Assembly: GCF_030418305.1 (NCBI RefSeq)
Contig: NZ_JAUHPX010000009.1
Coordinates: 1 to 64,000 of the forward strand
Direction: 5' to 3'
DNA: 64,000 nt
From: Demequina lignilytica
Lineage (GTDB): Bacteria > Actinomycetota > Actinomycetes > Actinomycetales > Demequinaceae
This document shows, one piece after another, positions 1 through 64,000 of the stretch. Within the stretch, counting starts at the first letter, position 1. Every line of letters starts with the position of its first letter. The notes beneath the pieces were generated by a model. The model saw nothing but the letters and a program-made list of their open reading frames with translations. It searched no databases and was not told the origin of the DNA. The position numbers and the translations under genes were made by a program.

Positions 1-1
1 C

Positions 2-910
2 CCCCAGCGTGATGGTGAGCGTCGGTACGACAACGACCGCGGCCCCCGCCGCGACGGCGACCGCTACGACCGCGGCGAACGCGGTGACCGTGGGCAGCGC
101 GCGTACCCCGGTCGCGCGGGCCGTCCGGAGCGCGCCGGTCGTGACCGCGAGGAGGAGAGGCCGCCGCGCGTCGGCGCCATCCCCCTCACACAGGCGGAGT
201 ACCTCGAGGCGCCGGAGATCCCGGAGGAGGTCACCTACAACCAGCTCGACCGCACGGTCCGTGCGCGCCTGCGTACCCTCAGCAAGGACAACGCGGAGGA
301 CGTGGGACGCCACCTCATCATGGCGGGCAACCTGCTGGACATCGACCCCGAGCTCGCGTACCGGCATGCTCAGGTCGCGGCCGCGCGCGGCGGCCGCGTC
401 GACGTGGTCCGCGAGGCCGCCGCGCTGACGGCGTACGCGACGGGACGCTACGCGGAGGCGTTGCGCGAGTTCCGGACCGTGCGCAGGCTGGGCGGCTCCA
501 ACGAGCACCTGCCCCTCATGGCCGACTGCGAGCGCGGGCTCGGGCGCCCCGAGCGAGCTCTGGCGATCGCGCAGGAGCCCGAGGCGCGGACCCTCGACAA
601 GATGGGCCGCATCGAGCTCGAGATCGTCATCGCGGGTGCGCGCCTCGACATGGGGGACGCCGACGCCGCGCGCCTGATCCTGTCCCGGCTCGAGACCGCC
701 GATGCGGAGCTCCGCGCGCGCATCGACCACGCGATGGTCGACGTGCTGCGTGCGCTCGGTCGCGACGAGGAGGCGGACGCCCTCGAGGCTGCGATCCCCG
801 AGCCCGTCGAGGAGGTCGAGGAGGAGGATGTGGTGCTGTACGACACGGCCGAGCTTCCCGACCCGGACGCCGACGAGGACGCCGACGAGGACGCCGACGA
901 CGAGCGTTGA
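2..910 (+). CDS. TPR-like repeat protein, 5' end outside the window
   Basis: The frame is open from the first bases of the window, so the true start lies upstream; 302 residues are visible. The first ~55 residues are rich in Arg, Asp and Gly and look disordered. From about residue 65 the chain becomes helical with alternating small and charged residues (AYATGRYAEALREFRTVRRLGG, in shorter pieces AYATGRYAEAL and REFRTVRRLGG), typical of tetratricopeptide repeats. The end is an acidic tail built from a repeated Asp-Glu-Asp-Ala pattern, encoded by a GACGCCGACGAG-type tandem repeat near 868-903. It sits 45 bp before the HAD phosphatase, matching the position of Rv1691 in M. tuberculosis. No catalytic motif is visible; a scaffold role is only an inference from the repeats. 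Confidence 0.8.
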   Translation, partial: PQRDGERRYDNDRGPRRDGDRYDRGERGDRGQRAYPGRAGRPERAGRDREEERPPRVGAIPLTQAEYLEAPEIPEEVTYNQLDRTVRARLRTLSKDNAEDVGRHLIMAGNLLDIDPELAYRHAQVAAARGGRVDVVREAAALTAYATGRYAEALREFRTVRRLGGSNEHLPLMADCERGLGRPERALAIAQEPEARTLDKMGRIELEIVIAGARLDMGDADAARLILSRLETADAELRARIDHAMVDVLRALGRDEEADALEAAIPEPVEEVEEEDVVLYDTAELPDPDADEDADEDADDER

Positions 911-955
911 TCCCGGTCCCACCGGACCGCCGCACCTGAGCTGAGGAGAGCACCC

Positions 956-1960
956 ATGACCGCATCGGACCTGCTGGGCACCGACGTCCCGCTGCAGGAG
1001 GCCTTCGACGTCGCGCTGGTCGACCTCGACGGGGTCGCCTACAAGGGCGCGCACGCGATCCCGGGAGCGGCCGAGGGCCTGGCCGCGGCCAGGACGGCGG
1101 GCATGGGCGTGCTGTTCGTCACCAACAACGCGTCACGCGAGCCCGAGACGGTCGCCGACCACCTGACGGACCTGGGCATCCCGTGCGCGCCGCAGGAGGT
1201 CATGACCGCCGCGCAGGCGGGTGCCGAGCTCCTCACCGACCACGTCCCCGCGGGCGCGGCGGTGCTGGTCGTCGGCGGCGCGGGGCTGCGCACGGCCGTC
1301 GCGGCGAAGGGCTACCGGCTCGTCGAGCACGCCGACGACCAGCCCGCGGCCGTGATCCAGGGATTCGCTCCCGAGCTCGGCTGGGCGCAGCTGGCCGAGG
1401 CCACGTACGCGATCCGCGCGGGCGCGCGCTTCTTCGCCACCAACCTCGACCTGACGCTTCCGACCGAGCGCGGGTTCGCGCCCGGCAACGGTTCCCTGGT
1501 CGCGGCGGTACGGACCGCGACGGGAGTCGACCCGCTCTCGGCGGGCAAGCCCGAGCCCGCCATGTTCCACCTGGCGGCGCGCAAGGCGGGGGCGGAGCGC
1601 CCGATGATGATCGGCGACCGTCTCGACACCGACCTGCGCGGGGCCCGCGCCGCCGGCATGCCCGGCCTGCTGGTCCTCACCGGGGTCTCGCAGGTCAACG
1701 ACGCCCTCGCGGCACCGCGGGAGGAGCGTCCGGCCTTCATCGGACGGGACCTCGGCTGCCTGGCCGAGGTGCACCCGGCCCCCGAGCTGGCGGACCACTG
1801 GTGGCACGTCGGCGATGCCCGGGCGCGGGCGACGGAGGGTCAGCTCGTCGTCGACGGCGGCAGCCCGCTGGATCGCGTCCGCGCGGCCTGCGCGGCGACC
1901 TGGGAGGCGATCGACGCGGGTGCGCGCGTGAGTTTTGAGACGCTTCCGCACCTCGGGTAG
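956..1960 (+). CDS. HAD-IIA phosphatase, probable glycerol-3-phosphate phosphatase
   Basis: 334 aa. The HAD nucleophile motif DLDGVAYKG gives D23 and D25, the second motif is VTNNAS near residue 58, and the acidic motif GDRLDTD lies at residues 220-226. These place it in the NagD/HAD-IIA group. About 70 residues follow the phosphatase core, ending ...SFETLPHLG. The start is supported by GAGGAGAG five bases before the ATG. By family and by order (between the TPR protein and the 57-aa gene, before tlyA) it matches Rv1692, a HAD protein shown in M. tuberculosis to dephosphorylate glycerol-3-phosphate during glycerophospholipid recycling. Substrate here is inferred from that match; other sugar phosphates remain possible. 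Confidence 0.85.
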   Translation: MTASDLLGTDVPLQEAFDVALVDLDGVAYKGAHAIPGAAEGLAAARTAGMGVLFVTNNASREPETVADHLTDLGIPCAPQEVMTAAQAGAELLTDHVPAGAAVLVVGGAGLRTAVAAKGYRLVEHADDQPAAVIQGFAPELGWAQLAEATYAIRAGARFFATNLDLTLPTERGFAPGNGSLVAAVRTATGVDPLSAGKPEPAMFHLAARKAGAERPMMIGDRLDTDLRGARAAGMPGLLVLTGVSQVNDALAAPREERPAFIGRDLGCLAEVHPAPELADHWWHVGDARARATEGQLVVDGGSPLDRVRAACAATWEAIDAGARVSFETLPHLG

Positions 1961-1963
1961 CCT
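1958..1963 (+). promoter_or_regulatory. -10 element TAGCCT for the 57-aa gene
   Basis: TAGCCT overlaps the TAG stop of the phosphatase gene and lies 6 nt before the next ATG. At that distance transcription would begin at or next to the start codon, so the message would be leaderless. The same spacing recurs at 17 other starts in the window. Confidence 0.5.
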
Positions 1964-1969
1964 CGCTCC

Positions 1970-2143
1970 ATGGCTGACATCAACGAGTCGCGTGAGTCGC
2001 TTGGCCAGGTCGAGTACCCGGCGGAGGTGCGCGAGGCCCTGAAGGCAGTGACGGAGCTGCCGGACGACCTCGAGCAGCAGGCCGAGTTCTTCGACAAGGT
2101 CCAGGAGGCGCTGTCGACGCGCCTGCGGGACGAGCAGAGCTGA
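1970..2143 (+). CDS. 57-aa conserved small protein (Rv1693-like position)
   Basis: Short reading frame beginning MADINESRES and ending RLRDEQS, 57 aa, acidic and strongly helical, with no membrane segment or cysteine. It fills the gap between the HAD phosphatase and tlyA exactly and ends one base before the GTG of tlyA, so translation is probably coupled. M. tuberculosis has a similarly small gene, Rv1693, at the same place. Function is unknown; the conserved position next to tlyA and nadK is the only clue. The -10 hexamer TAGCCT 6 nt upstream suggests it also has its own leaderless promoter inside the operon. Confidence 0.75.
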   Translation: MADINESRESLGQVEYPAEVREALKAVTELPDDLEQQAEFFDKVQEALSTRLRDEQS

Positions 2144-2144
2144 C

Positions 2145-2963
2145 GTGCGTCTGGACCGCGCGCTTGTGGCGCGCGGCCTGGTTCAGTCGCGCACGCGTGC
2201 GCAGGAGCTGATCGCCGACGGCGCGGTCCGGGTCGACGGCGTGGTCGTCTCGAAGGCCTCGACGGTGGCGCGCGACGATGCGGTGATCGAGGTGAGCGGG
2301 GTCGACGCCTACGTCTCCCGTGCGGCGTACAAGCTGATCGGCGCGCTCGAGGCGTGTCCCGAGCTGGTGCTCGAGGGTCGGGTCGCGCTGGACGTCGGGG
2401 CGTCGACGGGGGGCTTCACCCAGGTCCTGCTCGAGCGTGGCGCGGCGCGGGTCCACGCCGTCGACGTCGGCCACGGGCAGCTCGCACGGTCCATCGCCGA
2501 CGATCCGCGCGTGATCGCGCGCGAGGGCCTGAACGCCCGGGAGCTCGCTCTCGTTGATCTGGGAGAACGTCCCGACCTGGTCGTCGCGGACGTCTCGTTC
2601 ATCTCGCTGACGCTGCTCATCGCGCCGATCCTGGATGTGGTCGCCGACGGCGCGGACCTGCTGCTGATGGTGAAGCCGCAGTTCGAGGTGGGGCGCGAGC
2701 GCCTCGGACGCGGGGGAGTGGTGTCCCGGGCGGACGACCGTGCCCTGGCGGTCGCCCGGGTGGCCGCCGCCATGCGCGGGGCCGGCCTTGGGATCCACCG
2801 GATCGCGGCGTCGACGCTGCCGGGGCCGAGCGGCAACGTGGAGTTCTTCGTCTGGGGGTCGCGGACGTGGCAGGCTAGGGACGGCGGCCGCGACCGGCCG
2901 CCTGCCTTGGACGATGCCGAGGTGCGGGCAGCGATCGAGACGGAGACGGGAGGCACAGCGTGA
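2145..2963 (+). CDS. tlyA: TlyA-family rRNA 2'-O-methyltransferase
   Basis: 272 aa from a GTG start. An S4 RNA-binding domain fills residues 1-60 (RLDRALVARGLVQSRTRAQE). The RAAYKL segment is followed by a Rossmann methyltransferase with the SAM loop LDVGASTGGFT, and later VADVSFISL and MVKPQFEVG, which carry the usual Asp and Lys of the K-D-K-type RNA 2'-O-methyltransferases. In mycobacteria TlyA methylates 16S and 23S rRNA and is needed for capreomycin sensitivity; the same reaction is expected here. The stop codon overlaps the GTG of nadK by 4 bp. Confidence 0.93.
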   Translation: MRLDRALVARGLVQSRTRAQELIADGAVRVDGVVVSKASTVARDDAVIEVSGVDAYVSRAAYKLIGALEACPELVLEGRVALDVGASTGGFTQVLLERGAARVHAVDVGHGQLARSIADDPRVIAREGLNARELALVDLGERPDLVVADVSFISLTLLIAPILDVVADGADLLLMVKPQFEVGRERLGRGGVVSRADDRALAVARVAAAMRGAGLGIHRIAASTLPGPSGNVEFFVWGSRTWQARDGGRDRPPALDDAEVRAAIETETGGTA

Positions 2964-3826
2964 GTCGCCGGATCCTGATCGTGCCCAACCCGCATCGTCC
3001 CGAGACGCTCGAGGCGGCGACCGTCGCCAAGGCCGCCCTGCGGGAGACCGGGGTCGGCGTCTGCGCCGACTTCCACGCCGACACCGACGAGCCGATCGAC
3101 GCCGCGCTCGTGCTCGGCGGCGACGGGACGATGCTGCACGCGGCGGACATGACGCGTGGTACCGGCATCCCGCTGCTCGGGGTGAACCTGGGGAGGGTGG
3201 GATTCCTCGCCGAGCTCGAGCGTGACGATGTCGCGACGGCGGCGGTGCGTCTCGCCGAGGGCGACTACTCGGTCGAGGAGCGCGGCACGATCGACGTGGT
3301 GGTCACCGAGCGCGACGGCGGGGTCAGCACCGGGTGGGCGCTCAACGAGGCGACGATCGAGCGCGCCAACCTGCGCACCACGGTCGAGGTCGGGCTCGAC
3401 ATCGATGGACGGCCCTTGTCCACCTTCGGCTGCGACGGCGTGGTGATCGCCACCTCCACCGGCTCGACCGCGCATGCCTTCAGCGCGGGTGGTCCGGTGC
3501 TCTGGCCCGAGGTGGACGCCCTGCTGGTCGTCCCCCTGGCGGCACACGCGCTGTTCGCGCGCCCGCTCGTGATCGGCCCGTCCTCGAGCGTGACGGTGGA
3601 GATCCTGGAACGGTCGGCGAGCACGGCGCAGGTGGTGCTCGACGGCGCCCGGGCGATCGACGTCGCCCGCGGCGGTCGGGTCGAGGTGCGTCGAGGCGCG
3701 GAGCCGGTCCGCCTCGCCCGCATGCTCGACGCCCCGTTCAGCGAGCGCCTGGTGAAGAAGTTCTCCCTGCCCGTCGACGGCTTCCGCGGGACCCGCGACG
3801 TCGAGGGATGGGCCGCGGGGATCTGA
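2960..3826 (+). CDS. nadK: NAD kinase
   Basis: 288 aa, GTG start inside the end of tlyA. It phosphorylates NAD+ to NADP+ with ATP or polyphosphate in the cytosol. The diagnostic GGDGTM motif is at about residues 53-58 (VLGGDGTMLHAAD), the NE motif is in ALNEATIER, and the Gly-rich C-domain contains CDGVVIATSTGSTAH. Length is normal for actinobacterial PpnK. Its stop shares one base with the ATG of recN (TGATG), so nadK and recN are translationally coupled. Order tlyA-nadK-recN is the standard actinobacterial one. Confidence 0.96.
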   Translation: MSRRILIVPNPHRPETLEAATVAKAALRETGVGVCADFHADTDEPIDAALVLGGDGTMLHAADMTRGTGIPLLGVNLGRVGFLAELERDDVATAAVRLAEGDYSVEERGTIDVVVTERDGGVSTGWALNEATIERANLRTTVEVGLDIDGRPLSTFGCDGVVIATSTGSTAHAFSAGGPVLWPEVDALLVVPLAAHALFARPLVIGPSSSVTVEILERSASTAQVVLDGARAIDVARGGRVEVRRGAEPVRLARMLDAPFSERLVKKFSLPVDGFRGTRDVEGWAAGI

Positions 3827-5508
3827 TGCTGCGCGAGCTCGCGATCGAGAACCTGGGTGTCATCGAGTCGGCCCGCATCGACCTCGGACCCGGCCTCACC
3901 TGCGTGACGGGGGAGACCGGCGCGGGCAAGACCATGGTGCTGACCGGGCTCGGGCTGATCCTCGGGTCCAGGTCCGTCCCCGCGACGGTCCGCACGGGCG
4001 CCGCCGCGGCGCTCGCCGAGGCGATCGTCGACGTGGCGCCCGGGAGCTGGCCCGCGGAGCGCCTCGAGGAGGCGGGCGCGGCGCTCGACGACGACGGCAC
4101 CGTGATCGTCAGCAGGAGCGTGGGCGCCTCGACGCGGTCGCGCACCGTCGTGGGCGGGAGGACGGTGCCGCAGGCGGTGCTCGCGGAGGTCGCCGCGCAC
4201 TGGGTCACCGTGCACGGCCAGAGCGACCAGGCGCGGCTGCGCTCCTCCGCGGAGCAGCGCGCGATCCTCGACGAGTACGCGGACCATGCGGACCTGCTCG
4301 ACTCCTACGCGGCCGCATGGCGCCGCTGGCGGGATGCGCGCGACGCTCTCGAGCGGATGGAGTCCGGCGCCGAGCAGGCCCGCCTCGAGGCGGCGCGGAT
4401 GCGCGACGATCTCGCGGCGATCGACGAGGTCGCGCCCGAGGCAGGCGAGGACCAGGCGCTCAAGGACCAGATCGAGGTGCTCGAGAACGCGGAGTCCGTC
4501 CGCACGGGCGTCGCCGCCGCGCGCGAGGCCATCGACGGCGACGGCGAGACCACCCTCGTCATCGCCGCGGAGGCGGCGCGGCGCGCGCTCGGCGAGGCCG
4601 CGCGCCACGACCGTGCCCTCGCGGACCTCGAGAACCGGCTGGCCGACGTGGCCTACGGCGCCGCCGACGTCGCGCAGGAGCTGGCGTCCTATCTCGACCG
4701 GATGGACGCGGACCCGTCGCGTCTCGACGAGCTCCAGCAGCGTCGTGCGGCGCTCGGCTCGCTCATGCGGCGCATCGGCGCGGATCTCGATGGCGTGCTG
4801 GCCTACCGCGACCGCGCCGCGGCCGCGGTCGCCGAGGACGACTCGTGGGACGAGCACCTGGCGGCGCGTCGCGGCGACGAGCGCGCCGCGGCGGCCGAGG
4901 TCGAGCGGCTCGCCGACGCGCTGTCCGCGAGCCGTCGCGCCGGCGCCGACCGCCTGGCCGCCGACGTGAACGCCGAGCTCGCGGGGCTCGCGATGCCCGA
5001 CGCGTCGTTCGCCGTCGAGGTCGATCGTGCGGAGCTGCGCCACTCGGGCGCGGACGAGGTCCGGATGACCCTCGCCTCCCATCCGGGAGCGCCCGCGCGG
5101 CCGGTGGCGCTGGCGGCGTCGGGAGGCGAGCTGTCCCGCATCATGCTCGCGTTGGAGGTGTCCCTCGCCCGGCACGCCGCCGCGCCCGGCCACACGTTCG
5201 TGTTCGACGAGGTCGACGCCGGGGTCGGCGGGCGCGCGGCGGTGGCCGTCGGACGGCGCCTCGCGGAGCTCGCTCGGACCCATCAGGTGCTGGTCGTCAC
5301 CCACCTCGCGCAGGTGGCCGCGCACGCCGACCGTCACGTCGTGGTGGCGAAGGCCACGGACGGCGCGATCACGCGCGCCCAGGTGCGCGAGGTGGCCGGC
5401 GATGCCCGCGTCGAGGAGCTCGCGCGGCTCCTCTCGGGACACGAGGACTCGAAGACCGCACTCGCCCACGCGCGTGAGCTGTGGGAGGCCTCCCGCGTGG
5501 CACCATAG
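3826..5508 (+). CDS. recN: DNA repair protein RecN
   Basis: 560 aa SMC-like ATPase for double-strand break repair. Walker A GETGAGKT is at residues 29-36, the Q-loop region reads VHGQSDQ, a long coiled-coil rich in Ala, Arg and Glu occupies roughly residues 160-370, the signature is AASGGELSR, and Walker B is FVFDEVDAGVGG. The same frame stays open far upstream through nadK, but the ATG at 3826 gives the canonical MLRELAIENLGVIES N-terminus. I see no LexA box directly in front; expression probably comes from the operon promoter. Confidence 0.95.
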   Translation: MLRELAIENLGVIESARIDLGPGLTCVTGETGAGKTMVLTGLGLILGSRSVPATVRTGAAAALAEAIVDVAPGSWPAERLEEAGAALDDDGTVIVSRSVGASTRSRTVVGGRTVPQAVLAEVAAHWVTVHGQSDQARLRSSAEQRAILDEYADHADLLDSYAAAWRRWRDARDALERMESGAEQARLEAARMRDDLAAIDEVAPEAGEDQALKDQIEVLENAESVRTGVAAAREAIDGDGETTLVIAAEAARRALGEAARHDRALADLENRLADVAYGAADVAQELASYLDRMDADPSRLDELQQRRAALGSLMRRIGADLDGVLAYRDRAAAAVAEDDSWDEHLAARRGDERAAAAEVERLADALSASRRAGADRLAADVNAELAGLAMPDASFAVEVDRAELRHSGADEVRMTLASHPGAPARPVALAASGGELSRIMLALEVSLARHAAAPGHTFVFDEVDAGVGGRAAVAVGRRLAELARTHQVLVVTHLAQVAAHADRHVVVAKATDGAITRAQVREVAGDARVEELARLLSGHEDSKTALAHARELWEASRVAP

Positions 5509-5513
5509 CCGCC

Positions 5514-6631
5514 ATGACCCCCCTCCCGACCGTCAGCGGGACCGCGCGTGTGGACTCCTCCCCGCTCGCCCTCGCGCGCAGGCTCCGCCAGGGCGACGTC
5601 GCGATCATCGATGCGCTCGACCTCGACCGGCGGGCCGCCCAGGCGCTGCTCGCGCGGCAGCCGGCCGCCGTCGTGAACGCCCAGGCGTCTCTGTCGGGCA
5701 GGCTCCCGCACACCGGTTCGCTCGTGCTGCTCGAGGCGGGGATCCCCGTCGTGGACGCCGTGGGCGAGGAGGTCCTCGCGTTCCATGAGGGCGACCGGGT
5801 GACCATCGAGGGCGGTCGGGTGACGGCGGGTGACACGGCCCTCGAGGGCAACCGGCTCACCTCCGAGGCCGCGCACGAGCTGCGGGCGGCGGCCGCCGCC
5901 GACCTCCCTGTCCACGTCGGCGCCTTCGCGGCGAACACGCTCGAGGTGCTCGCCCGCGAGTCCGCTCTGCTGCTCGACGGCACGGGCCTTCCTGAGCTGC
6001 GGCTGCCGGTCGCCGGCCGCGCCGTCGTGGTGGTGGCGCCCGGCTTCGCCGGCGACCCCGTCCTCAGCCGCTTCGCCCGGGAACGGCGGCCGCTGGTGAT
6101 CGGGATCGGGGAGGGCGCCGACGCCGCGCGCGCCGCCGGCCTCGCCCCGCGCATCGTGCTCGGGGACATCGACACCGTAGCCGAGGACACCCTGGCACGG
6201 GCCAACCAGGTGATCATCCACGACCCCCGGGGCCACGATGCCGGGCGCGCGAGGGCGCAGGCGATCGGCCTCACCCATGACACCTCCGACGCGGGCATCG
6301 CGAGCGAGGACCTGGCGATCCTGGCAGCCCACGCGGCCGGCGCGACGGTGATCGTGGTCGCCGGCGGCCGGACGGGGCTCCTCGACCACGTCGAGGACCG
6401 CACCGGCGACGCCGCGGGGGCCCTGCTCGCGCGCCTCGCGGCCTCGGGAACCGTGGTGGACGCGGACGTGCTCGGACCCCTGTACCGGCACCGCTACTCG
6501 GCCGTCGCCGCCTGGGGCCCGCTCGTGCTCGCCACGGTCGCGCTCGTGCTCGCAGCCTGGGGCACCCCGGAGGGCCACGATGCGATGACCGGCGCGTGGG
6601 AATGGCTCAGCGGGCTGCTGGAGGGAGCACG

Positions 6632-6635
<4 letters not shown>
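5514..6635 (+). CDS. steA: SteA-like protein (thiamin pyrophosphokinase-related fold)
   Basis: 373 aa. The central part (LLLDGTGLPELR, LVIGIGEG, IVLGDIDTV) resembles the thiamin pyrophosphokinase catalytic fold, as described for Rv1697 and for SteA of Corynebacterium. In corynebacteria SteA works with SteB in cytokinesis. A single strong membrane helix near residues 335-358 (WGPLVLATVALVLAAWG) lies just before the C-terminus. The chosen ATG is 5 bp after the recN stop. Its stop overlaps the mctB ATG by 4 bp, so the pair is co-translated. The assignment to cell division here is by homology and gene pairing only. Confidence 0.88.
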
Positions 6636-9911
<3,276 letters not shown>

Positions 9912-9928
9912 CCCGCCGCCCGCGCGGC

Positions 9929-11158
9929 TCAGTCCCCGGCGACCTCGGGGGTGAAGCCGGACGCCGTCAACGCGTCCAGGACCTCCTGCTGGTGGTTCGG
10001 CCCCCGCGTCTCCACGGAGACCTGGAGCACCACCGAGTTCAGCGCGAGGCCCAGGTCGTGCCGGGTGTGCAGCACCTCCGTCACGTTCGCGCCCACCCGG
10101 GCGAGCAGCTCGGACACCGCCGCGAGCTGACCGGGCCGGTCCGGCAGCGGGATCCGCAGCGTCATGTAGCGGCCCGAGGCGACCAGGCCGTGGGCGACGA
10201 TCCGCTGCAGCAGCAGCGGGTCGATGTTGCCCCCGGAGACCAGCGCGACGGTCGGGCCGGACGCCTCGATCAGCCCGGCGAGGATCGCCGCGACGGGCGC
10301 GGCGCCCGCGGGCTCGACCACCAGCTTGGTGCGCTCGAGCAGGGTCAGCACGGCGCGGGCGAGGTCGTCCTCGCCCACGGTGAGCACCTGGTCGACCAGG
10401 TCGCGGACGATCGGGAAGGTGTGCGCGCCCGGACGCGCGACCGCGATCCCGTCGGCGATCGTCGGCGTGCGCTCGACGGTGACCGGGTGCCCGGCGGCGA
10501 GCGACGGAGGGAACGCGGCCGTCGCGGCGGCCTGGACGCCGATCACACGGATGGTCCGTCCCTCGAGCGCCGCGCGTGCCTTGGCGGCGACGGCGATCCC
10601 GGCGATGAGGCCGCCGCCGCCGATCGGTACGACGATGGTCTCCACGTCGGGAACGTCGTCGAGGATCTCGAGGCCGATCGTGCCCTGGCCGGCGATGACG
10701 TCGGGGTGGTCGAACGGGTGGATCATCACCGCGCCCGTGCGCTCCGCGTGCTCCTGTGCGAGCGCGAGGCAGTCGTCCACGATCGCGCCCTCGGTCACCA
10801 CGGTGGCCCCGTAGCCCTTGGTCGCGAGCAGCTTGGGCACCGGGGCGCCCAGCGGCATGAAGATGGTCGCCTCGACCCCCAGCTGCTGGGCGGCGAACGC
10901 CACGCCCTGCGCGTGGTTGCCGGCCGACGCGGCCACGACGCCGCGGGCACGCTCCTCCGGGGTCAGCCGCGACAGCCGGTAGGTCGCCCCCCGCAGCTTG
11001 AACGAGCCGGTCCGCTGCAGGTTCTCGAGCTTCATGTACGTGGGCACGCCGAGGAGGCCCGTGAGGTACGAGGCCTGGTCGACCGGCGTGTGCTGCGCCA
11101 CGCCGTCGAGGACGCGCGCGGCCTCGCGCACGTGGTCGAGCGTGACCTCGTGGCTCAT
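9929..11158 (-). CDS. ilvA: Threonine ammonia-lyase with C-terminal ACT domain
   Basis: 409 aa PLP enzyme converting threonine to 2-oxobutanoate, the first step toward isoleucine. The PLP lysine is K54 in TGSFKLRGA. The phosphate-binding loop GGGGLIAG and the SAGNHAQG motif are present. The last ~80 residues (MTLRIPLPDRPGQLAAVSELL) form a single ACT-like regulatory domain, as in the shorter IlvA/TdcB-type enzymes rather than the two-domain E. coli IlvA. Its ATG overlaps the ctaA stop by 4 bp, so both genes come from the ctaA promoter. A catabolic role cannot be excluded. Confidence 0.92.
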   Translation of the reverse strand: MSHEVTLDHVREAARVLDGVAQHTPVDQASYLTGLLGVPTYMKLENLQRTGSFKLRGATYRLSRLTPEERARGVVAASAGNHAQGVAFAAQQLGVEATIFMPLGAPVPKLLATKGYGATVVTEGAIVDDCLALAQEHAERTGAVMIHPFDHPDVIAGQGTIGLEILDDVPDVETIVVPIGGGGLIAGIAVAAKARAALEGRTIRVIGVQAAATAAFPPSLAAGHPVTVERTPTIADGIAVARPGAHTFPIVRDLVDQVLTVGEDDLARAVLTLLERTKLVVEPAGAAPVAAILAGLIEASGPTVALVSGGNIDPLLLQRIVAHGLVASGRYMTLRIPLPDRPGQLAAVSELLARVGANVTEVLHTRHDLGLALNSVVLQVSVETRGPNHQQEVLDALTASGFTPEVAGD

Positions 11159-12075
11159 GCCGGGGTCCGGTCCGCCCGGGTGAGGAGGTGGAAGGCAGAG
11201 TGCGCCGCGGTGAGGATCGCCGCGCCGGCCAGGTGGACACCGACGATGACCTCCGGCAGGCCGGTGAAGTACTGGACGTAGCCGATCACACCCTGCGCGA
11301 GCGTCACGACGGCGAGGACCACCCAGGCCTTGCGGACCGAATCGCGATCGCCCACGGAACGGTCGCGTCGGACGCGCCAGATCAGGAACGCGAGCAGCGC
11401 CACGAACGCCCACACGCTCAGCGCGTGGGCGCGCGCGATCAGCGCCGGATCGAGGCCGAGCCTCTCGGTGGCGTCCGCGTCGCCGGAATGCGGGCCCGCG
11501 CCCGTGGTGAGCGTCCCGAGCGTCAGCAGCACGCCGAGCAGGACGGTGAGCAGGCGGCGCGGCCACACCAGCGGGGCGCCCGCGCGACGCGGCGCGTTCC
11601 GGTAGCGCAGCGCGAGCCAGACCGCGTTCCACACGAGCACCGCTGACAGCAGGAAGTGCGGCATGACCGTGAGCGGATTGAGGCCGGTGAGCACGGTGAT
11701 GCCCCCGAGGACCGCCTGTCCGAGGACGCCGAGGACGGGCACGAGCGCCCACCACCGCAGCGCGGGTCGAGTCCGCCAGACCGCCACGGCGAGCGCCACG
11801 GCCACCACCAGCAGGATCCCGGTGAGCGTGCGGTTGCCGAACTCGATGTACGGATGGATCCCCGCCTCGGGGTGCGCTACCGGCGTGAACTGGCCCGGCT
11901 CGCACTGCGGCCAGGTCGAGCAGCCGAGGCCCGATCCGGTGAGCCGGACCGCGCCGCCGGTGACGATGATCCCGCCTTGCGTCAGGATGTTCGCCAGCGT
12001 GAGCGCACGCGTCACGCGGTAGCCGGTTCCCCGGCTCTCGACGGTGGGCGCGGGGGAGGTGGTCTCGCTCGTCAC
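11155..12075 (-). CDS. ctaA: Heme A synthase (CtaA/COX15)
   Basis: 306 aa polytopic membrane protein with about eight hydrophobic segments. It oxidises the C8 methyl of heme O to give heme A for aa3-type cytochrome oxidase. GAVRLTGSGLGCSTWPQCEPG is the characteristic first loop, with the Cys pair seen in CtaA proteins, and heme-ligating histidines lie in EFGNRTLTG-, MPHFLLSA-, RAHALSVW- and GVHLAGAA-type segments. The GTG at 12075 is preferred over an upstream ATG because a -10 TAGACT lies exactly 7 nt before it. Tight coupling to ilvA has no obvious metabolic reason. A SURF1 gene for the same oxidase is at 27.6-28.4 kb. Confidence 0.92.
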   Translation of the reverse strand: MTSETTSPAPTVESRGTGYRVTRALTLANILTQGGIIVTGGAVRLTGSGLGCSTWPQCEPGQFTPVAHPEAGIHPYIEFGNRTLTGILLVVAVALAVAVWRTRPALRWWALVPVLGVLGQAVLGGITVLTGLNPLTVMPHFLLSAVLVWNAVWLALRYRNAPRRAGAPLVWPRRLLTVLLGVLLTLGTLTTGAGPHSGDADATERLGLDPALIARAHALSVWAFVALLAFLIWRVRRDRSVGDRDSVRKAWVVLAVVTLAQGVIGYVQYFTGLPEVIVGVHLAGAAILTAAHSAFHLLTRADRTPA

Positions 12076-12082
12076 GCCGACC

Positions 12083-12088
12083 AGTCTA
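12083..12088 (-). promoter_or_regulatory. -10 element TAGACT, leaderless ctaA promoter
   Basis: Read on the minus strand, TAGACT is followed by 7 nt and then the ctaA GTG. No Shine-Dalgarno sequence fits between them, so the transcript is expected to start at the initiation codon. Confidence 0.55.
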
Positions 12089-12093
12089 GGGCG

Positions 12094-12104
12094 GGACGAT
12101 GCGG
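12094..12104 (+). repeat. Exact copy of dispersed 11-mer GGACGATGCGG (intergenic)
   Basis: One of 15 exact copies of this 11-mer in the window. This one lies in the ctaA-sufR promoter gap, just upstream of the ctaA -10, so it is not explained by codon use. Confidence 0.7.
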
Positions 12105-12163
12105 TGCCAGGCGCGCGCCGCGGACGGCCTTCGGTAAGGCTTCCCTTGCTTGCAGGGAATGCT

Positions 12164-12188
12164 TTAAGCAACGACAATGTTTGCTTAA
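12164..12188. promoter_or_regulatory. Palindromic operator before the suf operon (putative SufR site)
   Basis: Perfect 8-bp arms, TTAAGCAA at 12164-12171 and TTGCTTAA at 12181-12188, are separated by 9 nt. A further TTGCTT at 12146-12151 repeats the arm. The segment is markedly AT-rich against its surroundings and ends 36 bp before sufR. Suf operons in actinobacteria are usually repressed by holo-SufR bound near its own start, so autoregulation is the simplest reading. The arm sequence differs from the sites I know for cyanobacterial and mycobacterial SufR. Confidence 0.6.
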
Positions 12189-12224
12189 TCGCCACCCCCG
12201 TCCCCGTGCTCTCGAGGAGGTCGT

Positions 12225-12878
12225 ATGTCCGCTGACACCACGCGCGATCGCGTGCTCAGCCTCATCGCGACCGCGGGTCCCATCACCGCGGCCGCGCTCG
12301 CCCAGGAGCTTGGCGTCACCGCTGCGGGCGTGCGTCGTCACCTGACCTCCCTCGAGGACGCGGGGCACATCGTCGACCACGAGCCGCCGGGCGTGCACGC
12401 TCGCGGGCGCGGGCGCCCCGCGCGTTCGTTCGTGGCGACGCAGGCGGGACAGCAGGCGCTCGCCTCCGCCTACCAGGACGTGGCCGTCGATGCGCTGGGC
12501 TACCTGCGCGATCACGGCGGCCTCGACGAGTTCGTCGAGGCGAAGGCCCGCGAGCTCGAGTCCGCCCTCGAGCGGTCGGTGGACCCCGGCGCGCCGCTGG
12601 CGCAGCGCGTCACCGCCCTCGCCAGCGCGCTCGGCGAGCGCGGGTATGCCGCCTCGGTCCGGCCCGGTCCCGGTGGCATCACGGTCCAGCTCTGCCAGGG
12701 GCACTGCCCCGTCCAGTCCATCGCGGAGAAGACCCCCGAGTGGTGCGAGGCCGAGGCCCGCGCCTTCTCGAGGATCCTCGACGTGCACGTGCAGCGGTTG
12801 TCCACCCTCGCGGGTGGCGCCCACGTCTGCACCACCACGATCCCGCTCACCACCCCGACACCCCGCAAGGAAGGATGA
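12225..12878 (+). CDS. sufR: SufR, Fe-S-sensing transcriptional regulator
   Basis: 217 aa. An N-terminal winged helix-turn-helix (residues 5-60, [22 protein letters not shown]) is followed by a C-terminal sensor region with C157, C161, C174 and C202. The spacing C-x3-C-x12-C equals that of the Fe-S ligands described for mycobacterial SufR. A strong GAGGAGG precedes the ATG by 5 nt. Holo-SufR is expected to repress the suf operon and apo-SufR to release it when cluster demand rises. Its stop overlaps the sufB ATG, so regulator and scaffold genes are translated together. Confidence 0.93.
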
Positions 12879-14308
12879 GCATGAGTGCTCCCACCGAGCC
12901 CATGAGCCAGGACGAGGCGATCGCCTCGATCGGCAACTACCAGTTCGGCTGGCACGACACCGACACCGCAGGCGCGCTCGCGAAGCGCGGCCTCAACGAG
13001 GACGTCGTCCGCGAGATCTCGGCGCTGAAGAACGAGCCCGAGTGGATGCTCGACCTGCGCCTGAAGGGCCTCAAGCTCTTCGGCAAGAAGCCGCTGCCCA
13101 ACTGGGGCTCCGACCTCACCGGCATCGACTTCGACAACATCAAGTACTTCGTGCGCTCGACCGAGAAGCAGGCCACCAGCTGGGAGGACCTGCCGGAGGA
13201 CATCCGCAACACGTACGACAAGCTCGGCATCCCCGAGGCGGAGAAGCAGCGCCTGGTCGCCGGAGTCGCCGCGCAGTACGAGTCCGAGGTGGTCTACCAC
13301 CAGATCCGCGAGGACCTGGAGGAGCAGGGCGTCATCTTCGTCGACACCGACACGGGCCTGCGCGAGCACCCCGAGATCTTCGAGGAGTACTTCGGCTCCG
13401 TGATCCCGGTCGGCGACAACAAGTTCGCCGCGCTGAACACGGCCGTGTGGTCGGGCGGCTCGTTCGTCTACGTCCCCCCGGGCGTCCACGTCGAGATCCC
13501 GCTCCAGGCCTACTTCCGCATCAACACGGAGAACATGGGCCAGTTCGAGCGCACCCTGATCATCGCGGACGAGGGCTCGTACGTGCACTACGTCGAGGGA
13601 TGCACCGCGCCGATCTACAGCTCGGACTCCCTGCACTCCGCCGTGGTCGAGATCATCGTCAAGAAGAACGCCCGCGTGCGCTACACGACCATCCAGAACT
13701 GGTCGAACAACGTGTACAACCTGGTCACCAAGCGCGCGACCGCGGCCGAGGGCGCCACCATGGAGTGGGTCGACGGCAACATCGGCTCGAAGGTCACCAT
13801 GAAGTACCCGGCGATCTTCATGCTCGGCGAGCACGCGAAGGGCGAGACCCTGTCGATCGCGTTCGCGGGCGAGGGGCAGCACCAGGACGCCGGCGCCAAG
13901 ATGGTGCACGCGGCGCCCAACACCTCGTCGTCGATCATCTCCAAGTCCGTCGCCCGTGGCGGCGGCCGCACCTCGTACCGCGGCCTGGTCCAGGTCCTCG
14001 AGGGCGCCAAGAACTCGAAGTCGAACGTGCTGTGCGATGCGCTGCTCGTCGACCAGATCAGCAGGTCCGACACCTACCCGTACGTCGACGTCCGCGAGGA
14101 CGACGTCCACATGGGCCACGAGGCATCCGTCTCGAAGGTGTCCGAGGACCAGCTGTTCTACCTCATGTCCCGAGGCCTCGAGGAGTCGGAGGCCATGGCC
14201 ATGATCGTGCGCGGGTTCGTCGAGCCCATCGCGCGCGAGCTGCCCATGGAGTACGCGCTCGAGCTCAACCGCCTCATCGAGCTTCAGATGGAAGGATCCG
14301 TCGGTTGA
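12875..14308 (+). CDS. sufB: SufB, Fe-S scaffold subunit
   Basis: 477 aa. SufB forms the SufBC2D scaffold on which [Fe-S] clusters are built. The beta-helix core is recognisable from [57 protein letters not shown] and [16 protein letters not shown], and the C-terminal helix ends [14 protein letters not shown]. There is no intein, unlike mycobacterial SufB. Two ATGs (12875 and 12881) are close together; the first overlaps the sufR stop. The AAGGAAGG Shine-Dalgarno stretch lies in the sufR end. Confidence 0.95.
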
Positions 14309-15492
14309 CCGTCACCGATCACACCCAGGCCACCGCCGACGCCGCGCACAGCCACGGCATCGTCCCCGACTCGTCCCGTGCGGATCGCGTCGTCTCCTTC
14401 GACGTCGACGCGTTCCCCGTGCCGACGGGTCGTGAGGAGAACTGGCGCTTCAGCGCCGTGCGTGACCTCAAGCCGCTGTTCGCCGACGAGCCGGCCGACG
14501 GCCACCTCGAGTGGTCCACCAGCGACCTTCCGGCGGGCGTGACGCTCACCGAGATCCCGGTCGACGATGCGGTGGTCCGCACCGTGCGTGCGCCCGGCGA
14601 CCGCGCCTCGGCCGTGGCGGCCAAGCACTCCGGCGGCGCCATGGTGCTCGCCATCGCGCCGAACACCGTGGTCGACGAGCCCATCACCATCGACCTCAAC
14701 GGCGCCGGCGGCGACGTCCGCGGCCACCTGCTCGTCGAGGTCGGCACCTCCGCCGAGGCGACGGTGGTCATCACCCGGACCGGCACCGCACGCTACTCCG
14801 AGCTCGTCTCGGTGGACCTGTGCGACAACGCCGGGCTCAACCTGGTGCTCCAGCAGCAGTGGGACGCGGACGCGATCCACGCGGGCGAGGTGGTCGCACG
14901 CCTCGGGCGCGACGCGCGCCTGCGGGGCACCGTGGTCACCCTCGGCGGCAAGGTCGTGCGCCTCAACACCTCGGCGGCGTTCGCCGGCGAGGGCGCGAGC
15001 GTCGATCTGTTCGGCCTGTACTTCGCGGACTCGGGTCAGCACCAGGAGCACCAGCTCTTCGTCGACCACGCGGTGCCCAAGTGCACGTCGCGCGTCACCT
15101 ACAAGGGCGCGCTGGCGGGGGCCTCCGCGCGCTCCGTGTGGATCGGCGACGTGCTGATCCGCGCCGCGGCCGAGGGCACCGACACCTACGAGCTCAACCG
15201 CAACCTGGTCCTCACGGACGGCGCGCGCGCCGACTCGGTCCCGAACCTCGAGATCGAGACCGGTGAGATCGAGGGCGCGGGCCACGCGTCCGCGACCGGC
15301 CGCTTCGACGAGGAGCAGATGTTCTACCTGCGCTCGCGCGGCATCTCGGAGGAGCAGGCCCGCAAGCTCGTGGTCCGCGGCTTCTTCGCCGACCTCATCC
15401 ACGAGATCGGCGTCCCCGCCGTCGAGGCGAGCCTGATGAAGCAGATCGAGCTCGAGCTGGAGCACGTGGAGGAGGAGATCGAGGATGAGTGA
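14305..15492 (+). CDS. sufD: SufD, Fe-S scaffold subunit (TTG start)
   Basis: 395 aa. SufD pairs with SufB and SufC and is needed for iron entry into the scaffold. Family features include [17 protein letters not shown] near residue 40, [31 protein letters not shown] and [22 protein letters not shown]. The only start that joins it to sufB is TTG at 14305, with GAAGGA about 8 nt upstream and a 4-bp overlap with the sufB stop. The frame is open far upstream, but that part is the shadow of sufR and sufB. The 9-mer GCATCGTCC of the dispersed motif occurs near its 5' end (14357). Confidence 0.93.
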
Positions 15493-15838
15493 GCAGTTCG
15501 CCTGCATGGTGAGCGACCTCGCGCCCGAGCGCGCGCTGCTCGCGGAGCTGACGCTGGCCGACGGGGCCGAGATCCCCGTCGCCATCGTGCGGTCCGCGGA
15601 CGGCGACTTCTACGCGATCGACGACCTCTGCACCCACGGCGAGGTCTCCCTCTCGGAGGGCGAGGTGGAGGGCTGCCACGTCGAGTGCTGGGCCCACGGC
15701 TCGCGCTTCGACATCCGCACGGGCGTGCCGGACGAGCTGCCCGCGATGACCCCCGTGAAGACCTATCCGACCCGGGTCGAGGGCGAGCGCGTGCTCGTCG
15801 ACATCGACCACCCCATTCTTACCAAGGAGAACGCATGA
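15485..15838 (+). CDS. Rieske-type [2Fe-2S] ferredoxin of the suf operon
   Basis: 117 aa. The two Rieske ligand motifs are CTHG (residues 43-46, in IDDLCTHGEVSLSEG) and CWAHG (CHVECWAHGSRFD), giving the Cys-x-His and Cys-x2-His set for a [2Fe-2S] cluster. It resembles the small ferredoxin subunits of non-heme dioxygenases (NirD/BphF type), which are common between sufD and sufC in actinobacteria. It may supply electrons to cluster assembly; this role is inferred from position. It overlaps sufD by 8 bp and sufC by 4 bp. Confidence 0.93.
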   Translation: MSEQFACMVSDLAPERALLAELTLADGAEIPVAIVRSADGDFYAIDDLCTHGEVSLSEGEVEGCHVECWAHGSRFDIRTGVPDELPAMTPVKTYPTRVEGERVLVDIDHPILTKENA

Positions 15839-16590
15839 GCACCCTGGAGATCCGCAACCTCCACGTCACCGTCGAGACCCCCGAGGGCACCAAGGAGATC
15901 CTCAAGGGCGTCGACCTGACGATCAACTCGGGCGAGACGCACGCGATCATGGGCCCCAACGGCTCCGGCAAGTCGACCCTCGCCTACTCGATCGCCGGCC
16001 ACCCGAAGTACGAGATCACCGAGGGCTCGGTCACGCTCGACGGCGAGGACGTCCTCGAGATGTCGGTCGACGAGCGTGCCAAGGCCGGCCTGTTCCTCGC
16101 CATGCAGTACCCGGTCGAGGTGCCCGGCGTGTCCGTGTCGAACTTCCTGCGCACCGCGAAGACCGCGATCGACGGCGAGGCCCCCAAGCTCCGCACGTGG
16201 GTCAAGGACGTCAAGGGCGCGATGGAGAACCTCCGCATGGACCCCGCGTTCGGTGAGCGCGGCGTCAACGAGGGCTTCTCGGGCGGTGAGAAGAAGCGCC
16301 ACGAGATCCTCCAGATGGAGCTGCTGCAGCCGAAGATCTCGATCCTCGACGAGACGGACTCCGGCCTCGACGTCGACGCGCTGCGCATCGTCTCCGAGGG
16401 CGTCAACCGCGCCAAGGACAACACGGGCCTGGGCATCATGCTCATCACCCACTACACCCGCATCCTCAACTACATCCGGCCCGACTACGTGCACGTGTTC
16501 GTGAACGGCCGGGTCGCCGAGGAGGGCGGCCCCGAGCTCGCCGAGCGTCTCGAGGCCGAGGGCTACGACCGCTACCTGGCGAGCGCCTGA
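15835..16590 (+). CDS. sufC: SufC, ABC-type ATPase of Fe-S assembly
   Basis: 251 aa. It is the ATPase of the SufBCD complex and is cytosolic, without a membrane partner. Walker A GPNGSGKS is at residues 40-47, the signature FSGGEKKRHEILQ and Walker B ISILDETDSGLDVDALR are intact, and the H-loop is LITHYTRIL. The DETDSGLD segment is typical of SufC as opposed to transporter ATPases (DEP). The chosen ATG is the one overlapping the Rieske gene stop. Confidence 0.96.
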   Translation: MSTLEIRNLHVTVETPEGTKEILKGVDLTINSGETHAIMGPNGSGKSTLAYSIAGHPKYEITEGSVTLDGEDVLEMSVDERAKAGLFLAMQYPVEVPGVSVSNFLRTAKTAIDGEAPKLRTWVKDVKGAMENLRMDPAFGERGVNEGFSGGEKKRHEILQMELLQPKISILDETDSGLDVDALRIVSEGVNRAKDNTGLGIMLITHYTRILNYIRPDYVHVFVNGRVAEEGGPELAERLEAEGYDRYLASA

Positions 16591-16593
16591 ACG

Positions 16594-17865
16594 ATGCTCG
16601 CCGACGTCCGCGACGACTTCCCGCTCCTGGCCCGCACGGTCAGGAACGGGAGGCCGCTCGTGTACCTCGACTCCGGCGCGACGGCCCAGCGGCCGCGTGC
16701 CGTGCTGGAGGCCGAGGCCGACTTCCTGACGCGGAGCAACGGCGCTGTCGCGCGCGGCGCGCACCTGCTCGCGGAGGAGGCGACCGAGGCCTTCGAGGGT
16801 GCGCGTGCGGATGTCGCGCGGCTGGTCGGAGCGCCCGTCGAGGAGATCGTCTGGACCTCGGGAGCGACCGCGGCGATCAACCTGGTCGCGAACGGGATCC
16901 AGAACGCGACCCTGGGAGCCGGGGGAGCGGAGGCGGATCGCTTCCGCATCGGCCCGGGTGACCGGATCGTCGTCACGGAGCTCGAGCACCACGCGAACCT
17001 GATCCCGTGGCAGCAGCTCGCGGCACGGACGGGCGCCGAGCTCGCCTGGATCCCGGTGGACGATGCCGGGGTCCTGGACCTCTCGACGCTCGCCGAGATC
17101 GTGAGCCCGTCCACCAAGGTGGTCGCGTTCACGCACGCCAGCAACGTCACCGGCGTCATCACGGACGTCGCGGCGATCGTGGCGCGCGCCCGCGAGGTGG
17201 GCGCGCTCACCGTGCTCGACGCATGCCAGTCGGTGCCGCACATCCCGGTGTCCTTCCCGGAGCTCGGCGTCGACTTCGCCGCCTTCTCGGGCCACAAGAT
17301 GCTCGGCCCGACCGGGGTGGGCGCCCTGTGGGGCCGCAAGGAGCTGCTCGACGCGCTGCCGCCGTCGATCTTCGGCGGTGGGGCCATCGCGGTGGTCACC
17401 ATGGAGAGGACCACGTGGCTCGAGGCGCCCACGCGTTTCGAGCCCGGCACGCAGCCCGTCTCTCAGGCCGTCGGCATGGGTGCGGCCGCGAGGTACCTCA
17501 TGAGCCTCGGGATGGAGAACGTCGCCGCCCATGAGGCGCGCATCGCGCAGATCATGCGCGAGGGCGCTGCGAGTCTCGACGGTGTCCGGCTCCTCGGCCC
17601 GGTCGGCGGCCCCGCCGCCGGGGACGTGCTCGGCCTCGCCGCGGTCGCGGTCGAGGGCGTCCACGCCCATGACGTCGGCCAGGTGCTGGACGACCGCGGC
17701 ATCGCCGCGCGGGTGGGACACCACTGCGCCCAGCCCCTGCATCGTCGCCTCGGGCTCACCGGCTCGACCCGGGCGTCGGCCCACGTGTACACCACCGAGG
17801 CGGACGCGCACGCGTTCGTCGAGGCGCTCGCCTCGGTCCGCAGCTTCTTCGGAGTCACCGCATGA
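16594..17865 (+). CDS. sufS: SufS, group II cysteine desulfurase
   Basis: 423 aa PLP enzyme that takes sulfur from cysteine for Fe-S assembly. The PLP lysine is K235 in AFSGHKMLGPTG and the persulfide-forming cysteine is C378 in VGHHCAQPLHRRLG, on the longer lobe typical of SufS. The N-terminus (DFPLLARTVRNGRPLVYLDSGAT) is canonical. It starts 3 bp after sufC and overlaps sufU by 4 bp. Its sulfur acceptor is expected to be the adjacent SufU. Confidence 0.96.
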   Translation: MLADVRDDFPLLARTVRNGRPLVYLDSGATAQRPRAVLEAEADFLTRSNGAVARGAHLLAEEATEAFEGARADVARLVGAPVEEIVWTSGATAAINLVANGIQNATLGAGGAEADRFRIGPGDRIVVTELEHHANLIPWQQLAARTGAELAWIPVDDAGVLDLSTLAEIVSPSTKVVAFTHASNVTGVITDVAAIVARAREVGALTVLDACQSVPHIPVSFPELGVDFAAFSGHKMLGPTGVGALWGRKELLDALPPSIFGGGAIAVVTMERTTWLEAPTRFEPGTQPVSQAVGMGAAARYLMSLGMENVAAHEARIAQIMREGAASLDGVRLLGPVGGPAAGDVLGLAAVAVEGVHAHDVGQVLDDRGIAARVGHHCAQPLHRRLGLTGSTRASAHVYTTEADAHAFVEALASVRSFFGVTA

Positions 17866-18347
17866 GCTCTCTCGAGCAGATGTACCAGCAGGTCATCATG
17901 GACCACGCCCGCGCCGCGCATGGCCGCGGCCTGGTTCAGGTCGACCTGCCCGCCCACGGCGAGTCGCACCAGGTCAACACGACCTGCGGAGACGAGGTCA
18001 CCCTGCGGGTGGGCCTCGAGGGCGACACGATCGCGTCGCTCTCCTGGGAGGGCCAGGGCTGCTCGATCTCGCAGGCGTCGATCTCTGTGCTCGCCGAGCT
18101 CCTCGACGGCGAGTCGCTCGAGACGGCCGATGAGACCTACGAGGCGTTCCGTGCCCTGATGCAGGCGAAGGGCGAGCCGCTGGACGACGATCGCGAGGAC
18201 ATGCTGGGCGACGCGACCGCGTTCGTCGGTGTCGGCAAGTACCCTGCACGCATCAAGTGCGCGCTCCTGGGCTGGGTGGCCCTCAAGGACGCGCTCATCC
18301 AGGCGAGGGGCGCATCGTCCTCCGCCACGGAAGGAGACAAGGCATGA
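17862..18347 (+). CDS. sufU: SufU, zinc-dependent sulfurtransferase
   Basis: 161 aa. It accepts persulfide sulfur from SufS and passes it to the SufBCD scaffold. The conserved zinc ligands and active cysteines are C42 (NTTCGDE, with D44), C67 (GQGCSIS) and C133 (RIKCALLGW). The insert characteristic of SufU relative to IscU is present around residues 85-115. The tail SSSATEGDKA contains the dispersed 9-mer core GCATCGTCC at 18312-18320. It overlaps sufT by 4 bp. Confidence 0.95.
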   Translation: MSSLEQMYQQVIMDHARAAHGRGLVQVDLPAHGESHQVNTTCGDEVTLRVGLEGDTIASLSWEGQGCSISQASISVLAELLDGESLETADETYEAFRALMQAKGEPLDDDREDMLGDATAFVGVGKYPARIKCALLGWVALKDALIQARGASSSATEGDKA

Positions 18348-18673
18348 CCGAAGGCACCAAGGCCCCGGCCAACGCCGCGGACGTCGAGGAGGCGCTCCGC
18401 GACGTCATCGACCCCGAGCTCGGCATCAACGTCGTGGATCTCGGGCTGGTCTACGGCGTGATGCTCGATGAGAACCGCCACGCCGTGATCGACATGACGC
18501 TGACGTCCGCGGCCTGCCCGCTGACGGACGTCATCGAGGACCAGACCTCGCAGGCGCTCGACGGCCTGGTCGACGGCTTCCGCATCAACTGGGTGTGGAT
18601 GCCGCCGTGGGGGCCGGACAAGATCACCGACGACGGCCGCGAGCAGCTCCGCGCGCTCGGCTTCAACGTCTGA
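18344..18673 (+). CDS. sufT: SufT, MIP18/DUF59-family Fe-S maturation factor
   Basis: 109 aa. DUF59 proteins assist delivery or maturation of Fe-S clusters under high demand. The family signature is seen in DVIDPELGINVVDLGLVYGV (residues ~20-40), MTLTSAACPLTDVIE with the conserved reactive Cys, and WVWMPPWGPDKITDDGR. It is the last gene of the suf operon, as Rv1466 is in M. tuberculosis. A GGAGACAAGG stretch precedes the ATG. Confidence 0.94.
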   Translation: MTEGTKAPANAADVEEALRDVIDPELGINVVDLGLVYGVMLDENRHAVIDMTLTSAACPLTDVIEDQTSQALDGLVDGFRINWVWMPPWGPDKITDDGREQLRALGFNV

Positions 18674-18680
18674 CACCACC

Positions 18681-19226
18681 ATGGCCACGACGCACGTGGT
18701 CCTCATCCGCGCGATCAACGTCGGCGGGCGCAACAAGGTGCCCATGGCGGAGCTGCGCGCCTCTCTCGAGGCCGCGGGGCTCCGCCAGGTGCGCACCTAC
18801 ATCCAGTCGGGCAACGTGCTGGTCGACGCGGGGGAGAGCCGCGCCGACCAGGTGAACTCCCTGGTCGAGCGTGTGCTGCTGGCCGACTTCGACGTGGACA
18901 CCGTGGTCGTCACGGTCGACGCGGCGACGATGCGCGGCGCCGTCGAGGGCGCGCCGTCCCGCTTCGGTGCGGAGCCGGATGTCTACCACTCGGATGTCGC
19001 CTTCCTCCGGCCCGGCATCGCCGCGTCCGAGGCCGCGGACGCGTTCTCGTTGCGCGAGGGCGTCGACACGCTGTGGGAGGGCGAGGGAGTCGTGTACTTC
19101 CGCCGGCTCAGCGCGCAGCGCACGAAGTCGCGGATGTCGAGCGTGATGGGCACGCCGATGTACAAGCAGATGACCATCCGCAACTGGGCGACCACCACGA
19201 CGCTGGTCGGGATGCTGGACGGCTGA
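18681..19226 (+). CDS. DUF1697 family protein
   Basis: 181 aa. Start and family motifs are clear: HVVLIRAINVGGRNKVPMAELR at the N-terminus, VRTYIQSGNVLVD, and RRLSAQRTKSRMSSVMGTPMYKQMTIRNWAT (given in parts) at the C-terminus. The biochemical role of DUF1697 is not established. It starts 7 bp after sufT, so it may be read from the suf promoter, but the family is not generally tied to Fe-S assembly. It converges on the permease gene with a 6-bp gap. Confidence 0.9.
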   Translation: MATTHVVLIRAINVGGRNKVPMAELRASLEAAGLRQVRTYIQSGNVLVDAGESRADQVNSLVERVLLADFDVDTVVVTVDAATMRGAVEGAPSRFGAEPDVYHSDVAFLRPGIAASEAADAFSLREGVDTLWEGEGVVYFRRLSAQRTKSRMSSVMGTPMYKQMTIRNWATTTTLVGMLDG

Positions 19227-19232
19227 GCGTCC

Positions 19233-20651
19233 TCAGAGGCTGACGGCGCCGGTCGCGAGGGCGACCACGGCCGCGACGGCGCCCGCGACGCTGAGCGCGC
19301 ACAGCACCGCCTCGCGGCGGCTGAAGACCCGCAGGCCCTGCTCCCGGCGCGCCCACGCGTACAGCAACGTCGCGGGCGCGTAGATGATGAGCGCCAGCAG
19401 GGCGTACGCCGGTCCCATCGCGTAGACAAGGAAGAACGTGTAGGCCAGCGCGATGGCTGCGACCACGATCGCGGCCGGCGCGCGATGGTCGCGTGACAGC
19501 GCCGCACGCACCCCGAATCCAGCCGTGAGCAGGTACGGGATGATCGCGAGCGCGCTGGTGAGCTCGAGCGAGAAGTCGAATGCGTTCTCGGAGAGCTGGG
19601 TGAGCACCAGGAAGAGCCAGGTGACCAGCGAGGTCGCCGTGAGCGCCGCGATCGGCACGCCCCGGCCGTTGGTGCGGCGGAGGAGGCGCGGGGCGTCGTC
19701 CTGGAGCGCCGCCTCGTGCAGCACCTCGGTGGCGAGCAGCGTCCAGGCGAGGTACGCGCCCAGCACGGAGATCAGCAGCCCGATGCCGATGAGCCAGGCG
19801 CCCCATGGTCCGACCGCCGCCTCCAGCACCCCGGCGGCCGACGGCTGGTCCAGCGCCGCGAGCTCGGCCCGGGGCAGGACGCCGAACGAGAGCATCGTGA
19901 CGGCGACGAACAGCGCGAGCACCGTGAGGAAGCCCGTCACCGTCGCCCGCCCGACGTCCTCGCGCCGGCGCGCGTAGCGCGAGTAGACGCTCGCCCCCTC
20001 GACGCCCAGGAACACGAACACCGTCACCAGCATGGTCGCGCGCACCTGGTCGCCCAGCCCGCCCAGCGCATCGTCGCCCGCGAGGTTGCCGGTGAAGGTG
20101 TCCCAGGAGAAGCCGCCGAAGATCAGCAGCACCACGAACAGCAGCAGCGGCACGAACTTCGCGACGGCCGTGATCGCGTTGAGCGCCGCGGCCTGCGTGA
20201 CGCCGCGCGCGACCACCAGGTGGAACGCCCACAGCCCGACCGTGCCCAGCGCGAAGGCCGCCCACGTCGAGCCGTCGCCGAACGCCGGCACCACCGCCCC
20301 GAGCGTCGAGGCGATGAGCACCCAGTAGGTCACGTTGGCGATGCACGCCGCGGCCCAGTACCCGAACGCCGAGAAGAATCCCACGTACGGGCCGAACCCC
20401 GCCTTCGCGTACGCGACGATGCCGGAGTCGAGATCGGGCCGCCGTATCGCGAGCCGCTGGAAGACGAGCGCGAGCATCAGCATGCCGCCGCCGGCGACGC
20501 CCCACGCGAGGAGGGCGCCGAGGCCGCCGGCCGAGCCCGCGAACGACGAGGGCAGGGAGAAGACGCCCGCGCCGACCATCGACCCGATGACCATGCCCGC
20601 GAGCACGGGCATTGACATCCCCGCGCGGCGCTCCTGGGTCGGGCCCGACAC
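19233..20651 (-). CDS. APC-family amino acid permease, basic amino acid antiporter type
   Basis: 472 aa with about 12 to 13 hydrophobic segments. The first segment GMVIGSMVGAGVFSLPSSFA carries the Gly-rich substrate loop of APC transporters, and the overall sequence (YAKAGFGPYVGFFSAFGYW, LGVEGASVYSRYARRREDVGRAT in parts) is closest to arginine/ornithine or lysine exchangers (ArcD/LysI group). The GTG at 20651 is used; an internal ATG at 20618 is possible. It lies 4 bp downstream of the zinc metallopeptidase gene, so the two are likely co-transcribed. Substrate is inferred only at group level. Confidence 0.85.
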   Translation of the reverse strand: MSGPTQERRAGMSMPVLAGMVIGSMVGAGVFSLPSSFAGSAGGLGALLAWGVAGGGMLMLALVFQRLAIRRPDLDSGIVAYAKAGFGPYVGFFSAFGYWAAACIANVTYWVLIASTLGAVVPAFGDGSTWAAFALGTVGLWAFHLVVARGVTQAAALNAITAVAKFVPLLLFVVLLIFGGFSWDTFTGNLAGDDALGGLGDQVRATMLVTVFVFLGVEGASVYSRYARRREDVGRATVTGFLTVLALFVAVTMLSFGVLPRAELAALDQPSAAGVLEAAVGPWGAWLIGIGLLISVLGAYLAWTLLATEVLHEAALQDDAPRLLRRTNGRGVPIAALTATSLVTWLFLVLTQLSENAFDFSLELTSALAIIPYLLTAGFGVRAALSRDHRAPAAIVVAAIALAYTFFLVYAMGPAYALLALIIYAPATLLYAWARREQGLRVFSRREAVLCALSVAGAVAAVVALATGAVSL

Positions 20652-20655
20652 CGGC

Positions 20656-21552
20656 TCAGCCGTCCGTGACGCCGAACGCGTCGCACGCGGCGAGGGTGCC
20701 GTTGCGATAGCCGGCCGCGAACGCGTCGGCGCGCTGCTCGGCGCTGCCGTGCGTGAAGGTGTGCGGGTCCGCCTCGCCGCCCGAGGCCTCCTGGATGCGG
20801 TCGTCGCCCACCGCCGCGGCGGCGGAGAGCGCGTCGTCGAGGTCCTGCTGCGTGAGAGGCGCGAGGTACGGGGTGCCCGACGCGTCCGGCACGGTGGCCG
20901 CGTGCCCCGCCCACACCCCCGCGAGGCAGTCGGCCATCAGCTCGACCTTGACGGAGTCGGAGTCCTCGCCGGTGCCCGTCCGGTCGGCGACGTCGAACAC
21001 GCCCACGAGGTTCTCGATGTGGTGACCGTACTCGTGCGCCATCACGTACATCTCCGCGAGCGGGCCGCCGCTCGCGCCGAAGTCGGTCGCGAGCACGTCG
21101 AAGAAGCTCACGTCCAGGTAGATGGTCTGGTCGGGCGGGCAGTAGAACGGCCCCGTGGCGGACGATGCGGTGCCGCAGCCTGACTGCGTGGCCTGGTCGA
21201 ACAGGACGATGCCGGGGTAGGCGAAGTCGACGCCCGCGGCGGGCAGCGCCTCGGCCCAGTACGCGTCGAGCGAGTTCACCGTGCCGACCATGCGGCAGTC
21301 GGTGTAGTCGTTGGCGTCGGCGCCCGTCTGGCAGCGGTCGGCGAGGTCCTGCTGCGCGGTGTCGTCGACGGGGGCGCTGCCGGTGCCGCCCATGAGCGCG
21401 CCCAGGTCGCTCGGGTTGCCGCCCAGGAACATGTACAGCAGCACGATCGCGAGGCCCCCGATGCCGCCTCCGATCGCGAGCCCGCCCTTGGCGCTCCGTC
21501 CGCGCGAGCCGACGCGGCCGGGATCGAGCCGAGAGCCCTCGTTGAACGTCAT
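20656..21552 (-). CDS. Membrane-anchored neutral zinc metallopeptidase (YpfJ family)
   Basis: 298 aa. One membrane anchor (GLAIGGGIGGLAIVLLYMFLGG, residues ~25-45) precedes a domain outside the membrane with the zinc motif HEYGHH and a downstream Glu in ELMADCLAGVWAGH. Length and the N-terminal FNEGSRLDPGRV match the PF04228 family, in which the peptidase activity is predicted rather than proven. A -10 TAGCGT lies at 21575-21580 on the minus strand and GGAGGTGG precedes the ATG, so this gene has a normal leader, unlike many neighbours. The gene carries the dispersed 11-mer at 21160 and a core copy at 21204. Confidence 0.9.
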   Translation of the reverse strand: MTFNEGSRLDPGRVGSRGRSAKGGLAIGGGIGGLAIVLLYMFLGGNPSDLGALMGGTGSAPVDDTAQQDLADRCQTGADANDYTDCRMVGTVNSLDAYWAEALPAAGVDFAYPGIVLFDQATQSGCGTASSATGPFYCPPDQTIYLDVSFFDVLATDFGASGGPLAEMYVMAHEYGHHIENLVGVFDVADRTGTGEDSDSVKVELMADCLAGVWAGHAATVPDASGTPYLAPLTQQDLDDALSAAAAVGDDRIQEASGGEADPHTFTHGSAEQRADAFAAGYRNGTLAACDAFGVTDG

Positions 21553-21634
21553 CGCCCCACCTCCACCGACCCCAACGCTAGCGGGGTGCTCAGGCTTCCG
21601 GAGGAGCGAGGTCGAACGGGTGCGCCGGTCGGAC

Positions 21635-22582
21635 CTAGCGCAGCCCGCGACGGCGCTGGCGGCGCGAGGGCAGCCCCACGATGTCCTCGAAGGACGTGCC
21701 GGTGCTGTCGGCAGGGTCCTCCGCGACCTCGGGCTCGGCGGGGTCGTCTGACGCCTCCGGCTCGGGGGCGGCGTCCGTCACGGGCTCGGGCTCGTCCGTG
21801 GGCTCGGGCGCCGCGACCGCGGCGTCGGCGTCCTCCGCGACCACCGCATCGTCCTGCTGCCGGACCTCGATCTCGCCCGACGCCTCGCGGACGGGCGGCT
21901 CCGCGAGGCCGCGGGCGGCGAGCGCGTCGTGCCGGATGTCCGACTCGGCGACCTCGCGCTCGATGCGCTTGGTGCGCCCGTGCTCGGCGATGCCGCGCGC
22001 GTGCAGGGCCTGCCCCAGCTGCAGGGCGAAGCCGACGGTGCGGGACGCCGAGGGGATGAGGATCGCGCGCAGGTTGCGGTCCATGCCGCGGGCGCGGGCG
22101 GCGACGCGCGCCTCGACCAGGATGCGCGCGGCCTCCGGGATCGCGCGCAGGGCGAGCGCGACCATGAGGCCCAGCGTCTCGGGCGGCAGGATCCACCGCA
22201 GCGGCTTCGCGAGGGTGACGACGAGGTCCATCATCGCCTCCATCGAGGTCGACGAGGTGATCGCGAGCGCCAGCGCCGAGATCGCGATCAGATCGCCCGC
22301 GAGGTCGAGCGCGCGGACGTAGTCGCCCAGCCAGATCTGGAAACCGGCCGTCAGGATCGCGACCACCGTGATCGCGAGCATGCCCTTGAGGGTCGCCTTG
22401 AGCGGGGGCTTGGTCGACGCGAGCAGCAGGAGGCACGCGGCGGTGATGCCGATGCTCGTGACCGGGTCCGAGATCACCATGCAGCTGATGGTGATCCCCA
22501 GCAGGAAGAGCATCTTGGCCCACGCCGGGGTCAGATGCATCGGCGTGCGTCGGGGTCGGTAGAGCCCGAGCAGCGAGATCAC
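21635..22582 (-). CDS. bioN: ECF transporter T component with acidic C-terminal tail
   Basis: 315 aa, GTG start overlapping the ecfA stop by 4 bp. Five or so membrane helices and the coupling motifs with Ala-Arg-Gly (EARVAARARGMDRN and QALHARGIAEHG) identify an energy-coupling EcfT protein that links the ATPase to the substrate-binding S component. After about residue 205 it continues with a long extension rich in Glu, Asp, Pro and Ala, ending SRRQRRRGLR. EcfT proteins usually end soon after the coupling helices, so this ~100-residue tail is unusual. With bioY nearby the substrate is probably biotin; the symbol is given on that basis. Confidence 0.85.
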   Translation of the reverse strand: MISLLGLYRPRRTPMHLTPAWAKMLFLLGITISCMVISDPVTSIGITAACLLLLASTKPPLKATLKGMLAITVVAILTAGFQIWLGDYVRALDLAGDLIAISALALAITSSTSMEAMMDLVVTLAKPLRWILPPETLGLMVALALRAIPEAARILVEARVAARARGMDRNLRAILIPSASRTVGFALQLGQALHARGIAEHGRTKRIEREVAESDIRHDALAARGLAEPPVREASGEIEVRQQDDAVVAEDADAAVAAPEPTDEPEPVTDAAPEPEASDDPAEPEVAEDPADSTGTSFEDIVGLPSRRQRRRGLR

Positions 22583-23286
22583 GCGGTGGCCCCCTGCGAG
22601 GCGCGACCGAACATGAGGTCGCGGTAGATCTTGACGGCCTCCTTGGGGTCGCCGTCGAAGACCACCTGCCCGAGGTCGATCACGAGCGTGCGCTCCGCGC
22701 GTGCCGCCGAGTCCAGGTCGTGGGTGACCTCGATGACCTGGAGCGGGAGGGAGCGCAGCAGCGCGCCCACGTGCGCGCGCCAGCGCAGGTCGAGCAGCGT
22801 GGTCGGCTCGTCGGCCACCAGGATCGACGGCGTGCAGGCGAGCACGCCCGCGAGCGCCAGCAGCTGGCGCTGCCCGCCCGAGAGAGCGTTGACGGAGACG
22901 TCGGCCTTGGACGCCAGACCGATCTCCTTGAGAGCCGAGAGCGCCGCCTCGTCGCGCTCCTTGCGGTTCTTGATCACCCGACGCAGGGAGAGCGCGACGT
23001 CCTCGATGCCGGTGGGCATGATGAGCTGGTTGGACGCGTCGGTGAACAGGTAGCCCACCTTGCGGCGGACGGCGGCGCCCTGCTTCTGGGTGTCGAGGCC
23101 GTCGACCTCGACGGAACCGCTCACCGGCAGCACCAGCCCGTTGATCAGCCGCGCGAGGGTCGACTTGCCGGACCCGTTCGCGCCGATGATGGAGATGCGG
23201 TCCTCGGTGAGCGTCAGCGAGGTCGGCTCGAGGATCGGCACCCCGGAATCGGGCGCGACGACGGCCGCCTCCTTGAACTCGATCAT
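22579..23286 (-). CDS. bioM: ECF transporter ATPase (BioM-like)
   Basis: 235 aa. Walker A GANGSGKST is near residues 36-44, the signature is ALSGGQRQLLALAG, Walker B is ILVADEPTTLLD and the H-loop is IEVTHDLDSA. It is the single ATPase of this module, as in BioMNY systems where BioM works as a homodimer. The ATG at 23286 has a -10 TACCCT exactly 7 nt upstream, implying a leaderless message. Its start faces an oppositely oriented hydrolase gene 99 bp away, which separates it from bioY. Confidence 0.9.
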   Translation of the reverse strand: MIEFKEAAVVAPDSGVPILEPTSLTLTEDRISIIGANGSGKSTLARLINGLVLPVSGSVEVDGLDTQKQGAAVRRKVGYLFTDASNQLIMPTGIEDVALSLRRVIKNRKERDEAALSALKEIGLASKADVSVNALSGGQRQLLALAGVLACTPSILVADEPTTLLDLRWRAHVGALLRSLPLQVIEVTHDLDSAARAERTLVIDLGQVVFDGDPKEAVKIYRDLMFGRASQGATA

Positions 23287-23293
23287 GGGGTCA

Positions 23294-23299
23294 AGGGTA
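23294..23299 (-). promoter_or_regulatory. -10 element TACCCT, leaderless promoter of the ecfA-ecfT pair
   Basis: On the minus strand TACCCT is followed by 7 nt and the ATG of the ECF ATPase gene. It shows that this pair has its own promoter and need not be read through from bioY. Confidence 0.5.
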
Positions 23300-23385
23300 A
23301 GCGGTGCGCCTCGCGAACCCGTAACCGGGGCGAGCATGCCCCGACCGTGGTAGACCTGGGGAACCGGACGCGACGGGGGGTCGCC

Positions 23386-24198
23386 ATGGCAACGATGCTG
23401 ATGCCCGACGGCCTGGGTCTGCACTACGAGATCTTCGGAGACGGTCCGCCGCTGGTGCTCGTCCACGGCGGCTGGAGCGACGTGTCGACGTGGCTGATGG
23501 TCAGGGAGCTCCTCGCGGAGCGCTTCACCGTGGTGATGTACGACCGCCGCGCGCACGGCGCGAGCGGCCCGCACGACGCCCCGCGGAGCGTGGCCGCGGA
23601 TCTTGTGGATCTCGCCTACCTGATCGCGTCGCTGGGCGTCGGGCCCGTCGGCCTCTGCGGGTTCTCGCACGGCGCGCTCATCGCCCTGCGCCTCGCCGTC
23701 CGGCACCCGGACATGGTGGTCGGCGTGATCGGGCATGAGCCGGCGGCCCTCGGCGTCCTCGCCGCGAGCCGCGAGCACGACGCCGTCCGCATCCGCGACG
23801 CGGCGGAGCTGGCGGAGGTCCGCAGGCTTCTCGAGTCCGGCGCGCACGCACGCGCCGCCGAGCGCTTCGTCGATCGCGTGGCGTTCGACCCCGGCGTGTG
23901 GGCCTCCCTGCCGCCGGAGGAGCAGGTGCGGTTCGCCGCGCACGGTCCGACGTTCCTGTCCGATCTCCGGGACGACGAGGCCTTCACCCTCGAGCTCAGA
24001 TCGATCGCGGCCCTCGAGGTGCCTCGAACCCTCACCTTCGGGGGTCGGAGCAGGCCGGTCTTCGGCGCCATCGGCGAGGTGCTCGCACCGGTTCTCCCGG
24101 CCGGGACCATCCGTCGCGTCGACCAGTGGGGTCACGTGCCCCACATCAGCCACCCCGACGAGTACGTCGACGTGGTGAGCGACCTCCTCGCCGCGTGA
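23386..24198 (+). CDS. Alpha/beta hydrolase (GFSHG nucleophile elbow)
   Basis: 270 aa. Oxyanion region VLVHGGWSD, nucleophile S94 in CGFSHGAL, and a late GHVPHI His fit the Ser-Asp-His hydrolases of the alpha/beta fold. The substrate cannot be told. BioH-type pimeloyl-ester hydrolases belong to the same fold, and the position between bioY and the ECF ATPase makes a biotin-related role tempting, but the sequence does not prove it. It is on the opposite strand to the transporter genes and converges on bioY with a 4-bp gap. Confidence 0.85.
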   Translation: MATMLMPDGLGLHYEIFGDGPPLVLVHGGWSDVSTWLMVRELLAERFTVVMYDRRAHGASGPHDAPRSVAADLVDLAYLIASLGVGPVGLCGFSHGALIALRLAVRHPDMVVGVIGHEPAALGVLAASREHDAVRIRDAAELAEVRRLLESGAHARAAERFVDRVAFDPGVWASLPPEEQVRFAAHGPTFLSDLRDDEAFTLELRSIAALEVPRTLTFGGRSRPVFGAIGEVLAPVLPAGTIRRVDQWGHVPHISHPDEYVDVVSDLLAA

Positions 24199-24202
24199 CC
24201 GT

Positions 24203-24886
24203 TCAGGCGGCGGCGCGCTCCTCCTGCGCCTCCGGGGTCCCGGCGGCCCTCACCGCGGTGCGGGCGGCACCCAGCAGCCCCGGGTACGCGCGGTGGATGG
24301 TCGCGGCGACGATCCCGGCGAAGACCACCTTGAGGAGGTCGCCCGGCAGGAACGGGATCACGCCGGCGGTGAGCGCCGAGACGCACTCCTTGTCGAAGAT
24401 GCCGGAGCAGCCCTCGCCGGGGAGCAGCGGCATGCCGGTGCGGACGGCGAGCCACGGGGCGCCGACGGCGTAGACCACCGGGATCGAGATCAGGCCGGCG
24501 ATGATCAGCCACAGCGTGGACGACGCGCGGGAGGCGAGGCGTCCCGTCCGGGCGAGGAGCTGGGCGGCGCCGCCGACCACCAGCGCGGCGGCGGCGAACC
24601 CGACCAGGTAGCCGCCGGTGGGTCCGGTGAGGATCGCCAGGCCCGAGGTGTGGTTCGCGAACACCGGCAGCCCCATCAGCCCCATCGCGAGGTAGAGCAC
24701 CACGGAGGCGAAGGCGCGCCACGCGCCGAGCACCAGGCCGGCGAGCACGATCGCGAACGTCTGCAGCGTGATCGGCACCCCGCCGAGCAGCTCGACGCCC
24801 GGCACGAGCGTCGAGGCGGCGATGAAGGCGGCGAAGACGGCGATCAGCGCGATCGACTGGCCGGTCATGTGGCGGTTCTGCGGCAT
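24203..24886 (-). CDS. bioY: BioY, biotin-binding S component of ECF transporter
   Basis: 227 aa membrane protein with six hydrophobic segments. BioY signatures are PGVELLGGVPITLQTFAIVL, the GLPVFANHTSGLAILTGPTGGYL region (given in part) and VIPFLPGDLLKVVFAG. It binds biotin at the outer face and pairs with EcfT and EcfA. An insertion around residues 145-170 carries two Cys (PGEGCSGIFDKEC). The C-terminus is a basic then Ala-Glu-rich tail. The 131 bp before it hold no BirA- or BioQ-type palindrome that I can recognise. Confidence 0.93.
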   Translation of the reverse strand: MPQNRHMTGQSIALIAVFAAFIAASTLVPGVELLGGVPITLQTFAIVLAGLVLGAWRAFASVVLYLAMGLMGLPVFANHTSGLAILTGPTGGYLVGFAAAALVVGGAAQLLARTGRLASRASSTLWLIIAGLISIPVVYAVGAPWLAVRTGMPLLPGEGCSGIFDKECVSALTAGVIPFLPGDLLKVVFAGIVAATIHRAYPGLLGAARTAVRAAGTPEAQEERAAA

Positions 24887-25017
24887 GGGGACCCCCTGGG
24901 ATAATGGACGCGGTCACCCTATCCGGCAACGAATGCCCTGGTCCGCGGCATGTGCCCGGATGCAGAAACGTTGTCGGTTCCCTACAGACACGGTGACATC
25001 GACCCCGAGGAGACTGT

Positions 25018-26616
<1,599 letters not shown>

Positions 26617-26619
26617 GGC

Positions 26620-27549
26620 TCAGCCCGACGGGTGCGAGCGGACCCAGTCGAGGGCGAACGCCTGCTGGGCCGCGGCGTCGTCGCTGACCCACAGCGCGTG
26701 ATGGGAGCCCTGGGGGATCACCCGGAGCTCGGCGTCGGGGATCCGCGCCGCGGCGCGCTCGGCGTGCGCGACTCCGAGGGGTTCCGCGCCTCCGTGGATC
26801 ACGAGCGTCGGGCAGCCGACCGACGCGAGCGGCGGATCCTCGAGCACGTCCCATGCCTCGAAGGCATCGAGCCGTGCGCCGGGGAAGCGCTCGGGGCTGC
26901 GCACGGTGCGCCGGCCCCAGACCGACGTGACGTAGGCGGCGCGGGAGGGGTCGGCGGCGACCCTGCGGGCGAGCCGCTCGACCACCGTCTCCCCGAGCGT
27001 GCTGTCGTCGCCGATCATCCGGCGCGCCGCGTCCTCGACCGAGCTCCCCAGCAGCGCGCGGTCCCGCCTCATGAGCATGGCCAGCATGGGGCGTGTCATC
27101 GCGACCCGCAGCACGCCGGGGCTCACCCCGATGTCGGGCGCGGTCGGGGTGGAGATCAGCACGAGCGACGTGACGCGGTCGGGGTGGCGGGCCGCGAGCT
27201 CGTAGCCCACGATCCCTCCCGCGCAGTGCCCGACGACCGCGCACGAGTCGATCGCCAGCGCGTCGAGCAGCGCCGCCATGCGGTCCGCCTGGCGAGCCGG
27301 GTCCCCGCCGGTGCCCGCCGGGGTGCCGAGGTACCCGGGGCGCGAGGGCGCGATCACCCTCCATCCGTTGCTCCAGAACGCGGCCGCCATGCCCAGTCCG
27401 GTGTCCCAGCCCCCCATCGCGGGGTGGAGGCTCAACAGCACCGGGCCGTCGCCCGCCTCCGCGTGCTCGACCGGGCCGAGCGGCGTCTCGGCGGTCCGCG
27501 CGCGTCCGGACACCCGCAGGGTCATCTCGGCGATGTCGGGAGCACGCAT
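26620..27549 (-). CDS. Alpha/beta hydrolase with cysteine in the nucleophile position
   Basis: 309 aa. The fold is clear from LLSLHPAMGGWD, RVIAPSRPGYLGTP, the nucleophile elbow VVGHCAGGIVG, LVIHGGAEPLG and a final QGSHHALW. The elbow has C109 where Ser is usual, and the acid position appears to be Glu (HGGAEPL) rather than Asp. Cys-Asp-His triads are known from dienelactone hydrolases, so activity is possible; alternatively the protein is a non-catalytic binder. It lies 39 bp downstream of SURF1 on the same strand and converges on the ABC-F gene with a 3-bp gap. Confidence 0.85.
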   Translation of the reverse strand: MRAPDIAEMTLRVSGRARTAETPLGPVEHAEAGDGPVLLSLHPAMGGWDTGLGMAAAFWSNGWRVIAPSRPGYLGTPAGTGGDPARQADRMAALLDALAIDSCAVVGHCAGGIVGYELAARHPDRVTSLVLISTPTAPDIGVSPGVLRVAMTRPMLAMLMRRDRALLGSSVEDAARRMIGDDSTLGETVVERLARRVAADPSRAAYVTSVWGRRTVRSPERFPGARLDAFEAWDVLEDPPLASVGCPTLVIHGGAEPLGVAHAERAAARIPDAELRVIPQGSHHALWVSDDAAAQQAFALDWVRSHPSG

Positions 27550-27588
27550 GGGTCGCCTCTCAGCTGGCGGGGGACGTGACGGACACCG

Positions 27589-28443
27589 TCAGGCTATGCC
27601 GTCCGGCCCCTGCAGCGCGTCCTCGATCTCCTCGTCGGACGGACCCGACCGACGGCGCGGCGCCCGCCGCACCCGAGACGCGGTGGCGACCGGAGCGCCG
27701 TCGCCGGACAGCGTCCACTCGCGTCGCGCCAGCAGGACGCCGCCGACCGGTGCGATGACGGCGAAGGCGAACCACTGCCACGTGTACGCGAGATGCGGAC
27801 CCAGGCTCAGCTCGGGCAGCGGCACCTGCCCGGCGCCGTAGTGATCGACGCAGCCGTCGTCCGCGCACGCCTCGCGGAGCACGGCGTACGCGTCGTACGG
27901 GTCGCCGGCGGGGGCGGGCACCTGGGTCGGGACGATGCGGGTGGCGCCCGAGTCGCGGCGCCCGTCGTCGGCCTCGAACGCACGGGCGACCGCGGTCACC
28001 GTGACGGACCCGTCGGGCAGGGCGGGCGCCGCCAGGTCCTCGGTGGGGCCGGGCACCGGCACGTAGCCGAGGTTGACCAGCAGCGAGCGTCCGTCGTCGG
28101 TGTCGAGCCACACGAGCAGCTGGTACACGCGCTCGCGGTCGATCGGCCGGTTGCGCAGGAGCGTGAGGGAGGCGGTGTCGAAGGTGCCCGTCGCTGTGAT
28201 CCGGCGCCATTCGTCGTCGGCGAGGGAGCCGTCGGACGCCGCCTCGGACGCCGCGACCGGCGCGAGCTGCGAGTTCTCGTCGAACAGCGCGATCGCGGTC
28301 GCTCTCGCCTCGTGGCGGCCCAGCTGCCAGAACCCCGCCCGGACCGCGACGGCCGAGATCAGCAGGGATGCCAGGACGATCGCGACCACCACCAGAGCCC
28401 GGCGCGCGCGCGAACGCGTCGGAACGGCGGGGGAGTCGGGCAC
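27589..28443 (-). CDS. SURF1-family cytochrome oxidase assembly protein
   Basis: 284 aa from GTG 28443. Two membrane helices flank a domain outside the membrane: ALVVVAIVLASLLISAVAVRAGFWQLGRH near residues 15-42 (in parts) and YTWQWFAFAVIAPVGGVLLARRE near 235. FWQLGRHEAR and LLVNLGYVPVPG are typical SURF1 signatures. SURF1 helps insert heme A into cytochrome aa3 oxidase, which links it to ctaA at 11.2 kb. A -10 TAGCAT exactly 7 nt before the GTG fixes the start as leaderless. The 11-mer GGACGATGCGG lies inside it at 27930. Confidence 0.9.
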   Translation of the reverse strand: MPDSPAVPTRSRARRALVVVAIVLASLLISAVAVRAGFWQLGRHEARATAIALFDENSQLAPVAASEAASDGSLADDEWRRITATGTFDTASLTLLRNRPIDRERVYQLLVWLDTDDGRSLLVNLGYVPVPGPTEDLAAPALPDGSVTVTAVARAFEADDGRRDSGATRIVPTQVPAPAGDPYDAYAVLREACADDGCVDHYGAGQVPLPELSLGPHLAYTWQWFAFAVIAPVGGVLLARREWTLSGDGAPVATASRVRRAPRRRSGPSDEEIEDALQGPDGIA

Positions 28444-28450
28444 GCTCCCG

Positions 28451-28562
28451 ATGCTAGTCGCGCCCCGAGCGGCGCAGGTCCCGCCGTCGTGGGAACCGCC
28501 AAAGTCCCGGCGGCATCGTTGGCGCGCCCGGCGCGGCTCCAGCGTGCGGCGTCCGCTACCGT
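28451..28562. promoter_or_regulatory. Divergent leaderless promoters of SURF1 and fabG
   Basis: The 126-bp gap between SURF1 and fabG contains a minus-strand TAGCAT (28451-28456) 7 nt from the SURF1 GTG and a plus-strand TACCGT (28557-28562) 7 nt from the fabG ATG. Neither start has a Shine-Dalgarno sequence. Confidence 0.5.
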
Positions 28563-28569
28563 CGTGACC

Positions 28570-29274
28570 ATGAGCCGTCACGTCCTTGTCACCGGCGCCA
28601 ACCGCGGCATCGGTCGAGCCATCGCCGAGGCGTTCGTCGCCAACGGCGACACCGTGTCCACCATCTACCGCAGCGGAGACCTGCCCGAGGGCGTCACCGG
28701 CGCGATCGCCGACGTGACCGACACCGACGCGGTGAACGCCGCGTTCGACGAGCTCGAGGCGCAGCACGGTCGCGTGCGCGTCCTGATCGCCAACGCGGGC
28801 ATCACGCGCGACGGGCTCCTGATGCGCATGTCCGACGCGGACTTCGAGACCGTCCTCGACGTCAACCTCACCGGCACGTTCCGCTGCGTCCGCCGCGCGG
28901 TCAACTCGATGATGCGCGAGAAGTACGGCCGGATCGTCCTCATCGGCTCCGTCGTGGGCCTGATGGGCAACCCCGGCCAGGTGAACTACTCGGCGTCCAA
29001 GTCGGCGCTGGTCGGCATGGCGCGGTCCGTCACCCGCGAGGTCGGGTCGCGCGGCATCACCGCGAACGTGGTCGCCCCGGGCTTCATCACCACGGACATG
29101 ACGGCGGAGCTGGGCGAGGACACCGTCAAGCAGTACGCCGCGACCATCCCGGCCAAGCGCTTCGGCGGCACCGATGAGGTCGCCGCCGCCGCCCTCTACC
29201 TCGCGTCCGACGCCGCGGGCTACGTCTCGGGTGCCGTGCTGCCCGTCGACGGCGGCCTCGGCATGGGCCACTGA
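28570..29274 (+). CDS. fabG: 3-oxoacyl-[acyl-carrier-protein] reductase
   Basis: 234 aa short-chain dehydrogenase. NADPH loop VTGANRGIGRAIAE (residues 8-20), NAG motif IANAGITRDGLLMRM, catalytic Ser in LIGSVVGLMG, and Tyr-x3-Lys in NYSASKSALVG are all present. The end SGAVLPVDGGLGMGH is typical. It reduces the 3-keto group in fatty-acid elongation. The pair fabG-fabI, 33 bp apart, has the same order as mabA-inhA of mycobacteria. The start is set by a -10 TACCGT 7 nt upstream. Confidence 0.95.
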   Translation: MSRHVLVTGANRGIGRAIAEAFVANGDTVSTIYRSGDLPEGVTGAIADVTDTDAVNAAFDELEAQHGRVRVLIANAGITRDGLLMRMSDADFETVLDVNLTGTFRCVRRAVNSMMREKYGRIVLIGSVVGLMGNPGQVNYSASKSALVGMARSVTREVGSRGITANVVAPGFITTDMTAELGEDTVKQYAATIPAKRFGGTDEVAAAALYLASDAAGYVSGAVLPVDGGLGMGH

Positions 29275-29278
29275 CACC

Positions 29279-29289
29279 CCGCATCGTCC
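29279..29289 (-). repeat. Exact copy of dispersed 11-mer (intergenic, fabG-fabI)
   Basis: CCGCATCGTCC on the plus strand, i.e. GGACGATGCGG on the minus strand, fills a third of the 33-bp gap between two co-oriented genes and lies just before the fabI ribosome-binding site. Confidence 0.7.
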
Positions 29290-29307
29290 CCCTCTAGGAG
29301 CACACTC

Positions 29308-30075
29308 ATGGGCATTCTCGAAGGCAAGAACATCCTGGTCACCGGCGTCCTCACCGAGGGCTCGATCGCGTTCGAGGTGGCGCGCCTCAGCCAGGAGCAG
29401 GGCGCGACCGTGGTCCTCACGGGGGTCGGCAGGTCGCTGAAGATCACGCAGGCCATGGGCCGCCGCCTCCCCGTCGAGGCGAAGGTGGTCGAGCTCGACG
29501 TCACCGACCCGGAGCACCTCGCCGCGCTGCCCGACGCCGTGCGCGAGCACGTCCCGCACCTCGACGGCGTGGTCCACTCGATCGGCTTCGCCCCGCAGAC
29601 CGTCATGGGTGGCAACTTCATGACCGGCGAATGGGACGATGTCGCGACCGCGATGCACATCTCCGCCTACTCGCTCAAGGCGCTCGCGGCGGCGACCGCG
29701 CCGCTCATGCCGAACGGCGGGTCCATCGTCGGCCTCACCTTCGACGGGCGCTTCGCCTGGCCCGTGTACGACTGGATGGGCGTCGCCAAGGCGGCCTTCG
29801 AGGCGGTCAACCGGTACGTGGCCCGTGACCTGGGGCCGCAGGGCATCCGCTGCAACGTGGTCTCGGCGGGCCCGATCAAGACCACCGCCGCGCGCCACAT
29901 CCCCGGGTTCGACCAGATGGAGGGTGGCTGGTCCGCCCGCGCACCGCTCGGGTGGGACTCGGAGGACACCGAGCCGACCGCCCGCGCCGTGACCGCCCTG
30001 CTCTCCGAATGGTTCCCCGCCACCACGGGCGAGATGATCCACGTGGACGGCGGCGTCCACGCCATGGGACAGTGA
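29308..30075 (+). CDS. fabI: Enoyl-[acyl-carrier-protein] reductase (NADH), InhA-like
   Basis: 255 aa. It performs the last reduction in each fatty-acid elongation round. Features: cofactor loop ILVTGVLTEGSIAFEVA with the FabI-type spacing, HSIGFAPQTVMGG, and the catalytic Tyr-x6-Lys in YDWMGVAKAAFE. The C-terminus ATTGEMIHVDGGVHAMGQ is typical. This is the isoniazid/triclosan target family; sequence style is closest to actinobacterial InhA. A TAGGAG stretch lies 7 nt before the ATG. Confidence 0.95.
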   Translation: MGILEGKNILVTGVLTEGSIAFEVARLSQEQGATVVLTGVGRSLKITQAMGRRLPVEAKVVELDVTDPEHLAALPDAVREHVPHLDGVVHSIGFAPQTVMGGNFMTGEWDDVATAMHISAYSLKALAAATAPLMPNGGSIVGLTFDGRFAWPVYDWMGVAKAAFEAVNRYVARDLGPQGIRCNVVSAGPIKTTAARHIPGFDQMEGGWSARAPLGWDSEDTEPTARAVTALLSEWFPATTGEMIHVDGGVHAMGQ

Positions 30076-30079
30076 CCCC

Positions 30080-30592
30080 GTGCCTACGCTGATCATCGCC
30101 CGCCACGCCAAGGCCGAGGCCCCCGCGGCCGGCCTCTCCGACGCCGACCGCGCCCTCGAGCTGATCGGTCGCAAGGCCTCGACCCGGCTCGGCCAGGTGG
30201 CCGCACGCGCGGGCATCAACCCGGACCTCGCGCTCATCTCTCCCGCGCTGCGGACGCAGCAGACGTGGAACCTGATGGCGGGCGCGTTCTCGGGCGTCGA
30301 GGAGCGCGTGGTCGAGGACCTGTACGAGACCCACGTCGCCGGCATGGTCGAGATCCTGCAGGAGCTCGGCGAGGTCGAGACCGTGGTGATGGTCGGCCAT
30401 GAGCCGACGTCCTCCGCGCTCGCCGCTCACCTTGCTGGTCCGGGCTCGGACAAGACCTCCCTGCAGCGCGTCGCGCATGGCCTTCCCACCGGCACGGCCG
30501 CGGTGATCGACCTCGAGTGCGACTGGGCGTCGGTCGGCTCTCGCTGCGGCCGTCTGGTGACGGTGCTGTCGGGCCGCGACGTCGAGGAGTGA
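30080..30592 (+). CDS. SixA-family histidine phosphatase
   Basis: 170 aa from a GTG 4 bp after fabI. The catalytic RHG-like motif is RHAKAE at residues 8-13 and the second catalytic histidine lies in VVMVGHEPTSSALA. The short length and the C-terminal strand pattern fit the SixA branch, members of which dephosphorylate phosphohistidine proteins; the substrate here is unknown. Its stop overlaps the GTG of the next gene by 4 bp. Confidence 0.9.
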   Translation: MPTLIIARHAKAEAPAAGLSDADRALELIGRKASTRLGQVAARAGINPDLALISPALRTQQTWNLMAGAFSGVEERVVEDLYETHVAGMVEILQELGEVETVVMVGHEPTSSALAAHLAGPGSDKTSLQRVAHGLPTGTAAVIDLECDWASVGSRCGRLVTVLSGRDVEE

Positions 30593-31545
30593 GCGCTCCG
30601 CTCGACTCGATCGACACGGGAGCGCTCTGGCGCGCGCTGCTGTCGATGCAGCGGTTCGCCTGGGAGCAGGGCGTCGCGTCGCACGCCGCGATCGACGCAG
30701 GCGACCTCGACCTGGCCCGGCTGCTCGCGCGCGACGCGGTAGCGCGTGCCGACGCGGACGGTCAGCTGGGCGGGATGGACGATGCGGGTGCCGTCAACTC
30801 CGGCGCCCTTCTCGAGGCGGCGCTGCTGCTCGGGCGTGACGATCCGGCGGCGGCCGCGGCGGCGCAGCGGCAGCGCTGGTGGCTGCTGCGGTTCTCGCCG
30901 CGCGACGACTGGGGCGTGCTGCACCATCTGCGCGGCTCCTCCGAGGTGTGGGCCGACTCCGTGTACATGGTGGTGCCCGCGCTGGTCGCCTCCGGGGACC
31001 TCGCGCCCGCCGACATGCAGTACCGGATGCACCGCGAGCAGCTATGGGACCAGGCCAGCGGGCTCTACCGGCACCGCTTCGACATGGCGTCCCGCGCGTT
31101 CACGCGGGACGCCCTCTGGGCGAGCGGCAACGGCTGGGTCGCCGCCGGCCTGGCGCGGGCGCTCCACCTGGGCGTCGACGCCGACACGGTGCGTGAGCGC
31201 TGGGAACGGGAGACGCGGGAGCTGATCGATGCGTGCGCGGCGGTCGCGTCCGTCGACGGCCGCTTCCACGACGTGCTCGACGACCCCTCGACGTTCACGG
31301 ATGGCTGCGCCGGGCTGATGCTCGCGTACGCCGCGTTCACGGGCGTCGCCGACGGGTGGCTCCCGGCGGAGTACGCCGAGGCGGGGGAGCGGTGGGCCGC
31401 GGCCGCCCTGACCCGCACCGACGACGCCGGCCTCGTCCGAGACGTCTGCGGCGCGCCGTCGTTCGACGCGCCAGGCACCAGCGCGGAGGCGCAGGCGTTC
31501 GCGGTCCTCGCGCTCAGCGCGAGGGCGCGGGCCCGGGCGGCCTGA
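30589..31545 (+). CDS. GH88/GH105-type glycoside hydrolase family protein
   Basis: 318 aa, GTG start overlapping the SixA gene. The all-helical (alpha/alpha)6-barrel pattern and the motif DALWASGNGWVAAGLARAL match unsaturated rhamnogalacturonyl/glucuronyl hydrolases (PF07470), in which the Gly-Asn-Gly-Trp stretch lines the active site. FTDGCAGLMLAYA near residue 240 is also family-like. No signal peptide is seen, so the substrate would be an imported disaccharide, but no pectin genes are nearby. The 11-mer GGACGATGCGG lies at 30777 and encodes MDDAGAV at the candidate catalytic Asp region. Confidence 0.78.
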   Translation: MSAPLDSIDTGALWRALLSMQRFAWEQGVASHAAIDAGDLDLARLLARDAVARADADGQLGGMDDAGAVNSGALLEAALLLGRDDPAAAAAAQRQRWWLLRFSPRDDWGVLHHLRGSSEVWADSVYMVVPALVASGDLAPADMQYRMHREQLWDQASGLYRHRFDMASRAFTRDALWASGNGWVAAGLARALHLGVDADTVRERWERETRELIDACAAVASVDGRFHDVLDDPSTFTDGCAGLMLAYAAFTGVADGWLPAEYAEAGERWAAAALTRTDDAGLVRDVCGAPSFDAPGTSAEAQAFAVLALSARARARAA

Positions 31546-31549
31546 ACGC

Positions 31550-31560
31550 CCGCATCGTCC
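31550..31560 (-). repeat. Exact copy of dispersed 11-mer in an 18-bp convergent gap
   Basis: CCGCATCGTCC occupies most of the 18 bp between the stop codons of the GH105-like gene and serB. It is non-coding on both sides. Confidence 0.7.
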
Positions 31561-31563
31561 GCG

Positions 31564-32211
31564 TCAGGACGCCGCGACCACCCGCGGGACGCCCAGGACC
31601 TCGAGCGCCTCGTCCAGGCCGGCGCCGTTGAGCGCCACGTCCGCCTGCGCCTGCACCACGGGCTTGGCGTGCCACGCGATGCTGAGACCCGCGACGTCCA
31701 TCATGCCCAGATCGTTGGCGCCGTCGCCGATCGCGACCGCGTCCTCCAGCGGGCAGCCCACCTCGGCGGCGTAGTCGCGCAGCGCCTGCGCCTTCGCCTC
31801 CCGGTCGATCACCGGGCCGATGGTGCGGCCGGTGAGCCGCCCGTCGGCCACCTCGAGCCGGTTCGCGCGGAACCGGGTGATGCCGAGCCGGGCGGCCAAG
31901 GAGGACACGACCTCGGTGAAGCCGCCGGAGACGAGCGCGACCTCCCATCCGGAGGCCTGGAGGCTGCGGATCAGCGTCTCGACTCCGGGCGTCAGCTCGA
32001 CCTCCGCGACCACCTCCCCGAACACGGTGTCGGGCACCCCCGCGAGGGTGGCGACACGCTCGCCGAGGGACGCGGAGAAGTCGAGCTCGCCGCGCATGGC
32101 GCGCTCGGTGATGCGGGCCACCTCCTCGCGCGTTCCCGCGCGTTCGGCGATGAGCTCGATGACCTCGGCGGTGATCAGGGTGGAGTCGACGTCGAGGACG
32201 CAGAGCCTCAT
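31564..32211 (-). CDS. serB: Phosphoserine phosphatase
   Basis: 215 aa HAD phosphatase making serine from phosphoserine. Nucleophile motif [16 protein letters not shown] carries D7 and D9, followed by [10 protein letters not shown] and the acidic motif [16 protein letters not shown]. The AELDFSASL-like cap segment reads [18 protein letters not shown], diagnostic for SerB. There is no N-terminal ACT domain, unlike mycobacterial SerB2, so this is the short form. The ATG overlaps the glgC stop by 4 bp, an unexpected pairing of serine and glycogen genes. Confidence 0.93.
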
Positions 32212-33449
32212 GCGGTGACGACCGTGCCCTTCGACACCACCGTGACGCCGCTCTCCGTGACGGTGAAGCCGCGGGCGAGGTCGGCCTCCTTGTCGATGCC
32301 CACGCGGGCCCCGTCCATGACCTCGACGTTCTTGTCGAGGATGGCGCGATGCACCTGGGCGTGCCGGTGGATCTGGACGCCGTCGAGCAGCACCGAGTCC
32401 GACACGGTCGACCACGAGTGCAGGCGCACGCCAGGCGACAGCACCGAGCCGGTGACGGTCGCGCCGGAGACGATCACCCCGGGGGAGACGATCGAGTCGG
32501 CGGCGTGGCCCAGGCGGCCCTCCTCCGAGTGGATGAACTTGGCGGGAGGGTTGGTGATGAGCCCCTGGTGGAGCGGCCACTCGTAGTTGTACACGTTGAA
32601 CACCGGCTGGACCGCGATGAGGTCCATGTGGGCGTCGTAGTACATGTCGAGCGTCCCCACGTCGCGCCAGTAGTCGCGGTCGCGGTCGGTCGAGCCCGGG
32701 ACGTCGTTGCGGATGAAGTCGTAGAAGCCGCACGTGCCCTTGTCGACGAAGTAGGGGACGATGTCGCCGCCCATGTCGTGCTTCGACGACGGGTCCTCGG
32801 CGTCGGCCGTGAGCGCCTCGAGCAGCGCGTCGGCGTTCGCGACGTAGTTGCCCATCGAGGCGAGGATCTCGTCCGGGCTGTCCGGCAGGCCCTCCGGGTC
32901 CTTGGGCTTCTCGAGGAACGCGCGGATCCGGTCCGGCGTCGCGGGGTCGATGTCGATGACGCCGAACTGGTCCGCGAGCGAGATCGGCTGGCGGATGCCC
33001 GCCACCGTGAAGTCGGCGCCCGACTCGATGTGGGCGTCGACCATCTGCGAGAAGTCCATGCGGTACACGTGGTCGGCGCCTACGATCACGACGATGTCCG
33101 GCTTCTCGTCCTCGATGATGTTGACGGTCTGGTAGATCGCGTCGGCCGAGCCGAGGTACCAGTGCGGGCCGCGACGCTGCTGCGCGGGGACCGGAGCGAC
33201 GTAGTTGCCCAGCAGCGGCGACATGCGCCACGTCCGGGCGATGTGGCGGTCGAGCGAATGCGACTTGTACTGCGTCAGCACCACCACATGCAGGTAGCGG
33301 GAGTTCACCAGGTTGCTCAGTGCGAAGTCGATGAGCCGGTAGGTCCCTCCGAAGGGGACGGCGGGCTTCGCACGGGCCGCGGTGAGGGGCATCAGACGCT
33401 TGCCCTCACCTCCTGCAAGGACGATGGCGAGAACTTTCGGCGCTGACAT
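32208..33449 (-). CDS. glgC: Glucose-1-phosphate adenylyltransferase
   Basis: 413 aa. It makes ADP-glucose for alpha-glucan synthesis. The nucleotide loop [26 protein letters not shown] (in parts) begins at residue ~9, [15 protein letters not shown] and the left-handed beta-helix C-domain ([19 protein letters not shown]) follow. The ATG at 33449 is chosen over an upstream one because a -10 TATGCT lies exactly 6 nt before it. It is divergent from glgM and shares the promoter gap, so precursor synthesis and use can be co-regulated. Confidence 0.95.
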
Positions 33450-33455
33450 ATGTCC

Positions 33456-33514
33456 AGCATAGGGGGCGACGCGGCCGCGTGGGGAGGTCACGACGCAGGA
33501 AGTGCCGCTAGCGT
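33456..33514. promoter_or_regulatory. Divergent leaderless promoters of glgC and glgM
   Basis: The 71-bp gap holds a minus-strand TATGCT (33456-33461) 6 nt from the glgC ATG and a plus-strand TAGCGT (33509-33514) 6 nt from the glgM ATG. The compact layout suggests joint regulation, but I see no clear operator palindrome. Confidence 0.5.
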
Positions 33515-33520
33515 GGGAGC

Positions 33521-34723
33521 ATGCGCGTCGACATCCTCACCCGCGAGTACCCCCCTCACATCTACGGTGGCGCCGGAGTCCACGTCACGGAGCTCGCCGC
33601 AGTGCTCCGTGCGCACCTCGACGTCCGCGTGCGCGCCTTCGACGGTCCGCGCGACGAACCCGGAGTGACCGGGTACGACGCCCTGGGCGGCGGCGTGGGC
33701 GACGCGTCGCTCGACGTCCTCGCCCACAACCTGCCCATGGCGAAGGACTGCGCGGGGGCCGACCTGGTCCACTCGCACACCTGGTACGCGAACATGGCGG
33801 GCCATCTCGCGGCGCGCCTGCACGGCATCCCGCACGTGCTCTCGGCCCACTCGCTCGAGCCGCTGCGCCCGTGGAAGGCGGAGCAGCTGGGCGGTGGCTA
33901 CCGCGTGTCCAGCTGGATCGAGAAGACGGCATACGAGGCTGCCGACGCGGTGATCGCGGTGTCCGACGGGATGCGCAAGGACGTGCTCCGGTGCTACCCC
34001 GACATCGACCCCGCCAAGGTGCAGGTGGTCCACAACGGCATCGATGTGGCGTCCTGGGCGGCCCCGTCGACCGACGAGGCGCGCGCCGCGGCCGACGCCG
34101 TGGTCGCCGAGCACGGGATCGATCCGACGCGCCCGGCGATCGTCTTCGTGGGCCGCATCACCCGTCAGAAGGGCCTGCCGTACTTCCTCAAGGCCGTCGA
34201 GCGCCTGCCCAAGGACATCCAGGTGGTGCTGTGCGCGGGCGCGCCCGACACCAAGGAGATCGCGGCGGAGGTCGCGGGCGCGGTCGAGCGGCTCCAGGCC
34301 GAGCGCGACGGGGTGATCTGGATCGAGAAGATGCTTCCGCGCCCCGAGCTGATCGCCGTGCTCGACGCGTGCACGGCGTTCGTGTGCCCCTCGGTCTACG
34401 AGCCGCTGGGCATCGTCAACCTCGAGGCCATGGCGGTGGGGCTGCCGGTGGTCGCGACCGCGACCGGCGGCATCCCCGAGGTGGTCGTGCCCGGGGAGAC
34501 CGGCACGCTGGTGCCGATCGACCAGGTGCAGGACGGCACCGGGACGCCGACCGACCCGGAGGGCTTCGCGTCCGATCTGGCGGAGGCGCTCACCGCGATG
34601 GTCTCCGATGCGGCGCGAGCGAAGGTCATGGGGGAGGCCGGTCGCATCCGAGCCGCGGAGGAGTTCTCGTGGGGGGCGATCGGCGAGCGCACCCTCGACG
34701 TCTACCGCTCGATCCTTCGCTAG
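33521..34723 (+). CDS. glgM: GT4 glycogen synthase / alpha-maltose-1-phosphate synthase (GlgM type)
   Basis: 400 aa retaining GT4 glycosyltransferase. N-terminal loop [16 protein letters not shown], donor-site residues [13 protein letters not shown], and the EX7E motif EPLGIVNLE are clear. Length and divergent pairing with glgC match Rv1212c, which was named GlgA but makes alpha-maltose-1-phosphate from ADP-glucose and glucose-1-phosphate for the GlgE pathway. No GlgE is in this window, so classical chain elongation remains possible. The stop codon TAG doubles as the start of the -10 element of the next gene. Confidence 0.92.
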
Positions 34724-34726
34724 GCT
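34721..34726 (+). promoter_or_regulatory. -10 element TAGGCT of the ABC ATPase gene
   Basis: TAGGCT overlaps the glgM stop codon and ends 8 nt before the next ATG, again consistent with a leaderless message. Confidence 0.45.
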
Positions 34727-34734
34727 CGGCGTCC

Positions 34735-35520
34735 ATGAGTGAGGTGCTCGCGTTCGAGGGCGTGTCGGTGCGCCGTGGCGACAAGGACATCCTGAGCGAT
34801 GTGACATGGACCGTCGCCGATGAGGACCGGTGGGTGGTGCTCGGGCCGAACGGCGCCGGCAAGACGACGCTGATGTCGATCGCCGCCGGCCGGCTGCACC
34901 CGACGGGCGGCACCGTCGATGTGCTGGGCGAGCGCCTGGGACGCACGGACCTGCGGGAGCTCCACGTGCGCGTGGGCCTGTCCTCGGTCGCCCTGGCGGA
35001 TCACATCCCCGCGCGCGAGACCGTCAAGAACGTGGTGATGACGGCGTCGCAGGGCACCATGGGCCGCTGGAACGAGGACTACGAGTCGCTCGACGAGGAC
35101 CGCGCCGACGCCCTCCTGTGGGCGTTCGGCATGGCCGGCTTCGCGGACCGGGAGTTCGGCACGCTGAGCGAGGGCGAGCGCAAGCGCACGCAGGTGGCGC
35201 GGGCGCTCATGGCGGACCCGGAGCTGCTGCTGCTCGACGAGCCCGCCGCGGGTCTCGACCTCGGCGGACGTGAGGAGCTGCTGCTCGCGCTCACCGAGCT
35301 CGCGGGGGATCGGCGGTCGCCCGCGATCGTCATGGTCACCCACCACGTCGAGGAGATCCCGGTGGGGTTCACGCACGCGCTGCTGCTGCGTGACGGCGGC
35401 GTCGTCGCCGCCGGACCGATCGACCGGACCCTCACGGCGCAGGCCCTGTCGGACACGTTCGGCATGCCCATCGCGCTCGCCGTCGACGGCGGCCGCTACT
35501 CGGCGCGTCGCGCCTCGTAA
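34735..35520 (+). CDS. ABC transporter ATP-binding protein without a partner permease
   Basis: 261 aa single ABC domain. Walker A GPNGAGKT is near residues 37-44, the signature is TLSEGERKRTQVARAL, Walker B is LLLLDEPAAGLDLGG and the H-loop MVTHHVEEIP. The signature LSEGE and the EEIP segment resemble ModF/YlmA-type stand-alone ATPases. No permease or binding protein is adjacent, so it may not be part of an importer. It may have its own leaderless promoter inside the end of glgM. Confidence 0.88.
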   Translation: MSEVLAFEGVSVRRGDKDILSDVTWTVADEDRWVVLGPNGAGKTTLMSIAAGRLHPTGGTVDVLGERLGRTDLRELHVRVGLSSVALADHIPARETVKNVVMTASQGTMGRWNEDYESLDEDRADALLWAFGMAGFADREFGTLSEGERKRTQVARALMADPELLLLDEPAAGLDLGGREELLLALTELAGDRRSPAIVMVTHHVEEIPVGFTHALLLRDGGVVAAGPIDRTLTAQALSDTFGMPIALAVDGGRYSARRAS

Positions 35521-35547
35521 TCCCCGATTCCACCCGGGGGATGAGGG

Positions 35548-35569
35548 GTATCGTCCCGAGGGACGATGC
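35548..35569. terminator. Hairpin made of two head-to-head motif cores
   Basis: ATCGTCCC (35550-35557) and GGGACGAT (35560-35567) are perfect inverted arms with a 2-nt loop. The right arm belongs to an exact core GGACGATGC at 35561; the left arm is the inverted core with one mismatch (GTATCGTCC). It lies between the ABC ATPase gene and the nfeD promoter. The tight loop weakens it as a terminator, and no T-run follows. Confidence 0.5.
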
Positions 35570-35588
35570 CGGGGTCGGGGCGCGCTGA

Positions 35589-35594
35589 TAGCGT
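35589..35594 (+). promoter_or_regulatory. -10 element TAGCGT of the nfeD-SPFH operon
   Basis: TAGCGT is followed by about 20 nt including AAGGGGGAA, so unlike most starts here this transcript has a short leader with a ribosome-binding site before the ATG at 35616. Confidence 0.45.
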
Positions 35595-35615
35595 GCTGGT
35601 GAAAGGGGGAACACC

Positions 35616-36056
35616 ATGCAGTTCCTGTACTGGTTCATCGGCGCGATGGTGCTCGGTGCGGTCGAGATCTTCACCCTCGACCTGACGTTCGCGATGCTCG
35701 CCGGCGGTGCGATCGCCGGAGGCGTGGTCGCCCTCCTGGGCGGCCCGTGGTGGCTCGCGATGTTCGTCGCGATCGGGGTCTCGGCGCTGCTGCTGTTCGG
35801 CCTGCGCCCGTTCCTCCTGCGCAGCCTGCGCCTCAAGGGCGAGGCCGAGCCGCAGACCAATGCGAAGGCGCTCGTGGGGCGCGCCGCGCGGACCATCGAC
35901 TCCGTCTCCGAGTCGGGTGGACGCGTGAAGCTCAACGGTGAGGTGTGGTCCGCGCGCACCGAGGAGGACGCCCCGTCCATCCCCGAGGGGGCCGAGGTGC
36001 GCGTGGTCAGGATCGAGGGCGCGACGGCGATCGTCGAGCCGGAAAGTGAGGCATGA
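35616..36056 (+). CDS. NfeD-like membrane protein
   Basis: 146 aa. Three hydrophobic segments (residues 4-20, 25-45 and 48-65) precede a C-terminal OB-fold domain with the typical ALVGRAARTIDSV and GGRVKLNGEVWSARTEE strands. NfeD short forms accompany SPFH/stomatin proteins and are thought to act with them in membrane quality control. The SPFH gene starts 1 bp after its stop, so the pair is co-expressed. Confidence 0.93.
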   Translation: MQFLYWFIGAMVLGAVEIFTLDLTFAMLAGGAIAGGVVALLGGPWWLAMFVAIGVSALLLFGLRPFLLRSLRLKGEAEPQTNAKALVGRAARTIDSVSESGGRVKLNGEVWSARTEEDAPSIPEGAEVRVVRIEGATAIVEPESEA

Positions 36057-36057
36057 C

Positions 36058-37143
36058 ATGGAGTTCGACATCGTTCAGGTGGTGCTGATCGTCGCGTTGG
36101 TCGTCTTCGCGATCTTCGTCATCACGGCGATCGCACGGTCGATCGTGGTGGTCCAGCAGACGCAGGCGTACCTGGTCGAGCGGCTCGGCCGGTACCACGC
36201 GACCATGGACGCGGGCCTGCACCTGCTGGTCCCGTTCATCGACAAGGTGCGCGCGAAGGTGGACCTGCGTGAGCTGGTGTACTCGTTCCCGCCGCAGTCG
36301 GTGATCACCTCCGACAACCTGGTGGTCGACATCGACACCGTCATCTACTTCCAGGTCACCGACCCGAAGTCGGCGGTGTACGAGATCGCGAACTACATCA
36401 CCGGTGTCGAGCAGCTCACCACGACCACGCTGCGCAACATCGTCGGCACCATGGACCTCGAGCAGACCCTCACGAGCCGCGACCAGATCAACGGTCAGCT
36501 CCGCGGCGTCCTCGACGAGGCGACCGGCAAGTGGGGGATCCGCGTCAACCGCGTGGAGCTCAAGTCGATCGAGCCACCGCTGTCGATCAAGGACTCGATG
36601 GAGAAGCAGATGCGCGCCGAGCGTGATCGCCGCGCCGCGATCCTGACCGCGGAGGGCGTCAAGCAGTCCGCCATCCTGACCGCGGAGGGCGAGAAGCAGT
36701 CCGCGATCCTGACGGCCGAGGGCGAGGCCCAGTCCCGCATCCTGAAGGCCGAGGGTGAGGCGCGCGCGATCCTGCAGGTGTTCGACGCGATCCACGAGGG
36801 CGACGCCGACAGCAAGCTGCTGTCCTACCAGTACCTGCAGATGCTGCCCGAGGTGGCCAAGGCGAACAACAACCAGATGTGGTTCGTCCCCACGGAGTTC
36901 ACGGGCGCGCTCAAGGCGGTGGCGGCGGGGTTCGGCCTCACGGACGAGGCGGAGCCGCTGGAGCGGGACCCCGAGAAGGCCAAGACGCGCGCGTCGCGCA
37001 TCACGTCGGCCCTCGCCGACCCCCGCGCGGCGCTCGAGGAGGCGCGTCGTCAGGCCGAGGGCTTCGCGGCCGAGGCCGACCAGGCCGGCTCCGGCTCCGG
37101 CCGTCCGTTCAACCCGGACGCGGAGAAGGGCCAGCAGCCCTGA
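36058..37143 (+). CDS. SPFH/Band 7 (stomatin/QmcA-like) protein with 11-residue repeats
   Basis: 361 aa. One N-terminal membrane anchor (VVLIVALVVFAIFVITAIAR) is followed by the SPFH domain (VVQQTQAYLVERLGRYH through VELKSIEPP). Residues 194-237 form four 11-residue repeats: AILTAEGVKQS, AILTAEGEKQS, AILTAEGEAQS and RILKAEGEARA, encoded by near-identical 33-bp units at 36637-36768. These extend the coiled-coil that drives oligomer ring formation. The tail is Gly/Ser-rich. It forms a unit with NfeD; local membrane organisation is the expected role. Confidence 0.93.
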   Translation: MEFDIVQVVLIVALVVFAIFVITAIARSIVVVQQTQAYLVERLGRYHATMDAGLHLLVPFIDKVRAKVDLRELVYSFPPQSVITSDNLVVDIDTVIYFQVTDPKSAVYEIANYITGVEQLTTTTLRNIVGTMDLEQTLTSRDQINGQLRGVLDEATGKWGIRVNRVELKSIEPPLSIKDSMEKQMRAERDRRAAILTAEGVKQSAILTAEGEKQSAILTAEGEAQSRILKAEGEARAILQVFDAIHEGDADSKLLSYQYLQMLPEVAKANNNQMWFVPTEFTGALKAVAAGFGLTDEAEPLERDPEKAKTRASRITSALADPRAALEEARRQAEGFAAEADQAGSGSGRPFNPDAEKGQQP

Positions 37144-37152
37144 CCCACCCGA

Positions 37153-37184
37153 CAGGCCCCTCAGGAGCGATCCTGGGGGGCCTG
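37153..37184. terminator. Bidirectional terminator, 14-bp stem
   Basis: Left arm CAGGCCCCTCAGGA, loop GCGA, and right arm TCCTGGGGGGCCTG, with one G-T wobble. It lies between the convergent SPFH and DUF2157 genes and can serve both strands. Confidence 0.8.
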
Positions 37185-37227
37185 CGGCGCGTCCGGGCGC
37201 CGATGTGACGGCATCGGCGCGGCGCGC

Positions 37228-38247
37228 CTATGCGTGGCCGGCGAGGGGGCGCCCCCGGCCACGCACCATCCGGATGGCCACCGCGACCAGCGCGACGCCG
37301 GTGACCAGCACGCCGCCCCACACCGCGAGGGTGTCGCCCCAGAGGCGCGAGATGAGCATCGGGATGCCCTGCATCACGCCGATCGCTCCGGGGATGATGA
37401 GCAGCACCAGCGGCCGCCTGAGCGCCGCGACCGCGACCATCCCGACTGCGAGCGCCACCTGCAGCGCCAGCATCCAGGTGCCCGTGCCGTCGTCGAACGC
37501 GGCGTTCTGCAGGCCTTGCGTCGCGAGCAGGCCGCCGCCGATCAGCGCGACCCCGGCCGGAGCCAGCCGACCGACCATGGCGAGCCCGACCCATGCGAGG
37601 CCCAGCGCGGTCCACGCCAGGGCGAGCGGAACCGACGACCGGCCGTCGCTAGGGGCGAGCACCACGGCGAGCAGCGCCGCGAGCGTGCCCAGCGCGGCGA
37701 GCTGCGCGAGCGCCTTGCGCCGCCAGGCGTAGATCCCTCCTGCCACGACCGTCATGGCTCCGGTGATCGCGATCAGTCCCGGCCGCTCCTCCAGGCCGAT
37801 CGCCTGGTCGGCGATCACCCAGGTCAGCCAGCCGGTCAGCCCGACGGTCGCGAGCAGCAGCACGGAGGCGAGCCGCTGCGCGGGGCCGGCGGCCGACCGC
37901 GCCGCGAGCGCTCCGGCCACCGCGACGAGCGCGGTGAGCGGCGCGACGATCCCGATCCGGCCGACCGTGGGGATGTCGCCCCAGGTCCTGCCCAGCAGGA
38001 ACGAGACGGCGACGATGATCAGCACGGCCCCGAGGTAGCCGACGATCTCCCCGACGAGCGCGAGCGGGCGCGCCTGCTCCGATGCGGCGGGGACGTCGAC
38101 CGGCACCGGCGAGGCGGCCTCCTGCGTCGGTGCGGGACCGGGGGGCGCCAGGTGATCATGCTCGTAGCGGTGGAGCTCGGCCGCGGTTCCCGGGCTCACG
38201 AGCCCGGCCTCGACCCACTCGTCGATCCGCACATCGATGCCGTTCAT
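37228..38247 (-). CDS. DUF2157-like polytopic membrane protein
   Basis: 339 aa. A soluble N-terminal part of about 60 residues (IDEWVEAGLVSPGTAAELHRYE, then a Pro/Ala-rich linker) precedes about ten membrane helices. The N-terminal 'WVxAGLVS' helix followed by GEIVGYLGAVLIIVAVSFLLG is how DUF2157 proteins begin. Function is unknown. GGGAGGCGACC precedes the ATG, and a -10 TAGCCT lies farther upstream, so it has a normal leader. It converges on the SPFH gene. Confidence 0.82.
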   Translation of the reverse strand: MNGIDVRIDEWVEAGLVSPGTAAELHRYEHDHLAPPGPAPTQEAASPVPVDVPAASEQARPLALVGEIVGYLGAVLIIVAVSFLLGRTWGDIPTVGRIGIVAPLTALVAVAGALAARSAAGPAQRLASVLLLATVGLTGWLTWVIADQAIGLEERPGLIAITGAMTVVAGGIYAWRRKALAQLAALGTLAALLAVVLAPSDGRSSVPLALAWTALGLAWVGLAMVGRLAPAGVALIGGGLLATQGLQNAAFDDGTGTWMLALQVALAVGMVAVAALRRPLVLLIIPGAIGVMQGIPMLISRLWGDTLAVWGGVLVTGVALVAVAIRMVRGRGRPLAGHA

Positions 38248-38352
38248 GGTCGCCTCCCTTCGGCGACGCGACGGACCCCGTCGGTACTTCCAGGCTACGC
38301 CCGTGCGGCACGTGGCACCCGGTGCTCGATGCGCGGCTGGGATGATGGCCGC

Positions 38353-39153
38353 ATGCCCGTGATCACCGTCACCGACCCCGCGGATCCCCGCCTCGCCGAC
38401 TACCGCGACCTCACCGACGTGGCGCTGCGCCGCGCGCTCGAGCCCGCGCGCGGGCTGTACATGGCCGAGGGGGCCAAGGTGATCTCTCGGGCCGTGGCGG
38501 CGGGGCATCGTCCCCGGTCGGTCCTGGTCAGCGAGCGATGGCTCGACTCCGTCGCCTCGAGCGTGGACGGCGACGTGCCGGTCTATCTCGGGCCCGCGAC
38601 GCTCCTCGAGGCCGTCACGGGCTACCAGGTGCACCGGGGGGCGTTGGCCTCGATGGAGCGACCGGCGCTGCCGGCCCTCGCGGACCTCGCGCGGGACGCT
38701 CGGCGGATCGTGGTCCTCGAGGGGATCGTCGACCACACCAACGTGGGGGCGATCTTCCGCTCCGCCGCGGGTGTCGGAGCCGACGCCGTGATCGTGTCGC
38801 CCACGTGCGCCGATCCCCTGTACCGCCGGTCGGTCAAGGTGTCGATGGGTACCGTCTTCCAGGTCCCCTGGACCCGCGCCGAGTCCTGGCCCGGGTCTCT
38901 CGACGTGCTGCGCGAGCTCGGCTTCCAGGTCGCGGGCCTGGCGCTCAGGGACGATGCGGTGCCGCTGGACGAGTTCGCGGCGCGCGCCGGTGAGCGGGTC
39001 GCGATCGTGATGGGGACCGAGGGCGACGGGCTGACACGGGAGGCCCTCGCGCACGTGGACCACGCCGTGGTGATCCCCATGCACGGGGGAGTGGACTCGC
39101 TCAACGTCGCCGCCGCCTCGGCGGTAGCCATGTGGGAGCTGCGCGTCCGCTGA
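38353..39153 (+). CDS. TrmH/SpoU-family RNA 2'-O-methyltransferase
   Basis: 266 aa. An N-terminal substrate-binding region (ARGLYMAEGAKVISRAV) precedes the trefoil-knot SpoU domain with its three motifs: VDHTNVGAIFRSAAG, VIVMGTEGDGLT and IPMHGGVDSLNVAAASAVA. It transfers methyl to a ribose 2'-OH of rRNA or tRNA; the target nucleotide cannot be read from sequence. A GATGAT hexamer lies 6 nt before the ATG, a weak version of the leaderless spacing seen elsewhere. It carries motif copies at 38505 (core) and 38949 (exact 11-mer). Confidence 0.92.
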   Translation: MPVITVTDPADPRLADYRDLTDVALRRALEPARGLYMAEGAKVISRAVAAGHRPRSVLVSERWLDSVASSVDGDVPVYLGPATLLEAVTGYQVHRGALASMERPALPALADLARDARRIVVLEGIVDHTNVGAIFRSAAGVGADAVIVSPTCADPLYRRSVKVSMGTVFQVPWTRAESWPGSLDVLRELGFQVAGLALRDDAVPLDEFAARAGERVAIVMGTEGDGLTREALAHVDHAVVIPMHGGVDSLNVAAASAVAMWELRVR

Positions 39154-39156
39154 CGG

Positions 39157-41871
39157 CTACCCGACCTCCGCCGTGGTGAGGTGCGTGATCGGGTCGTAGG
39201 TGAACGTCACGGTCGCGGGCGCGTCGAGCTCCAGCACCATGTTCGGGCCGTCGCCGACGCCGCCGTCGCCGTAGTTCTCGTCCCACGCGCCGTCGATCGC
39301 GACCTTGTACTCGTGGCGGCCCGCAGGCAGGTCCACCGTGATGCGCCAGGTGGAGGCGGCCTCGTCGAACGTCATGACCGCGGCCTCGCAGTCGGGCTGC
39401 CACCACTCGGCGCAGCCCATCAGCTCGTTGAAGCTCCCGGGCAGCGACGGTGTGCCCGCGCCGGCGGAGCCCGCCGCCTTGAGGGCGAGCGTCGAGGACT
39501 CGACCGTCGCGGCGCCCTGCGTCGCCCGCGCGCGGTACAGCACGTCGGCTCCGGCCTCCACCGCCGCCAGGTCGTCCACCACGCCGTACACGGGAGCCGT
39601 GGTGTCGGTGCCCACCTCGGTCCACCCGCCGGAGCCGACCTTGCGCTCGATCACCACGGAGGTGTCCGCGCGGGCCGGGGCGACGGTGGCGCTGATCAGC
39701 GGGTCCACCCCGACGGAGTCTCCGGCCGCGAGGTCGAGCGTCACCGTCGGGTCGGGCACGGTCTGCACGACCGTGCCGCTGCGCGACTCGTGCCCGAGCC
39801 CGTCGGACGCCACCGCGACGTACTCGACCTCCTCGCCCGGCGCGAGGTCCGAGACCACGTCCATCACCTGGTACGGCGCCGCATCGTCCGTGCCCAGGTG
39901 CTCCCAGGACCCTCCCGCCGCACGCGCCCAGAAGGACACCTCGGCGTAGCAGTCGCAGTCGACGCTCGCGCTCGCTCCGAGCCGTCCGGGGTCGCTCTCA
40001 CCGGCGGTCTCCACCGCGCCCGCCGCGAGCGTGACGCCGATGTCGGAGCCCTCCACCATCGTGGAATCGGCCTGATAGACCAGCGTCCCGAACGCGGGAA
40101 CCGTCACCATGACCACGCCCTCGTCGTCGGCGACCACCGCATCGTCCCCCTCGCCGACGAGGCGGGTGAAGCCGCCTCGCGTCCACGTCGGGATCTCGAC
40201 GGCCCGCGGCTCGGCCGCGCTGTTGACGGCCACCACGACCTCGCGGCGCTCCTCGCGGTCGATCCGGGAGAACGCGTAGACGCCGCGGGCGTCCTCCGCG
40301 ACGCGGGTGATCTGCGCGCCGGTCGTGAGCGCGGGCGTGGACGTGCGCAGCGCGGACAGCTCGGCGATCCACCGGTAGAGGGGCTGCGCGGTGTCGAGGA
40401 CGGGGTCGGCGAGCGTGGCGCTCGATCCGATCAGCGTGTCGTCCAGGTACTCCGGGATGGAGGTGCCGAACAGGGGCTGGCGTGCGGCCTTGTCACCGCC
40501 CTCGCCCGTGAGGCCCTGCTCGTCGCCGTAGTAGACGATCGGGTTGCCGCGGGACAGGAGGAGCAGCGCGTGCGCGAGCTCGTCGCGCGCGAGCAGCTCG
40601 GCGGCGTCGGCCGCGGGATTGTCCTCGAGCAGCATCGATCCGAAGCGGCCCATGTCGTGGTTGCCCAGGAAGGTCGGGAGCTGGGTCGCGCTCGAGTCCG
40701 CGTCGGTGTACCAGTCGTCGGCGGCGAAGAACGTGGCGAGGTCCGTCGCCCGGCCGCTTCCGGACGCGAACGCGCGGGCCGCGCCCTGGAACGGGAAGTC
40801 GAGCACCGCCTGCAGCCCCACCTCGGTGGTGTATCGGGAGGTGAAGGCGCGGGAGCCGTCGTAGACCTCGCCGAACACGAAGAAGTCGTCCTTGCCCTTG
40901 TCCCGGGCGGCCTCGAGCACGCCGGGGATGAAGGACTCCCAGAAGGCGTCGTCGACGTGGCGGACGGTGTCGATGCGGTAGCCGTCGATGCCCGCGTCGA
41001 TCCAGTCGGCGTAGATCGCTGTCATGCCGTCGACCACCTGGGGATTCTCGGTCCAGAGGTCGTCGAGCCCGAAGAAGTCGCCGTACTGAGAGTCCTCGCC
41101 GGTGAAGGTGGTGTTGCCGCGGTTGTGATACATCGTGACGTCGTTGAGCCAGGCCGGGGACTTGGCCTCCTCCTCGCCCGCGGCGAGCACGGGCGCATGG
41201 GGGAAGGACGATGCGGTGACCTCCGGGAAGCCGCCGGTCGCCGCCGCCGCGGTGTCGTCGAACGCCTCGCCGTCCGCATCGACGTACGGCTGCGCGTCCT
41301 TCGCGACGTAGGGGAGGCGGTCGCCGCCCTCGTATCCGATCACGTCCGCGGTGTGGTTGGTGATGATGTCGAGGAAGACCTTCATGCCGCGCTCGTGCGC
41401 GGCGTCGACCAGGCTGTCGAGGGCCTCGTCCCCGCCCAGGTGCGGGTCGACCGAGGTGAAGTCGGTGATCCAGTAGCCGTGGTAGCCGGCGGAGGAGTCC
41501 TCGGGCTGGACCGCCTTGTTGGTGAGCACCGGTGAGATCCACACGCCGGTGACGCCGAGGCCCTGGAGGTAGTCGAGCTGCTGCTCGACCCCCGCGAGGT
41601 CGCCTCCCTGGTAGAAGCCCGCGTCGGTCGGGTCGAAGCCGCTCACCAGCGGGTCGTCGCCCAGGCCGCCGGTGTTGTTCCCGGGGTCGCCGTCCGCGAA
41701 GCGGTCGGCCATGAGGAAGTAGAGCACCTGGTCGGACGACGCGGCGCGCGCCGGGGCGACCGCGTGCGGGCTCTCGCCGCGGGTGGCGAGGTGGACGGCG
41801 ACGGCGGCGCCGGCGAGCAGGAGCGCGGCGGCGGCGCCGCCGATCCAACGGGTGCGGGTGGACATCGTCAT
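39157..41871 (-). CDS. Secreted GH13 alpha-amylase with C-terminal X25-like domain
   Basis: 904 aa. A signal peptide (residues ~1-45, WIGGAAAALLLAGAAVAVHLA, cleavage near ARAASS) leads into a GH13 barrel with all four conserved regions: FLDIITNHTADV, GIDGYRIDTVRHVD (nucleophile Asp), FFVFGEVYD (acid Glu) and FLGNHDMGRFG. After the beta-sheet domain come two Fn3/Ig-like segments and, near residues 815-885, a module with GCAEWWQPDCEAAVM and HEYKVAIDGAWDENYGDGG that matches the X25 domain of bacterial pullulanases. It should cleave external starch or alpha-glucan. AGGAGG lies 8 nt before the ATG. Three exact copies of the 11-mer lie within it. Confidence 0.9.
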   Translation of the reverse strand: MTMSTRTRWIGGAAAALLLAGAAVAVHLATRGESPHAVAPARAASSDQVLYFLMADRFADGDPGNNTGGLGDDPLVSGFDPTDAGFYQGGDLAGVEQQLDYLQGLGVTGVWISPVLTNKAVQPEDSSAGYHGYWITDFTSVDPHLGGDEALDSLVDAAHERGMKVFLDIITNHTADVIGYEGGDRLPYVAKDAQPYVDADGEAFDDTAAAATGGFPEVTASSFPHAPVLAAGEEEAKSPAWLNDVTMYHNRGNTTFTGEDSQYGDFFGLDDLWTENPQVVDGMTAIYADWIDAGIDGYRIDTVRHVDDAFWESFIPGVLEAARDKGKDDFFVFGEVYDGSRAFTSRYTTEVGLQAVLDFPFQGAARAFASGSGRATDLATFFAADDWYTDADSSATQLPTFLGNHDMGRFGSMLLEDNPAADAAELLARDELAHALLLLSRGNPIVYYGDEQGLTGEGGDKAARQPLFGTSIPEYLDDTLIGSSATLADPVLDTAQPLYRWIAELSALRTSTPALTTGAQITRVAEDARGVYAFSRIDREERREVVVAVNSAAEPRAVEIPTWTRGGFTRLVGEGDDAVVADDEGVVMVTVPAFGTLVYQADSTMVEGSDIGVTLAAGAVETAGESDPGRLGASASVDCDCYAEVSFWARAAGGSWEHLGTDDAAPYQVMDVVSDLAPGEEVEYVAVASDGLGHESRSGTVVQTVPDPTVTLDLAAGDSVGVDPLISATVAPARADTSVVIERKVGSGGWTEVGTDTTAPVYGVVDDLAAVEAGADVLYRARATQGAATVESSTLALKAAGSAGAGTPSLPGSFNELMGCAEWWQPDCEAAVMTFDEAASTWRITVDLPAGRHEYKVAIDGAWDENYGDGGVGDGPNMVLELDAPATVTFTYDPITHLTTAEVG

Positions 41872-41966
41872 CGATGCATCCTCCTGGTCGGGGCGGTGGC
41901 CCGCGGGAACGTCGGGGTGGCGACGGTGCGCGGTGCCCGTCGCCCGGCGGGGACGGGGTGCGTGCA

Positions 41967-41980
41967 TGCAAGCGCTTGCA
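41967..41980. promoter_or_regulatory. LacI-type operator before the amylase gene
   Basis: TGCAAGCGCTTGCA is a perfect 14-bp palindrome with the central CG and GCAA/TTGC arms typical of LacI/GalR regulators of maltose and starch genes (MalR/AglR/CcpA-like). It lies 96 bp before the amylase ATG. No LacI-family gene is in the window, so the regulator must be elsewhere. Confidence 0.8.
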
Positions 41981-42055
41981 CCATTGCCATGAAGAGTCAT
42001 CTTAGGCCCTTTTTCGCGCGCCGCGCGCCGGGGCTCCGGCGCGGAACGAGGCACC

Positions 42056-42084
42056 TTGCCGATGTCGGAGGTCGGGTTCATAAT
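42056..42084 (+). promoter_or_regulatory. Promoter of the imuA-imuB-dnaE2 cassette
   Basis: TTGCCG (42056-42061) and CATAAT (42079-42084) are separated by 17 nt, a regular sigma-70-type layout. The LexA box begins 11 nt after the -10, where a bound repressor would cover the transcription start. Confidence 0.65.
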
Positions 42085-42095
42085 CGACCATACGT

Positions 42096-42111
42096 TCGAA
42101 CAGGTGTTCGA
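42096..42111. promoter_or_regulatory. SOS (LexA) box
   Basis: TCGAAC-AGGT-GTTCGA matches the actinobacterial LexA consensus TCGAACRNNYGTTCGA without mismatch. It lies 48 bp before imuA and explains damage-inducible expression of the whole cassette. Confidence 0.92.
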
Positions 42112-42159
42112 ATCGACCTCCGCTCGCGGGGGCGTTCGGAGGGGCCGGGAGGTGACGGC

Positions 42160-42843
42160 ATGGAGACGGCGGAGGACAGGCTCGCCCGCGCACGCGCCGC
42201 GCTCGAGGGCGTGCAGCGGCGGGTCGGCACCACCCGGGATCGCTGGAGCGCGCCCACGCTGCCGCTGGCCGCCGTGCTCGATCAGCTGCTTCCCGAGGGG
42301 CTCAGGCGGGGCCGGGTGGTGGCGGTCGAAGGGTCCACGGCGCTGCTCCTGTCGCTGGTCGCGGCGGCCTCCGCGGCCGGATCCTGGACGGCGGTGGTGG
42401 GGATGCCCTCGCTCGGCGTGGTGGCGGCCGCCCGGCGCGGTCTCGACCTGGACCGGCTGGCGTCGGTGCCGCATCCGGGCGCGCAGGCGCCGGCGGTCGC
42501 GGGCGCCTGCGTCGACGGCATGGACGTCGTGGTGCTGGGGCCGCGGCTCGCGCTGTCGGACGCGGACCGGCGCCGGCTCGCCTCCCGGGCGCGGGAGCGG
42601 GGCGCGGTCATCCTCTCCGCCGGACCCTGGCCGGGCGCTCATGTCTCCCTGGCCGTGACCGGCTCGCGCTGGCACGGGCTCGGCGCGGGTGACGGGCGGC
42701 TGCGCGGCCGTGACCTCATGGTCGAGGTGCGGGGACGTCAGTCGGGCGGCACCCGTCTGGTGACGCTGCCCTTCGACGCGGATGCGCCGGCGCGGCGCCC
42801 CGCCCAGATGCCGGCCGTCCAGGTCCTCGGCGGTGCCGCATGA
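42160..42843 (+). CDS. imuA: ImuA-like (ImuA') RecA-related accessory protein of the mutasome
   Basis: 227 aa. A short RecA-like domain: LPLAAVLDQLLPEGLRRGRVVAVEG leads to a degenerate P-loop (VEGSTALLLSLV instead of GxxxxGK[ST]), so ATP binding is doubtful. MDVVVLGPRLALSDADRRRLASRARERG resembles the later RecA strands. Actinobacterial ImuA' proteins carry an extended C-terminus that recruits ImuB. GGGAGGTGAC precedes the ATG. It overlaps imuB by 4 bp. Required for damage-induced mutagenesis in mycobacteria. Confidence 0.88.
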   Translation: METAEDRLARARAALEGVQRRVGTTRDRWSAPTLPLAAVLDQLLPEGLRRGRVVAVEGSTALLLSLVAAASAAGSWTAVVGMPSLGVVAAARRGLDLDRLASVPHPGAQAPAVAGACVDGMDVVVLGPRLALSDADRRRLASRARERGAVILSAGPWPGAHVSLAVTGSRWHGLGAGDGRLRGRDLMVEVRGRQSGGTRLVTLPFDADAPARRPAQMPAVQVLGGAA

Positions 42844-44540
42844 GCCCGGTGCCGGTGGTGAGGCGCGCGGTCCTGTGGGTGCCGGACTGGCCGGTGGTCG
42901 CGGCCATGACCGAGGCGGGGCTGGGGGCGGATGTCCCCGCGGCGGTGCTGCACGGCCGCGGACTGGTCGCGGTGTCCGCGGCCGCGCGCGCGGCCGGGGT
43001 GAGGCGGGGGAGCACCCGCCGGCTCGCCCAGCGGGCCTGCCCCGACCTGGTGCTGCTGCCGCACGACGAGGGGCGCGACTCCCGTCAGTTCGAGGCGGTC
43101 GCCGCCGCCGCCGAGCAGGCCGTCTCCGGGGTGGAGATCTCCCGTCCCGGCCTGCTGATGATCCCCGCGGACGGCGCGGCGCGCTTCCACGGCTCCGAGG
43201 AGGCGCTGGCCGAGGCGCTGGTGACCTCGGTGGCGGAGCAGGCCGGGATCGAGAGCTCCGTCGGGATGGCGGACGGGCTGCTGGCCGCCGTGCTGGCCGC
43301 GCGGGGGTCGGCGCTGGTGCCGCCGGGCGGGTCTCCGGGCTTCCTGGCTCCGGCGTCGGTCGAGTCGATCGCGCTGGCGGCCATGGAGAAGGCGCAGCGG
43401 GAGGAGGCGGAGCGGCTGGCGAGCGTGCTGGTGAGGCTCGGCATCGTCACTCTGGGCGACCTGGCGTCGCTGCCGTTCGCCGACATCCTCGCGAGGTTCG
43501 GCCCGGTGGGGGCGTGGGCGCATCGTCTCGCCTCGGGCCAGGACCTGGCGCCGCCGGTGCTGCGTCGCAGCGAGGAGGACATCGCGGTCGAGCGGGTGTT
43601 CGAGGACCCGGTCGAGCGCATCGATCACCTGGTGCCTGTCGCCGCCGAGCTCGCCGACGGCCTGGACCGTGCGCTGCTCGACGCGGGTGTGCGCTGCGGT
43701 CGCGTGCGCATCACCGCGCGCACCGAGAAGGGGCACGACCTGGCCCGGGTGTGGCGGACCGATGTGGGCGCGCGGGCCGGGGCCTTCGCGCGCCACATGA
43801 CGGATCGGGTGCGGTGGCAGCTCGAGGGCTGGCTGTCGGGCACCTCGGGGACGGCCGGCAGGGAAGGGGCGCCCGAACCCGCGCCGCTGGTCGCGCTGGG
43901 GCTGGTGGCCGAGGACGTGGTGCCGCTCGGCTCCGAGCAGTCCTATCTGTGGGGTGGGACCTCGGGCGCGGACGCCCGCGCCCACCGCGCCCTCGAACGC
44001 GTCCAGGGGCTCCTGGGGCTCGAGGGCGTGCTCGCGGTCGCCGAGCAGGGCGGGCGCTCTCCCCGCGACAGGGCGCATCTCGCGCCCTGGGGCCAGGAGG
44101 CGCCCCCCGCCCGTGCGATCGCCCATCCCTGGCCGGGACGGATCCCCGACCCTCCGCCGGCGACGGTGCCCCCCGTGCCCCGACCCGCGCTGGTGCTGGA
44201 CGCCGGAGGCGGGGCCGTCACCATCAGCAGGCGGCTGGCGGTCAGCGCGCCACCCACCTGGGTGCGGCTCGAGGCGGACCCTGCGGACGAGCGCGCGCGG
44301 GCCGCCAACCGCCATCCCTCCTCCGGGCACGTCGGGAGGATCGAGGGCCCGGTATGGGACCGGCCGCGGCCGGTCGAGTCCTGGGCCGGCCCATGGCCGG
44401 TCGCGGAGCGGTGGTGGTCGGAGGACGCCTCGCGGCGTGCCTACGTCCAGGTCGCGCTGCGCGACACCGAGGAGTCGCAGCTCGCGGTGCTGCTCGCCTA
44501 CACCTCCGGTCGATGGGAGCTCGAGGCCGTCTATGACTGA
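42840..44540 (+). CDS. imuB: ImuB, catalytically inactive Y-family polymerase
   Basis: 566 aa. The fold follows Y-family polymerases (AVLWVPDWPVVAAM at the N-terminus, helix-hairpin-helix ILARFGPVGAWAHRLASGQ in parts), but the palm acidic residues needed for catalysis are absent: the usual second Asp after VPDWP and the DE pair are not found. It acts as the hub joining DnaE2, ImuA' and the sliding clamp. EQSYLWGG (Q367) corresponds to the QLPLWG clamp motif of the mycobacterial protein. It overlaps dnaE2 by 8 bp. Confidence 0.93.
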   Translation: MSPVPVVRRAVLWVPDWPVVAAMTEAGLGADVPAAVLHGRGLVAVSAAARAAGVRRGSTRRLAQRACPDLVLLPHDEGRDSRQFEAVAAAAEQAVSGVEISRPGLLMIPADGAARFHGSEEALAEALVTSVAEQAGIESSVGMADGLLAAVLAARGSALVPPGGSPGFLAPASVESIALAAMEKAQREEAERLASVLVRLGIVTLGDLASLPFADILARFGPVGAWAHRLASGQDLAPPVLRRSEEDIAVERVFEDPVERIDHLVPVAAELADGLDRALLDAGVRCGRVRITARTEKGHDLARVWRTDVGARAGAFARHMTDRVRWQLEGWLSGTSGTAGREGAPEPAPLVALGLVAEDVVPLGSEQSYLWGGTSGADARAHRALERVQGLLGLEGVLAVAEQGGRSPRDRAHLAPWGQEAPPARAIAHPWPGRIPDPPPATVPPVPRPALVLDAGGGAVTISRRLAVSAPPTWVRLEADPADERARAANRHPSSGHVGRIEGPVWDRPRPVESWAGPWPVAERWWSEDASRRAYVQVALRDTEESQLAVLLAYTSGRWELEAVYD

Positions 44541-47500
44541 GATCGCCGACTACGCCGAGCTTCACGCCCACAGCGCCTTCAGCTTCCTCGACGGTGCCAG
44601 CCAGCCCGAGGAGATGGCGGCGGAGGCCGGCCGGCTGGGGCTGAGCGCGCTCGCGCTCACCGATCACGACGGCCTCTACGGCGCCGTCCGCTTCGCCGGC
44701 GCGGCCCGCTCGATCGGGCTGCCCACGGTGTTCGGGGCGGAGCTCAGCCTCGCGGTCGGCGGCGTCGGCGGCAGGCCCGTGCTCGACCCGCCCACCGGGG
44801 TCCCCGACCCGCGGGCGAGCCATCTGGTGGTGCTCGCCCGCGGGGCCGAGGGCTACGCGCGCCTCAGCCACGCCATCGGCATGGCCCACCTCGCGACGGG
44901 GGAGAAGGGCAAGGCTCGCTACACGCTCGAGTCCCTCGCGGAGGCGGGCGACGGGAGGCTGCTGGTGCTCACCGGCTGCCGCAAGGGGGCGGTACGGGCG
45001 GCGCTCACCGGGCAGGCCGGGGCGGCGCTCGGGGGAGGCTCCCGCGGTGTCGGCACCCACGTGCTGTCCGGGGGCGTCACGCCGGCCGGCCACGCCGCCG
45101 CGCGGACCGAGCTGGACCGGCTGGTCGCGCTGTTCGGCCGGGACAACGTCGCCGTCGAGATCACCGACGCCGGCCACCCTCACGACTCGGAGGTCAACGA
45201 CGCGCTCGCCGACCTCGCCTTCGACCTGTCGCTGCCGCTCGTCGCCACCACCAACGCCCACTACGCGACGCCGCGCGACGCCGACCTGGCCGGGGCGCTG
45301 GCCGCGGTGCGCGCCCGGTCCTCCCTGGACCAGATGGACGGCTGGCTCCCCGGCTCGCCGGGCCAGCATCTGCGCAGCGCCGGGGAGATGCTGTTCCGGC
45401 ATCGGCGCCATCCCCAGGCCGTCCTCAACGCCGCCCACCTCGCGGCGGAGTCCGCCTTCGACCTCGACCTGGTGGCCCCGAACCTGCCGCCGTATCCGGT
45501 GCCGCCCGGCCACACCGAGGCCACGTGGCTGCGCGAGCTCACGTATCGCGGCGCGCGGGAGCGCTACGGGCCGCCCGACCGGGAGCGGGTCGCGGGCGCG
45601 TGGGCGCAGATCGAGCACGAGCTCGCCGTGATCGAGGCGCTCGACTTCCCCGGCTACTTCCTGATCGTCCACGACATCGTCGCGTTCTGCCGCCGGCAGG
45701 ACATCCTGTGCCAGGGACGCGGGTCGGCCGCCAACAGCGCGGTCTGCTTCGCGCTCGGCGTCACCGCGGTCGATGCCGTCACCCACGGCCTCCTGTTCGA
45801 GCGCTTCCTCGCGCCCGAGCGCGACGGCCCGCCCGACATCGACGTCGACATCGAGTCCGACCGGCGCGAGGAGGTGATCCAGCACGTCTTCTCCCGCTTC
45901 GGGCGCATCAACGCCGCCATGGTCGCCAACGTCATCCAGTACCGGCCGCGCTCCGCGGTGAGGGATGCGGCCCGGGCGCTCGGCTTCGACGTGGGCCAGC
46001 AGGACGCGTGGTCCAAGTCCATCGACCGCTGGAGCGCGCTGCGGGTGCCCCCGGAGAAGCAGGAGGAGTGGGCCGCGAAGCAGCGGGACGCGATGTGGCC
46101 CGAGCCCCCGCCCACGCAGGACCTCGAGCACATCCCGGACGACGTCCTCGACCTCGCGGACCGGCTCATGCGGCTGCCGCGGCACCTGGGGATCCACCCG
46201 GGCGGCATGGTGCTGTGCGACCGGCCCGTGATCGACGTGTGCCCCGTCGAGTGGGGCCGCATGCCCGGCCGCACCGTCCTCCAGTGGGACAAGGACGACT
46301 GTGCGGACGCCGGCCTCGTGAAGTTCGACCTGCTGGGCCTGGGCATGCTGTCCGCGCTCAAGTACGCGTTCCGCTTCATGCAGGAGATCCGGCGCGAGGA
46401 TCTGGGGCTGCACTCCCTGCCGCAGGAGGACCCGGAGGTCTACGACCTGCTGTGCGCCGCGGACACGGTGGGGGTGTTCCAGGTCGAGTCGCGCGCCCAG
46501 ATGGCGACCCTGCCGCGTCTGCGGCCGCGGAGGTTCTACGACATCGTCATCGAGGTCGCGCTCATCCGGCCCGGCCCCATCCAGGGCGGCTCCGTCCACC
46601 CGTACATCAACCGGGCGCGCGGGCGGGAGGAGGTCACGTTCCTCCACCCGCTGCTGGAGAGGTCGCTGGGCAAGACGCTCGGGGTGCCGCTGTTCCAGGA
46701 GCAGCTGATGCAGATGGCGATGGACGCCGCGGGCTTCGACGGCGCGCTCGCCGACCAGCTCCGGCGCGCGATGGGCTCCAAGCGCAGCCCCGAGCGGATG
46801 GAGGCGCTGCGGGCGCGATTCATGGTGGGTGCCCACGAGCGGGGCATCACCGCCGACGTCGCCCATCAGATCTTCGACAAGCTGAAGGCCTTCGCGGACT
46901 TCGGATTCCCGGAGTCGCACTCGTTCTCCTTCGCCTACCTGGTCTACGCGTCCAGCTGGCTCAAGGTGCACCGCCCCGCGGCGTTCTACGCGGGGCTGCT
47001 CGCCGCGCAGCCCATGGGCTTCTACTCGCCGCAGTCGCTCGCCGCTGACGCCCGCCGCCACGGGCAGGCGATCCTGCGCCCGTGCGTGGCCCGCTCCGAG
47101 GTGCTCGCGCGCGTCGAGCTGCTCGAGTCCCCGTTCCCGGCACCAGGGGAGACCCGGCCCGAGATGGCGTCCCTGGTGCACGTGGATCCGACCCTCGCCG
47201 TGAGGATGGGCCTCGGTGCGGTGAGGGGCCTCGGGGACGAGGCCGCAGGCGCGATCGTGGCGGCACGGGAGGAGGGCCCCTTCGCATCGCTCCACGACAT
47301 GGCGCGACGCGTGCGGATCCGTCCGACGGGCGTGTCCGGCCAGGCCGGGCTCGCCCCCGAGAAGGGGCTCACCACCGCCCAGTGGGAGGCGCTCGCCACC
47401 GCGGGCGCGCTCGAGTGCTTCGGCGTCACACGCCGCGAGGGCCTGTGGGCGTCAGGGGTGCTCGCGCTCGAGGGTCCCGACACCCTGCCCGGCGCGGTGC

Positions 47501-47943
47501 CGGGCGCGCAGGCGCCGACGCTGCCCGGCATGAGCGTGGTCGAGGAGGCCGTCGCCGACGTGTGGGCGTCGGGCGTCTCCGTGGAGGGCTACCCGACGGC
47601 GTTCGTGCGCGACGGTCTCGACAGGTCGGGGGTGCTGCGGGTCGCCGACGTCCTCGCGCACGAGGCGGAGCGGCGCGTCACGGTCGCCGGCGTGGTCACG
47701 CATCGGCAGCGACCCGGCACCGCGCGCGGCGTCACGTTCATCTCGCTGGAGGACGAGACGGGCTTCCTCAACGTCATCTGCTCGGTCGGGGTGTGGAAGA
47801 GGTTCCAGGCCGTCGCCCGGCGCTCCCCGGCGCTCATCATCCGCGGCCGGATCGAGCGCGCCGACGGCGCCACCAACCTGGTCGCCGAGCACCTCTCGCC
47901 GATGTCCCTCAAGGTGCCGTCGCGCAGCCGTGACTTCCGGTGA
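44533..47943 (+). CDS. dnaE2: DnaE2, error-prone DNA polymerase III alpha subunit
   Basis: 1136 aa. It performs translesion synthesis after DNA damage with ImuA' and ImuB. The PHP domain begins AELHAHSAFSFLDGASQ; the palm carries the catalytic acids in PPDIDVDIESDRR and later QWDKDDCADAGLVKFDLLG; the C-terminus has an OB-fold (VTVAGVVTHRQRPGTARGVTF in parts). PHP metal ligands look partly preserved, and the long tail of replicative DnaE1 is missing, which fits DnaE2. The start ATG is inside the end of imuB; the frame is open further upstream only as a shadow. Confidence 0.95.
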   Translation: MTEIADYAELHAHSAFSFLDGASQPEEMAAEAGRLGLSALALTDHDGLYGAVRFAGAARSIGLPTVFGAELSLAVGGVGGRPVLDPPTGVPDPRASHLVVLARGAEGYARLSHAIGMAHLATGEKGKARYTLESLAEAGDGRLLVLTGCRKGAVRAALTGQAGAALGGGSRGVGTHVLSGGVTPAGHAAARTELDRLVALFGRDNVAVEITDAGHPHDSEVNDALADLAFDLSLPLVATTNAHYATPRDADLAGALAAVRARSSLDQMDGWLPGSPGQHLRSAGEMLFRHRRHPQAVLNAAHLAAESAFDLDLVAPNLPPYPVPPGHTEATWLRELTYRGARERYGPPDRERVAGAWAQIEHELAVIEALDFPGYFLIVHDIVAFCRRQDILCQGRGSAANSAVCFALGVTAVDAVTHGLLFERFLAPERDGPPDIDVDIESDRREEVIQHVFSRFGRINAAMVANVIQYRPRSAVRDAARALGFDVGQQDAWSKSIDRWSALRVPPEKQEEWAAKQRDAMWPEPPPTQDLEHIPDDVLDLADRLMRLPRHLGIHPGGMVLCDRPVIDVCPVEWGRMPGRTVLQWDKDDCADAGLVKFDLLGLGMLSALKYAFRFMQEIRREDLGLHSLPQEDPEVYDLLCAADTVGVFQVESRAQMATLPRLRPRRFYDIVIEVALIRPGPIQGGSVHPYINRARGREEVTFLHPLLERSLGKTLGVPLFQEQLMQMAMDAAGFDGALADQLRRAMGSKRSPERMEALRARFMVGAHERGITADVAHQIFDKLKAFADFGFPESHSFSFAYLVYASSWLKVHRPAAFYAGLLAAQPMGFYSPQSLAADARRHGQAILRPCVARSEVLARVELLESPFPAPGETRPEMASLVHVDPTLAVRMGLGAVRGLGDEAAGAIVAAREEGPFASLHDMARRVRIRPTGVSGQAGLAPEKGLTTAQWEALATAGALECFGVTRREGLWASGVLALEGPDTLPGAVPGAQAPTLPGMSVVEEAVADVWASGVSVEGYPTAFVRDGLDRSGVLRVADVLAHEAERRVTVAGVVTHRQRPGTARGVTFISLEDETGFLNVICSVGVWKRFQAVARRSPALIIRGRIERADGATNLVAEHLSPMSLKVPSRSRDFR

Positions 47944-48166
47944 ACCGGCCACAGGTGGGGGAGCGCGCGGGCGTCACCAGATGGCGCACCGTCGCGAACG
48001 CCCACACCAGCGCGGCCGTCGCCGCCAGGCTGGTGAGGCTGCCGAGCGGGTGGTGCCACCGTCGCCTCGAGCGATCCTGCTGCCACGCCTCCGTCGACCC
48101 CGAGGCGCACGCGACCACCCTGAGCACATAGACCAGCCCCGCCGACGACGAGCGTCGCGACCGCAT
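47909..48166 (-). CDS. Possible small membrane protein in the dnaE2-GPGG gap (uncertain)
   Basis: Candidate 85-aa frame on the minus strand, beginning MRSRRSSSAGLVYVL and containing a hydrophobic stretch LTSLAATAALVWAFATVRHLV at residues ~43-63. GGAGGAG lies immediately before the ATG, closer than is usual. Its 3' end overlaps the last 35 bp of dnaE2 head-on. Third-position GC is high, but other frames in this stretch are also open and GC-rich, so the call is weak. If it is not real, the 484 bp between dnaE2 and the next gene hold no feature that I can support. Confidence 0.3.
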   Translation of the reverse strand: MRSRRSSSAGLVYVLRVVACASGSTEAWQQDRSRRRWHHPLGSLTSLAATAALVWAFATVRHLVTPARSPTCGRFTGSHGCATAP

Positions 48167-48427
48167 CTCCTCCGGACGCGATCATGGCCTCCCCCTTCGA
48201 GTCGAGTCGTGCCCGGGGGGCCACCTTCCACGGTAGGTATCGTGCCCGGTCGCGGCCGGGTCCACGGGCCCTGCGGCGCACCCCGACGACGAGGCCGCAC
48301 GCGGCCCGTCGCGGCGCCGCGATGCGGACGAATGTTGGGCAGGCGGGAATACCTGGGGCGTCACGCGCGGTTGACACGTGTGCACCACCCCGGGGACCGC
48401 GAAACAACCATTCGAAGGAGACACACC

Positions 48428-48574
48428 ATGTGGGACTTCATCCTCTGGATTGCCGCCGTGATCCTTGTCGTGTTCGGCATCGTCCGCATCTTCCAGAAGC
48501 AGCTCCTGTGGGGCATCGTGCTCATCGTCATCGGCCTCCTGGTCGGTCCCGGTGGCGTGAGCCTGCTGACCTGA
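48428..48574 (+). CDS. 48-aa two-helix membrane protein with GPGG motif
   Basis: Starts MWDFILWIAAVILVVFG and continues with a second helix WGIVLIVIGLLVG, ending GPGGVSLLT. A clear GAAGGAG sits 7 nt before the ATG, and a strong terminator follows 24 bp after the stop, so it is a single-gene unit. Similar tiny proteins with a short polar turn and a terminal GPGG are widespread in actinobacteria and have no known function. The motif core GCATCGTCC lies at 48477-48485. Confidence 0.85.
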   Translation: MWDFILWIAAVILVVFGIVRIFQKQLLWGIVLIVIGLLVGPGGVSLLT

Positions 48575-48598
48575 CGGCGCCGCTCGTGCAGGCGTGAC

Positions 48599-48628
48599 GA
48601 GAGCCCCGGCCGCCCGGCCGGGGCTCTC
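48599..48628. terminator. Perfect 13-bp GC-rich terminator hairpin
   Basis: GAGAGCCCCGGCC and GGCCGGGGCTCTC pair around a GCCC loop. It lies between the small GPGG gene and hppA, which run toward each other, and can stop transcription from both sides. Confidence 0.88.
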
Positions 48629-48639
48629 GCGCGTCCCGC

Positions 48640-50859
48640 TCAGACCAGGTGGATGGCCACCGTCACGCCGGCGACCACGATCGCCTCCATAGACATCAGC
48701 TTCACCAGGATGTTGAGTCCCGGACCCGCGGTGTCCTTGAACGGATCGCCGACCGTGTCGCCGATCACCGCGGCCCGGTGGGCCGCCGAGCCCTTGCCTC
48801 CGTGGTGCCCCTCCTCGATGTACTTCTTGGCGTTGTCCCACGCGCCGCCGGCGTTCGCCATGAACATCGACAGCGAGAACCCCGTCACGGCGGCCCCGGC
48901 GAGCAGCCCGAGCACGCCCGGCACCCCGAAGAGCACGCCGATCAGCACGGGGGCGGCGATCGCCAGGATCGAGGGCACCATCATCTCCCGCTGCGCCGCG
49001 CGGGTGGAGATCTCGACGCAGCGCGCGTAGTCCGGATCCGAGGTGCCCGCCATGATGCCGGGGATCTCGCGGAACTGGCGGCGCACCTCGTCGACCATCT
49101 GGCCGGCGGCGCGTCCCACGGCCTTCATGGTGATGCCGGAGAACACGAAGGCGAGCATCGCGCCGGTGAACATGCCGACGATCACCTTCGGGTTGACCAG
49201 CACCACCTCGAAGCGGGCCATCATCTCCATGAGGCCGAGCTCCTGGAGCGCGTCGCCGGATCCCGGCACCACCGAGGACCCGTCGGGGAAGAAGAACTCG
49301 TTGCCGCGGTCGAGCACATGCGAGATGCCGATCTTGACCTCCTCGATGTAGGAGGCCAGCAGCGCGATGCCGGTGAGCGCCGCCGACCCGATCGCGAAGC
49401 CCTTGCCGGTCGCGGCCGTGGTGTTCCCCAGCGCGTCGAGCGCGTCGGTGCGCTCGCGCACCTCGGGAGGAAGCCCGCTCATCTCGGCGTTGCCGCCGGC
49501 GTTGTCCGCGATGGGGCCGTAGGCGTCCGTCGCGAGCGTGATGCCGAGCGTCGAGAGCATGCCGACCGCCGCCATGCCGATGCCGTACAGGCCCAGGTTC
49601 ATGGTGTCCGTGGTGAACTGCCAGCCCGAGCCGGCGAAGTAGGCGAGCGAGGTGCCGATGCCGACAGCGGCGACGGGCACCGCGACCGACAGCATCCCCT
49701 CGCCGAGCCCCGAGATGATGACGGTCGCCGGACCGGTCTTCGAGCTGCCCGCGATCCGCTGCGTCGGAGCGTAGCCCTGGGACGTGAAGTGCTCCGCTGC
49801 GCGTCCGATGGTGATGCCGACCAGCAGGCCGACCACCAGCGCGGTCCACACGCCCCAGAGGTTCGGCACCCCCATCAGCGACAGGACCGCGAGGGACAGC
49901 AGCGCGATCAGCACCGCCGAGCCGTTCACGCCGCGCCCGAGCGACGCGAGGAGCTGCTGCGCGCTCGCACCCTCCCGGGTGCGGACGAAGAACACGCCGA
50001 CGACCGACAGCAGCGTGCCGAGGGCGCCGATCACCATGGGCGCCACCACGGCCGTCAGCTGGACCTCGGCGCCCGCGCCGAAGTACGCCGCCGCTCCCAG
50101 GGCGGCGGAGGCGAGGATCACACCCACGTAGGACTCGTACAGGTCGGCGCCCATGCCTGCGACGTCGCCGACGTTGTCGCCCACGTTGTCCGCGATGGTC
50201 GCCGGGTTGCGAGGGTCGTCCTCGGGGATGCCCGCCTCGATCTTGCCCACCAGGTCCGCGCCCACATCGGCGGCCTTGGTGAAGATGCCGCCGCCGACGC
50301 GGGCGAACAGCGACTGCACGGCGGCGCCCATGCCGAACGTCAGCATCGTGGTGGTCACGATCACCACGTGGTGCGCGTCGTCGATCGAGTAGAAGCGGGT
50401 GAGGACGAAGAACCACACGGCGATGTCGAGCAGCCCGAGCCCGACCACCGTCAGCCCCATGACGGCGCCCGACCGGAACGCGACGCGCAGCCCGTGGTTG
50501 AGGGACTCGCGCGCGGCGTTGGCCGTGCGAGCCGACGCGAAGGTCGCGGTACGCATCCCGATGAAGCCCGCGAGTCCGGAGAACAGGCCGCCGGTGAGGA
50601 ACGCGAACGGCACCCACGGGTTCTGCATGTGCAGCACGTACGCGAGCACGCAGAAGATCGCGGTGAGCGACGCCAGGACGATCCCGACCACCTTGTACTG
50701 CTGCTTGAGGTAGGCGAGCGCGCCGGCACGCACGTGCGCGGCGATGCGGGCCATCGTCTCGGTGCCCTCCGACTCCTTCATCATCTGCGAGAAGAAGAAG
50801 TAGGCGGCGCCGAGCGCGAGCACGGATGCGAGGGGGACGAGCCAGAACCAGGCAGGCAT
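48640..50859 (-). CDS. hppA: Membrane-bound proton-translocating pyrophosphatase
   Basis: 739 aa with about 16 membrane helices. It uses PPi hydrolysis to pump H+ (or Na+) out of the cytosol. The substrate motif DVGADLVGKIEAGIPEDDPRNPATIADNVGDNVGD (in parts) and the C-terminal DNAKKYIE-type AGGAWDNAKKYIEEG are intact. In the segment DALGNTTAATGKGFAIG the residue after NTTA is Ala, the state associated with K+-dependent enzymes, where K+-independent ones have Lys; this reading is an inference. GGAAGG precedes the ATG, and it lies 24 bp after the unknown 261-aa gene. Confidence 0.95.
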   Translation of the reverse strand: MPAWFWLVPLASVLALGAAYFFFSQMMKESEGTETMARIAAHVRAGALAYLKQQYKVVGIVLASLTAIFCVLAYVLHMQNPWVPFAFLTGGLFSGLAGFIGMRTATFASARTANAARESLNHGLRVAFRSGAVMGLTVVGLGLLDIAVWFFVLTRFYSIDDAHHVVIVTTTMLTFGMGAAVQSLFARVGGGIFTKAADVGADLVGKIEAGIPEDDPRNPATIADNVGDNVGDVAGMGADLYESYVGVILASAALGAAAYFGAGAEVQLTAVVAPMVIGALGTLLSVVGVFFVRTREGASAQQLLASLGRGVNGSAVLIALLSLAVLSLMGVPNLWGVWTALVVGLLVGITIGRAAEHFTSQGYAPTQRIAGSSKTGPATVIISGLGEGMLSVAVPVAAVGIGTSLAYFAGSGWQFTTDTMNLGLYGIGMAAVGMLSTLGITLATDAYGPIADNAGGNAEMSGLPPEVRERTDALDALGNTTAATGKGFAIGSAALTGIALLASYIEEVKIGISHVLDRGNEFFFPDGSSVVPGSGDALQELGLMEMMARFEVVLVNPKVIVGMFTGAMLAFVFSGITMKAVGRAAGQMVDEVRRQFREIPGIMAGTSDPDYARCVEISTRAAQREMMVPSILAIAAPVLIGVLFGVPGVLGLLAGAAVTGFSLSMFMANAGGAWDNAKKYIEEGHHGGKGSAAHRAAVIGDTVGDPFKDTAGPGLNILVKLMSMEAIVVAGVTVAIHLV

Positions 50860-50883
50860 GACGACCTTCCGTCGGTAGGGGGT

Positions 50884-51669
50884 CTAGTGGCCGAAGGCGG
50901 ACTGGGCGGAGCGCCACCAGGCGAGATGCTCACGCTCCAGCGCGTCTCGGTCGGGCATGGGGAACGCGGTGAGCCCGGTGGAGTCGCCGACGTAGAAGGC
51001 GCGCCGGACGGTCCGGAACAGCACCTCCTGGGTCATCTGCCGCAGCACCGTCTTCGTGGGCTTCGCAGGTCCGGTGGCGAGCTCTCGCAGGCAGTCGCGC
51101 AGGTGCCCGATGTTCGGGTAGGGGAGGTCCTCGACGTCCGGGTCGGCCGAGTCCGGGTCGCCGCGCAGGGTGCCGAGCGTGAGCTCGGTGAAGGCGATGC
51201 GGGGCACGTGCACCGGCTGCGAGGTGTCCGTGATGAAGGCGGTGAAGGCGGCCGGGTCGAGGTTCGACACGACGCGCGGATTCACGGGGCAGAACTCCTG
51301 GTACATGCGCGCGCGCTGCTCGCCGTCGGGCTCGTACGGTCGAGGAAGCAGCGTCAGGGTGCGGCCGTCGTCGGTGGTGAGGTGCAGCGCGGTGAGCGCC
51401 TCCCGCGGGATGAACTCGAGCACCCGGTAGATCGACAGGTACACCGAGTTCTTCGGATGTCCGTCCGGATGCGGCGAGGTGCGCGCCTCCACGTCGGACA
51501 GGTCGAAGGCACCGGGCGGGAGCGCGCCACGATCGACCGAGAAGAACACGGCCTGGCCCCGCGCGCGCTTGGCGTTGCCGATCGCGTAGTAGAGACCGAA
51601 CTCCTCGGGGGTGAGCCCCGAGGCGATGAGCGCCTCGGGGATGAGGGAGAGATACAGGTGCGTCGTCAT
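50884..51669 (-). CDS. Conserved hypothetical protein upstream of hppA
   Basis: 261 aa beginning MTTHLYLSLIPEALIASGLTPEEFG in two parts. It has no signal peptide or membrane helix. The sequence is rich in aromatic and acidic residues, with LYYAIGNAKRARGQAVFFSVD, PHPDGHPKNSVYLSIYRVLE and a single cysteine pair (QEFCPVNPR, LRDCLREL). I do not recognise a characterised family. The longer frame upstream is rejected because GAGGAA sits 8 nt before this ATG and a -10 TAGCGT lies at 51713-51718 with a ~38-nt leader. Transcription probably continues into hppA. Confidence 0.82.
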   Translation of the reverse strand: MTTHLYLSLIPEALIASGLTPEEFGLYYAIGNAKRARGQAVFFSVDRGALPPGAFDLSDVEARTSPHPDGHPKNSVYLSIYRVLEFIPREALTALHLTTDDGRTLTLLPRPYEPDGEQRARMYQEFCPVNPRVVSNLDPAAFTAFITDTSQPVHVPRIAFTELTLGTLRGDPDSADPDVEDLPYPNIGHLRDCLRELATGPAKPTKTVLRQMTQEVLFRTVRRAFYVGDSTGLTAFPMPDRDALEREHLAWWRSAQSAFGH

Positions 51670-51813
51670 CGTCGCGTTCCTCGTGGGCCGAGCGGGTGGG
51701 GGCTCACCTTCGACGCTAGAACCCCTCGAATAGCAGGGTTGTGGGCATTTGGTCCCGGTGGCGACGAACGACGCGGGGTGACGGGTGTGCACATCGCGAG
51801 GTTCCGGGCGTGC

Positions 51814-51819
51814 TACAGT
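51814..51819 (+). promoter_or_regulatory. -10 element TACAGT of the tRNA-Leu gene
   Basis: TACAGT lies 44 nt before the mature tRNA 5' end, leaving a leader of about 37 nt to be removed by RNase P. No good -35 is visible at 17 nt. Confidence 0.4.
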
Positions 51820-51862
51820 TCTTCTCGCGCTGAAGCGCTCCACGGAGCGGTTCGGTCCACTC

Positions 51863-51948
51863 GTCCGGGTGGCGGAATTGGCAGACGCGCTAGCTTGAGG
51901 TGCTAGTGCCCTTTATCGGGCGTGGGGGTTCAAGTCCCCCCTCGGACA
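51863..51948 (+). tRNA. tRNA-Leu (anticodon GAG)
   Basis: 86 nt including the discriminator A, with no encoded CCA. The acceptor arm GTCCGGG pairs with CTCGGAC (one G-T). The anticodon stem CTAGC/GCTAG encloses TTGAGGT with anticodon GAG at 51897-51899, reading CUC and CUU. The long variable arm (GCCCTTTATCGGGC) and the T-arm GGGGG-TTCAAGT-CCCCC are those of a class II leucine tRNA. Confidence 0.97.
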
Positions 51949-51955
51949 CGGAATC

Positions 51956-51985
51956 GAAGGCCCCGACCTGATGGTCGGGGCCTTC
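51956..51985 (+). terminator. Terminator after tRNA-Leu, 13-bp stem
   Basis: GAAGGCCCCGACC and GGTCGGGGCCTTC pair perfectly around TGAT, 8 nt after the tRNA. The downstream gene is also on the plus strand but has its own promoter region. Confidence 0.88.
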
Positions 51986-52108
51986 GTCGTGCCCGGCGAC
52001 GGCATCGTCCTCCGGCCGCGTCCCCGAGGACGGCCCGCGCCTCCGCTATACGATGCGAGCAGCGCGCACATGCGCGCGAGCCCGAGACCGTCGATGCGAG
52101 GAGGACCG

Positions 52109-53515
52109 GTGCCCGCGACCCGGACACGGCCGGTCCCGCTGCCGTCGACCTGGGTGTCCCGCGCCGAGGCGTGGGCTGCATCCTTCCGCGACACCCGGCG
52201 CGGACGGATGGGCGTGCTCGCGTTCTACGTGGTCGTCTCGGCGCTGATCGTCGTCCCGGTCGTGCTCGGGCCGGGGACCGCGCTGTCCCGGATCGACGAG
52301 CCGACCCACGCCGACTACGCCTGGCAGGTCGCGCACGGCCAGATCCCCTATGCGGGATCCGTGATCGCGCCCGAGATCCGCGAGCTCTGGGCGTGCGCCG
52401 GTCAGGAGCGCTACGACCTGCCCGCCTGCGGATCTGCCGCAGAGGCGTGGGAGTTCCCCTACCTGGGCCAGCAGTACAACTTCAGCCATCCACCGCTGTA
52501 CTACGCCGTGGTCGGCCTGCCCGCGCGCGCGCTCGACGCCGTGCTGCCCGGCTCGGACTTCATCACCTCGGCGAGGCTGCTGGGGGTGGGATGGCTCGCC
52601 GGCGGCATGTTCGTGCTGTTCGTCGCGCTGCGTCGCTGGCGTCTCGATCCGATGGCGGCGATCGTCGCTCCGCTCCTGCTCCCTGCGTTCCCCCGGGTGC
52701 TCCACGCGGTCACCACGGTGAACCCCGACGCGACCGCGGTGGTGATCGGCGCCGCGGCGGTGTGGCTCGCCGCGCGGATCCTCGTCGACGACCACGCCGA
52801 CTGGCGCGTCGCGGCCGCGCTGGCGGGCGCCGCGGGCATGTCGAAGACCATCACCGCGATCCCGTTCATCGCGCTCGGCGCTCTCCTGGTGTTCCGCGCG
52901 GTGCGCGACCGCCGCGTCCGGGATCGCGCGTCCCGGGTGAGGGAGCTCGTGCTCGTGGGCGCCATGGCCGCGGCGATCCTGATCCCATACGGCCTCTGGC
53001 AGGCGTGGCAGGGGACGCGTGGGGACGTCGGGTGGCAGAACCCGCTCGTCGGGCTCAACACCCGCGACGTGCTCGGGCTGCCGGGATCGGAGTGGATCGA
53101 GACGGCGTTCAGCGGCCTCAACCTCGCGTCCGACTACTACCTGCAGCCACCCCTCAACGTCGCGCTGATGATCTCGTGGACCCGGCTGCTCAACCTGCTC
53201 GTGATCGGCGCCGTGTTCGCGGTGATCGTCGCGTGCGCCAAGGAGCCTGCGCGACGGTCCCTCGGCTGGATGGTGCTCGCCGGGGCGGCCCTGTACCCGA
53301 CGATCGTCCAGGCGCAGGCGTACCTGAGCACCGCGGTCCCCCAGTACTTCCCGTCCGTCACCGGTCGCTACGGTCTCGCGCTGGTCCCGGGGGTGGTCGC
53401 CTGCCTGGTGATCGCCGGCTGGAAGGCCGGGTACCGCCGCCTCATCTACGTGCTGGTCCTGGCCGGCGCCGTGGTGCTCGGGATCGTCATCTCGAACGGC
53501 ATGTCCGTCTCCTGA
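52109..53515 (+). CDS. DUF2142-like polytopic membrane protein
   Basis: 468 aa from GTG 52109; earlier in-frame ATGs at 52070 and 52094 lack a ribosome-binding site, whereas GAGGAGG lies 4 nt before this GTG. About 11 membrane helices. The loop after the first helix reads SRIDEPTHADYAWQVAHGQIP, with acidic residues as in GT-C glycosyltransferases, and a second large loop holds CAGQERYDLPACG and QQYNFSHPPLYY. DUF2142 proteins occur in cell-wall polysaccharide loci; a sugar-transfer role is inferred. A possible -10 TACGAT lies at 52049-52054. The motif core GCATCGTCC is at 52002. Confidence 0.83.
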   Translation: MPATRTRPVPLPSTWVSRAEAWAASFRDTRRGRMGVLAFYVVVSALIVVPVVLGPGTALSRIDEPTHADYAWQVAHGQIPYAGSVIAPEIRELWACAGQERYDLPACGSAAEAWEFPYLGQQYNFSHPPLYYAVVGLPARALDAVLPGSDFITSARLLGVGWLAGGMFVLFVALRRWRLDPMAAIVAPLLLPAFPRVLHAVTTVNPDATAVVIGAAAVWLAARILVDDHADWRVAAALAGAAGMSKTITAIPFIALGALLVFRAVRDRRVRDRASRVRELVLVGAMAAAILIPYGLWQAWQGTRGDVGWQNPLVGLNTRDVLGLPGSEWIETAFSGLNLASDYYLQPPLNVALMISWTRLLNLLVIGAVFAVIVACAKEPARRSLGWMVLAGAALYPTIVQAQAYLSTAVPQYFPSVTGRYGLALVPGVVACLVIAGWKAGYRRLIYVLVLAGAVVLGIVISNGMSVS

Positions 53516-53549
53516 GGCGACGATGCGCGGCGTCGCCGCGCGCCGCCGC

Positions 53550-53555
53550 TAGCCT
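53550..53555 (+). promoter_or_regulatory. -10 element TAGCCT, leaderless M20 peptidase gene
   Basis: TAGCCT ends 6 nt before the ATG at 53562. Confidence 0.5.
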
Positions 53556-53561
53556 GGGCGG

Positions 53562-54860
53562 ATGACCGAGTCCGACGTGGTGCGCCTCGCACGAGACCTC
53601 ATCCGCATCGACACCTCCAACTACGGTGACGTCGACGGCCCGGGGGAGAGGGCCGCGGCCGAGTACGTCGCCGCCTACCTGTCCGACCTCGGGCTCGAGC
53701 CCGTGATTCGCGAGTCCGAGCCGGGCCGCGCGAGCCTCACCGCGCTGTGGGAGGGCTCCGACCGCACGCGTCCGCCGCTGGTCCTGCACGGACACCTCGA
53801 CGTGGTGCCGGCGTTCCGGGAGGACTGGACCGTCGAGCCCTTCGCGGCGGAGGTCAAGGACGGCATGATCTGGGGCCGCGGCGCGGTCGACATGAAGGGC
53901 GTCGACGCGATGTACCTGGCCGCGATCGGCCGGATGATCCGCGCCGGCGCGAAGCCGGCCCGCGACATCGTCATCGCGTTCTTCGCGGACGAGGAGCATG
54001 GCGGCCACCGGGGCGCGAAGTGGATGGTGCAGCATCACCCCGACGACTTCCGCGGGGCCACCGAGGCGGTCTCCGAGGTCGGCGGCTTCTCGATCCAGGT
54101 GGGGGACCGGCGCGTCTACCTGTTCCAGACCGGCGAGAAGGGCATGCAGTGGGTGCGCCTCGCCGCGACCGGCGTGCAGGGGCACGGCTCGCTGGTGCAC
54201 CGGGACAACGCCGTCGCGCACCTCGCCGGCGCCATGCACCGGATCGGTCAGCATGTCTGGCCCATGGAGATCACGCCGCCGGTCGAGACCCTGCTGCGCG
54301 GCATCGCCGACATCCTCGGCATCGACTACGCCGAGGACCCTGAGACGGTCGACCGGATCGTCGCCGGCATGGGGGCCGTCGGGCGGATGGTCGAGGCGTC
54401 GCTCAGGAACACCTCGAACCCGACCATGCTGGACGCGGGCTACAAGGTCAACGTGATCCCCGACACCGCCGGCGGCTTCGTGGACTCGCGCTTCCTCCAC
54501 GGTCAGCAGGAGCAGGTCCTGCGCAAGCTCGAGGAGCTCGCCGGCACCGACGTCAAGGTCGAGCCGTACATCCTCGAGCAGTCCATCGAGCTGCCCTTCG
54601 ACGCGCCGCTGGTCCATAAGGCGATCGCGGCGATCAAGGCGGACGACCCGGACGCCGTGGTGCTTCCGTACTCGATGATGGGCGGCACCGACAACAAGCA
54701 CCTCGCGACGATTGGGATCGCCGGCTACGGCTTCGCGCCCCTGCGGCTGCCTCCCGAGCTCGACTTCCCCGGGCTCTTCCATGGCATCGACGAGCGCGTG
54801 CCGCTCGACTCGCTCGAGTTCGGCACCGATGTCATGGTGCGCTTCCTCGCCGACTGCTGA
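53562..54860 (+). CDS. M20/M25/M40 family metallopeptidase
   Basis: 432 aa cytosolic zinc peptidase. Metal-binding and catalytic motifs: LVLHGHLDVVPA (His and Asp), IWGRGAVDMKG (bridging Asp), FFADEEHGG (catalytic Glu pair) and the late FHGIDERVPLDSLEFG (His). The dimerisation domain lies between ~200 and 320. It is related to dipeptidase/acylase proteins such as Rv2141c; the natural substrate cannot be set. It converges on the DUF5703 gene across a motif hairpin. Confidence 0.92.
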   Translation: MTESDVVRLARDLIRIDTSNYGDVDGPGERAAAEYVAAYLSDLGLEPVIRESEPGRASLTALWEGSDRTRPPLVLHGHLDVVPAFREDWTVEPFAAEVKDGMIWGRGAVDMKGVDAMYLAAIGRMIRAGAKPARDIVIAFFADEEHGGHRGAKWMVQHHPDDFRGATEAVSEVGGFSIQVGDRRVYLFQTGEKGMQWVRLAATGVQGHGSLVHRDNAVAHLAGAMHRIGQHVWPMEITPPVETLLRGIADILGIDYAEDPETVDRIVAGMGAVGRMVEASLRNTSNPTMLDAGYKVNVIPDTAGGFVDSRFLHGQQEQVLRKLEELAGTDVKVEPYILEQSIELPFDAPLVHKAIAAIKADDPDAVVLPYSMMGGTDNKHLATIGIAGYGFAPLRLPPELDFPGLFHGIDERVPLDSLEFGTDVMVRFLADC

Positions 54861-54862
54861 CG

Positions 54863-54888
54863 CGCATCGTCCCGGCGGGGACGATGCG
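54863..54888. terminator. Terminator-like hairpin formed by a head-to-head motif pair
   Basis: CGCATCGTCCC (54863-54873) and GGGACGATGCG (54878-54888) form a perfect 11-bp stem with a GGCG loop. The right arm is part of an exact GGACGATGCGG at 54879-54889 and the left arm is the inverted core. It fills the 44-bp gap between the convergent M20 and DUF5703 genes, where a bidirectional terminator is expected. Confidence 0.75.
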
Positions 54889-54904
54889 GCGCCGGGGCCG
54901 CGCG

Positions 54905-55162
54905 TCAGGCCGCGTCGTCGGTGCGACGCACGTTCATCACCCGGCGGCGCAGCCACACCCGGCGCGCGCCACCGTAGAACAGCTGCGACCTCACCAGGTC
55001 CCAGCGGCCGTACTCCGCCTGCTCGGTGAGGACCGCGCGCGCCTCCGACCGCGACACGTCGCGCGCGATGTCGACCACGCGCCACTCGTAGCGGCTGTCG
55101 GCGGATGCGGTGCCCCGGGTCGGGACCACCACGTGGGCGGGGACGTGCTGACCAGGATTCAT
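54905..55162 (-). CDS. DUF5703 family small protein
   Basis: 85 aa. The conserved part is YEWRVVDIARDVSRSEARAV, LTEQAEYGRWDL and YGGARRVWLRRRVMNVRR, which matches the small actinobacterial DUF5703 family. It is basic at the C-terminus and has no membrane helix. GGGAGG sits 4 nt before the ATG at 55162, so the ATG four codons upstream is less likely. Function is unknown. It is divergent from the acidic 96-aa protein 43 bp away. Confidence 0.88.
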   Translation of the reverse strand: MNPGQHVPAHVVVPTRGTASADSRYEWRVVDIARDVSRSEARAVLTEQAEYGRWDLVRSQLFYGGARRVWLRRRVMNVRRTDDAA

Positions 55163-55191
55163 CGTGCCTCCCATTCAATCGCAACCACGGG

Positions 55192-55197
55192 TAACGT
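55192..55197 (+). promoter_or_regulatory. -10 element TAACGT of the acidic-protein gene
   Basis: TAACGT ends 7 nt before the ATG at 55205, consistent with a leaderless message. Confidence 0.5.
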
Positions 55198-55204
55198 CAT
55201 AGCC

Positions 55205-55495
55205 ATGAGCAGCAACGCGCATGAGGCGCTGAGGGTGCTGGTGGCGGCCTTCGAGGAGCATCTGGCCGCGGTGATCGGGCGTCGCGGGGACGAGGACGCG
55301 ACCGTCGACGAGGCGTACGACGCGCTCGCGGACGCCTTCGACCGGTACGAGGCGGTGCTCGACGTCGAGCTCGGCGAGACGCTGCCGATGATCGCGGACG
55401 ACGACGAGGAGCTGGACGACGAGGAGCTCGACGGCCACGCCGAGGAGGACGAGGACGAGCTGGACGACGACCTGGACGACTTCGAGCTGAGCTGA
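55205..55495 (+). CDS. 96-aa acidic protein with Asp/Glu-rich tail
   Basis: Residues 1-65 are helical (ALRVLVAAFEEHLAAVIGRRGDED in parts, VDEAYDALADAFDRYEAVLDVEL). The last ~30 residues are almost only Asp and Glu with a few Leu, encoded by repeated GAGGAC/GACGAC units. Strong negative charge suggests a DNA-mimic or chaperone-like role, but I know no experimental evidence. It converges on the aldo-keto reductase gene with a 13-bp gap. Confidence 0.8.
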   Translation: MSSNAHEALRVLVAAFEEHLAAVIGRRGDEDATVDEAYDALADAFDRYEAVLDVELGETLPMIADDDEELDDEELDGHAEEDEDELDDDLDDFELS

Positions 55496-55508
55496 CCAGG
55501 CCGCGCGC

Positions 55509-56471
55509 TCATCGCCGCTCCGGGTATCCCAGGTCGATCGCCGAGACCTCGTCCAGCGCCTCCGCGATCGCCGAGGCCAGGCGCAGGTCGGGCGCGGCGA
55601 GCGACGGTGTCAGCTGCTCCGCCGTGCGGGCACCGACCACCGCGCTCGCGATGAAGGGACGGGCCAGCACCCATGCGAGCGCCACCTCCTGCGGCTGGAC
55701 GCCGAGCCCGTCGGACGCGATCGACACGGCCTCCACGATCGACCCCGCGCGGTCGTCCAGGTAGGGCGCGACGAATCCCGAGAGGTGCTCGGACGCCGCC
55801 CGCGAGTCCGCGGGGATCGCGTGACGGTACTTGCCGGTCAGCACCCCGCGGCCCAGCGGGGACCAGGCGAGGACCCCCATCCCGAGCGCCTTCGTGGCGG
55901 GCACGACCTCGCGCTCGATGCCGCGCTGCAGCAGGGAGTACTCCATCTCGGTCGCGGCGATCGAGGGCCGGCGCCCCGCCAGCGCCGCGATCTGCGCCGT
56001 CGCCCACCCGGGGAAGTTCGAGACCCCGACGTAGCGCGCGCGGCCGCTGTTGACCGCGATCTCGAGAGCGTGGAGCGTCTCGTCGATCGGGGTGGTCGCG
56101 TCGTGCTGGTGGACCAGCCACAGGTCCACATGGTCCGTGCCCAGGCGCTCGAGCGAGGCGTCGAGGGTGTCGAGCATCGTGTCGCGCGAGGCGTCGACCA
56201 CGCCGCCGCTGCGGGTCCGTCGGATCCCCGCCTTGGTGCAGATCTGCACGTCGCCGCGCGAGTGCGCCGCGGTGAGCAGCCGCCCGATCAGCGCCTCCGA
56301 CCCGCCGTCCGCGTACGAAGCCGCGGTGTCGATCAGCGTGCCGCCGGCGTCGAGGAAGAGGTCGAGCTGGTCCGCCGCCTCACCGTCGTCGGTGTCGCGG
56401 CTCCAGGTCATGGTGCCGAGTGCCAGGCGCGAGACCTCGAGACCCGTGGTGCCGATCCTCGCGCGCTGCAT
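55509..56471 (-). CDS. Aldo/keto reductase
   Basis: 320 aa (beta/alpha)8 NADPH oxidoreductase. N-terminus RIGTTGLEVSRLALGTMTW is typical. The catalytic tetrad is seen in LIDTAASYADGGSE (Asp, Tyr), QICTKAGI (Lys) and LWLVHQHD (His). It is nearest to the YajO/AKR-like general group; substrate unknown. The ATG at 56471 is set by a minus-strand -10 TAGCGT 7 nt upstream, making a longer upstream reading unlikely. Confidence 0.92.
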   Translation of the reverse strand: MQRARIGTTGLEVSRLALGTMTWSRDTDDGEAADQLDLFLDAGGTLIDTAASYADGGSEALIGRLLTAAHSRGDVQICTKAGIRRTRSGGVVDASRDTMLDTLDASLERLGTDHVDLWLVHQHDATTPIDETLHALEIAVNSGRARYVGVSNFPGWATAQIAALAGRRPSIAATEMEYSLLQRGIEREVVPATKALGMGVLAWSPLGRGVLTGKYRHAIPADSRAASEHLSGFVAPYLDDRAGSIVEAVSIASDGLGVQPQEVALAWVLARPFIASAVVGARTAEQLTPSLAAPDLRLASAIAEALDEVSAIDLGYPERR

Positions 56472-56478
56472 GACAGCG

Positions 56479-56546
56479 ACGCTAGCGGACCGGTCGCGCC
56501 GAGCCTCGGCGCGACGCGCGGGGGCCGTCCCGGCGGGCAGTAGGGT
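56479..56546. promoter_or_regulatory. Divergent leaderless promoters of the aldo/keto reductase and uppP
   Basis: The 82-bp gap holds a minus-strand TAGCGT (56479-56484) 7 nt from the reductase ATG and a plus-strand TAGGGT (56541-56546) 7 nt from the uppP ATG. Confidence 0.5.
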
Positions 56547-56553
56547 GGCCGCC

Positions 56554-57414
56554 ATGGGTTGGTGGGAAGCGGTCATCCTCGGACTGGTGCAGGGGCTCAC
56601 GGAGTTCCTGCCGATCTCCTCGAGCGCGCACATCCGCGTGATCGGCGCCCTCCTTCCGCACGGCACCGACCCGGGCGCGGCGTTCACCGCGATCATCCAG
56701 ATCGGCACCGAGGCGGCGGTGCTCGTGTACTTCTGGAAGGACATCGTCCGGATCGTCGCCGCGTGGTTCCGCGCGCTGTTCGGCCGTGACGGCTCCGACT
56801 GGCGCGCTCGCATGGGCGCGCACTCGTCCGACGCGCGGATGGGGTGGTTCGTCATCCTCGGCTCGTTCCCGATCGTGATCCTCGGCGTGCTCTTCAAGGA
56901 CGCGATCGAGACCAGCCTGCGCAACCTGTACATCACCGCGGCCGTGCTCGCCCTGTTCGCGATCGTGCTGTGGTTCGCGGATCGCGTCGGCTCGAAGCGG
57001 CGTCAGCTCGACGAGCTCACGGTGAAGGACGCGATCCTGCTGGGCTTCGCCCAGGCCATGGCCCTGATCCCCGGGGTCTCGCGGTCGGGCGGCACCATCA
57101 CCATGGGCCTGCTGCTCGGCATGACCCGCGAGGCCGCGGCGAGGATCTCCTTCCTGCTCGCGATCCCGGCGGTGCTCGGCTCGGGCTTCTTCGAGCTGTA
57201 CACCGAGTGGGACACGCTGGGGGCCGCCGGGTCGCCCGGCTTCGTCAACACCGCGATCGCGACGGTGGTCGCCTTCGGCGTCGGGTACGCCGTGATCGTG
57301 TGGTTCCTCAAGCTGGTCTCGACGCACAGCTACACGCCGTTCGTGCTGTACCGGATCGGCGCCTCGGGCGCGATCCTGGGCCTGCTCGCGGCGGGAGCCA
57401 TCAGCGCGACCTGA
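56554..57414 (+). CDS. uppP: Undecaprenyl-diphosphatase (UppP/BacA)
   Basis: 286 aa with about eight membrane helices. It recycles the lipid carrier of cell-wall synthesis by removing a phosphate from undecaprenyl diphosphate. Family motifs: LVQGLTEFLPISSSAH (catalytic Glu and Ser) near residues 12-26 and ALIPGVSRSGGTITMGL (catalytic Arg) near 173. Overexpression gives bacitracin resistance in other bacteria. It is followed by the four-copy repeat cluster. Confidence 0.96.
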   Translation: MGWWEAVILGLVQGLTEFLPISSSAHIRVIGALLPHGTDPGAAFTAIIQIGTEAAVLVYFWKDIVRIVAAWFRALFGRDGSDWRARMGAHSSDARMGWFVILGSFPIVILGVLFKDAIETSLRNLYITAAVLALFAIVLWFADRVGSKRRQLDELTVKDAILLGFAQAMALIPGVSRSGGTITMGLLLGMTREAAARISFLLAIPAVLGSGFFELYTEWDTLGAAGSPGFVNTAIATVVAFGVGYAVIVWFLKLVSTHSYTPFVLYRIGASGAILGLLAAGAISAT

Positions 57415-57459
57415 CCCCCGCATCGCCCCGCCCCGCGCGAACCCCTCTACCACCCCACT

Positions 57460-57607
57460 CGTCTCGGGACACTCAGTCCTCAATCTGAGGCGTGGTCGGG
57501 CGTCTCGGGACACTCAGTCCCCATCGGCGCGAGGTCACCGCGGGCGACGAGGACTGAGTGTCCCGGGAAGGCTTGGATCGGCCGGAAACGAGGACTGAGT
57601 GTCCCGA
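57460..57607. repeat. Symmetric cluster of four GGGACACTCAGTCC elements
   Basis: Two direct copies of CGTCTCGGGACACTCAGTCC (57460 and 57501) are followed by two inverted copies of GAGGACTGAGTGTCCCG (57549 and 57590). The distance is 41 bp within each pair, so the whole block is a large imperfect inverted repeat. It lies in the 246-bp gap between the convergent uppP and PAC2 genes. Base composition is less GC-rich than the neighbours. It carries no coding frame that I can support. Confidence 0.85.
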
Positions 57608-57660
57608 CAGCATGTGGCGAGCGGAGGCGCGGAAGCGCGGGGAGGCAGGGGGAGAGGGCC

Positions 57661-58527
57661 TCAGGCCTTGCCGTTGCCGCTGTCGCGGCGGCGCAGGAAC
57701 TTCTCGAACTCCGCGGCGATCGCGTCGCCCGAGGCCTCCGGCAGGCTGGTCTCGTCCATCAGCGACTCGAGCTGCTGGACATGCGCGGCGATCTCCTCGT
57801 CCTCCTCGGCGAGCTCGTCGGCTCCGCGCTGCCACGCGTCGACCTCGTCGACCATCTCGCCCAGATCGATCGGCTCGCCCAGGAAGCGCTCGAGCTGCGA
57901 GAGGATCGACACCGTCGCCTTCGGGCTCGGCGGGTGCGCGACGTAGTGCGGCACCCCGACCCAGACCGAGATGACCGTGATGCCGCGCAGGCTCGCCTCG
58001 TGCCCGAGCACCCCGAGCACGCCGGTCGGTCCCTCGTAGTCGGACCGCTCGAGGTCGAACGCCTGGCGCGCGGCCGCGTCCTCGCTGGTGACGAAGGTCG
58101 GCAGCGGTCGCGTGTGCGGCGCGTCGACCAGCAGCGCGCCGCAGGTGATGAGGGTCGAGACCTCGAGGTCCTCCGCGTAGTCGAGGATCTCCCGGCAGAA
58201 GGTGCGCCAGCGCATCGAGGGCTCGATGCCGCGCACGACCACCACCTCGCGGTCGCCCACCCACGGCCCGTTCGCGGTCGACAGCACCGTTCCCGGCCAC
58301 GAGACCACGCGCTCCCCGCCCGGCAGGGTCTGGATCGAGGGCCGGCTCACCTGGAAGTCGTGGTACTCCTCCGGGTCGAGAGTCGCGTACTCGCGGGCCT
58401 CCCACGCGCGGGCCAGGTGGTCGAGCGCGGACGATGCGGCGGAGCCGGCGTCGTTCCAGCCCTCGAAGGCCGCGATCATCACGGACTGGTCGGCGGCCAG
58501 GGAGACGGGGTCGCTGTCGGGGCTCAT
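57661..58527 (-). CDS. PAC2-family protein
   Basis: 288 aa. PAC2 features: MIAAFEGWNDAGSAASSALDHL at the N-terminus, VVVVRGIEPSMRWRTF, LITCGALLVDAPHTRP and the late EYVPVPHYVAHPPSP-type segment SVWVGVPHYVAHPPSPKA. Archaeal and eukaryotic relatives act as proteasome assembly chaperones. In actinobacteria the role is unproven, but a proteasome ATPase gene lies 5 kb away in this window. The C-terminus is helical and acidic. The ATG has a -10 TAGGCT 6 nt upstream. The 11-mer lies at 58429. Confidence 0.92.
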   Translation of the reverse strand: MSPDSDPVSLAADQSVMIAAFEGWNDAGSAASSALDHLARAWEAREYATLDPEEYHDFQVSRPSIQTLPGGERVVSWPGTVLSTANGPWVGDREVVVVRGIEPSMRWRTFCREILDYAEDLEVSTLITCGALLVDAPHTRPLPTFVTSEDAAARQAFDLERSDYEGPTGVLGVLGHEASLRGITVISVWVGVPHYVAHPPSPKATVSILSQLERFLGEPIDLGEMVDEVDAWQRGADELAEEDEEIAAHVQQLESLMDETSLPEASGDAIAAEFEKFLRRRDSGNGKA

Positions 58528-58533
58528 TGCGCC

Positions 58534-58543
58534 AGCCTAGACT
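58534..58543. promoter_or_regulatory. Overlapping divergent -10 elements (PAC2 and HAD genes)
   Basis: Minus-strand TAGGCT (58534-58539) serves PAC2 at 6 nt and plus-strand TAGACT (58538-58543) serves the HAD gene at 8 nt. The two hexamers share two base pairs, so two polymerases cannot occupy them at once. Confidence 0.6.
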
Positions 58544-58551
58544 CGCCCCAT

Positions 58552-59241
58552 ATGAATGAGAAGGCGACTCTCCCTGCCGCGGTCCTGTGGGACATGGACG
58601 GCACCCTGATCGACTCGGAGCCGTACTGGATCTCGGCCGAGATCGAGCTCACCCGCAGCTTCGGCGTCGAGTGGACGCACGAGGACGGGCTGACCCTGGT
58701 CGGCAAGCCGCTGCTGTACTCGGCAGAGCTGTTCCGGGAGCGCGGGGTCGATCTGGACCCCGAGGACATCATCGACTTCCTCATCGAGCGGGTGACGGCG
58801 CAGGTGCGGCGCGAGACGCCCTGGATGGACGATGCGCGGGCGCTGCTCGACTCCGTGGTCGCCGCGGGCATCCCGTGCGCCCTGGTGACGATGTCCTACT
58901 CGCGCCTGGCCGATGCCGTGGTGTCGCGGGTGCCCGACGCCTTCGCGGTGGTGGTCACCGGCGACCAGGTGACCCACGGCAAGCCCCATCCGGAGGCGTA
59001 CCTCACGGCGGCGCAGCGGCTGGGCGTCCCGATCGAGCGCTGCGTCGCGATCGAGGACTCGCCGTCCGGCGTCGGCTCCGCGTACACGGCCGGCGCGACC
59101 ACCCTCGGCGTGCGCCGGCTCGCCCCCCTCGAGGCGCGCCCGGGCCTGTCGCGGGTGCGGTCGCTCGACGGGATGACGGCCGGGACGCTGGCGCGTCTGC
59201 TCGCGGGCGACGTGATCGACGAGCTCGGCGACGAGGTCTGA
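58552..59241 (+). CDS. HAD-superfamily phosphatase (beta-phosphoglucomutase-like)
   Basis: 229 aa. Nucleophile motif LWDMDGTLIDSEPYW (D14, D16), a helical cap, LVTMSYS and the late GKPHPEAYLTAAQRLG plus AIEDSPSGVGSAYTAG acid motif define subfamily IA-v3. Members act on small phosphorylated metabolites; the substrate is unknown. Start set by the leaderless -10 at 58538. It is followed after 4 bp by the sulfotransferase gene. Confidence 0.92.
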   Translation: MNEKATLPAAVLWDMDGTLIDSEPYWISAEIELTRSFGVEWTHEDGLTLVGKPLLYSAELFRERGVDLDPEDIIDFLIERVTAQVRRETPWMDDARALLDSVVAAGIPCALVTMSYSRLADAVVSRVPDAFAVVVTGDQVTHGKPHPEAYLTAAQRLGVPIERCVAIEDSPSGVGSAYTAGATTLGVRRLAPLEARPGLSRVRSLDGMTAGTLARLLAGDVIDELGDEV

Positions 59242-59245
59242 TCCG

Positions 59246-60226
59246 ATGCGAGGTCCCCGCTCGACGCTCGCGCACGTCCGGGACACCGCACGTGACGCCG
59301 CCCGGCTCCACGGCGGCCGCGACCCCGATCGCGGCGCCCAGCACGCCCGGCTGCTGATCGGGAGCGGACGCAGCGGCACCACCTGGCTCCTGCAGGAGAT
59401 GACCCGTCTCACCGCCGCGCGCCCGGTGTTCGAGCCGTTCCACCCGATCGACGTGCCGCGGTCGAGCGAGGTGGTCCCGCGCGGCTACCTCCCACGGGAC
59501 GCCGAGGCCCCCGCGCTCGAGCGCCACGTCGCGGACGTGCTCGGGGGCGGTTTCCGCGCCCCCTGGACCGAGCAGTGCAACCCCGCCCCGTACCTGCACC
59601 GCTACCGCGGTCGGGTGGTCAAGGAGGTCCACACCCACCTGTGGGCCGGATGGCTTCAGGCGCGCTTCCCCGAGGTCCCGATCGCGGTGGTGGTCCGTCA
59701 CCCGTTCGCGCAGGTCGGGAGCCGGTCGGCGCTCGCGTGGAGCGACCGCAAGCTCGACCTGATCGTCGCGGATGCCGACCTCGTCGACGCGCATGCCCCG
59801 GAGCTGCCGGCGCTGGTCGCGGACGCGCGCACCCCGCTCGAACGCGGCGTGCTCCTGTGGGCGATCGACAACAGAGTGCTGCTGCGGACGCTCACGCCGG
59901 GCTCGCCGTTCCTCTTCGGCTACGAGGACGCGGTCGCCGACCCCGCCGTGGTCGGCGACCTGCTGGAGCACTTCGGCTTCCCCCGGCCCGCCTCGCGCGA
60001 GCTCGCCCACGAGGCCCGGGGCGTGGCGTCGCTCATGTCGCAGCCGGGGGCTCCCCGGCGCGCCGCCGCGGACGCGAACGCGAAGTGGCTCGACGGTGCG
60101 GATCCCGCCGCGGTCGGACGCGCGCTCGCGTCGCTCGAGGCGCTGGGCTTCGGGGACGTCTTCGACGCGCGCGGCGGCACCGACATCGGACGGCTGCGCG
60201 AGCGAGCCGCAGGCGGACTCGCCTGA
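59246..60226 (+). CDS. Sulfotransferase family protein
   Basis: 326 aa. The 5'-phosphosulfate loop is LLIGSGRSGTTWLLQEM at residues ~36-52 and the 3'-phosphate site is AVVVRHPFAQVGSR near 150. These are the two PAPS-binding motifs of sulfotransferases (PF13469-like). No membrane helix is seen. The acceptor is unknown; cell-surface glycans or lipids are usual targets. It is coupled to the HAD gene and converges on the RecB-like gene with a 13-bp gap. Confidence 0.87.
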   Translation: MRGPRSTLAHVRDTARDAARLHGGRDPDRGAQHARLLIGSGRSGTTWLLQEMTRLTAARPVFEPFHPIDVPRSSEVVPRGYLPRDAEAPALERHVADVLGGGFRAPWTEQCNPAPYLHRYRGRVVKEVHTHLWAGWLQARFPEVPIAVVVRHPFAQVGSRSALAWSDRKLDLIVADADLVDAHAPELPALVADARTPLERGVLLWAIDNRVLLRTLTPGSPFLFGYEDAVADPAVVGDLLEHFGFPRPASRELAHEARGVASLMSQPGAPRRAAADANAKWLDGADPAAVGRALASLEALGFGDVFDARGGTDIGRLRERAAGGLA

Positions 60227-60239
60227 CGGAGCGGCCGGG

Positions 60240-61073
60240 TCAGGCGCCGGCAGGACGCACGCCGAGCGCGCGTTCGACGGCGTCCGGGTCGAGCGCGGGC
60301 TCGACGCCGCCGAACTCGGGACAGCGGTCCTGGAAGCTGCACCATCCGCACAGCGGACCCTTGCGCGTGCGGAAGCGGCCCGCGGCGGCGGCCGCGGTGA
60401 TCTCCGCCCACACCTCGCGGATCTCGTGCTCCACCTGGGCGATGTCGTCACCGGTGGGCCGGATCTCGAGCCGGCCGCCGTCCTTGAGGAACAGCAGCTG
60501 GAGGAGTGCGGGGCGGCGCTGCCGGATCCGCTCGATGACGAGCGCGTAGAAGCGCATCTGGAACCGCTCCTTCTTGGCTCCGTAGCGCGGGTCGGGCGTC
60601 TTGCCGGTCTTGTAGTCGACGATCCGGATGGACCCGTCGGGCGCGATGTCGATGCGATCGACGATGCCCCGCAGCAGCGGGCCGTCGTCGAGCTGGACCT
60701 CGACGAACTCCTCCCGCCCCGCCGGCTCGAGGCGCTGCGGGTTCTCGAGGTCGAAGTAGGTGGCGAGGCGCTGGCGGCCGTCCGCGAGCCAGGCGGACTC
60801 CGCGGCCTCGTCGTCATGGAGCGACGCGAGCTCGGGCCGTTTGTCGCGCATGCGCCGCCACTCGGGCTCCAGCCGCTCCTGCGCCGTCTCGACGGTGCGG
60901 TCAGGCGCCGGCAGGTCGTAGAGCCGTTCGAGGACCGCGTGCACCAGCGTGCCGAGCGTCGCGGCTGCGGACGGCGGCTCGGGGAGCCGGTCCACCGTCC
61001 GGTACCTGAACAGCAGCGGGCACTGCTGGAAGTCGCCCGCGCGGGACGGGGACAGTGCGGGAGGACGAGGCAT
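60240..61073 (-). CDS. RecB-family PD-(D/E)XK nuclease with Fe-S-type cysteines
   Basis: 277 aa. N-terminal PPALSPSRAGDFQQCPLLFRYR carries C18; the nuclease core has GTLVHAVLERLYDLP (His), GIVDRIDIAPDGSIRIVDYKTGK (Asp, Glu/Asp-x-Lys) and QMRFYAL; the C-terminus has LCGWCSFQDRCPEF. One Cys early and three late in C-x2-C-x5-C spacing is the AddB/Cas4-type [4Fe-4S] arrangement. It is related to Rv2119 of M. tuberculosis, which also sits beside trmI. No cas genes are nearby. Start set by a -10 TAGGGT 6 nt upstream. Confidence 0.9.
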   Translation of the reverse strand: MPRPPALSPSRAGDFQQCPLLFRYRTVDRLPEPPSAAATLGTLVHAVLERLYDLPAPDRTVETAQERLEPEWRRMRDKRPELASLHDDEAAESAWLADGRQRLATYFDLENPQRLEPAGREEFVEVQLDDGPLLRGIVDRIDIAPDGSIRIVDYKTGKTPDPRYGAKKERFQMRFYALVIERIRQRRPALLQLLFLKDGGRLEIRPTGDDIAQVEHEIREVWAEITAAAAAGRFRTRKGPLCGWCSFQDRCPEFGGVEPALDPDAVERALGVRPAGA

Positions 61074-61079
61074 GGCACC

Positions 61080-61146
61080 ACCCTAGGCGGGGCGTCCGAC
61101 ACCGGCCCGTCCCTGCGGCGGGCGGCGCGTCGCGACCGTCTACGGT
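61080..61146. promoter_or_regulatory. Divergent leaderless promoters of the nuclease and M50 genes
   Basis: Minus-strand TAGGGT (61080-61085) lies 6 nt from the nuclease ATG and plus-strand TACGGT (61141-61146) lies 6 nt from the M50 ATG. Confidence 0.5.
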
Positions 61147-61152
61147 TGAGCC

Positions 61153-62256
61153 ATGGCCTCTCCCCGGACCCGTGGCATCCCTCTCGGCCGCGTGCTGGGC
61201 GCGCGCGTCGTGCTCGCGCCGTCGACCCTGATCATGGCGGTGGTGCTCGCGGCCCTCTACGGCACCACGTACTCGTCAGACGGGTTCAGCAGCGACGGCG
61301 CGATCCTCGGGCTCGTGGTCGCCGTCGCGCTGTTCGTCTCGATCTTCCTGCACGAGCTCGCCCACGCGGTGGCCGCTCGCGGCTTCAAGCGCGAGGTGCA
61401 TGAGATCGTCCTCACCTTCTTCGGCGGCCACACCCAGTTCCGCGCCTCCGACCCGCGCCCGGTGGAGATCGGCGTGATCGCGGCCTCGGGGCCGCTCGCC
61501 AACGCCGTGATCGGCGCGGTGGCGATGGCGCTCGCGGGAACGCTCGACGGGCTGCCCGGCGCGGTCACCCGGTACATCGCGCTGCTCAACTTCTTCCTCG
61601 CGGGCTTCAACGCGCTGCCGGGCACGCCGCTCGACGGCGGCCGGGTGGTGAACGCCATCGTGTGGGGCGTGTCCGGGGACCGCTGGAAGGGGCACCGATG
61701 GGCGGCCCAGGGCGGTCGCATCGTCGCGATCGCGACGGTCCTCGCGGCCCTCGGCATCCCGCTCCTCCTCGGCTCGTCGCCCGACCTGGTCGCCGTCATC
61801 TGGGCGGTCTTCCTGTTCTCGGTGATCTGGCCGGCCGCGTCCGCCGAGCTGCGGGCGGCGAGCGTCCTCGCGCGTCGCGAGCGGGTCACCGCCGTCGCGG
61901 TGTCGCGCACCGCGGTCGGGGTGCCCTACGACGCCACCGTGGAGGAGGCGCGCGCGTCGGCCCACGCGGCCGGCGCGGCCGAGGTGGTGGTGCTGGCCGC
62001 CGACGGCCAGCCCGCGGGCCACTTCCCGGTCGCCCTGACGGACGAGGTGCCGCCGGAGGCCCGGCCCACCACGTCGCTCATGTCCGTGACGATGCCGCTG
62101 GTGCGAGGCGCCGTGATCCCCGCCGACGCCGTCGGCGAGGGCCTGGTCGAGGCCGTCGTGCCCTGGGTGGGCAAGACCGACGCGGTGGCCGTCATGGGAC
62201 CGGACGGGCCGGTCGGCGTGGCGCTGCTCGACGACGTCGTGCGCGCCCTCCAGTAG
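61153..62256 (+). CDS. M50-family (site-2-protease-like) membrane zinc protease
   Basis: 367 aa with about six membrane helices in the first 230 residues. Zinc motif HELAH at 67-71 (SIFLHELAHAVAARGF) and the second motif NALPGTPLDGGRVVNA give the His-His-Asp ligands. The soluble C-terminus (~residues 245-365) resembles degenerate CBS repeats, as in Rip3-like proteins. Such enzymes cut membrane proteins, often anti-sigma factors; no sigma factor gene is near. A leaderless start follows from TACGGT 6 nt upstream. Confidence 0.92.
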   Translation: MASPRTRGIPLGRVLGARVVLAPSTLIMAVVLAALYGTTYSSDGFSSDGAILGLVVAVALFVSIFLHELAHAVAARGFKREVHEIVLTFFGGHTQFRASDPRPVEIGVIAASGPLANAVIGAVAMALAGTLDGLPGAVTRYIALLNFFLAGFNALPGTPLDGGRVVNAIVWGVSGDRWKGHRWAAQGGRIVAIATVLAALGIPLLLGSSPDLVAVIWAVFLFSVIWPAASAELRAASVLARRERVTAVAVSRTAVGVPYDATVEEARASAHAAGAAEVVVLAADGQPAGHFPVALTDEVPPEARPTTSLMSVTMPLVRGAVIPADAVGEGLVEAVVPWVGKTDAVAVMGPDGPVGVALLDDVVRALQ

Positions 62257-62280
62257 GGCCGCCCCGGCTCCGGGTGGCCC
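62256..62280 (+). terminator. Weak terminator hairpin after the M50 gene
   Basis: GGGCCGCCC and GGGTGGCCC pair with one G-T across a 7-nt loop, beginning at the last base of the M50 stop codon. It lies before the trmI promoter. Confidence 0.5.
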
Positions 62281-62292
62281 ACGGCGGCGCCC

Positions 62293-62298
62293 TAGACT
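62293..62298 (+). promoter_or_regulatory. -10 element TAGACT, leaderless trmI promoter
   Basis: TAGACT ends 6 nt before the trmI ATG. It probably also drives the proteasome ATPase gene, which overlaps trmI. Confidence 0.55.
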
Positions 62299-62304
62299 TG
62301 CGGC

Positions 62305-63327
62305 ATGACCCATCCTTCCGAGCCCGCCGGCGCGTCCGAGCGCAGGGGCCCGCTGCGCGCGGGGGACCGCGTCCAGCTGACCGACGTCAAGGGCCGCCAC
62401 CACACGATCGTCCTCACGCCGGGCAAGCAGTTCCACACCCACCGCGGGATGTTCCACCACGACGACGTCATCGGTCGCCCCGAGGGCACCGTGGTGACGA
62501 ACACCGCCGGCTTCGACTACCTGGTCCTGCGTCCGCTGCTCAGCGACTTCGTGCTCTCCATGCCGCGCGGCGCCGCCGTCGTGTACCCGAAGGATGCCGG
62601 CCAGATCATCCAGATGGCAGACATCTACCCGGGCGCGCGCGTCGTGGAGGCGGGCGTCGGGTCCGGCGGGCTGACCATGTCGCTGCTGCGCGCGGTGGGC
62701 GACGGGGGCCGGCTGGTGTCGATCGAGCGCCGCGAGGACTTCGCGGACATCGCCCGCGCGAACGTCGAGTCGCACTTCGGCGGCCCGCACCCCGCGTGGC
62801 GCCTCGAGATCGGCGACTTCGCCGACCGCGTCGGCGACGCCTTCGAGCCCGGCACGGTCGACCGCATCGTCCTCGACATGCTGGCCCCGTGGGAGAACCT
62901 CGAGGCGGCGGCGGCGGCGCTGGCCCCGGGCGGCGTCCTGCTCGCGTACGTGGCCACCACCACGCAGCTCTCGCGTCTGGCGGAGGACCTGCGCGAGCAT
63001 GGCGGCTTCACCGAGCCCCGCGCGTGGGAGACGATGCTGCGGACGTGGCATCTCGAGGGGCTCGCCGTGCGTCCCGACCACCGTATGGTGGGGCACACCG
63101 GCTTCCTGCTCACCACGCGCCGCATGGCGCCGGGCGTCGACGCGCCTCGGCGCACCCGCCGTCCCGCCAAGGGCGCCTACCCGGTCGACGGCGAATGGGA
63201 GCCCGAGGACCTGGGGGAGCGTCCGGTGAGCGACAAGAAGGTGCGCAAGGTCCGTCGCGACGCGGTCGCGGCGGCCGCGCTGCACCACGCAGCCGACGGC
63301 GCGGCGGACGATGCGGGGGAGGAGTGA
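62305..63327 (+). CDS. trmI: tRNA (adenine-58-N1)-methyltransferase TrmI
   Basis: 340 aa. It makes m1A58 in the T-loop of tRNAs. An N-terminal beta-barrel (GDRVQLTDVKGRHHTIVL, HTHRGMFHHDDVIG) precedes the Rossmann domain with VVEAGVGSGGLTMSLLRAVG, DRIVLDMLAPWENL and the usual PNxxQ-like strand. The last ~60 residues are a charged extension rich in Arg, Lys and Asp, carrying the 11-mer at 63306. It is the gene directly before the proteasome ATPase, as Rv2118c is near Rv2115c. Confidence 0.94.
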   Translation: MTHPSEPAGASERRGPLRAGDRVQLTDVKGRHHTIVLTPGKQFHTHRGMFHHDDVIGRPEGTVVTNTAGFDYLVLRPLLSDFVLSMPRGAAVVYPKDAGQIIQMADIYPGARVVEAGVGSGGLTMSLLRAVGDGGRLVSIERREDFADIARANVESHFGGPHPAWRLEIGDFADRVGDAFEPGTVDRIVLDMLAPWENLEAAAAALAPGGVLLAYVATTTQLSRLAEDLREHGGFTEPRAWETMLRTWHLEGLAVRPDHRMVGHTGFLLTTRRMAPGVDAPRRTRRPAKGAYPVDGEWEPEDLGERPVSDKKVRKVRRDAVAAAALHHAADGAADDAGEE

Positions 63328-64000
63328 TGGTGGCTGAGGCACAGGACCTGATCGCGCGGCTCGAGCGCCAGAACGCGGAGCTGCAGCGCCTGCTGACGGT
63401 CGCACGGGACCAGCTGGGAGAGATGAGGGAGAAGCTCGCGGAGGCGTCGCAGCCGCCGCAGACCTTCGCGACCTTCGTCGAGCGCGCCGGGCGCAACGCG
63501 GATGTGGTCGCCTCCGGCCGGCGCCTCCGCGTCGCGGTGCTGCCGACGCTCGAGGCGGATCTCAAGCCCGGCGACGAGGTCCTGCTCAACGCCATGAACG
63601 TCGTGGTCGACGTGGCCACGCCCGAGCGCTCGGGCCAGGCCGCGATCGTGCGCGAGGTGCTCGACGACGATCGGATCCTGGTGGTCGCCCGCGGCGAGGA
63701 CGAGCGCGTCGTGGTGCTGATCGGCGGCGACGCGCACCGCCGCGTCCACGAGGGCGACACGGTCATCATCGATCCCCGCACCGGATTCGCCTCCGAGAAG
63801 ATCGAGCGCTCCGGCGTCGAGGCCCTGCTGCTCGAGGAGGTGCCGGACATCGACTACGCCTCGATCGGCGGCCTCACGCCGCAGATCGAGCGCATCCGGG
63901 ACGCGATCGAGCTGCCCCTCACCCACCCGGAGCTGTACCGCGAGCATGCCCTGCGTCCGCCGCGCGGCCTGCTGCTGTACGGCCCGCCCGGCTGCGGAAA
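63327..64000 (+). CDS. arc: Proteasomal ATPase ARC/Mpa, 3' end outside the window
   Basis: The first 224 codons are visible. An N-terminal coiled coil (AQDLIARLERQNAELQRLL and on to residue ~42) captures pupylated substrates. Two OB domains follow (residues ~45-165), then the AAA domain with IGGLTPQIERIRDAIELPL and the start of Walker A GPPGCGK at the very end of the window. It unfolds Pup-tagged proteins for the 20S proteasome. The ATG shares one base with the trmI stop. Downstream dop, pup, prcB and prcA are expected outside the window. Confidence 0.95.
   Translation, partial: MVAEAQDLIARLERQNAELQRLLTVARDQLGEMREKLAEASQPPQTFATFVERAGRNADVVASGRRLRVAVLPTLEADLKPGDEVLLNAMNVVVDVATPERSGQAAIVREVLDDDRILVVARGEDERVVVLIGGDAHRRVHEGDTVIIDPRTGFASEKIERSGVEALLLEEVPDIDYASIGGLTPQIERIRDAIELPLTHPELYREHALRPPRGLLLYGPPGCG

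Follow-up and report, generated by a model that had tools for sequence, protein, structure and literature searches.

A perfect hairpin between two convergent genes of Demequina lignilytica is probably formed by two copies, arranged head to head, of a motif that is specific to the genus and resembles DNA uptake sequences (consensus CCGCATCGTCC), for which we propose an uptake mechanism with competence, motif-dependent uptake, a receptor and termination as its putative elements. The hairpin is located at positions 54863-54888 of the window, i.e., the whole stretch of 64,000 nucleotides that was analysed, which represents contig C18 of a genome (G000) of 2.9 Mb in 18 contigs. The first-pass annotation had already read the motif as an uptake sequence, and its over-representation, strict core, dialects, lack of strand bias and the accompanying competence genes strongly support this reading at the level of sequence.

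According to the proposed mechanism, Demequina, which lives in soil and in the sea, would be naturally competent via a type IVa pilus, ComEA and ComEC, and a surface DNA receptor would bind the motif, resulting in the preferential uptake of DNA of the same kind. Copies would be born by point mutation and subsequently spread by uptake and recombination, thereby filling permissive places on both strands, namely intergenic DNA, gene ends and variable protein segments. A shift in the preference of the receptor would let the word of a genome drift to a new dialect, and two copies that face each other at gene ends would form a hairpin, which is perhaps used as a terminator.

According to a description from 2025, discrimination of incoming DNA by a short word is confined to two families, the Neisseriaceae and the Pasteurellaceae (PMC12616744). 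With somewhat better than even odds, Demequina harbors an uptake-sequence system of independent origin that comprises three or more dialect groups; it would be the third bacterial system of this kind, the first of a Gram-positive organism, and would employ a receptor unrelated to ComP. This receptor is possibly not a pilin, because the dialect remained unchanged when pilus genes were replaced, as described below. If true, self-recognition during uptake would have a third evolutionary origin, in a lineage that lacks an outer membrane, and an untested genus is predicted to be naturally competent. Moreover, dozens of species would allow comparative work on how dialects change, how receptors evolve and what limits the exchange of genes, and the words might become tools for the transformation of Demequina. 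The literature searched contained no report of competence or DNA uptake for Demequina, and likewise no report of uptake words in Actinobacteria, most subscription journals lying outside this search.

The hairpin and its surroundings

Inspection of the sequence revealed that positions 54863-54888 read CGCATCGTCCC-GGCG-GGGACGATGCG, a perfect inverted repeat. The left arm (54863-54873, plus strand) and the right arm (54878-54888, minus strand) are exact copies of the motif, separated by the GGCG loop at 54874-54877, which is also indicated by the RNA fold (-24.2 kcal/mol, z -4.3). The gene encoding an M20 peptidase (53562-54860, plus strand; open reading frame with a match to Pfam PF01546, E 4e-33) and the DUF5703 gene (54905-55162, minus strand; PF18963, E 2.7e-21; start codon uncertain) converge on the hairpin, which begins 2 bp past one stop codon and 16 bp past the other within the 44-bp gap that separates the ends of these genes (54860 and 54905). 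The sequence and the Pfam matches therefore agree with the perfect 11-bp stem and 4-nt loop in a 44-bp convergent gap that the first-pass annotation had described; the end given there, 54889, has to be moved to 54888. In addition, we observed an outer 8-bp inverted repeat (CTGACGCG / CGCGTCAG, 54856-54863 and 54901-54908) that encloses the hairpin and takes in both stop codons.

The window contains about six distinct perfect inverted repeats with arms of at least 11 bp and loops of 3-10 nucleotides, compared to 0.9 expected, and the one at 54863-54888 alone is built from the motif. Taken as a structure alone, the hairpin is thus unremarkable. It is missing from the orthologous M20/DUF5703 gap in other Demequina species, where one reverse copy of the motif is present in four species, one forward copy in two and none in the others, while the gap in D. 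phytophila harbors an unrelated short inverted repeat. The named relatives that come closest at the M20 locus belong to Demequina, with a protein identity of 82-88% for the nearest.

Abundance, core and dialects of the motif

The 11-mer CGCATCGTCCC occurs 472 times in the 2.9-Mb genome. Its letters read backwards are found nowhere in the genome, this control being itself a rare word in high-GC DNA. In an 864-kb sample evaluated against an order-4 Markov model, CCGCATCGTCC was observed 154 times versus 5.5 expected (28-fold) and CGCATCGTCCC 116 times versus 3.5 expected, which makes them the two most over-represented 11-mers of the sample with a 28-33-fold excess. The sample comprises about one third of the genome plus selected pieces, including five 20-kb pieces picked because they hold inverted pairs, and the gene calls derive from a simple codon-usage finder. 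Correspondingly, allowing for one mismatch, the window contains 32 matches versus 7.3 expected, a number that no shuffle reached. The core GCATCGTC is strict, as single-base variants of its inner positions occur at background level; the outer letters are free, and the upstream flank prefers C. In total, the genome contains about 870 copies, only a few dozen of which are paired, and the density of the 10-mer amounts to about 0.3 per kb. On contig C1, the 186 sites are spaced no more evenly than random sites would be (CV 1.12).

Besides the two arms, exact copies in the window are located at 2991-3001, 29280-29290 and 40138-40148 on the plus strand, the second of these a few bp past a stop codon, and at 12093-12103, 27929-27939 and 38948-38958 on the minus strand. 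Matches to the 10-mer core were found on the plus strand at 31551-31560 (CGCATCGTCC, in an 18-bp convergent gap), 18311-18320, 21845-21854, 39880-39889 and 62863-62872, and on the minus strand at 21160-21169, 30777-30786, 41206-41215, 58429-58438, 58827-58836 and 63306-63315.

Across the genus, the counts of the 11-mer are bimodal, with 315-884 copies in about 12 species (120 in G027) and 1-52 in the rest; genomes of other families contain 1-8 copies. Other Demequina species carry related words instead, such as CGCATCGGCC and AGCGTCGGGC. The word GCATCGGCC is abundant in species low in GCATCGTCC, reaching 2018 copies in G015, 1687 in G024, 1443 in G035 and 1253 in G014, compared to 134 in G026 and 181 in the genome of the window. 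Likewise, AGCGTCGGS is present in 1424 copies in G009, 713 in G003 and 530 in G012, versus about 110-200 in controls. Three dialect groups (A, B and C) with the common sequence GC[AG]TCG can thus be distinguished, the calls of some species resting on 40 kb of sequence. Genome G022 carries both A and B words. No clear word was detected in G001, though comEC and pilin genes are present; in this genome, which lacks the dialect, we observed two short tandem arrays (C1:3003501-3003562 and 77719-77782) with units of 17 bp and 27 bp that contain CGCATCGTCC.

A tree built from non-pilus genes places the genomes with dialect A in one clade with G022 as sister, and G004 represents a separate case of dialect A, suggesting that the dialects largely follow the core-gene tree. 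Outside Demequina, enrichment of CGCATCGKCC was not detected in any of 272 genomes of the order (297 surveyed; only Demequina enriched), one genome of another genus of the same family containing 72 copies.

Placement, pairing and origin of the copies

The motif is about fourfold denser in intergenic than in coding DNA (1.30 versus 0.32 per kb), and 76% of the copies lie in genes. Among the intergenic regions, convergent gaps are the densest (2.42 per kb), followed by co-directional (1.44) and divergent ones (0.81). Of five genomes tested with dialect B or C, each one showed the intergenic enrichment as well, and three a clear enrichment in convergent gaps. When six genomes were examined in 20-kb regions, the two orientations turned out to be about equally frequent (chi2 36.7 on 67 df); analysis by GC skew revealed no clear strand bias (131:113). 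This balance per 20-kb region is more even than chance, perhaps owing to the inverted pairs. Of 34 copies located within 60 bp past a stop codon, 27 are oriented like the gene (p 0.0008; contig C1 of the genome, the window and C2:1-20000); in the B and C genomes such an orientation is not clear (25:18).

Within genes, Asp-Asp-Ala is spelled GAC-GAT-GC 169 times versus 6 times GAT-GAC-GC (23 expected for each), and before residues other than Ala the two codon orders occur 35 and 33 times. Moreover, Ala-Ser-Ser is encoded by GCA-TCG-TCC 45 times, GCA accounting for 3% of the Ala codons. These codon controls demonstrate that selection acts on the DNA letters and not on the protein, which rules out a coding artefact. 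In 133 protein alignments with orthologs from other Demequina species, the residues encoded by the sites are gapless in 94%; gaps at site residues amount to 6.0% versus 0.4% at control positions. The nucleotide version of this alignment is noisier, with 98 of 133 gapless. Residue identity is 0.56 at the sites compared to 0.73 for their neighbours. The gapless alignments, together with the lower conservation, indicate that substitution at permissive positions is the main origin of the sites.

Pairs within 30 nucleotides of each other comprise 14 inward, 13 outward and 17 direct arrangements in the genome, whereas 3.8 inverted and 3.7 direct pairs are expected from a simulation in which the density is kept separately for coding DNA, gene ends and the remaining intergenic DNA. 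The further inverted pairs at gene ends that an uptake sequence led the first-pass annotation to anticipate are thus present, since 17 of the 27 inverted pairs lie at most 30 bp past a stop codon. Some direct pairs are likewise found there, which suggests that gene ends are permissive in general. The ratio of inverted to direct pairs (27:17) is not significant in this genome (p 0.17); in most A-dialect relatives inverted pairs clearly outnumber direct ones, e.g., 62:8 in G026 and 51:3 in G017, with G004, G022 and G029 as exceptions. G004 is also rich in direct pairs (78).

The first-pass annotation had assigned the hairpin a second use as a bidirectional terminator. Taken further, this would mean that the hairpin ends both convergent transcripts and that the motif is abundant because it supplies terminator arms, an explanation that we regard as quite unlikely, even though a stable hairpin follows both stop codons closely, most inverted pairs in this genome lie shortly past stops, and inverted pairs prevail over direct ones in most A-dialect genomes. 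The hairpin shares its GC-rich stem with intrinsic terminators; however, the T-run of the latter is absent here on either strand, and a terminator scan remained empty. Furthermore, none of the 29 perfect intergenic hairpins of contig C1 (arms of at least 9, loop 3-8) contains the motif, several single copies past stop codons stand beside a separate hairpin, the small number of paired copies contrasts with the three quarters that reside inside genes, and the same gap in other species lacks the hairpin. While the hairpin itself is confirmed, its use as a terminator has therefore become doubtful, and a general terminator role of the motif is unsupported by the C1 hairpins and by the single copies beside other hairpins. 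Actinobacterial terminators may function without a T-run, and termination is a possible local second use of this hairpin.

Among the explanations for the motif itself, a chromosome-maintenance site for recombination or segregation comparable to Chi or to the FtsK-orienting KOPS is very improbable. Like these sites, the motif is a short, asymmetric and species-specific word with hundreds of copies; Chi and KOPS sites, however, are strand-biased along the replichores, whereas the Demequina motif is balanced over 20-kb regions of the six genomes and favours intergenic DNA. The strand balance led us to reject this explanation. Abundance and restriction to a clade can also characterize binding sites of a nucleoid-associated or regulatory protein, or a word without an assigned role such as HIP1 of cyanobacteria, and the persistence of dialect A after an exchange of pilus genes would be compatible with a reader other than a pilin. 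This explanation nevertheless appears unlikely, as the core is far stricter than that of usual regulatory sites, the copies lie predominantly in genes and on both strands, the motif is not palindromic, and the turnover of dialects fits an uptake preference better. That codon usage or mutation bias in a genome with 72% GC, or a spreading repeat element, generated the copies can practically be dismissed. The sites in genes do show strong frame preferences, and their residues are more often gapped than the controls, but the mirror codon order is not enriched, one-base variants remain at background and the intergenic density is fourfold higher; the codon-usage artefact is rejected by the mirror-codon and one-base-variant controls. 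The 94% of gapless ortholog alignments indicate copies formed mainly by substitution, which argues against a spreading element and disfavours an insertion element. The uptake-sequence reading is the one that we prefer.

Known uptake systems and the competence genes of Demequina

On the present sequence evidence the motif appears to work like an uptake sequence, and would be a member of neither known family. It shares with uptake sequences the excess of copies, the strict core, the preference for non-coding DNA, the opposed pairs, the dialects, the origin by substitution and the presence of competence genes. As in the DUS of the Neisseriaceae, we find an asymmetric word of 10-12 letters with hundreds to thousands of copies, dialects that are a few bases apart and track the core phylogeny, an intergenic preference, inverted pairs at gene ends and a type IVa pilus (PMC3630211). 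In contrast to the DUS, which is recognized by the receptor ComP, the sequence is unrelated, with no CTG in the A, B or C core words on either strand; the host is a monoderm with high GC content, and the density of the motif is lower. The USS of the Pasteurellaceae likewise has a short strict core, a substitution origin, a preference for non-coding DNA and oppositely oriented pairs (PMC1626085), but its sequence is different. The USS core GCGG is present on the reverse strand of the dialect A consensus (GGACGATGCGG); it is not contained in the B and C consensus words with other 5′ letters, i.e., those of G015/G024 (GGCATCGGCC) and G009 (AGCGTCGGGC). An unusually strict core is a mark of USS and DUS, and a spacing more even than random is a published feature of both (PMC1626085). 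The Demequina motif differs in the latter, a descriptive trait that is not needed for function. Micrococcus luteus, a high-GC Gram-positive relative among the Actinobacteria, resembles Demequina in encoding ComEA/ComEC and in its pilus-dependent uptake; it differs by its Flp/Tad pili, and the available part of the respective reports does not mention an uptake word (PMC4322843, PMC6370729).

In the genome of the window, one cluster encodes PilB, PilT, PilC, PilM, the prepilin peptidase and three prepilins, and contains two more genes at the positions of pilN and pilO without a firm Pfam match. ComEA and ComEC are encoded away from this cluster. Type IV prepilins are present in 44 of 44 Demequina genomes. 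A search of 59 genomes for ComEC yielded matches in 57, and nearly all Demequina are among them. The presence of comEC in nearly all relatives renders it useless as a discriminator. Since type IV pilus and ComEA/ComEC genes are common in many bacteria without uptake words, such genes in general discriminate little. In G009 (C1:2039413-2040200) and G027 (C1:423579-424363), two neighbouring matches each cover a part of the ComEC competence domain, which suggests a frameshift or a sequencing error.

No ComP ortholog was identified in Demequina. Most species encode a lone PilA-like pilin, located at C12:43999 in G000, which by analogy with ComP is a candidate receptor; the matches of its profile in the PDB cover only the general N-terminus of pilins, and none of them is named ComP. 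The pilus cluster of G006 (Demequina sp. SYSU T00192) and G023 (D. rhizosphaerae) groups with B-dialect species, while their core (aro) genes group with the A clade and their dialect remains A, consistent with the cluster having apparently been replaced through horizontal transfer. The lone pilin of both genomes is also of a different type. An exchange of the pilus that leaves the dialect unchanged argues against a recognition of the word by the clustered pilins; correspondingly, neither the pilus cluster nor the lone pilin is supported as determinant of the dialect. The pilus cluster of G006 and G023 carries, in addition, a large pilin of about 610 amino acids.
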